From positions 1 to 26,966 of the forward strand of contig QGUX01000006.1 of NCBI GenBank assembly GCA_003242275.1: DNA of 26,966 nt. Direction: 5' to 3'. Made by a program: the position numbers and the translations under genes. Under the pieces are notes generated by a model. It searched no databases and had not been told where the DNA came from. It saw nothing but the letters and a program-made list of their open reading frames with translations. This stretch comes from Pseudomonadota bacterium (GTDB taxonomy: Bacteria; Pseudomonadota; Gammaproteobacteria; Steroidobacterales; Steroidobacteraceae). This document shows, piece after piece, positions 1 through 26,966 of the stretch (the stretch's first letter is position 1; each line of letters starts with the position of its first letter).

Positions 1-141
1 CAAAACCCCCGGGCCGCCGGCCTGTGCCTGGGGCCGCAGGGCTTTCCCGACGCACCGAACCAGCCCGCATTCCCCGTCGCGCGGCTGGTGCCGGGCGAGA
101 TCTACGCCAACCGCATCCTGCTCCGTTTCGGCCATGAGTGA
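1..141 (+). CDS. Aldose 1-epimerase (galactose mutarotase), C-terminal end only
   Basis: The window opens inside a reading frame of 46 residues that ends in TGA at 139-141. The visible part contains GLCLGPQGFPDAPNQPAF followed by PGEIYANRILLRFG, which matches the conserved C-terminal strand region of aldose 1-epimerases (LxLExQxFPDxPNxPxFP, then PGExY and a final RF). These enzymes interconvert the alpha and beta anomers of hexoses. The catalytic His and Glu lie in part upstream of the window, so activity cannot be judged. The stop codon overlaps the start of the next gene by 8 bases, which suggests translational coupling. The family call is from motif recognition over a short stretch. Confidence 0.72.
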   Translation, partial: QNPRAAGLCLGPQGFPDAPNQPAFPVARLVPGEIYANRILLRFGHE

Positions 142-697
142 AGCAAACAGCACGCGCGTGCGCCGCCCGAAGGGCAGCCCGCATGCCGCCCTGGCGGACC
201 TGAAGTCCCACATCGTCGCGGTGCCCGGTTTTCCCAAGCCGGGGGTGGTCTTCCGCGACATCATGCCGCTGCTGCGCAATCATCTCGCGGCCACCATCGA
301 TGCGCTCGACGCCCTGCTCTCGGCCGAGGAATGGGCGGGCGTGGATGCCGTCGCCGGCATCGAGTCGCGCGGATTCATCCTGGGGTCGGCGCTGGCCCTG
401 CGCCGCGGCAAGGGTTTCATTCCCGTGCGCAAGCGCGGCAAGCTGCCGCCGCCGGTGTCGAGCCTGGATTACACGCTGGAATACGGCACTTCCACGCTGG
501 AGATGCAGCCTGGCAGCGGGCGCGTGGTGCTGGTGGATGACGTGGTGGCCACCTGCGGCACGATGAGGGCCGCGGCGGAGCTGTGCCGGCAGTCGGGGTT
601 CACCGTAAAGGCGCTGGTGGCGCTGCTCGACCTCAAACTCGCACCGCCGCTGGACTGCAACGGCCTGAAGCTGCGAACCGCGATCGACTGCGACTGA
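134..697 (+). CDS. Adenine phosphoribosyltransferase-like protein
   Basis: This 187-residue protein matches the type I phosphoribosyltransferase fold of adenine phosphoribosyltransferase (adenine + PRPP to AMP, cytosolic purine salvage). Family landmarks are in order: PGFPKPGVVFRDIMPLL (31-47), GIESRGFILGSALA (75-88), IPVRKRGKLP (96-105), and the PRPP-binding motif VVLVDDVVATCGT (131-143). In most family members that motif reads ATGGT; here the first Gly is Cys at residue 141. Length is close to the usual 170-185, with about 15 extra N-terminal residues. The ATG overlaps the epimerase gene, so the two are probably co-transcribed. Because of the Cys substitution, reduced activity or a changed base preference is possible; I have left out the symbol apt for that reason. 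Confidence 0.85.
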   Translation: MSEANSTRVRRPKGSPHAALADLKSHIVAVPGFPKPGVVFRDIMPLLRNHLAATIDALDALLSAEEWAGVDAVAGIESRGFILGSALALRRGKGFIPVRKRGKLPPPVSSLDYTLEYGTSTLEMQPGSGRVVLVDDVVATCGTMRAAAELCRQSGFTVKALVALLDLKLAPPLDCNGLKLRTAIDCD

Positions 698-707
698 TGC
701 GCAGGCA

Positions 708-725
708 GGCGGGTCCCTGCCCGCC
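708..725. terminator. Hairpin between convergent genes
   Basis: GGCGGG (708-713) and CCCGCC (720-725) form a perfect 6-bp stem with a 6-base loop. It lies in the 38-bp gap between the phosphoribosyltransferase gene and the convergent NTF2-like gene. No T-run follows on either strand, so a terminator role is only suggested by position. Confidence 0.35.
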
Positions 726-735
726 GCGCCGCCCC

Positions 736-1686
736 TCAGCGCACGTCCTGGATCCCGCTGGACATGGCCTGCTCGTACGTGCTCCACCCCGACGGCATGC
801 CGAAGGGCGCGCGGTGGAAGATGGCCTCGATGCGGCGGATCTGCCCCCTCTCGATGCGGAACAGCTCCGCGATCTGCCAGGTCCAGTTGATGCGGTGGTG
901 GTCGAAGAAGGTGAACGAGAACACGATGCCGTAATCGCGGTCCACGGCCACGAAGCGCCGGTCGCGCACCCGGCTGACGATGCCCTTCAGGCCCTCCTCG
1001 AACTGCTTCCTGCAGGTGGTCCGCGTGCCGCCCATGGCCAGCACGTCCACGCCGTTCTCGAAGCGCACGCAGTCGTCGGTGAACGGGTAGTAGCCCTTGC
1101 CGTCGTTGTTCTCGAGCCCTGTGAAATAATAGTTGGCGGTCTCGATCAGCTCGCCGCGGCTCATGCGTTCGCCGGCGGGGATGGGCGTAGTGAAGATCGG
1201 GTGTGGTGCGCCCATGGCCTCCACGCCCTGACCGGTGGGCGGGAAGTCGCCGCGGCTGCTGTTCACGTCCGACGGACGGCTGACGAGCTGCTCGACCTCG
1301 GTGATGCGGCCGCCGCGGATCTTCAGGCGCAGCGCGATCGCGGCCAGCTCGCCATCGCTCCCGTTCGTCCCGCCCTCGCGCACCGTGCCGAGGAAGGCCA
1401 CCTGCTGGGTCTCCACGTCGGGCACGTAGAAGCGGTAGTTGCCGATGCCGCTCATCGAGTGCCACAGGCCCTCGTTGCCGGCGGCAAGGGGCAGTCGCAC
1501 GCCGTTTTCCGTGAAGCGCACCTCGCGCGCGAACAGGCGGTCATCGACATCCTGATCGCGCATCGCGGCGAGGTAGTCATCCACCCACTTCTTCAGGCAC
1601 TCCCGGTCGCATGCGGGCGTGGCGGCCTGCAGCGCCATCGCAGGCGCGCAGGACAGGATGGCTAGAAGGGCAACGAGCTGGCGCAT
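736..1686 (-). CDS. Exported NTF2/SnoaL-like protein, probably with two such domains
   Basis: I start this gene at the ATG at 1686 (316 residues) rather than an in-frame ATG further upstream, because it gives a clean signal peptide (MRQLVALLAILSCAPAMA) and has GGGAG just upstream. The mature protein looks like two cone-shaped NTF2-like halves. The first begins CDRECLKKWVDDYLAAM and has FTENGVRLPL and LRLKIRGGRITEVEQLV; the second begins near GELIETANYYFTGLENNDG and ends with a FRIERGQIRRIEAIFH strand pattern. The CDxxCLxxxVDxYLAA...FTENG pattern resembles the family I know as DUF8021. No catalytic role can be assigned; NTF2-like folds bind small hydrophobic ligands or act as isomerases/dehydratases. 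Expected location is the periplasm. It is divergent from the ATP-grasp gene. Confidence 0.75.
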   Translation of the reverse strand: MRQLVALLAILSCAPAMALQAATPACDRECLKKWVDDYLAAMRDQDVDDRLFAREVRFTENGVRLPLAAGNEGLWHSMSGIGNYRFYVPDVETQQVAFLGTVREGGTNGSDGELAAIALRLKIRGGRITEVEQLVSRPSDVNSSRGDFPPTGQGVEAMGAPHPIFTTPIPAGERMSRGELIETANYYFTGLENNDGKGYYPFTDDCVRFENGVDVLAMGGTRTTCRKQFEEGLKGIVSRVRDRRFVAVDRDYGIVFSFTFFDHHRINWTWQIAELFRIERGQIRRIEAIFHRAPFGMPSGWSTYEQAMSSGIQDVR

Positions 1687-1750
1687 GTTCTGGCTCCCGT
1701 GAGCCGGCTGGAAGCCGGCATCGGATACACTGGCCGTCCTGGTCATCGAC

Positions 1751-2890
1751 ATGTTATCGGGAATCCGCACCTTCGTCCGCCTCGTCAGGCGCTTCCTTTC
1801 ACTGCCGCGCTGCTATGTCTCGCTGGTCAACTGGAAGGAATGCGCGCGTTCGCGTCCTGGCGTGGCCTCCGACCTGCTGTACATCTTCTTCAGGCTGCGC
1901 TGCTTCCCCGACCATTACTCCCCCTGCCGCCTCGACGAGAAACCGCGGGAGGACTGGCACGGGTACTACGGGTCGAACTATGGCCCCATTCCCCGGGAAC
2001 GGCTGCAGCGGGAGGTCCAGCCGCCCGGGTACCGGGCCATCTTCAACGACAAGGTGCTGTGCGAGGTGGTCTCGCGCGGGCTGGGCGTGCCCCTGCCCCG
2101 CTATCTGGGCGAACTGCGACCTTCGGATGACTGCGTGGCCCGGGTCACCGCCATGCTCGCGCAGGAATCCGCGCCGCGGAAGATCATCATCAAGCCGGTG
2201 ACGGGCAGTGCCGGACGGGGCATCGTCGCGGCGTACAGGGATGACTCCGGCATCGTCGTCGACACTGGCAAGGCCGTGATACCCCTGTCGCGCTACAGGC
2301 CGGAAGAGCCGGCCATCGTGCAGGAGTTCGTCCCGCAGCACCCGGCCATCAGCGCCATTGCGCCACGCCCGGTGAACACCATCCGCGTTCTGACCCTGTG
2401 CACGCGATCGGGCGAGATCCTCGTCCTCAGCTCGTCGATGCGCTTCGGCGTGGGCAGTGCGACCGTGGACAACTGGAGCGCCGGCGGCGTGGCGGTGGGC
2501 GTCGACCACCGCACCGGCCGCCTGATGGATACGGCCTGGTACAAGGACGGCACGCGCTGCCACGCGCACCCGGATACCGGCTTCCGGTTCGAGGGTTTCC
2601 AGGTTCCGTTCTGGGACGAGGTGCTGGCGCTGGCGAAGCGGGTGCAGCGCGGCCTGGCCTTCTACAGGCTCATCGGCATCGACGTGGCCCTGACGCCGGC
2701 AGGGCCGGTGCTCATCGAAATGAACGCCCGTCCCGACTTCGTGTTCCAGGAGCAGACCGCGGGCCCCTTGCTGCGCGACCCGCGCGTGCTCCAGGCCTTC
2801 GGCGAGTACGGACTGCTCTACAACGGCCCGCAGCGGCGGCTGTTGCGGCAGCACCTCCGGACCGCCGGCGCGGTCACGCCGGCGGCGTGA
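1751..2890 (+). CDS. Sugar-transfer-associated ATP-grasp protein
   Basis: The 379-residue product has an ATP-grasp core: the lid strand KIIIKPVTGSAGRGI (144-158), the hinge IVQEFVPQHP (189-198), and metal-binding residues in IGID (308-311) and LIEMNARPD (321-329), that is D311, E323 and N325. The N-terminal part (SLVNWKECARSRPG, then GYYGSNYG and FNDKVLCEVVSRGLGVPLP) is typical of the ATP-grasp family associated with sugar transfer (PF14397 type), usually found near exopolysaccharide or capsule genes. The expected reaction is ATP-dependent ligation of a carboxylate to an amine or similar nucleophile. No polysaccharide genes are visible here, so the substrate is unknown. It ends 15 bp from the convergent dehydrogenase gene. 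No clear ribosome site precedes the ATG. Confidence 0.8.
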   Translation: MLSGIRTFVRLVRRFLSLPRCYVSLVNWKECARSRPGVASDLLYIFFRLRCFPDHYSPCRLDEKPREDWHGYYGSNYGPIPRERLQREVQPPGYRAIFNDKVLCEVVSRGLGVPLPRYLGELRPSDDCVARVTAMLAQESAPRKIIIKPVTGSAGRGIVAAYRDDSGIVVDTGKAVIPLSRYRPEEPAIVQEFVPQHPAISAIAPRPVNTIRVLTLCTRSGEILVLSSSMRFGVGSATVDNWSAGGVAVGVDHRTGRLMDTAWYKDGTRCHAHPDTGFRFEGFQVPFWDEVLALAKRVQRGLAFYRLIGIDVALTPAGPVLIEMNARPDFVFQEQTAGPLLRDPRVLQAFGEYGLLYNGPQRRLLRQHLRTAGAVTPAA

Positions 2891-2905
2891 CCGGCAGCCA
2901 TGTGA

Positions 2906-5023
2906 CTACTGGTGCGCGGCAGGCTGCGCGGGCGCCGGCGCCGGAGCAGCAGGCGGTGGAGGCGGCCCGCCGGCGCCCGGCGGACCGAAGCCCGGCCGCG
3001 GCGGATTGCGCTTCAACTCGTTGGCGCGCAGCGTGAGGTAGGAACGGATTGCCTCCACGTCGGCCTCGCCCAGCGAATTGCGGAACGAGATCATGCCGCC
3101 CTCGGCGAGCGCACCGTCGATCACGATGGCCTTGAACAGCGGCGCGCTGTTCAGCGCCACGCTGTAGTTCAGGTCCGGGAAGCCGGAGAACATGCGTCCG
3201 CCCTCGTGGCAACCGGTGCAGCTGCGTTCGTACAGGTCCCGGCCGCGCGCATGCATGGCCTCGTCGCCGAAATCCGGCGGCGGGTTCAGGACCTGCGGCG
3301 CGGGCGGCGGCGGCACCGGCAACTCCACGTTGCCGCCGAGCTTGTACACCAGCAGGCGGTTCACGCCATTGGCCGCGGCAAAGCCGGTGCTGGCGGAGGA
3401 AATGGCCGCCACGTACTGCACGCCATCGATGGAGTAGCTGATCGGGCCGGGTACCACGTTGCCGTAGGTGCGCACCGACCAGACCTTCTCGCCGGTGTCC
3501 GCGCGGAAGGCGCTGAACATCTGTCCCGCGGTGCCCTGGAACACGAGGTTGCCGGCGGTCACCAGCGTGCCGGCGCTGCCATTGCCTTCGCGCTGCTTCC
3601 ACGCCACCTTGCGCTGGACCGGATCCCAGGCCATCAGCGCCTGGCCCGTGTCCTCGACCACCGGCCGGGTCTGGCCCTGCGGCTGCTTGCTCATGTTCAC
3701 GTCCACGAGCTGGTTGCCGAGGATGCGGGCGCCCTTCTCGGCCACGAAGGAGCTCACGCCGAAGCGCATCGGGAAGTAGAACAACCCCGTGCGCGGGCTG
3801 AACGACTGCGGATGCCACACGTGCGACTGCGAGGGAATCACGTAGAAGCCCTCGGGGCCGTAGATGGCCGCCGGGTTCATGATGGGCGCCCAGTTCTTCT
3901 CCTTGTCGAAGCCCAGTGCCCAGTTGATCTGCGGCACGTAGGGATCGGCCGACACCACCTTGCCGGTGGCGACCTCGATCACGTAGAAGACGCCGTTCTT
4001 CGGCGCCTGCATCACCACGCGCTTCTGCTGCCCGTCGATCACGAGGTCGGCGATGGTGAGCGGCGAGGTGTTGTCGAAGTCGAAGCTGTCCTTGGGCACC
4101 GTCTGGTAGTGCCACCTGTACTTGCCGGTGGTGCCGTCGAGCGCAACGATGGAGGTGACGAACAGGTTGTCGCCGCCGCCGGGCGAGCGGATCGAGTGCG
4201 GCCACGGAATGCCGTTGCCGGTGCCGAAGATCACCGTGTCGGTCACCTCGTCGTAGACGATGCCGTCCCACACGGTGCCGCCGCCGCCCTGCTTCCACCA
4301 CTCGCTGCCCTTCCACGTCTCGGCGGCCATGGCCATCACGTCATCGGACACGTCGCCCTCGGGCATCTTCGAGGGGTCGCCCGGCACGGTCCAGAAGCGC
4401 CACAGCTTCCTGCCGGTCTCGGCGTCGTAGGCATCCAGGAAGCCGCGGGTGTAGAACTCGCCACCGCCCTGGCCGATGTAGACGATGCCCTTGCCGATGC
4501 GCGGCGCGCCGGTGATCGAGTAGGGCAGCTCGGGATCGGTGACCCGCACGTCCCAAACCTTCTGGCCGGACTTCGCGTCCAGCGCCACCAGGCGGCCGTC
4601 GATGGTGCCGATGATCAGCTTGCCGTTCCAGTACGCGGCTCCGCGGTTGGAGATGTTGCAGCAGATGCTGGTGGCGGCGAGCTCGCGCGGCACCTGCGGG
4701 TCGAACTTCCACAGCTGCTTGCCGGTGACGGCGTCGAAGGCGAACACCTTGCTCCACGGGCCGGTCATGTACAGCGTGCCGTTCACCACCAGCGGCGTGC
4801 TCTGGTAGCCGCCCTTGTCCGGAATGTCGGCGTACCAGGCCAGGCCGAGCTGGCCGACATTGTCGGCATTGATCTGGTCCAGGGGAACGTAGCGCTGCTC
4901 GTCCGCGGTGCGGCCGTGGGCCGTCCACTCCAGGTCCGGGATGCGGCCGGGCGCGGCCGTCATCGAGGAAGTGGAAGCCAGCAGGCTGGCCATGGCCGTG
5001 AGGCCCAGGAACAGGCGACGCAT
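2906..5023 (-). CDS. PQQ-dependent quinohemoprotein alcohol dehydrogenase, lanthanide-type signature
   Basis: From the ATG at 5023 (GGGGGAAA just upstream) the product is 705 residues with a signal peptide (MRRLFLGLTAMASLLASTSSMTAA), so it is periplasmic. It has the PQQ beta-propeller: vicinal cysteines C121-C122 in ICCNISNRGAAYW, metal ligands E189 (GGGEFYTRG), N270 (GTGNG) and D315, and repeated DxxTGxxxW blade motifs. A C-terminal cytochrome c domain carries CTGCH (602-606) with M644 as a likely sixth ligand, followed by a Pro-rich tail from about 673. This order defines type II quinohemoprotein alcohol dehydrogenases, which oxidise alcohols and pass electrons through the fused heme. The active-site segment reads DSFDFD: the second Asp after the catalytic one (D317) matches the extra lanthanide ligand of XoxF/ExaF enzymes. 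Substrate unknown. No pqq biosynthesis genes are present. Confidence 0.92.
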   Translation of the reverse strand: MRRLFLGLTAMASLLASTSSMTAAPGRIPDLEWTAHGRTADEQRYVPLDQINADNVGQLGLAWYADIPDKGGYQSTPLVVNGTLYMTGPWSKVFAFDAVTGKQLWKFDPQVPRELAATSICCNISNRGAAYWNGKLIIGTIDGRLVALDAKSGQKVWDVRVTDPELPYSITGAPRIGKGIVYIGQGGGEFYTRGFLDAYDAETGRKLWRFWTVPGDPSKMPEGDVSDDVMAMAAETWKGSEWWKQGGGGTVWDGIVYDEVTDTVIFGTGNGIPWPHSIRSPGGGDNLFVTSIVALDGTTGKYRWHYQTVPKDSFDFDNTSPLTIADLVIDGQQKRVVMQAPKNGVFYVIEVATGKVVSADPYVPQINWALGFDKEKNWAPIMNPAAIYGPEGFYVIPSQSHVWHPQSFSPRTGLFYFPMRFGVSSFVAEKGARILGNQLVDVNMSKQPQGQTRPVVEDTGQALMAWDPVQRKVAWKQREGNGSAGTLVTAGNLVFQGTAGQMFSAFRADTGEKVWSVRTYGNVVPGPISYSIDGVQYVAAISSASTGFAAANGVNRLLVYKLGGNVELPVPPPPAPQVLNPPPDFGDEAMHARGRDLYERSCTGCHEGGRMFSGFPDLNYSVALNSAPLFKAIVIDGALAEGGMISFRNSLGEADVEAIRSYLTLRANELKRNPPRPGFGPPGAGGPPPPPAAPAPAPAQPAAHQ

Positions 5024-5244
5024 TGGTTTTCCCCCGGTTCGAGACTTCGGACGAGGGCGCAAGGGTAGCAGCGCTGCCGATCGGGGCGCCACCGGCCGGG
5101 CACGGAGGGCATGGCGCGATTCCGCGGGACCTCGTCCGCCATGCGCCCCGGGGACTCCCCCGGATTGCGGCGGGCCGGCGAGAGCCGCCCCGGTTCAGTC
5201 CCCGGCCCGCCGGTCGGGGACGCGCCGGGCCTGCGGCGCGAACC

Positions 5245-5733
5245 TCAGGGGCGCGTCTGCTCCGCGGACACGATCATCAGGTTCGGAACCGGCAGGCAGC
5301 CATAGTAGGTGCCGTCGGTCACCACGGACGCCACGCACGGGGCCTGCGACATCTCCGCCACGAACGACATGTCGGTGATGTAGCCGAAGGCGGCGTAGCC
5401 ACCGTTGATGTAGTCGAGCGCCTGGTTGTCGGCCAGGTTGATGAAGAACTGGGAGGTCGCGGAATTGGGCAGGTTGGTGCGCGCCATCGCGACCGTGCCG
5501 CGCACGTTCGACACCTTGACCTCCAGCGGGATCGCGGGATAGGGAGTCGTCTTGAGAACGGGATTCTGGTCAGCGGCAAGCGGGGCCGCGTATCCACCAC
5601 CCTGGAATACGAAGCCAGGATCCTTGCGATGGAAGATCGTCCCGTGCGAGCATGATGCCCGCGCAAGCGAGGAACCTGTTCGAGTTGCGCATTGGCTGAC
5701 GCTACCACGCCGGATCATGATCGATCCATCCAC
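5245..5733 (-). pseudogene. Cyclophilin-type peptidyl-prolyl isomerase, 5' end decayed
   Basis: The last 130 or so residues are a clear cyclophilin core: GTIFHRKDPGFVFQGGGY, then SNVRGTVAMARTNLPNSATS, QFFINLADNQALDY and a closing LPVPNLMIVSA. The paired cysteines in APCVASVV...YYGCLP occur in secreted bacterial cyclophilins. The expected first 50-60 residues (signal peptide, beta-1 to beta-2 and the NFLxYVxxGxYD helix) are absent; the frame upstream of GTIFHR reads as unrelated sequence. Traces such as NRFLACAG in another frame of about 5665-5690 may be the remains of NFLAY. The copper ATPase gene ends only 58 bp beyond, leaving no room for the missing part. I read it as a frameshifted or truncated relic; a divergent short protein is the alternative. 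Confidence 0.65.
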
Positions 5734-5791
5734 CAGAAGAGGTAGTTAAGCCAGGCCCCCGCACCGCGCGTTCAGCTCCGGTTCATCTTGT

Positions 5792-8209
5792 TCATGCGAG
5801 CGGCTGGAGCCGCATCGAACGCAGCCGCAGCGAGTTTGCAATCACCGACACCGACGACACGCTCATGGCCAGGCTGGCGAGCATCGGCGAGAGCAGCAAT
5901 CCCAGCGCCGGATAAAGCACGCCGGCCGCCACCGGCACTCCGAGTGCGTTGTAACCGAATGCGAACCACAGGTTCTGGCGGATGTTGCGCATCACCAGCT
6001 TCGAGAGCCGCACGGCGCGAACGATACCGCGCAGGTCTGCCTTCACCAGCGTGATGCCGGCGGTCTGCAGCGCGACGTCCGTGCCGGTGCCCATCGCGAT
6101 GCCGGCATCGGCCTCTGCCAGCGCGGGGGCGTCGTTCACGCCGTCCCCGGCCATCGCCACCACTTCGCCGCGCTTCCTGAGGTCGGCGATCACCCTCGCC
6201 TTGTCCCGGGGCTGCACGTTGGCCACGATCTGGTCGATGCCGAGCGATGCGCCCACCGCCCGCGCAGTGCGCTCATCATCGCCGGTCAGCATCAGGACAC
6301 CCACTCCGGCCTCGGCCAGCGAGGCCAGCGCCTCCCGCGCGGACTCGCGGATCGCGTCGGCCACGGCCACCACGCCGGCCAGGCGGCCATCGACGGTCAC
6401 GAACACGGCGGTCGCTCCCCGTGTGCGTACCTCCTGCGCGAACGCCTGCAGGGGTGCGGCATCGATGCCATGCCGCTGCATGAGTTCCGCATTGCCGGCC
6501 AGGACCATCCGTCCCTCCACCCTGCCCCGCACGCCCCTGCCAGGATCGGAGTCGAACTCCTCGACCCCTGGCACGGCGACTCCGCGGTCACCCGCGCCCG
6601 CGACGATGGATCGCGCCAGGGGATGCTCGCTGGCCGATTCCACGGCGGCTGCGAGCCGCAGCACCTCCGCCGCATCGAAACCGGAGGCCGGCTGGACGTG
6701 GTGCAACGTCGGCCGACCCTCGGTCAGCGTGCCGGTCTTGTCGACCACCACCACCGTGACCTTCTCCATCCGCTCGAGCGCCTCCGCATCGCGGATCAGC
6801 ACGCCCTCGCGCGCGCCGCGGCCGACGCCCACCATGATCGACATGGGCGTCGCGAGCCCGAGCGCGCAGGGACAGGCGATGATCAGCACCGACACCGCCA
6901 CCAGCAGCGCATGCACGAGCCGCGGCTCAGGACCAGCCACGGCCCAGATGACGGCCGCGATGACGGCGGCGGCCACCACGGCCGGAACGAACCATCCGGA
7001 CACCCTGTCCGCCAGGCGCTGCACGGAGGCCTTCGAGCGCTGTGCCTCGGCCACCAGCGCGACGATCTGCGACAGCAGCGTCTCGCTGCCCACCCGCCCG
7101 GCCCGCATCACGAAGCTGCCGCTGCCGTTGAGGGTGCCACCGGTGACGGGATCAGCGACGGCCTTGCGGACCGGGTTGGGCTCGCCGGTGATCATCGACT
7201 CGTCCACGTGGCTGCCGCCTTCCACGACCACGCCGTCGACCGGAACGCTCTCGCCGGGCCGCACCCGCAGCACGTCTCCCACGTTGACCGCCTCGAGCGG
7301 CACGTCATGCTCGCCGCCCGCGCCATCCAGCCGGTGCGCGATCTTCGGCGCCAGTCTCAGCAGCGCGCGGATCGCGTCGGACGTGCGCGCCCGCGCGCGC
7401 AGTTCCAGCACCTGGCCCAGCAGCACCAGCGTGACGATGACCGCGGCGGCCTCGAAGTACAGCGGTGGCGCCCCGCCGCCGGTCGCGAGGAACGATGCCG
7501 GCAAGAGGCCGGGTGCGACCGTCGCCGCCAGCGAATACAGGTACGCCGCGCCGGTGCCCAGCGCGATCAGCGTGAACATGTTGGGCGCCCGGTTGCGGAT
7601 GGACTGCCAGCCGCGCTCGAAGAAGGGCCACCCGGCCCAAAGCACCACCGGAGTGGCGAGCAGGAGCTGCGCCCAGGCGACCGGCGCATGGCCGAACAGC
7701 CGCATCGGGTCGATGGACGGGGCCAGCTCGCCCAGCATCGCCCACAGGATGGGCGCGGTCAGCAATGCCGCGACGATGAATCGCCGCGACATGTCGGCAA
7801 GCTCCTCGCCGCCGGCCTCCTCGCCCGCGGGCAGCAACGGTTCGAGGGCCATGCCGCAGAGGGGACATGGCCCGGGCTGCGCCTGCCTGATCTGCGGGTG
7901 CATCGGGCAGGTCCAGACGGCGCCGGCCGGTGCCGGACCAGCGGATGCCGGGGCGTGACCGTGTGCAGGCGTGCCTGCATGGGCGTGACCGTGCGCATGC
8001 GGCGCGCCGTGATCCCCGTGCCCATGTCCGTGCCCTTGCAGGTAACGCCCGGGATCCGCGATGAACTTCTCCCGGCAGCGCGGACTGCAGAAATGGAAGC
8101 CCCGGCCCTCGTGCACATGGCCCGGCGCCGTGGCCGGGTCGACCCTCATTCCGCAGACAGGATCGGCGACCCGCCCGTCGGCGACATGGTGTGGGCGCGG
8201 CGCGTTCAT
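5792..8209 (-). CDS. Copper-exporting P1B-type ATPase with YHS and heavy-metal-binding N-terminal domains
   Basis: This 805-residue inner-membrane pump should use ATP to export Cu(I), or possibly Ag(I). The N-terminus has no classic HMA domain. It has a YHS domain (about 15-56, C19/C41/C45), a His/Gly-rich linker (60-86) and a heavy-metal-binding domain (99-122, TCPMHPQI...GPCPLCGM). The P-type core follows: TGE (341-343, actuator), the transmembrane metal site CPC (446-448), phosphorylation motif DKTGT (490-494), HP (529-530) in the nucleotide domain, GDGVND (688-693), and the late helices with YN (753-754) and MSVSS (782-786), as in Cu(I) pumps. The start codon overlaps the stop of the upstream MerR-type gene (ATGA), so translation is coupled and both are driven by the metal-type promoter at 8455-8485. 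Confidence 0.93.
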
Positions 8210-8430
8210 CGTGCGTCCCCCGAAGTCAGCGGCGAGATGATGGGACAGGATTCCGGCGTTCCTCGCGCGGCGATGAACTTCAGCCGCGCGACGTCCTCAC
8301 AGCCGTACTGCCGGTAGCCGGATTCACGGCGCGCGGGAGGCGGCAGCAGGCCGTTGCGTTCGACGTAACGGATGGTGTCGATGCTGACGCCGGCTGCCTT
8401 CGCCAGCCGGCCGATGGTCATGCCTTGCAT
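8206..8430 (-). CDS. MerR-family metal regulator reduced to its DNA-binding domain
   Basis: The ATG at 8430 has GGAGG six bases upstream; a TTG at 8445 is the in-frame alternative. The 74-residue product begins [20 protein letters not shown] and continues [12 protein letters not shown]...[17 protein letters not shown], which is the winged helix-turn-helix of MerR/CueR regulators (usual RYYER is RYVER here). Family members are 130-150 residues, with a long dimerisation helix and a C-terminal metal loop carrying two cysteines. Here the homology stops after LKFI and about 20 unrelated residues follow before the stop, which overlaps the ATPase start. No continuation of the missing part is visible in the other frames. 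Either the gene is a deletion remnant or a short DNA-binding form regulates the pump. It lies directly downstream of its expected operator. Confidence 0.8.
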
Positions 8431-8454
8431 GGGGTTCCTCCGCAAGGGAGGCCA

Positions 8455-8485
8455 GTCTAAACCCTGGAGTCTGGTCCAGAGTCAA
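8455..8485 (-). promoter_or_regulatory. MerR-type metal-responsive promoter and operator
   Basis: Read on the minus strand, TTGACT (-35, 8480-8485) and TTAGAC (-10, 8455-8460) are separated by exactly 19 bp, the long spacer typical of MerR/CueR/ZntR-controlled promoters. The spacer holds an interrupted dyad, CTGGA and TCCAG (8464-8468 and 8475-8479). The layout closely resembles known ZntR, PbrR and HmrR target promoters. It would drive the truncated regulator and the ATPase gene as one transcript. Confidence 0.85.
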
Positions 8486-8529
8486 CGACAGCCCGTGGGC
8501 TACCTGAAGCCGTGCTAGTGTGAGTGGCC

Positions 8530-9147
8530 ATGCTCCAGCCGGATTCGCGCGCCATCCGCATGCGAATTGCCGCCGCCGCCGGCACGCTGCTCATGCTCGG
8601 CGCCATTGGTCTCGCGCTGCGCTGTGCCTCGCCCGCGCGGGCGAGCTGCTCGATCTCCACCCTGTTCGGCGATGAGCCGCAGCTCGACGTGCCCTATGTC
8701 ACCACCCGTCCGGAAACCATCGCGCTGATGCTGGAGATGGCCGGAGTCGGCCCGGACGACCACGTGATCGACCTCGGCACCGGCGACGGCCGCATCCTGA
8801 TCGCGGCGGCGCGCGACCGGGGCGCGCGCGGCCTGGGCGTGGATATCGACCCGGTGATGATCCGGCGTGCCCAGGCGAATGCCCGCCGCGCCGGCGTGGC
8901 CGACCGCGTCAGCTTCGAGGTGCGCGACCTTTTCGAGACGCCGCTGGGCGAGGCGGACGTGGTGACCATGTACCTGCTGCCGCAGGTCAACCTGCGCCTG
9001 CGGCCACGCCTGCTGGCGGAATTGAAGCCAGGATCGCGCGTGGTGAGCCATGCCTGGGACATGGGCGACTGGGAGCCCGACGAGGTCCGCCGCGCGGGCG
9101 GGGCCGTCGTGTACCTGTGGAGGATTCCCGACCGGGCGGCTCCATAG
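8530..9147 (+). CDS. Membrane-anchored SAM-dependent methyltransferase
   Basis: The product (205 residues from the ATG at 8530; GTG 8524 and ATG 8560 are alternatives, none with a good ribosome site) has one hydrophobic N-terminal segment, AAAAGTLLMLGAIGLAL, that is a signal anchor or signal peptide. The rest is a compact class I methyltransferase. It has a pre-motif DVPYVTTRPETIALMLEMA, motif I VIDLGTGDGRI, the acidic SAM-ribose residue in LGVDID, and DVVTMYLLPQVNLRLRP as motif IV/post-IV. The LDVPYVxTPxxVVxxML pattern is common in small exported or anchored bacterial methyltransferases of unknown substrate. It is transcribed away from the copper operon and not obviously linked to either neighbour. 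Confidence 0.8.
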   Translation: MLQPDSRAIRMRIAAAAGTLLMLGAIGLALRCASPARASCSISTLFGDEPQLDVPYVTTRPETIALMLEMAGVGPDDHVIDLGTGDGRILIAAARDRGARGLGVDIDPVMIRRAQANARRAGVADRVSFEVRDLFETPLGEADVVTMYLLPQVNLRLRPRLLAELKPGSRVVSHAWDMGDWEPDEVRRAGGAVVYLWRIPDRAAP

Positions 9148-9411
9148 CGCCCCGTCCATTGAAACACACCCCCGCCGTCGCTATTTTTCTGCCGCTGCGC
9201 GCGGGGGGCGCAGGGCCCCGCCTCCGCGGCCTGCAGGACATGACAGTCGTTCTGTGAACCACAAGACGCGCTGACCATGCGACGCATCAGACCGCCACCG
9301 ATCCGTCACGGGCACTGACCCGCAACCTTTCGGATTTGTCATGAAGCTGCCGCGCCGGGTCCGTCCCGGATCCATGCCGGCGCCTTCCCCCTGCTTGGAG
9401 GAGACCCAGCG
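9148..9411. other. Intergenic stretch before the Gld-type operon
   Basis: These 264 bases hold no convincing gene. A 6-bp stem CTGCGC/GCGCAG with a 7-base loop lies at 9195-9213 without a T-run. The ribosome site of the ABC ATPase (GGAGGAG, 9397-9403) is at the right end. No clear promoter could be placed. Confidence 0.4.
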
Positions 9412-10341
9412 ATGATCCAGGTGCAGAACCTGATCCGCCGTTATGGCGATTTCACGGCCGTGGACGACGTGAGTTTCCGCATCGGCCGTGGCGAGGTCGT
9501 GGGACTGCTCGGCCACAATGGCGCCGGCAAGACCTCGATCATGAAGATGCTCACCGGCTACCTCGAGCCGACCTCCGGCTCGGTGCGCATCGACGGTGAG
9601 GAGATGCGGCCGGAGGCCACCGCGCTCCGCGCCCGCATCGGCTACCTGCCGGAGAACTGCCCGGTGTGGCCGGAAATGACGGTGATCGACTACCTGTCCT
9701 TCCAGGCCGCGCTGCACGGCGTGCCCCCGGAGCGGCGCAACGCGGCGGTGGCCGCGGCGATCCGCCGCACGGCGCTGAAGGACAAGGCCACCGCGACCAT
9801 CCAGACGCTCTCGCGCGGCTACCGCCAGAGGGTGGGCGTGGCGCAGGCCATCCTGCACGATCCGCAGATCGTGATCCTCGACGAGCCGACCAACGGCCTC
9901 GATCCCACGCAGATCCGCCAGATGCGCGCGCTGATCCGCGAACTGGCCGCGAATGCCACCGTGATCGTCTCCACGCACGTGCTGCAGGAGGTGCAGGCGG
10001 TATGCGAGCGCGTGCTGATCCTGCGCGCCGGCCGGCTGGTGCTCGACTCGCGGCTGGACGAGATCGAGCGTTCCTCGGCGCTGGAGGTGGCCGTGGAAGG
10101 CGATGCAAGGACGGCGCTCTCGTCCGTGGAGGGCATCGGCACGGTGCACGACCTCCCGGCAGCGGGCAACCTGCGCCGCTACCGCATCGAGGGCGATCCG
10201 TCGCTGGCGCCGCGCATCGCCGCGGCGCTGGCGGCCGCCGGGCTGCCACTGCACGAGCTGCGCGGCGAGCGGCGCGACCTGGAGGCGGTGTTTGCCGCCG
10301 TGAACGAGGCACCGGCGGAAGCGGAGGCGGCCCATGCGTAA
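9412..10341 (+). CDS. ABC transporter ATP-binding protein, GldA type
   Basis: A strong GGAGGAG (9397-9403) precedes the ATG. The 309-residue protein is an ABC ATPase: Walker A GHNGAGKT (34-41), GYLPEN in the Q-loop region (77-82), signature LSRGYRQR (133-140), Walker B IVILDEP (153-159) and H-loop His189. The GYLPEN and SRGYRQRVGVAQA wording is typical of the GldA/NatA branch that serves ABC-2 permeases. About 90 extra C-terminal residues form an accessory domain. It should power the fused permease encoded next, whose ATG overlaps this gene by 8 bases. The Gld name comes from gliding motility in Bacteroidetes, but homologues are widespread in non-gliding bacteria, so gliding should not be inferred. 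Confidence 0.92.
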   Translation: MIQVQNLIRRYGDFTAVDDVSFRIGRGEVVGLLGHNGAGKTSIMKMLTGYLEPTSGSVRIDGEEMRPEATALRARIGYLPENCPVWPEMTVIDYLSFQAALHGVPPERRNAAVAAAIRRTALKDKATATIQTLSRGYRQRVGVAQAILHDPQIVILDEPTNGLDPTQIRQMRALIRELAANATVIVSTHVLQEVQAVCERVLILRAGRLVLDSRLDEIERSSALEVAVEGDARTALSSVEGIGTVHDLPAAGNLRRYRIEGDPSLAPRIAAALAAAGLPLHELRGERRDLEAVFAAVNEAPAEAEAAHA

Positions 10342-13168
10342 GGAGTGGCTGCGACAGACCATGGAAGTGGCGCGCAAGGAGTTCCGCGCGTACTTCACCA
10401 CGCCCGCCGCGTACCTGTTCCTGGGGGCGTTCCTGGCGGTGACGCTGTTCGTGTTCTTCTGGGTGGAGACCTTCTTCGCCCGCAACATTGCCGACGCACG
10501 GCCGCTGTTCGAGTGGCTGCCGCTGCTGCTGGTACTGCTGGTGGCGGCACTGACCATGCGAAGCTGGTCGGAGGAGCGCCGTGCCGGAACCATCGAGAGC
10601 CTGATGACATCGCCCACGCCGCCGTGGCAGCTCGTGCTGGGCAAGTTCGCCGCGGTGATGGCGCTGGTGGCGCTGGCCCTGCTGCTGACCCTGCCGCTGC
10701 CCGTCACGGCGGACATCCTGGGTCCGCTGGACTGGGGCCCGGTCGTGGGTGGCTACGTCGCCACGCTGTTCCTCGCCGCCGCCTACACGGCCATCGGCCT
10801 GTACATGAGCGGCCGCACCGACAACCCGGTGGTCTCGCTGATCCTGACCAGCGCCGCCTGCGGCGCGCTGTACTTCATCGGCTCGCCGCTGGTGACCACG
10901 CTGTTCGGCGATACGGTGGGCGCGTGGCTGGCCGGCATCGGCACCGGCTCGCGCTTCGAGTCGATCGCGCGCGGCGTCCTCGACCTGCGCGACATCTACT
11001 ACTACGTGTCGCTGGTTGGCGTGTTCCTGGCGCTGAACCTGTACACGCTCGAGCGCCTGCGCCGTGCCGGCAATCCCGCGGGCGACGCCCAGCGCCGCGC
11101 GGCGTGGATGCTGGGCCTCACGGTGGCCAACCTGCTGGTGGCCAACCTGTGGCTGGCGCAGGTCCCGCGGGCCCGGGTCGACCTGACGGCGGGCAATGTG
11201 TACTCGCTGTCCGAGGCGACGCGCAGCGAGATTGCCGCGCTGCCCGAACCGGTGACGCTGCGCGGCTACTTCTCCGCCCGCACCCATCCGCTGCTGGCGC
11301 CGCTGGTACCGCGGCTGAAGGACCTGCTGCGCGAATACGAAACCATCTCCGGCGGCCGGGTGCGCGTGGAGATCGTCGACCCCACCCGCAACTCCGAGGC
11401 CGAGGAGCAGGCCGCCTCGCGCTACGGCGTGCAGCCCGTGCCCTTCCAGACCGCCGACCGCTACGAGGCGGCGGTGGTCAGCTCGTACTTCGACGTGGTG
11501 GCCAGCTGCGGCGACGAGTTCGAGAAGCTGGGCTTCCGCGACCTGATCGAGGTCAAGGGCCGCGGCGAAGGTGAACTGGACGTGGTGCTGAAGGATCCGG
11601 AGTACGCCATCACGCGCGCCATCCGCCGTGCCGCGGCCGCCTTCCGCGCCGGTGGCACGACCTTCGCCTCGCTGGAAAAGCCGGTGACCTTCCATGGCTA
11701 CTTCTCCCCGGACGAGCGCCTCCCCGAGGTGCTGCGCAACCTGCGGCAGGACGTGGACGCCGTGCTCGGCGAGTGGCGCGGCAAGGCCGGCGACAAGCTC
11801 AAGGTGAGCATCGAGGATCCCGATGCCAACGGCGGCAGGTTGGGCCGCGAGCTGGGTGAACGCTACGGGCTGGTGCCGCAGTTCGCCAGCCTGACCGACC
11901 CCACGCCGTTCTGGTTCTACATGCTGCTGGAGGGCGACGGCGAGCTGGTGCAGGTTCCCCTGCCCGAGACGCTGGACCGCGAGGCGCTGAAGCGCTCGAT
12001 GGAGGCGGCGCTGCGCCGCTTCACGCCCGGCGCGCTGCGCACCGTGGCGCTGGTGAAGCCCTCGCCCGGCATGTCCATGGGCATGGGCGGCGGCCCCACC
12101 TACCAGCAGCTCGAGGCCGTGCTGGGCGAGAACCTGAAGATGAGCCCCACGGACCTCTCCGGCGGCGTGGTGCCCGCCGAGGCCGACGTGCTGCTCGTGC
12201 TGGCGCCGCGTGACCTGGACGAGAAGCAGCGCTTCGCCATCGACCAGTTCCTCATGCGCGGCGGCAGCGTGGTGCTGGCCACGGCGCCATTCGATGTGGA
12301 GGTCGCCGGCTCGATCAATGCCCAGAAGCAGAGCTCGGGGCTGGAGGACTGGCTGAAGCACTACGGCGTGACCGTGCAGGAGTCGATGGTGCTCGACCCG
12401 CAGAACACCGCGCTGGCCGTGCCGGTGGAGCGCTTCATCGGCGGCCTGATGTTCCGCGAGTTCCGGCTGATGCCGTATCCGCACTTCCCCGACATCCGCG
12501 AGGACGGCCTGGCCGGGGACAGCCCCGTGACCTCCTCGCTGGGACAGCTCACCTTCGCGTGGGCCTCGCCCATCGAGGTGGATGCGGAGCGCAACGCCGG
12601 CCGGAAGGTCACCACGCTGCTGCGCAGCTCGCGGCAGAGCTGGGTCTCGGATTCCACCAATGTCCTGCCCGACTACGGCCGCTATCCGGACACCGGCTTC
12701 GAGCCGCGCGGCGATCGCGGGCCGCGCACATTGGCCGTGTCGCTGGAGGGCCGCTTCGACTCGTTCTATGCCGGCAAGCCCTCCCCGCTGGGTGATGACG
12801 GCGCCAGCCGCGGTGTGCTGTCGCAGTCGCCGGACACGGCCAAGCTGGTCGTGATCGGCAGCAACGGTTTCGGCTCGGACGCGGCCATCAACCTGGTCTC
12901 CCAGTCGCTCAACGTGTTCTACACCAAGCCGCTGGACTTCCTGCAGAACACCATCGACTGGGCGCTGGAGGACCCGGGCCTGATGACGCTGCGCGGCCGC
13001 ACCCAGCTCGCGCGCACGCTCGATCCGCTGGACGACCGCGAGCGGCGCTTCTGGGAGATCGGCAATTACGCAGCGGCCGTATTCGGCCTGGTGATCGTGT
13101 GGCTGTGGCGGCGCCGCGTGCGTTCCGCCGACCAGCTGCGCTATGCGCGTGTGCTGGGGGAGGTTTGA
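10334..13168 (+). CDS. ABC-2 permease fused to GldG-type extracytoplasmic protein
   Basis: The 944-residue protein joins two components that are separate in Flavobacterium (GldF and GldG). Residues 1-240 are an ABC-2 permease with about six hydrophobic segments (for example 26-45, 61-75, 104-122, 137-157, 166-187, 221-237). A further transmembrane helix at 257-275 begins the GldG part, which opens with RVDLTAGNVYSLSEATRSEI and ends in one more helix (about 919-933) and a short basic tail. The large region between should face the periplasm. It contains two similar units starting PVTLRGYFS (306) and PVTFHGYFS (450), which look like an internal duplication. Start chosen at the ATG that overlaps the ATPase gene. 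The exported substrate is unknown. Confidence 0.9.
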   Translation: MRKEWLRQTMEVARKEFRAYFTTPAAYLFLGAFLAVTLFVFFWVETFFARNIADARPLFEWLPLLLVLLVAALTMRSWSEERRAGTIESLMTSPTPPWQLVLGKFAAVMALVALALLLTLPLPVTADILGPLDWGPVVGGYVATLFLAAAYTAIGLYMSGRTDNPVVSLILTSAACGALYFIGSPLVTTLFGDTVGAWLAGIGTGSRFESIARGVLDLRDIYYYVSLVGVFLALNLYTLERLRRAGNPAGDAQRRAAWMLGLTVANLLVANLWLAQVPRARVDLTAGNVYSLSEATRSEIAALPEPVTLRGYFSARTHPLLAPLVPRLKDLLREYETISGGRVRVEIVDPTRNSEAEEQAASRYGVQPVPFQTADRYEAAVVSSYFDVVASCGDEFEKLGFRDLIEVKGRGEGELDVVLKDPEYAITRAIRRAAAAFRAGGTTFASLEKPVTFHGYFSPDERLPEVLRNLRQDVDAVLGEWRGKAGDKLKVSIEDPDANGGRLGRELGERYGLVPQFASLTDPTPFWFYMLLEGDGELVQVPLPETLDREALKRSMEAALRRFTPGALRTVALVKPSPGMSMGMGGGPTYQQLEAVLGENLKMSPTDLSGGVVPAEADVLLVLAPRDLDEKQRFAIDQFLMRGGSVVLATAPFDVEVAGSINAQKQSSGLEDWLKHYGVTVQESMVLDPQNTALAVPVERFIGGLMFREFRLMPYPHFPDIREDGLAGDSPVTSSLGQLTFAWASPIEVDAERNAGRKVTTLLRSSRQSWVSDSTNVLPDYGRYPDTGFEPRGDRGPRTLAVSLEGRFDSFYAGKPSPLGDDGASRGVLSQSPDTAKLVVIGSNGFGSDAAINLVSQSLNVFYTKPLDFLQNTIDWALEDPGLMTLRGRTQLARTLDPLDDRERRFWEIGNYAAAVFGLVIVWLWRRRVRSADQLRYARVLGEV

Positions 13169-13171
13169 GAG

Positions 13172-14164
13172 ATGAAGGACAGGACCAGGCTGCTGGCGGG
13201 AATCCTCGCCGCGCAGATCGTTCTCGTGGCCGTGTTGTGGCTGCTGAATCGCGCACCCTCGGCGGCGGGCCAGCCGCTGCTGGAGGTCGAAGTGGCCCAG
13301 GTGGACGAGGTGATCGTCGAGGGGCCGAAGGACGCCAGGGTGATGCTGCGCAGGTCCGGCGAGGACTGGCTGGTGGATGGCGCATTCCCCGCGCAGTCCT
13401 CGAAGGTGAAGACCCTGCTCGAGGACCTGGCCAAGGTGGTGGCCGGTGCGCCCGTGGCGACCAGCAATGCCGCGGCCGCGCGCTTCCGCGTCAGCGACGA
13501 GGACTTCGAGCGGCGCATCACCCTGCAGGGTTCCGGCAGGCAACTCGCCCGGCTCTACCTCGGCAGCTCGCCGGGTTTCCGGCGGGTGCACGCGCGGCGC
13601 GGCGAGGACAACGAAGTGTACGAGATCGCGTTCTCCGCCTTCGACGTGCCGGACTCGGCGGGAGGCTGGCAGGACCGTGACCTGCTGAAGATGCCGCTGG
13701 AGGAGATCGAGGCGATCACACGCGGCGAGCTGGAGATGGTGCGCCACGCGGCGAAGGCCGCAATGGCCGGGCCGGGCGAGGGCGGTGATCCTTCCTCCGG
13801 CGCAGCCGAAGCCGCGCCCGAGTGGACCGCCACGCGCAAGGGATCACCGGTCAGGCTCAAGTCCGGTGCCGCCAGCCACCTGGCGAGCCTGCTGGCCAAC
13901 CTGACCTTCGAAGCCGCGCTCGTGGGTGACGCCGCCAGCGAGGCCGCGGAAGGCGGCAAGGTGGCGCTGGAACTGGAGGTTCGCCGGCGCGGCGTGGCCC
14001 AGCCGATCACCTACCGCTTCGAGCGCAAGGGCGAGGAAGGCCCCTTCACCCTTCATGTATCGACGCGCCCGGAGCCGCTGCGGGTGGCGGCGTACGTGGT
14101 GCAGCCGCTGATCGACGCGGCCGGGGATACGGCGCTGCTGGAGGATTCCAGAAGTTCAAGGTGA
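13172..14164 (+). CDS. DUF4340 domain protein of the Gld-type ABC operon
   Basis: The gene starts three bases after the permease stop, so it belongs to the same operon. The 330-residue product has an N-terminal transmembrane helix (about 7-25, LLAGILAAQIVLVAVLWLL) and then repeated beta-rich units: VDEVIVEGPKDARVMLRRSGEDWLVDGAFPA fragments, a SKVKTLLEDLAKVV helix, and ARLYLGSSPGFRRVHARRGEDNEVYEI-like strands. This matches DUF4340, which regularly follows GldG genes in proteobacteria. It is probably anchored in the inner membrane with a periplasmic domain that works with the fused permease. No catalytic residues are evident. A strong hairpin six bases beyond the stop marks the end of the operon. 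Confidence 0.87.
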   Translation: MKDRTRLLAGILAAQIVLVAVLWLLNRAPSAAGQPLLEVEVAQVDEVIVEGPKDARVMLRRSGEDWLVDGAFPAQSSKVKTLLEDLAKVVAGAPVATSNAAAARFRVSDEDFERRITLQGSGRQLARLYLGSSPGFRRVHARRGEDNEVYEIAFSAFDVPDSAGGWQDRDLLKMPLEEIEAITRGELEMVRHAAKAAMAGPGEGGDPSSGAAEAAPEWTATRKGSPVRLKSGAASHLASLLANLTFEAALVGDAASEAAEGGKVALELEVRRRGVAQPITYRFERKGEEGPFTLHVSTRPEPLRVAAYVVQPLIDAAGDTALLEDSRSSR

Positions 14165-14169
14165 GGGTG

Positions 14170-14198
14170 AAGTGCCCCGCTCCGCCGGCGGGGCACTT
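14170..14198 (+). terminator. Strong hairpin at the end of the Gld-type operon
   Basis: AAGTGCCCCGC (14170-14180) pairs perfectly with GCGGGGCACTT (14188-14198) around a 7-base loop, starting six bases after the DUF4340 stop. The stem is long and GC-rich. There is no T-run (the following bases are CCTGCTTG), so it is either a weak intrinsic terminator or a 3'-end stabiliser. Confidence 0.7.
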
Positions 14199-14391
14199 CC
14201 TGCTTGCCGCATCGAGTGCGTTGCCTCGGCCGGGACGGGTGCCCGCGCACGACAGCCCCGCGCTGTCGTTGTCAAGGCAACTGCCATGTTGAACGCCGCG
14301 GCCATTGCGATGCCCGGAAAGCGCGCGCATCCTCACGCGTGGCTGACATCCGTCGCCACTTCAAGGAAGAAGAACGACGCCAGGGTTCCGC

Positions 14392-16569
14392 ATGGCCAGC
14401 AGTTCCACGCCGAGATCACCAGGGCTGGATCCGAGGGGAAAGCTGAAGGAAGGCGTCCTCCGGCGCTTCGTGTTCCAGACCTTCGGCCGCTCACGCCACA
14501 CGCAGGACAGTCCGGTGATGCCGGACGTCTTCCTCCGCTACATCCGCGCCGCCGAGAAGCAGGCGGGCGGCGGCGGAACCCATGGCGACCTGGTCGACCT
14601 GCTGCTGACGCCGTGGTCGGGCGTGAGGCCGGGGCAGGTCGCGCATGACCTGAACGAGCGGCTAAGGGCGGACAGCATCACGCTGCAGAAGAAGGCGCGC
14701 ATTGCCCTCAGCGGCAGCCGGGTGGTCGTCGGCGCCAACCTCGATACGCTGGTGCGGCACGTCGTGCAGATGACCGGCTGGTGGGTGCGCCTCTTCTGGA
14801 GTGGCATCAGGAAGCGGGCCGGCAGGCAGTTCGACAGCCTCGAAGCAGGGCAGCTCGACAGCCTGGCGCAGGCGGAGTTCGACGCGTCCATCGAATGCAT
14901 CCGCAGGAGCATCGACCAGTACGGGGCGGTCCGCGGCCCGGGGATCAACTTCGAGCTGTCGCGGTTCGGCGCACTGGTGGGGTTCATCGCGCTGCTGCGG
15001 GAAGCCCGCACGCCGGGCCGGAAGGCCGAACTGGCCACCCTGGCCTACAAGCTCGGCGCTCCGTCGCCGGCGGACGAGGAGGAACTCGAGCTGCTGTCGG
15101 AAGCGCCGCGCGACCTCGACGAGACCAGCCTTCGGCTCACCCCGAAGGAGGCGAAGAACCTCCACGCGATGTACGAGCGGGCGCGGGAGCTGCTGCGCCC
15201 GCAGGGCTACCGGTTCCAGAACGGAATCTTCCTGGTCAGCCTCAACCGCCGCGCCGCGCAGTCCGTGTTCGAATCGCGGGCGACGGTGAAGGCCGACGCC
15301 GCACAGAACGTCTTCAGGATCGACACCACCGGCATCGTCTTCGCCGTCATCGACGGCGGCATCGATGCCATGCACCCCGGGTTCGTCGACAGGTCCGACG
15401 AGCGCGTGCAGGCCTTCCGCGAAGAGCATCCGGGCAAACGCCTTCCGGAAGAGCTCCTGCTCGACGCATCGCGGGTCAGGCAGACCTACGACTTCACGAT
15501 CCTGCGCGACATCGTGGCCAATGCCATGTTCCTGGAGAAGCCGGCGAGCATCCCCAGGACCGTGCCGAACCGCGAGACCATCATCCAGCTGGCACGCAAT
15601 CCGGCCAACCGGAAGATCCTCGGCGCCCTCGCCGACCGCGTCACCAGTGCGAGCGACCTCGACTGGGAACTGGTCAGTCCCCTGATCAGGGTTCCGCACC
15701 GGCTGCCTGCGGGCAATTTGGCCGGGCGTTCCCGTGCCATCGCCGGGACCGGCGCCACGTCCTGCTACGTGCGTCCGGGCACCGACCATGGCACGCACGT
15801 CGCCGGCATCCTGGCAGGCTACCGCGAGGACGATCCCGACACGGGCGGCCGCAACCTGATCGGCATGTGCCCGGAACTCTCCCTTTACGACCTGCGCGTC
15901 TTCGACCAGAAGGGACAGGGCGATGAATTCGCCATCCTGTGCGCGATCGAATTCGTCGGCTGGCTCAACCGCGATCGCAACACGCCGGTGATCCATGGCG
16001 TCAACCTCTCCCTGGCGCTCGCCCACGACGTGGATGCCTTCGCCTGCGGCCAGACGCCGATCTGCGAGGCCTGCAATCACCTGGTCGGTGCCGGTACCGT
16101 GGTGGTGGCCGCCGCCGGCAACACGGGGTTCGACGGCGGTCCCAGCATGGAGAGGCGCAGCCTGGGCAATGGCTACCGCGCCATCAGCATCACCGATCCC
16201 GGCAATGCCGAGAGCGTCATCACGGTCGGGTCGACCCACCGCCGCGACCCGCACCTGTACGGCGTCAGCTACTTCTCGGCCCGCGGGCCGACCGGCGACG
16301 GACGGCGGAAACCGGACCTGCTCGCGCCCGGCGAGAAGATCACTTCGTTCACGCCCAACGGCGGCAGCCGTCGCATGGACGGCACGTCGATGGCCGCACC
16401 GCATGTCTCCGGCGCGGCCGCCCTGCTGATGGCGCGCTATCCCGAACTCATCGGCCGACCCGGACGCATCAAGGAAATCCTGATGAGCACGGCCACCAAC
16501 CTGAAGCGGGAGCCGAACTTCCAGGGGGCCGGGCTGCTGGACACCCTGCGCGCGCTGCAGGCCGTCTGA
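14392..16569 (+). CDS. S8 (subtilisin-like) serine peptidase with a long unknown N-terminal region
   Basis: The 725-residue protein carries the full subtilase triad: D321 in FAVIDGGIDAMHPGF, H466 in TDHGTHVAGI, and S666 in DGTSMAAPHVSG, with oxyanion N577 in AAAGNTG. No signal peptide or hydrophobic segment of export type is seen, so it should act in the cytoplasm. Residues 1-310 do not look like an I9 propeptide; I see mostly helical, charged sequence with no recognised domain. Between D321 and H466 there are about 145 residues, far more than the roughly 30-50 of plain subtilisins, including a helical insert (about 335-445). It is the first gene of a three-gene operon with an MBL hydrolase and a DUF2235 lipase. 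Arg codon AGG is noticeably commoner here than in the preceding ABC genes. The target protein is unknown. Confidence 0.93.
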   Translation: MASSSTPRSPGLDPRGKLKEGVLRRFVFQTFGRSRHTQDSPVMPDVFLRYIRAAEKQAGGGGTHGDLVDLLLTPWSGVRPGQVAHDLNERLRADSITLQKKARIALSGSRVVVGANLDTLVRHVVQMTGWWVRLFWSGIRKRAGRQFDSLEAGQLDSLAQAEFDASIECIRRSIDQYGAVRGPGINFELSRFGALVGFIALLREARTPGRKAELATLAYKLGAPSPADEEELELLSEAPRDLDETSLRLTPKEAKNLHAMYERARELLRPQGYRFQNGIFLVSLNRRAAQSVFESRATVKADAAQNVFRIDTTGIVFAVIDGGIDAMHPGFVDRSDERVQAFREEHPGKRLPEELLLDASRVRQTYDFTILRDIVANAMFLEKPASIPRTVPNRETIIQLARNPANRKILGALADRVTSASDLDWELVSPLIRVPHRLPAGNLAGRSRAIAGTGATSCYVRPGTDHGTHVAGILAGYREDDPDTGGRNLIGMCPELSLYDLRVFDQKGQGDEFAILCAIEFVGWLNRDRNTPVIHGVNLSLALAHDVDAFACGQTPICEACNHLVGAGTVVVAAAGNTGFDGGPSMERRSLGNGYRAISITDPGNAESVITVGSTHRRDPHLYGVSYFSARGPTGDGRRKPDLLAPGEKITSFTPNGGSRRMDGTSMAAPHVSGAAALLMARYPELIGRPGRIKEILMSTATNLKREPNFQGAGLLDTLRALQAV

Positions 16570-16601
16570 AACGTGAATCGGGGGGGGACAGGGAGGTCCG
16601 C

Positions 16602-17837
16602 ATGGTCACGCTGGAGGCATTGAATGCACTCGCCGGGGATTGCCTGATCCTGCGCTACAAGGGGACGGGCGGCAAGGAAGCCCTCTGGCTGATCGACGGC
16701 GGCCCGAGGACCGACACCGAAAAGGGCATCACGGTCTGGAGCCAGGTGCTGCTGCCGCGGTTGAAGCAGATCGCCCGCGCACTGGGAGTCAGCGGGCCGC
16801 TGCCCATCGCGCTCGGGATGGTCAGCCACGTCGACGACGACCACATCAACGGCATCCAGAAGGTCACGACGGCGGTGCTCAATGCGACGCCAGGGAACCC
16901 CGCGCCGGTGAAGTTCGAGCGCTTCTGGTTCAACTCCTTCGACAAGCTGGTCGGACCCGCGCCGCAGGGCCTCGGGGCGGCAGCCGCCGCGGAAGTGGCC
17001 TCCTTGCAGTCCCTGGGACAGGAGCTTGCATCCACCCTCGGCGCCCGGGCGGGAATCGACGGACCGGAAGTGGAGCACTCCGGGCTGCTCATGCAGAGCA
17101 TCGCCCAGGGCATCTCCCTCGCCAGCGACCTCGCAGCCCTGAGGCTCGGCGGCAATCCCCCGTTCAACGACCTGGTCATGGCCAGGCCGGGCCAGCCGAA
17201 GGTCAACATCCAGGGCGCCAAGGTGACCGTGCTCGGCCCCCGGAAGAGCCGCATCGAGGCCCTCCGCAAGGACTGGCAGGCCGCGCTGGAGAAGCCGACG
17301 AAGAAGGCGCGCCAGGCGGCGCTGCAGGAGCTGTTCCTGCCGAGCAGGAAGCTCGACCGGTCGGTTCCCAACCTGTCCTCCATCGTGGTGCTGGTGGAAA
17401 CCGGCGGCAGGTCGCTCCTGCTGACGGGCGATGCCCACGGGAGCGACATCGTCAAGGCCTGGGACGAGCTCGGCCTGCCCAGGCCGGCGAAGGTGGACCT
17501 GCTCAAGATGCCCCACCACGGAAGCATCCGCAACGTCACCGAGGAGTTCATGAAGTTCTTCGAGGCGACACACTATGTGTTCTCCGCCGATGGCAGGCAC
17601 GACAACCCGGATGCGCCGACGATCGAGGCACTGGTGAAGCTGCACGGGGACCGCCCGATCAAGCTCCACTTCACCAACGGGGACATCGAGTGGGCGAAGC
17701 CGTACAAGATCGAGAAGAACGGCAGGAAGGTGAAGAACCTCGCCGATCTCCTGCAGGAGCTGAAGAAGGCCTACGGCGGTCCCTGGACCACGAGCATGCG
17801 CGCGAACGACCAGCTCTCCGTGATCGTGGAACTGTAG
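16602..17837 (+). CDS. Metallo-beta-lactamase-fold hydrolase, ComEC type
   Basis: The ATG at 16602 has GGGAGG five bases upstream and lies 32 bp after the subtilase stop. The 411-residue product shows the MBL metal motifs in the variant found in ComEC-like enzymes: SHVDDDH (75-81, HxDxDH in place of HxHxDH), LLLTGDAHG (272-280, D277) and MPHHGS (303-308). An N-terminal strand LIDGG (30-34) completes the fold. Between residues 95 and 255 is a helical insert including a Lys/Arg-rich stretch (about 213-250). No signal peptide or membrane segment is visible, unlike true ComEC, so it is a soluble cytoplasmic enzyme. ComEC-type MBL domains are nucleases or phosphodiesterases; that a nucleic acid or nucleotide is the substrate here is inference. 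Confidence 0.9.
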   Translation: MVTLEALNALAGDCLILRYKGTGGKEALWLIDGGPRTDTEKGITVWSQVLLPRLKQIARALGVSGPLPIALGMVSHVDDDHINGIQKVTTAVLNATPGNPAPVKFERFWFNSFDKLVGPAPQGLGAAAAAEVASLQSLGQELASTLGARAGIDGPEVEHSGLLMQSIAQGISLASDLAALRLGGNPPFNDLVMARPGQPKVNIQGAKVTVLGPRKSRIEALRKDWQAALEKPTKKARQAALQELFLPSRKLDRSVPNLSSIVVLVETGGRSLLLTGDAHGSDIVKAWDELGLPRPAKVDLLKMPHHGSIRNVTEEFMKFFEATHYVFSADGRHDNPDAPTIEALVKLHGDRPIKLHFTNGDIEWAKPYKIEKNGRKVKNLADLLQELKKAYGGPWTTSMRANDQLSVIVEL

Positions 17838-17847
17838 GAACCCCTCC

Positions 17848-18963
17848 ATGCCCAGGAACATCGTCGTCTGCTGCGACGGCACGGCCAACCAGTTCGCCGT
17901 GGACCGCACCAATGTAGTCAAGCTCCTCTATACCCTCGAGCACGACCCGGATACCCAGGTCATCTACTACCACCCGGGCATCGGGACGATGGAGGCCGTC
18001 GGCGCGGTAACGAAGATCGGCCGCCGGGTGACCAAGCTGCTGGGCAAGGCCATCGGGTACGGACTCGAGACCGACATCCGCGACGCCTACGTCTTCCTGA
18101 TGCACAACTTCCAGCCGTGCGACCGCGTGTACATGTTCGGCTTCAGCCGCGGCGCCTACACCGTCCGTGCCGTGGCGTCGCTGCTGCACATGTACGGACT
18201 GATCCAGCCCGGCAACGAGCCACTGGTGCCCTATGCGATCCGCATGATGATGGCGGCCAGGAAGCTGCAGGACAGGAGCGCCGCAGGCGGGAACGGCAAG
18301 GCGAACGAGTACTTCCAGCTCGCGGACGACTTCAAGGACCACTTCAGCATCAGGAACTGCAAACCCCATTTCGTCGGCATCTGGGACACGGTGAGCTCGG
18401 TGGGGTGGATCGAGAACCCGTTGCGGTTGCCCTGGACCGCCAACGCACCCAACATCCAGGTCGGCCGACATGCCATCGCCATCGACGAGCGGCGGGCATT
18501 CTTCCGCACCAACCTGTGGCGTCCGGGAAAGAACGGCGGACCGAAGGACATCAAGCAGGTGTGGTTCCCCGGCGTGCACTGCGACGTGGGCGGAGGGTAC
18601 CCCGAGGATGAAAGCGGCCTGTCCAAGCTGGCGCTGGAATGGATGCTGCGTGAGGCGACGGCGCATGGCCTGCGGGTGAACCCGGCACGGCTCGGGCACG
18701 TGCTGGGACGGACGGGCAGAAACGCGAAACCCGATCCCGATGGCAGGATGCACGAATCGCTGAAGGGTGCATGGCACCTGGCGGAGTTCGTGCCCAAGCG
18801 CCACTACGACTGGCAGAAGAAGAAGGAGCGGAGGCGGATGAACCTGTACCGGCGACGAACCATCCCGGACGGGGCGCTCATCCACCGATCCGTCTTCCTC
18901 CGCGAAGGCGGGCGGTACGCGAAGCGCCTGAAGCTGCCGCCGAACTACGTCATCGAGGACTGA
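17848..18963 (+). CDS. DUF2235 / Tle1-like alpha/beta hydrolase (putative phospholipase)
   Basis: Starting 10 bases after the MBL gene, this 371-residue protein is a DUF2235 hydrolase, the family that includes the type VI lipase effector Tle1. Landmarks: VVCCDGTANQ (6-15), nucleophile elbow GFSRGAY (98-104, S100), GIWDTVSSVG (177-186, D180) and PGVHCDVGGGY (241-251, H244), which give a Ser-Asp-His triad. Known members hydrolyse phospholipids. Here there is no VgrG, Hcp, PAAR or recognisable immunity gene alongside, no signal peptide and no adaptor domain, so delivery by type VI secretion is not supported. As the last gene of an operon with an intracellular protease and an MBL hydrolase, it may act on the cell's own membrane; that is inference. 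Confidence 0.92.
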   Translation: MPRNIVVCCDGTANQFAVDRTNVVKLLYTLEHDPDTQVIYYHPGIGTMEAVGAVTKIGRRVTKLLGKAIGYGLETDIRDAYVFLMHNFQPCDRVYMFGFSRGAYTVRAVASLLHMYGLIQPGNEPLVPYAIRMMMAARKLQDRSAAGGNGKANEYFQLADDFKDHFSIRNCKPHFVGIWDTVSSVGWIENPLRLPWTANAPNIQVGRHAIAIDERRAFFRTNLWRPGKNGGPKDIKQVWFPGVHCDVGGGYPEDESGLSKLALEWMLREATAHGLRVNPARLGHVLGRTGRNAKPDPDGRMHESLKGAWHLAEFVPKRHYDWQKKKERRRMNLYRRRTIPDGALIHRSVFLREGGRYAKRLKLPPNYVIED

Positions 18964-19136
18964 GCGGCGCGGCGCTCCGCGGGATAGCGGCGTGTCAGGC
19001 CTGGCGCAGGTCCGCGTGGTTGCAGGTCTTCCGCAAACGTCCCCATGGAGGGCGACGTGCGTCCGGGTGATTTTCCCCGTTGACCCGCCGTGGGAGGATT
19101 CCGCCTCGGGCATACTGACCCAAGGGGGGCTCACTC

Positions 19137-20003
19137 ATGACGATCAGGAATCCTCAGTGGCTGGTGGAGACCGGGGAGCTGGAGCGGCAACTCGGCGATC
19201 CCGCCCTGCGCATCCTGGACTGCACCGTATACCTCAGGCCCCTGGAGGGCGGCGGCGTGCGCCCGGCCAGCGGCCGCGAGGACTGGGCCCGCGCCCACAT
19301 TCCCGGCAGCGGCTATGCGGACCTGCTGGGCGATCTCTCCGACCGCAACAGCCCGCTGCCGGTGATGATGCCGCCCGCGAAGCAGTTCGCCGAGGCCATG
19401 TCGCGCTACGGTGTGGGCGAAGGCACGCACGTGGTGCTCTACGACACCGCCAGCGGCATCTGGGCCGCGCGCGTGTGGTGGATGCTGCGCGCCTTCGGGT
19501 TCGACGCGGCTGCGGTGCTCGACGGCGGCTGGAAGAAGTGGACCGCCGAGGGGCGGCCGGTTTCCGGCGAACCGCCCCGCCATCCGCCCGCGCACTTCAT
19601 CGCGCGCCCCCGGCCCGGGCTCATCGCCGGCAAGCAGGATGTGGTCGCGGCGCTGGGAGAGAAAGGCATCGCCCTCGTCAACGCGCTCTCGCCCGAGGAG
19701 TTCACCGGCCAGGTGACGCGCGTGGCACGATCCGGCCGCATTCCCGGCAGCGTCAACGTCCCCTCCTCCACGCTGCTCGATCCGCAGACCAATGCGCTGA
19801 AGCCGGGCGATCAGCTGCGCGCGCTGTTCCGGAAGGCGGGCGTGCTCGACAAGGAGCGCGTGATCACGTACTGCGGCGGCGGCATTGCCGCTGCCGGGGA
19901 TGCCTTCGCCCTTGCCCTGCTGGGCCAGGAGAACGTCGCGCTCTACGATGGCTCGCTGGTGGAGTGGGCCCAGGACGCCTCGCTGCCGATGGAGACCGGT
20001 TGA
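19137..20003 (+). CDS. Tandem-rhodanese sulfurtransferase (3-mercaptopyruvate sulfurtransferase-like)
   Basis: The 288-residue protein has two rhodanese domains. The N-terminal one (about 5-140) contains HIPGSGYADLLGDLSD and VVLYDTASGIWAARVWWML and lacks a catalytic Cys. The C-terminal one (about 165-285) contains SGRIPGSVNVP and the active loop VITYCGGGIAAAG with C246 as the sulfur-carrying residue. The enzyme should transfer sulfur from mercaptopyruvate or thiosulfate to a thiol or cyanide acceptor. The CGGGIAA loop differs from both thiosulfate (CRKGVT) and classic mercaptopyruvate (CGSGVT) types, so the donor is uncertain. AAGGGGGG lies about 10 bases before the ATG. It appears to be transcribed alone, with a possible terminator at 20145. 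Confidence 0.9.
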   Translation: MTIRNPQWLVETGELERQLGDPALRILDCTVYLRPLEGGGVRPASGREDWARAHIPGSGYADLLGDLSDRNSPLPVMMPPAKQFAEAMSRYGVGEGTHVVLYDTASGIWAARVWWMLRAFGFDAAAVLDGGWKKWTAEGRPVSGEPPRHPPAHFIARPRPGLIAGKQDVVAALGEKGIALVNALSPEEFTGQVTRVARSGRIPGSVNVPSSTLLDPQTNALKPGDQLRALFRKAGVLDKERVITYCGGGIAAAGDAFALALLGQENVALYDGSLVEWAQDASLPMETG

Positions 20004-20144
20004 CCGCGTTGGCGCCCGATCCAGCCCGGCCCCGCCTGCGGACGCCCGCGGCGTAGCCGGCGCCATCGGAAGCGGGTTCACCCACGCCATGTCGAGCAAG
20101 CCGGACGCGCGTCACATCCCCCGGCGGACCGGCATCACATTGCC

Positions 20145-20173
20145 GGCGGCAAATGTGTGCCGCCTCCCATTTT
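20145..20173 (+). terminator. Possible intrinsic terminator between sulfurtransferase and flagellin genes
   Basis: GGCGGCA (20145-20151) and TGCCGCC (20158-20164) form a perfect 7-bp stem with a 6-base loop, followed by TCCCATTTT. This is the most terminator-like element in the 292-bp gap and would separate the sulfurtransferase transcript from the flagellin gene. Confidence 0.5.
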
Positions 20174-20182
20174 GACATTTGC
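20149..20182. repeat. Inverted repeat upstream of the flagellin gene
   Basis: GCAAATGT (20149-20156) is repeated exactly in inverted form as ACATTTGC (20175-20182), with 18 bp between. It overlaps the hairpin at 20145-20164, so the two structures exclude each other in RNA. It could be a DNA operator or part of the flagellin control region. I could not place a convincing sigma-28 or sigma-54 promoter in the rest of the gap (20183-20295), where nothing else stands out. Confidence 0.4.
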
Positions 20183-20295
20183 GGCCGCGCCGCCCCCTTC
20201 AGGACGGCCCTCGAGCGCCGTTAAGCCCCAGACGGAACTCTCCAAGGTTGCGGCGTTCGTGCTGCGATGCGACAGAGTCGGCAAGGGACTGAAGG

Positions 20296-22047
20296 ATGAC
20301 ACTGTCGATCAACACGAACGTCGCCTCGCTGAATGCGCAGCGGAGCCTCGCGCGTACCGGCAATGAACTGTCGCGGGCACTGCAGCGCCTGTCCTCCGGC
20401 CTGCGCATCAACGCGGCGAGTGACGATGCCGCGGGGCTGGCCATCAGCGAGCGCATGACCACGCAGATCCGCGGCATGTCGGTGGCGATCCGCAATGCCA
20501 ATGACGGCATTTCGCTGCTGCAGACGGCCGAGGGCGCGCTGGCCGAACTCACCGAGAACATCCAGCGCATCCGCGTGCTGGCCGTGCAGGCGGCCAACGG
20601 CACCAACAGCGACGCCGACCGCCAGGCCATCGCGCAGGAGGTCAGGCAGCGACTGGAGGAGATCGACCGCATCGGCCGCCAGACCTCCTTCAACGGCCAG
20701 CGCATCTTCGCGCAGGACGGAACCTCCATCGGCGGCGATCCCGCGCAGCGGGCCGTGGCCGACGGCCTGCGCATGGGCTGGCTGGCGAGCGCCGAGCGGC
20801 TGATCGAGCAGTACTACGGCATCAAGGGCGATGGCGCCGGGCTGCAGATCGACATCACCACCGATTCGGACGGGCCCGGCGGCTACGCCGCCTTCGTCGC
20901 CAGCACGACGGGCGGCGACCCGAACGGCCGCGGCACCAACCTGAGACTGGTCGTCGACATGGCGGACTTCACGCCGCCGAACCTGCCCGACGGCGGCACG
21001 GCGCCCTTCTACAACGATCGCGTGATCGCGCACGAGATGGTGCACGCGGTCATGGCCCGCGCCACCAACTGGGCCTCCCTGGTGACCACCTCCCTGTGGT
21101 TCGTGGAGGGCGCGGCGGAATTCATCCACGGCGCGGACGAGCGCGTGGCCGCCGACATCGCCGCCGCCGCCGGCGCCACCGAGGATGACCGGATCGCGGC
21201 CGTGGTGAACGACATCACGAGCTGGGCCAGCACCTCGGCTGACTACTCCGCCGCCTACATCGGCACGCGCTACCTGCACGACAAGCTCAAGAGCGAGGGC
21301 TTCGACGGCGGAATCAAGGACTTCATGACGTACCTGAATGGTCCGGATGCCCCCACCATGGACGAGGCGCTGGAACACTTCTTCGGCAGCGGGTACGACC
21401 AGGCCGCGTTCTTCGCCGAGCTTCAGTCTGATTCGGGCAACGGACTGTCCAACGGCGTGATGTTCGTGAAGAACAGGATGAACCTCACCAACGCGGACAC
21501 CGGCGCCATCGGCGGCCTGGATGCCGACGGCGGTGCCGTCCGGAGCGCGAAGGACGCCGTGCTGGACCTCGACGGCCTGTATGGTGACGACGTGCTCGCG
21601 GGCTTCAAGGAGTCCTGGGAGAAAGTCGCCCCGGGCACGTCCACCACCCGCACTGCCAGCCTGCAGATCGGCGCCAACGTGGGACAGACGCTGGACGTGG
21701 AGGTCGGCGCGGTGGACCTCAACGCGCTGGGCCTTGGCGAAGTGGACGTGACCAGCGACTACGCGGCCATGCGCTCCATCGTCCACCTGGACGAAGCGCT
21801 CTCGTACATCAGCGACCTGCGGGCCACCCTCGGCGCGCAGCTGGCCCGCATCGAGAGCTCGGTGTCGGTGACGCAGGCCGTGGCCGAGAACACGCAGGCC
21901 GCGCGCTCGCGCATCCTCGATGCGGACTACGCCGTCGAGACGGCCGCGCTCACCCGCGCCAGCGTGCTGCGCGAGGCGGGCACCGCGATGGTGGCACAGG
22001 CCAACGCCCTCCCCAGCCGGGTGTTGTCGCTGCTGTCCAGGATCTGA
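20296..22047 (+). CDS. Flagellinolysin: flagellin with an inserted HEXXH zinc metallopeptidase domain
   Basis: The 583-residue protein begins and ends as a normal flagellin. The N-terminal D0/D1 (1-140) has [35 protein letters not shown] and TSFNGQRIF; the C-terminal D1/D0 (about 455-583) has [11 protein letters not shown] and [20 protein letters not shown]. The usual variable domain is replaced by about 310 residues with a gluzincin peptidase: HEMVH (246-250) and, 21 residues later, WFVEGAAEF (268-276), giving zinc ligands H246, H250 and E271 with E247 as the base, spaced as in collagenases. This architecture is the described flagellinolysin family, whose filaments are proteolytically active outside the cell. 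No other flagellar genes are nearby, so it must use a basal body encoded elsewhere. AAGGGA sits upstream of the ATG. Confidence 0.95.
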
Positions 22048-22259
22048 CGGCCCCTTCGGCATTTGTTTGCGCGTGGAGTGGCCTACGCCTGCCCGCGCTG
22101 GCCTCCTTCTTCCGCGTGATGCAACGCGGCACGACCCCCGCAGGGCTCCGCAGCAGCCGGCATGGCCAGAAGGCTATTGCACCGCGGGACTTGACGTTGA
22201 TCCGCCGCCGGGGGACTTTCGACCGGCCGGATCCTATAGGAAGCATTGGGGGGAATCGC

Positions 22260-24662
22260 ATGAGGCTGTTGTTACCCACGCGGGTGGCTGGGGCCACCCG
22301 CGCGCTGATGCCCGCACTGATGGTGTCCTCCGCGGCGGTCGCCGCCACGCAGGAGGCCGTCCTCGAGGAAATCGTGGTCACGGCAGAGCGGCGCGAGACC
22401 GCGCTGCAGGACACGCCCATTTCCATCATCGCGCTGTCGGCGGAAGCACTGGAGCAGAAAGGCGTGGAGGACCTGCAGGACATGGCGCTGTTCACGCCCA
22501 ACCTCGCCATCCAGGGCGGGCGCGGCGCCGGCGACAACGCGCCTTCCTTCATCATCCGCGGCGTCTCCGGCGGCGGCGGCACCACCAGCGAGCGGGGCGT
22601 GGCACTGTACATCGACGGCATCTACGTGCCGCGCACCAGTGGTTCGGTGTTCAAGGTATTCGACCTCGAGCGCGTGGAAGTGCTGCGTGGCCCGCAGGGT
22701 ACGCTGTTCGGCCGCAACAGCACCGGGGGTGCCGTGCGCCTGGTCACGAAGCAGCCGGAGGAGAATTTCGACGCCTACGTGCGCGTCACCGGCGGCAACC
22801 TGGACCGCCGGGATGTCACCGGCATGGTGAACGTGCCGCTGTCGGAGACCGTGCTGCTGCGGGCGCAGGCCGCCTATCTCAACGAGGACGGCTACGTGCG
22901 CCGCGGCTCGCAGAAGCTCGGCAGCAGCGAGGACATCCTCGGCCGCGTGCAGCTTGCGATCTCGCCCCGCGAGGAGCTCAAGGTCACGCTGGGCGCGCTG
23001 TACAGCAACTCGCGCTCCGACGGCAGCCCGGTGGACTTCGAGAGCTTCGACATGTCTCCCGACCTCGACTTCGAGGGCAACTTCGCGGACTGGCTGTCGG
23101 ATGCACTGGAGGAGGCGGGCCAGCCGCGGCTGGAGGTGGTCGACGATCCGCGCATCGTGCTCGACGACTTCACCATGCCGGATTTCTGCTTCATCGACGA
23201 CTGGGATCCGGACTGGGACGATGCCTGCAAGCTGCGCAATGACAACCGGTACTACCAGCTCGACGCCAATGTCTCCTACCGGCTGGGCCGCAACACGACG
23301 TTCACTTCCATCAGCGGCTTCGCGAGGCTCAAGCACGTGGGCAACACCGACTGGCAGGCGCTGGGCTTCGAGTTCCGCCCGGACGACGTGAAGTCGAAGG
23401 TGTTCTACCAGGAGTTCCAGCTCAACACCTCGCTGTTCGGCGGCAAGGTGGACCTGGTCACCGGCCTGAACTACTTCCGCGAGAAGTCCCGGTCCCACCT
23501 GTGGCAGGACACGCGCCGTGGAACCAGCGTGTTCACGCCGACCGGCGGCTCGGCCAATGGCAACACCGACGCCGGCATCTTCCGCACCGCCCATGCGGCC
23601 ACCACGCAGGTATCGGATTCCTTCGGCTGGTTCAACAGCGCCACCTGGCACGCCACCGACCGGTTCAACATCACCGCCGGGGCGCGCCTCACTTACGACA
23701 GGAAGGACTACGAGCAGACGCGCTTCGCGGCCTCGGACTTCACGCCCGCGCCCGGGACCACCTCGACCACGGTCGACAGCGACCACGACTGGGACCAGGT
23801 GGACTGGCGCCTGACGCTGGACTACCACTTCACGCCGGACATCATGGCCTATGCCACCGCGTCCAAGGCCTACAAGTCCGGCCAGTACTCCTTCACGGTG
23901 CTGCCCAATGTCCCGGGACCGGACCAGAGCGGGGACTTCATCTCGCCGATCCCGCCGGAGAAGGTCGTGAACTACGAGGCCGGGCTGCGCATGGAACTGC
24001 TGGGCGGCCGGCTGCGGCTCAATCCCACCGCCTACATGATGAAGTGGACCAGCCGCCAGGCGGCGCGCCAGGTGAACTGCTCGGCCGAGGGCCCCGAGGC
24101 CTGCCCGGTGGGCTTCAGGATCCTGGTGGTGGACTCGGGTGACGTGGACGTCTGGGGCTACGAGCTGGATGCGCAGCTGGCCCTGTCGCGCAACCTGGTC
24201 CTGGACGGTGCCCTCGGCATCACCAAGGACGACGTGAAGGATCCGGTGGCGAACAGCGGCCCGAACCTGTTTCCCGACCAGGCCTCACCCACCTGGAACA
24301 TCGGCGCCACCTGGAACCAGCCGACACCTTCGGGCAGCTCCTGGTCGTTCAACATCAACTACGCGTACAGCGGCGAGCAGGAGACCCATCCCACCAGCGG
24401 CACCGATTCCTCCTATCGCCTGCCCGACTACGCGCTGATGAACGCGCGACTGCAGTGGCGGTCGGCGGACGGCAGGAACCTCGTCACGCTGTTCGGCAAC
24501 AACCTGCTCGACAAGGTGTACGCCACCTACGCCACGCGCTTCGGCGGCGGCTTCTGGGACAATGGTCCCGGCACCGGCGTGGGCGCACCGCCGCGCTCGG
24601 CGCTGAGCGTGGTGCGCGGCAAGCCGCGCTCGTGGGGCATCACGCTGCAGCACAACTTCTGA
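22260..24662 (+). CDS. TonB-dependent outer-membrane receptor
   Basis: The ATG at 22260 follows GGGGGGAA and gives a signal peptide ending near AVAATQ, so I prefer it to an in-frame ATG 144 bases upstream. The 800-residue product has a TonB-box-like start LEEIVVTAERRE (35-46), a plug domain with IRGVSGGGGTTSERGVALYIDG split over about 100-122 and LERVEVLRGPQGTLFGRNSTG around 137-157, then a 22-strand barrel ending in the C-terminal Phe of ITLQHNF. Such receptors import siderophores, cobalamin, sugars or aromatic and steroid compounds with energy from TonB/ExbBD. An unusual acidic, Trp-containing loop closed by two cysteines lies at 310-323. No iron-box or riboswitch is evident upstream, so the ligand is open. 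Confidence 0.93.
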   Translation: MRLLLPTRVAGATRALMPALMVSSAAVAATQEAVLEEIVVTAERRETALQDTPISIIALSAEALEQKGVEDLQDMALFTPNLAIQGGRGAGDNAPSFIIRGVSGGGGTTSERGVALYIDGIYVPRTSGSVFKVFDLERVEVLRGPQGTLFGRNSTGGAVRLVTKQPEENFDAYVRVTGGNLDRRDVTGMVNVPLSETVLLRAQAAYLNEDGYVRRGSQKLGSSEDILGRVQLAISPREELKVTLGALYSNSRSDGSPVDFESFDMSPDLDFEGNFADWLSDALEEAGQPRLEVVDDPRIVLDDFTMPDFCFIDDWDPDWDDACKLRNDNRYYQLDANVSYRLGRNTTFTSISGFARLKHVGNTDWQALGFEFRPDDVKSKVFYQEFQLNTSLFGGKVDLVTGLNYFREKSRSHLWQDTRRGTSVFTPTGGSANGNTDAGIFRTAHAATTQVSDSFGWFNSATWHATDRFNITAGARLTYDRKDYEQTRFAASDFTPAPGTTSTTVDSDHDWDQVDWRLTLDYHFTPDIMAYATASKAYKSGQYSFTVLPNVPGPDQSGDFISPIPPEKVVNYEAGLRMELLGGRLRLNPTAYMMKWTSRQAARQVNCSAEGPEACPVGFRILVVDSGDVDVWGYELDAQLALSRNLVLDGALGITKDDVKDPVANSGPNLFPDQASPTWNIGATWNQPTPSGSSWSFNINYAYSGEQETHPTSGTDSSYRLPDYALMNARLQWRSADGRNLVTLFGNNLLDKVYATYATRFGGGFWDNGPGTGVGAPPRSALSVVRGKPRSWGITLQHNF

Positions 24663-24710
24663 AGCGGGGGCGGACCCAGGCCATCCGCGCCAGGGCATCG
24701 GGGCAGGCGC

Positions 24711-25268
24711 TCATCCAGGCCCGGCGGCGGCACCAGGCGCAGTCGCGGGCGCATTGCCGTCGCGCCAGGGGATCACGCCGTGCGTGGTGCGGCGGCGGAT
24801 CTTCCACTGGCCGTCCTCGCGGACGAGTTCGTCCTCGTAGCGGCCGGCGAGTGCTGCCTGCGGCCGGTTCTCCGGCGTGGCCGTGAAGAACAGGTAGCGC
24901 GAGCGGGCGGTGGCGGTGTCGCCCCTCACTTCCACGCTCATGGTGGTCATCAGGTGGAAGTTCGACCTGTTGATGAAGCCGGGCTCGGGCCTGCCGAGGT
25001 TGCGCTCCAGCATGGCCTGGATCCCGGCGGGCCCCGTGGCGCTGCCAAAGCCGCCGGTCCAGGTGCCGTCCCGGGCGAACAACGAGGCGTAGGCGGCGTA
25101 GTCGCGGGCGTCGAGGTACTCGCCGTAGGCGATCAGCACCTGGCGGATGGCTTCCTGGTCCTCGAGCTGGCGCACACGCTGCTGCAACTCGGCGATTTCC
25201 GGGCTGGTGCGGGCGCAGCCGCAAGAGACCAGCAGCACAAGCGGAAAGGCCAGGCGAACGAGCTTCAT
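24711..25268 (-). CDS. SnoaL/NTF2-like lipoprotein
   Basis: The ATG at 25268 has GGGGAGGGAA just upstream. The 185-residue product starts MKLVRLAFPLVLLVSCGC, where LVSC is a lipobox, so it should be a membrane-anchored lipoprotein. A short coiled segment (SPEIAELQQRVRQLEDQEAI) links to a SnoaL-like domain with IRQVLIAYGEYLDARDYAAY, FARDGTWTGGFGSATGP and YEDELVREDGQWKIRRRTTH, the common pattern of NTF2-like proteins with a ketosteroid-isomerase or dehydratase fold. Function unknown. It is convergent with the TonB receptor gene 48 bp away and downstream of the barrel gene on the same strand, so the three could form a surface-binding group, though that is inference. Confidence 0.85.
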   Translation of the reverse strand: MKLVRLAFPLVLLVSCGCARTSPEIAELQQRVRQLEDQEAIRQVLIAYGEYLDARDYAAYASLFARDGTWTGGFGSATGPAGIQAMLERNLGRPEPGFINRSNFHLMTTMSVEVRGDTATARSRYLFFTATPENRPQAALAGRYEDELVREDGQWKIRRRTTHGVIPWRDGNAPATAPGAAAGPG

Positions 25269-25391
25269 GATTCCCTCCCCGGTTTGCCCGGGGAGATGGT
25301 GCCATTCCCGGCGTGCGATGTCCGCCTCGCGGCGGGAGAGGGGGTGCTGCTGCCCCCGCACCCGCCGCGGCAGGGCCGATCCCGGCGGGCC

Positions 25392-25407
25392 CGGCCCGGC
25401 CGGGCCG
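25392..25407 (-). terminator. GC palindrome just beyond the outer-membrane barrel gene
   Basis: CGGCCCGGCCGGGCCG is a perfect 16-base palindrome placed three bases beyond the stop of the barrel gene on the minus strand. No T-run follows. A terminator or transcript-stabilising role is likely from position only. Confidence 0.4.
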
Positions 25408-25410
25408 CGT

Positions 25411-26031
25411 TCAGAACCTCCAGCCCAGCCCCAGCGTGACCTCCCCGCCGTGCAGGGACTCCTCGAACTGGTCCACCAGCTTGTCGATGAACCGGTAGCG
25501 CGCATCCAGGCGCACCAGCACGCGGTCGGTCAGGCTGTACTTGAGGCCGCCGCCGGCATTGAGGGTCACGCCTCCGTCGTCATCGATGGTCACGGCATTG
25601 CCGCCCACCGTCCCGGCCAGCGGCCGGTCGAGGTCCGCGAAGGCATAGCCCACGCCGGCCGACACGTACGGAATCAGCCGCGATCCGTTGCGGAAGTTCC
25701 ATACGGCATTGATGTCGGCGGTGTACACGTCGATGTCGACCTTGCCGCCGACCGCGCCCTTCACCTTGTTCGGGTTGATGCCGAAGGATCCCTCCAGCGC
25801 GAAGTTCGGCGTGAAGTTGTAGGCGTAGCGCAGCCCGGCGACGAAGTCGTCGTCCAGTTCGGGCACCGAGCCCGACACCGGCTCGTCGGTCAGGTCGTTG
25901 CCGAACAGCGCGCCGGCAAACACACCGATCTCGTTGCGTCCCTCCGCCTGCTGCGCCATCGCCGGGATGGCCCCCAGCAGCAGCGTGCCGGCAACGGCCA
26001 TCGCTGCGGTGTGGATCGTCTTCCTGCTCAT
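25411..26031 (-). CDS. Small outer-membrane beta-barrel protein
   Basis: I start at the ATG at 26031, which has AAGGAG nine bases upstream and yields a signal peptide (MSRKTIHTAAMAVAGTLLLGAIPAMA). The 206-residue product shows alternating amphipathic strands typical of an eight-stranded barrel: VAGLRYAYNFTPNFALEGSFG, LIPYVSAGVGYAF, and a C-terminal LGLGWRF ending in Phe, the outer-membrane assembly signal (motifs given in pieces of up to 20 residues: AGLRYAYNFTPNFALEG). It resembles the OmpW/OmpA-like barrel families (PF13505 type) without a peptidoglycan-binding domain. The ligand or role is unknown. It is divergent from the dimethylarginine hydrolase gene, with a 182-bp shared upstream region. 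Confidence 0.85.
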   Translation of the reverse strand: MSRKTIHTAAMAVAGTLLLGAIPAMAQQAEGRNEIGVFAGALFGNDLTDEPVSGSVPELDDDFVAGLRYAYNFTPNFALEGSFGINPNKVKGAVGGKVDIDVYTADINAVWNFRNGSRLIPYVSAGVGYAFADLDRPLAGTVGGNAVTIDDDGGVTLNAGGGLKYSLTDRVLVRLDARYRFIDKLVDQFEESLHGGEVTLGLGWRF

Positions 26032-26213
26032 CTTGCGTCTCCTTCTGAAGCAGAACCATTGGCTTCCGGCGCACATGCGCCTTGCCCCTGAAGGTAGGGA
26101 CGCGGAGAGTTCCGATATATTCACCTGACGGTCATGCGTCACCTCTCCCGATCGGCAGAGGCCGGAATGGGACCAATGGAATGGAGGAAGGAGCGCTGCG
26201 CGCCGATTCCCGG
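26032..26213. promoter_or_regulatory. Divergent promoter region between barrel and dimethylarginine hydrolase genes
   Basis: This 182-bp gap must hold promoters for two divergent genes. The only AT-rich core is around 26114-26121 (GATATATT), which could serve as a -10 element on either strand. I could not identify a convincing -35 partner or a named operator. Confidence 0.3.
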
Positions 26214-26966
26214 ATGAGCACATTCGAATTCAAACGCGCGCTCGTCCGCACCCCGTCGGCCAGCGTCGTGCATGGGCTCAGGGGCGGCGCGGGCCCGGAC
26301 CCTTCGCTTGAAGGCATCCGGCGCGAGCATGCGGCCTATGTGGCGGCATTGGAGGCCTGCGGGCTGGCCGTGACGGTCCTGCCCCCGCTGGAGGGATTCC
26401 CGGACGCCGTCTTCGTCGAGGATCCGGCGCTGGTCTTCCCCGACGTCGCCATCCTGCTGCGTCCCGGTGCGGTGTCCCGGAGGGGCGAGGCGGCGGCGCT
26501 CGAACCCGTCCTGCGGGAACACTTCGGAACCGTCCTCCTGCTCGGCGAGGGCCACGTGGACGGTGGTGACGTCCTCGCGACACCGGAAGGGTTCTTCATC
26601 GGCCTCTCGACGCGGACGGATGCCGCCGGCGCCGCGGCGCTCGTCCACCTGCTGGCCCGGCTTGGCTACCCCGCCCGGGTGGTACGCACGCCGCCCGGAG
26701 TCCTTCACCTGAAGACGGCCTGTTCCCTGCTCGATGGCGACACCCTCCTCGCCACCGCCGCGCTCGCGGCGACCGGGACCTTCGACGATTTCCACATCCT
26801 CACCGTCGCCAATGGAGAGGAAGCCGCGGCCAATGCGCTGCGGCTCAACGACACGATACTGGCCAGTGCGGCCGCCCCGCGCACGCTCGAGCTTCTCTCG
26901 CGGCATGGATTCAACGTCATGCCGCTGCAGGTTGCGGAATTCTCCAGGCTGGACGCGGGCCTGAGC
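26214..26966 (+). CDS. N(G),N(G)-dimethylarginine dimethylaminohydrolase, 3' end beyond window
   Basis: The frame runs off the right edge, leaving 251 residues. It matches dimethylarginine dimethylaminohydrolases, which hydrolyse methylated arginines to citrulline and methylamines: RALVRTPSASVVHGLR near the start, REHAAYVAALEACGLAVTVLPPLEGFPDAVFVED given here only as FPDAVFVED (62-70), LLRPGAVSRRGE (81-92), DGGDVL (116-121), VLHLKTACSLL (163-173, H165 as catalytic His) and EFSRLDAGLS at the end. The nucleophilic Cys normally follows directly after this last motif, just outside the window. The common EGGDV is DGGDV here. An in-frame ATG at 26181 would add 11 residues; I prefer 26214 because homology starts there, although neither has a well-spaced ribosome site. 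Confidence 0.88.
   Translation, partial: MSTFEFKRALVRTPSASVVHGLRGGAGPDPSLEGIRREHAAYVAALEACGLAVTVLPPLEGFPDAVFVEDPALVFPDVAILLRPGAVSRRGEAAALEPVLREHFGTVLLLGEGHVDGGDVLATPEGFFIGLSTRTDAAGAAALVHLLARLGYPARVVRTPPGVLHLKTACSLLDGDTLLATAALAATGTFDDFHILTVANGEEAAANALRLNDTILASAAAPRTLELLSRHGFNVMPLQVAEFSRLDAGLS

Follow-up and report, generated by a model that had tools for sequence, protein, structure and literature searches.

Pro-nucleases that are switched on by a protease were described in 2025, with trypsin or caspase as the partner (Tuck et al., 2025, PMC12799240). In the parts of that paper drawn on here, related MBL-fold enzymes are described as protease-activated DNases in Hachiman, as cleaved in AVAST and as caspase-activated in Canu (PMC12799240). 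Its main text makes no mention of subtilisin, subtilase, lipase or phospholipase, and its supplement may list subtilisin partners (PMC12799240). Here, an operon is described that encodes a subtilisin-like protease, an MBL-fold hydrolase and a DUF2235 lipase. It lies in a window of 26,966 nucleotides, which is the whole stretch of DNA that was analysed.

In Canu, a standalone protease gene lies upstream of a gated MBL nuclease, and no NTPase is described in the sections drawn on here (Tuck et al., 2025, PMC12799240). The operon shares this gene order, with an MBL that is predicted to be gated. The absence of an NTPase, which the first-pass annotation had considered unlike known systems, has a precedent in the caspase and nuclease of Canu. 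The operon differs in that its protease is of the S8 family (PF00082) and not a caspase (PF00656), no CanB-like gene was seen, and a lipase is added. As with the gated pro-nucleases, a partner protease gene co-occurs with the nuclease-like gene: an S8 gene was present in 37/41 loci fetched by MBL similarity (for the pro-nucleases, see the portion of PMC12799240 cited above).

Type I AVAST (Avs1a-b-c) contains an MBL that is kin to the one in the window, with both loop regions in register with Avs1a. In an annotated Avs1 locus, the MBL gene lies upstream of the serine protease and Avs1c, whereas the S8 gene of the window lies upstream of the MBL gene. Pfam and PADLOC scans of window proteins found no STAND NTPase and no further Avs1 component, neither the trypsin-like Avs1b nor the STAND protein Avs1c. 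Lamassu is similar in having an LmuA-type MBL (LmuA is the best PADLOC model for the window MBL, 2.1e-46), but the SMC-like LmuB had no PADLOC match in 13 window proteins. PDC-M48B models from PADLOC also match the MBL, at 1e-9. Their name presumably denotes an M48 metalloprotease with an MBL, and this PADLOC candidate may already cover the combination of a metalloprotease with an MBL. The protease of the window is of another family, and we know of no lipase in PDC-M48B. IetAS uses an S8 protease as a defence component, and its IetS weakly matches the window protease (2e-5); the window has no adjacent AAA ATPase IetA and has an MBL instead.

Two further systems are alike in their logic. In the VMAP ternary systems, as far as the cited sections describe them, a peptidase (caspase) is regularly paired with an alpha/beta-hydrolase gene, but the MoxR and vWA NTPase core of VMAP is absent from the window (PMC7159879). 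In fungal HET-Q1/HET-Q2, a subtilisin-like protease likely cleaves a membrane-killing effector and so makes it active (PMC12881547). That effector is a gasdermin and no MBL takes part; the likeness is one of description, as judged from the portion of the source used (PMC12881547).

A three-gene operon with intact active sites

The operon is made up of the following genes:

14392..16569, + strand: S8 (subtilisin-like) serine protease, 725 aa (Pfam PF00082 Peptidase_S8, E 7.4e-40)
16602..17837, + strand: MBL-fold hydrolase, predicted gated pro-nuclease, 411 aa
17848..18963, + strand: DUF2235 / Tle1-like lipase, 371 aa (PF09994 T6SS_Tle1-like_cat, E 2.7e-81)

The first-pass annotation had described three genes in one direction with short gaps, complete active sites and no signal peptide. 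The layout was borne out, with the ORF ends where it had placed them and gaps of 32 bp (16570-16601, protease to MBL) and 10 bp (17838-17847, MBL to lipase). The MBL start codon is the ATG at 16602, and AGGGAGG lies upstream of it (16590-16596). On its other side, the protease gene adjoins a DUF4340 gene (Pfam). All catalytic residues were found at the positions given: D321/H466/S666 in the protease, HxDxDH, D277 and H305/H306 in the MBL and S100/D180/H244 in the lipase. In alignments of a chosen subset of the relatives found, these residues were invariant in 43/43 protease rows and 44/44 MBL rows. The lipase triad was kept in 120/120 homologues among the matches listed (7512 above the cut-off). 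The lack of a signal peptide agrees with hydropathy, the sole check applied to it: over the first 50 windows, the highest 19-residue means were -0.02 for the protease, 1.06 for the MBL and 0.53 for the lipase. The MBL peak corresponds to core strands in the predicted model.

The MBL hydrolase and its putative gating insertions

The features of the MBL gene are as follows:

16827..16844, + strand: HxDxDH metal motif, residues 76-81, invariant in 44 rows
16962..17096, + strand: first putative gating insertion, residues 121-165; low pLDDT, variable and gapped, in register with an Avs1a stretch
17292..17369, + strand: second putative gating insertion, residues 231-256; low pLDDT, matches a longer Avs1a stretch
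17430..17432, + strand: D277
17514..17519, + strand: H305/H306 (HHGS)

Pfam Lactamase_B matched the MBL at E 4.2e-4, which is below the Pfam cut-off. Avs1a matched at 2e-36, and residues 1-352 align with an annotated Avs1a at 26% identity; the NCBIfam Avs1a score was 125.7 bits, where 420 is the cut-off. The MBL-fold model is a confident prediction, with two low-confidence insertions that resemble those of the gated pro-nucleases. In blocks of ten over residues 121-170, pLDDT was 78, 64, 51, 57 and 78, falling below 50 at residues 148-153; the blocks over 241-260 were at 69 and 68. The second insertion is kept in close relatives and is 64% gapped at 241-250 in eight remote relatives. Pfam assigned no family to either loop. 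No counterpart was found in the MBL for the isoleucine cut sites that are conserved in the trypsin-type nucleases, and the consensus there is LPGV. In fold comparison, ComEC (9ic4) tied with the phosphorylcholine esterase Pce, so the fold alone singles out no nuclease. By analogy with its relatives, the MBL probably cuts DNA, and it may be kept locked until it is itself cleaved. The first-pass annotation had cast it as a sensor or activator; likeness to the gated pro-nucleases, as presented in the sections cited, makes it more likely the substrate of the protease and a DNase effector (PMC12799240).

The protease and its possible propeptide

The features of the protease gene are as follows:

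14587..15258, + strand: possible propeptide-like domain within residues 66-289 (~66-116 plus 279-289), proposed from structural alignment
14740-15195, + strand: helical insert splitting the putative propeptide-like domain, residues ~117-268, from the secondary structure of the predicted model
15352..15354, + strand: catalytic D321
15787..15789, + strand: catalytic H466
16387..16389, + strand: catalytic S666

The catalytic triad is accompanied by N577. The best PDB matches to the AlphaFold2 model (pLDDT 81) are subtilisins. With VIA-align, the aligned stretch begins at model residue 64-66 for pro-subtilisins (332-345 residues) and at 297-298 for mature subtilisins (~255-261 residues). Pfam I9 was not matched in the protease at E 0.1, and the N-terminus has no Pfam family above cut-off, with DUF4404 as the only, sub-threshold, match. 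On the structural alignment, the protease is perhaps a zymogen.

A conserved pair with a changing third gene

Protease and MBL form a conserved pair, and all three genes together are less common. Both genes were present in 38/50 loci examined. Partial matches (L015-L074 of 74 MBL-match loci, E 2e-8 to 9e-4) were set aside as probable ComEC-type. The MBL matched in 77 plasmid records, of which eight were opened by MBL hit; one of the eight is an annotated AVAST locus and was left out of the 50. The four MBL-fetched loci without an S8 gene were L011 (a fragment at a contig end), L013, L075 and L134. In 38/38 pairs the genes share a strand with the protease upstream, and 36/38 lie within 60 bp. 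Protease and MBL distances were correlated (r 0.87 over 38 pairs; 0.68 over 27 non-redundant, diverged pairs), and 0/2000 shuffles were as high. Among the matches listed, 40 contigs were apparently common to the MBL and protease homologue lists (shifted control mean 0.9, maximum 4).

The third gene beside the 38 pairs was patatin in 20, DUF2235 in 4, FRG in 2, TIR in 1, another or none in 8 and unlabelled in 3. In one of the eight, L116, a GDSL family matched weakly and below threshold. Lipases thus lie beside 24/38 pairs, or 13/27 non-redundant ones, and belong to two unrelated folds. Most patatin loci (14/20) come from the genus of genome G002 and most of these apparently share one chromosomal site, which leaves fewer independent cases. 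The DUF2235 label did not cluster significantly on the MBL tree (51/500 shuffles as low). Of the co-occurrence first proposed for all three genes, the protease-MBL part stood, and the constancy of DUF2235 did not.

Could the defence module consist of the protease and MBL genes only, with DUF2235 as a separate defence gene or a chance neighbour acting alone? This is rather unlikely, and it gains weight because the full trio occurs in only 4/38 pairs. Eight pairs have no such partner, and of the nearest MBL relatives of the window, L003 has no downstream lipase and L001 breaks off shortly past its MBL gene. DUF2235 lies 683 bp downstream in L133, and other DUF2235 genes are near CBASS genes or alone. 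Against it stand the short MBL-to-DUF2235 gaps, of 10 bp (window), 31 bp (L002) and 7 bp (L079), and the sharing of contigs among the matches listed: 10 between MBL and DUF2235 (control mean 1.1, maximum 4) and 6 between protease and DUF2235 (control mean 0.8, maximum 3). Three contigs were apparently common to all three homologue lists, again among the matches listed.

The lipase clade also argues against a chance neighbour. The DUF2235 of the window falls in a clade of seven rows (support 96/97), and 6/7 adjoin a protease-MBL pair of one of three types: three S8-MBL, one caspase-MBL and two zincin-motif-MBL. The caspase-MBL locus with window-type DUF2235 is on a Bradyrhizobium plasmid. The remaining row is near Hachiman, outside its operon. 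In the genus of G002, only two DUF2235 matches listed exceed 60% identity, and both adjoin an S8-MBL pair. At E 1e-90, the window DUF2235 was matched in 1/397 genomes of the order of G002, which is the centre genome itself. The relatives suggest that the lipase is a swappable partner of the protease-MBL pair and that the protease, too, has been swapped between lineages.

Genomic neighbourhood and other explanations

The genes flanking the operon look housekeeping and form no defence island. Among 10 window neighbours, PADLOC gave only partial methyltransferase and ABC-ATPase matches. Several relatives have defence genes nearby: DpdF is beside L002, pAgo and ThsA are beside L133, and plasmid loci adjoin IS elements and SIR2, TIR and FRG genes. 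Control loci gave 0/91 defence matches, in a rough control of 10 loci from L015-L074, all actinobacterial and partly interrelated, covering 91 of 126 candidate proteins. In viral contigs, the MBL alignment matched one contig (L075) and the protease alignment none; in a phage collection, the MBL had a single, partial match.

These flanking genes are consistent with a role outside defence, in which the operon would serve housekeeping or stress-related turnover of proteins and lipids inside the cell. Some DUF2235 homologue (E 1e-60) is present in 234/265 genomes from the genus of G002, many patatin loci there have neighbour ORFs of equal size, as if at one site, and the MBL fold is equally close to phosphorylcholine esterase and ComEC. 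We regard such a role as unlikely, given the patchy occurrence of the pair across sampled genomes (some counts include their own centre genome), the plasmid settings, the changing third gene and the fact that the MBL is related in sequence to Avs1a and LmuA. That same kinship would fit a degraded AVAST or Lamassu that has lost its STAND or SMC component. This is very improbable: the active sites are all intact, and instead of a downstream trypsin domain that is part of a core protein there is a separate subtilisin-type protease, encoded upstream in 38/38 pairs. Membership in AVAST or Lamassu was rejected because no STAND or SMC protein was seen in the window proteins scanned and because the protease differs. 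A type VI secretion effector (Tle1) in an operon for bacterial competition, as the Tle1-like catalytic domain PF09994 and the mainly T6SS-related literature on DUF2235 with phage (as far as sampled) would suggest, is extremely improbable, since no T6SS family was found among 15 window frames (Pfam), no VgrG or PAAR was named in 9/9 annotated DUF2235 regions (from 142 plasmid records with a match), contrary to the VgrG link raised at first as an alternative, and no immunity gene was seen in the window proteins scanned or the nine regions.

Proposed mechanism and significance

We consider it moderately probable that the operon is a three-enzyme, NTPase-free anti-phage module acting by abortive infection, in which the protease cuts the MBL open as a DNase and a swappable lipase attacks membranes. 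The conserved protease-MBL pair, the recurring lipases of two folds and the defence genes near several relatives speak for the first-pass idea that the module serves defence or programmed self-harm. Confidence in the anti-phage reading is lowered because the ComEC match was tied with phosphorylcholine esterase. We infer phage sensing, MBL proteolysis, nuclease activity, membrane attack and zymogen control as its steps. The cytoplasmic S8 protease would be kept inactive, probably by the propeptide-like domain, whose helical insert may do the sensing. Freed on a phage cue, the protease would cleave one or both MBL insertions near the active site, and the MBL would become a DNase. The DUF2235 lipase would be a second, swappable effector that harms the cell's own membrane, perhaps also released by the protease.

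A broader scheme is possible, though doubtful. Subtilisin, caspase and zincin, which are unrelated protease families, would each act as activator with the same dedicated DUF2235 clade in a general bacterial self-destruct triad, one proteolytic switch would fire both DNA degradation and membrane lysis, and the subtilisin, as a zymogen, would sense phage through the helical domain inserted in its own propeptide. No published account of a protease-MBL-lipase gene set was found among titles and abstract openings, nor did a phage assay of a subtilisin-MBL pair turn up.

The candidate anti-phage module is small and seems NTPase-free. If the reading is right, a subtilisin partner, here joined by a swappable phospholipase, would add another protease family to those known for proteolytic activation, and the zincin loci would add one more. 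DNA-cutting and membrane-cutting effectors would share one switch. It would also suggest a defence role for one clade of DUF2235, a family that the literature, as far as sampled, treats mainly as type VI secretion effectors.

The three genes and their products

The first-pass annotation had described three genes on one strand with intact active sites. Both points were borne out: all three open reading frames of the window are on the + strand, separated by gaps of 32 and 10 bp, and each catalytic residue that had been named was found in its place.

14392-16569, + strand, S8 (subtilisin-like) protease gene
16602-17837, + strand, MBL-fold hydrolase gene
17848-18963, + strand, DUF2235 lipase gene

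These residues are unchanged in 43/43 aligned rows for the protease, in 44/44 for the MBL protein and in all 120 listed homologues of the lipase. The protease and lipase are clearly assigned by Pfam, and the MBL protein scores 20.7 bits against Lactamase_B, slightly below the cut-off of 22.7. It also matches LmuA of Lamassu in PADLOC (2e-46) and Avs1a of type I AVAST in NCBIfam (2e-36), the latter with a score far under that model's own cut-off.

A conserved protease-MBL pair

Homologue searches, each over a candidate pool capped at about 8000, listed 115 proteases, the best 120 of 1302 MBL proteins passing and the best 120 of 7512 lipases passing. As a quick test of co-occurrence, these lists were compared by size of the source contig, with sizes shifted by up to 40 bases as the control. 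The listed MBL proteins and proteases had 40 contig values in common (control mean near 1, maximum 4), MBL proteins and lipases 10 (mean near 1, maximum 4), and proteases and lipases 6 (mean near 1, maximum 3); three values were common to all lists.

Fifty loci, including the window, were then examined. They came from one genome-contig scan (74 loci, of which L001-L014 were kept), one viral contig, plasmid records, and genomes congeneric with G002, a Bradyrhizobium used as a sampling centre. Both protease and MBL genes, each with at least 250 matched residues, are held by 38 of the 50; the 12 left out are L011 (contig end), L013, L075, L082, L134, L135 and L110-L115, the last six having been fetched for DUF2235. 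Where loci had been fetched by MBL similarity, the protease was present in 37/41. In all 38 pairs the protease lies 5' of the MBL gene on the same strand, with 60 bp or less to the first matched MBL codon in 36. Pairwise distances of the two proteins are correlated (r 0.87 over 38 loci; r 0.68 over the 27 loci differing by more than 25% in MBL), and in neither case did any of 2000 shuffles reach as high a value. The protease and MBL genes are a conserved, co-inherited pair.

The pair is patchy in occurrence. Counting the centre genome of each sample, the protease was found in 2/385 genomes sampled across the class of G002, and the MBL gene in 21/265 genomes of its genus, 1/141 of the class of G001 and 1/21 around G004.

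An MBL relative with 56% identity was observed on the viral (IMG/VR) contig (L075:3214-5535). Its metal-binding residues are replaced (SxDxDS for HxDxDH, GN for GD, NH for HH); the protein seems to have lost catalysis and may act as a decoy or regulator. It carries a long N-terminal extension weakly matching designed PPR proteins, and a MoxR-type AAA gene lies upstream.

A variable third gene

Third genes of the 38 pairs were labelled by custom HMMs, Pfam and plasmid annotation. Patatin is the third gene in 20 pairs (7 labels resting on Pfam or annotation, the remainder on HMM), of which 14 come from the genus of G002. DUF2235 is found in four (the window, L002, L079 and L133), FRG in two, TIR in one, and other or none in eight; L001, L003 and L010 were left unlabelled owing to contig ends or fragments. 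Among the patatins, that of L009 is divergently oriented, that of L080 is separated by one gene, and those of L120 and L124 are partial matches only. L006 has in addition a DUF900 alpha/beta-hydrolase upstream, and the class of other or none includes a sub-threshold GDSL-lipase match (L116) and a DUF1353 gene (L083). A lipase of either of two unrelated folds accompanies 13 of 27 non-redundant pairs.

On the MBL tree, whose several long branches leave its deep part uncertain, the labels need nine changes in total. DUF2235 clustering was not significant there (3 changes; 51/500 label shuffles as low), and among the window's nearest MBL relatives the full trio is shown by L002 only. The varied labels thus make the window's trio one version among several, with the third gene swapped. 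Of the single three-gene system first proposed, the protease-MBL association stood, but DUF2235 did not as its constant third member.

The lipase clade and its partners

In a tree of 20 DUF2235 proteins, the window's lipase falls within a seven-member clade (support 96/97). Three members (window, L002, L133) adjoin S8-MBL pairs. A fourth, L110, occurs with a caspase and an MBL protein, its lipase being 62% and its MBL 28% identical to the window's. Two more, L112 and L113, accompany an MBL protein bearing HxHxDH and HHGS and a protein with HExxH plus a second HE-AD motif. The seventh, L111, is near a Hachiman locus, not in the same operon.

L110:7046-14384, Bradyrhizobium plasmid: DUF2235, caspase, unknown protein and MBL genes, consecutive
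L112:3375-8170 and L113:3940-8086, Rhizobium and Agrobacterium plasmids: zincin-motif protein, MBL and DUF2235 lipase genes, consecutive

By its motifs, the HExxH protein of L112 and L113 would be of zincin type. It was given no family by Pfam or PADLOC, and a PDB search gave non-significant matches only, thermolysin among them. The two loci may represent a form of the triad built on a metalloprotease. At L110, an S8 protease and AAA ATPase pair adjoins on the opposite strand and looks IetAS-like by annotation.

Two proteins placed outside the clade are DUF2235 of L079, on a long branch, and DUF2235 of L115, which comes from a second S8-MBL locus. L115:7001-13645 shares one Methylorubrum plasmid with L078:2564-9239; its more remote pair has the DUF2235 gene upstream and SIR2 adjacent, and ahead of the L078 pair lie cyclase-domain, E2-domain and TIR genes.

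A DUF2235 homologue (E 1e-60) occurs in 234/265 genomes of the genus of G002, most of those listed showing 40-45% identity; the family by itself is therefore not a defence marker. Only two listed there exceed 60% identity, and both adjoin an S8-MBL pair. Other DUF2235 genes are near CBASS genes or have no recognised partner. Consistent association with VgrG had been put forward as an argument against the single-system idea; VgrG is named in 0/9 annotated regions read, of 142 matching plasmid records.

Genomic neighbourhood

The neighbourhoods of 13 of the 38 pairs (the chromosomal ones; core and lipase genes excluded) were compared with PADLOC. Their 91 proteins matched 67 families at 1e-15, and of 91 control proteins, from loci probably of ComEC type, none was matched. 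Of ten neighbours scanned singly, six gave no match. The other four matched DpdF (L002), pAgo and ThsA (both L133) and, less specifically, a kinase-type family (L006). Plasmid S8-MBL loci adjoin SIR2, IS elements, TIR or FRG genes, one zincin-type locus adjoins CBASS genes, and other plasmid loci sit among metabolic genes. Defence genes lie near several relatives. The window differs: by Pfam the neighbouring genes are ABC transport, flagellin, PQQ enzyme and similar genes, PADLOC gave partial methyltransferase and ABC ATPase matches only, and its three genes are not within a defence-type neighbourhood.

Two neighbouring features were observed in the window:

9412-14164, + strand, just upstream of the three genes: ABC ATPase, a 944-aa protein (by eye, a fused permease) and a DUF4340 protein; presumably a gliding-type (Gld-like) ABC operon
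20296-22047, + strand: flagellin in which a central insert containing HEMVH lies between the N- and C-terminal flagellin domains, with a weak, sub-threshold Peptidase_M9 match; we take the product to be a flagellinolysin-like proteolytic flagellin

Proposed role

On the best-supported reading, the genes form a module in which the protease would activate the MBL protein as a nuclease and the lipase would serve as an additional, interchangeable part. What is surprising is that the protease family changes around one lipase clade.
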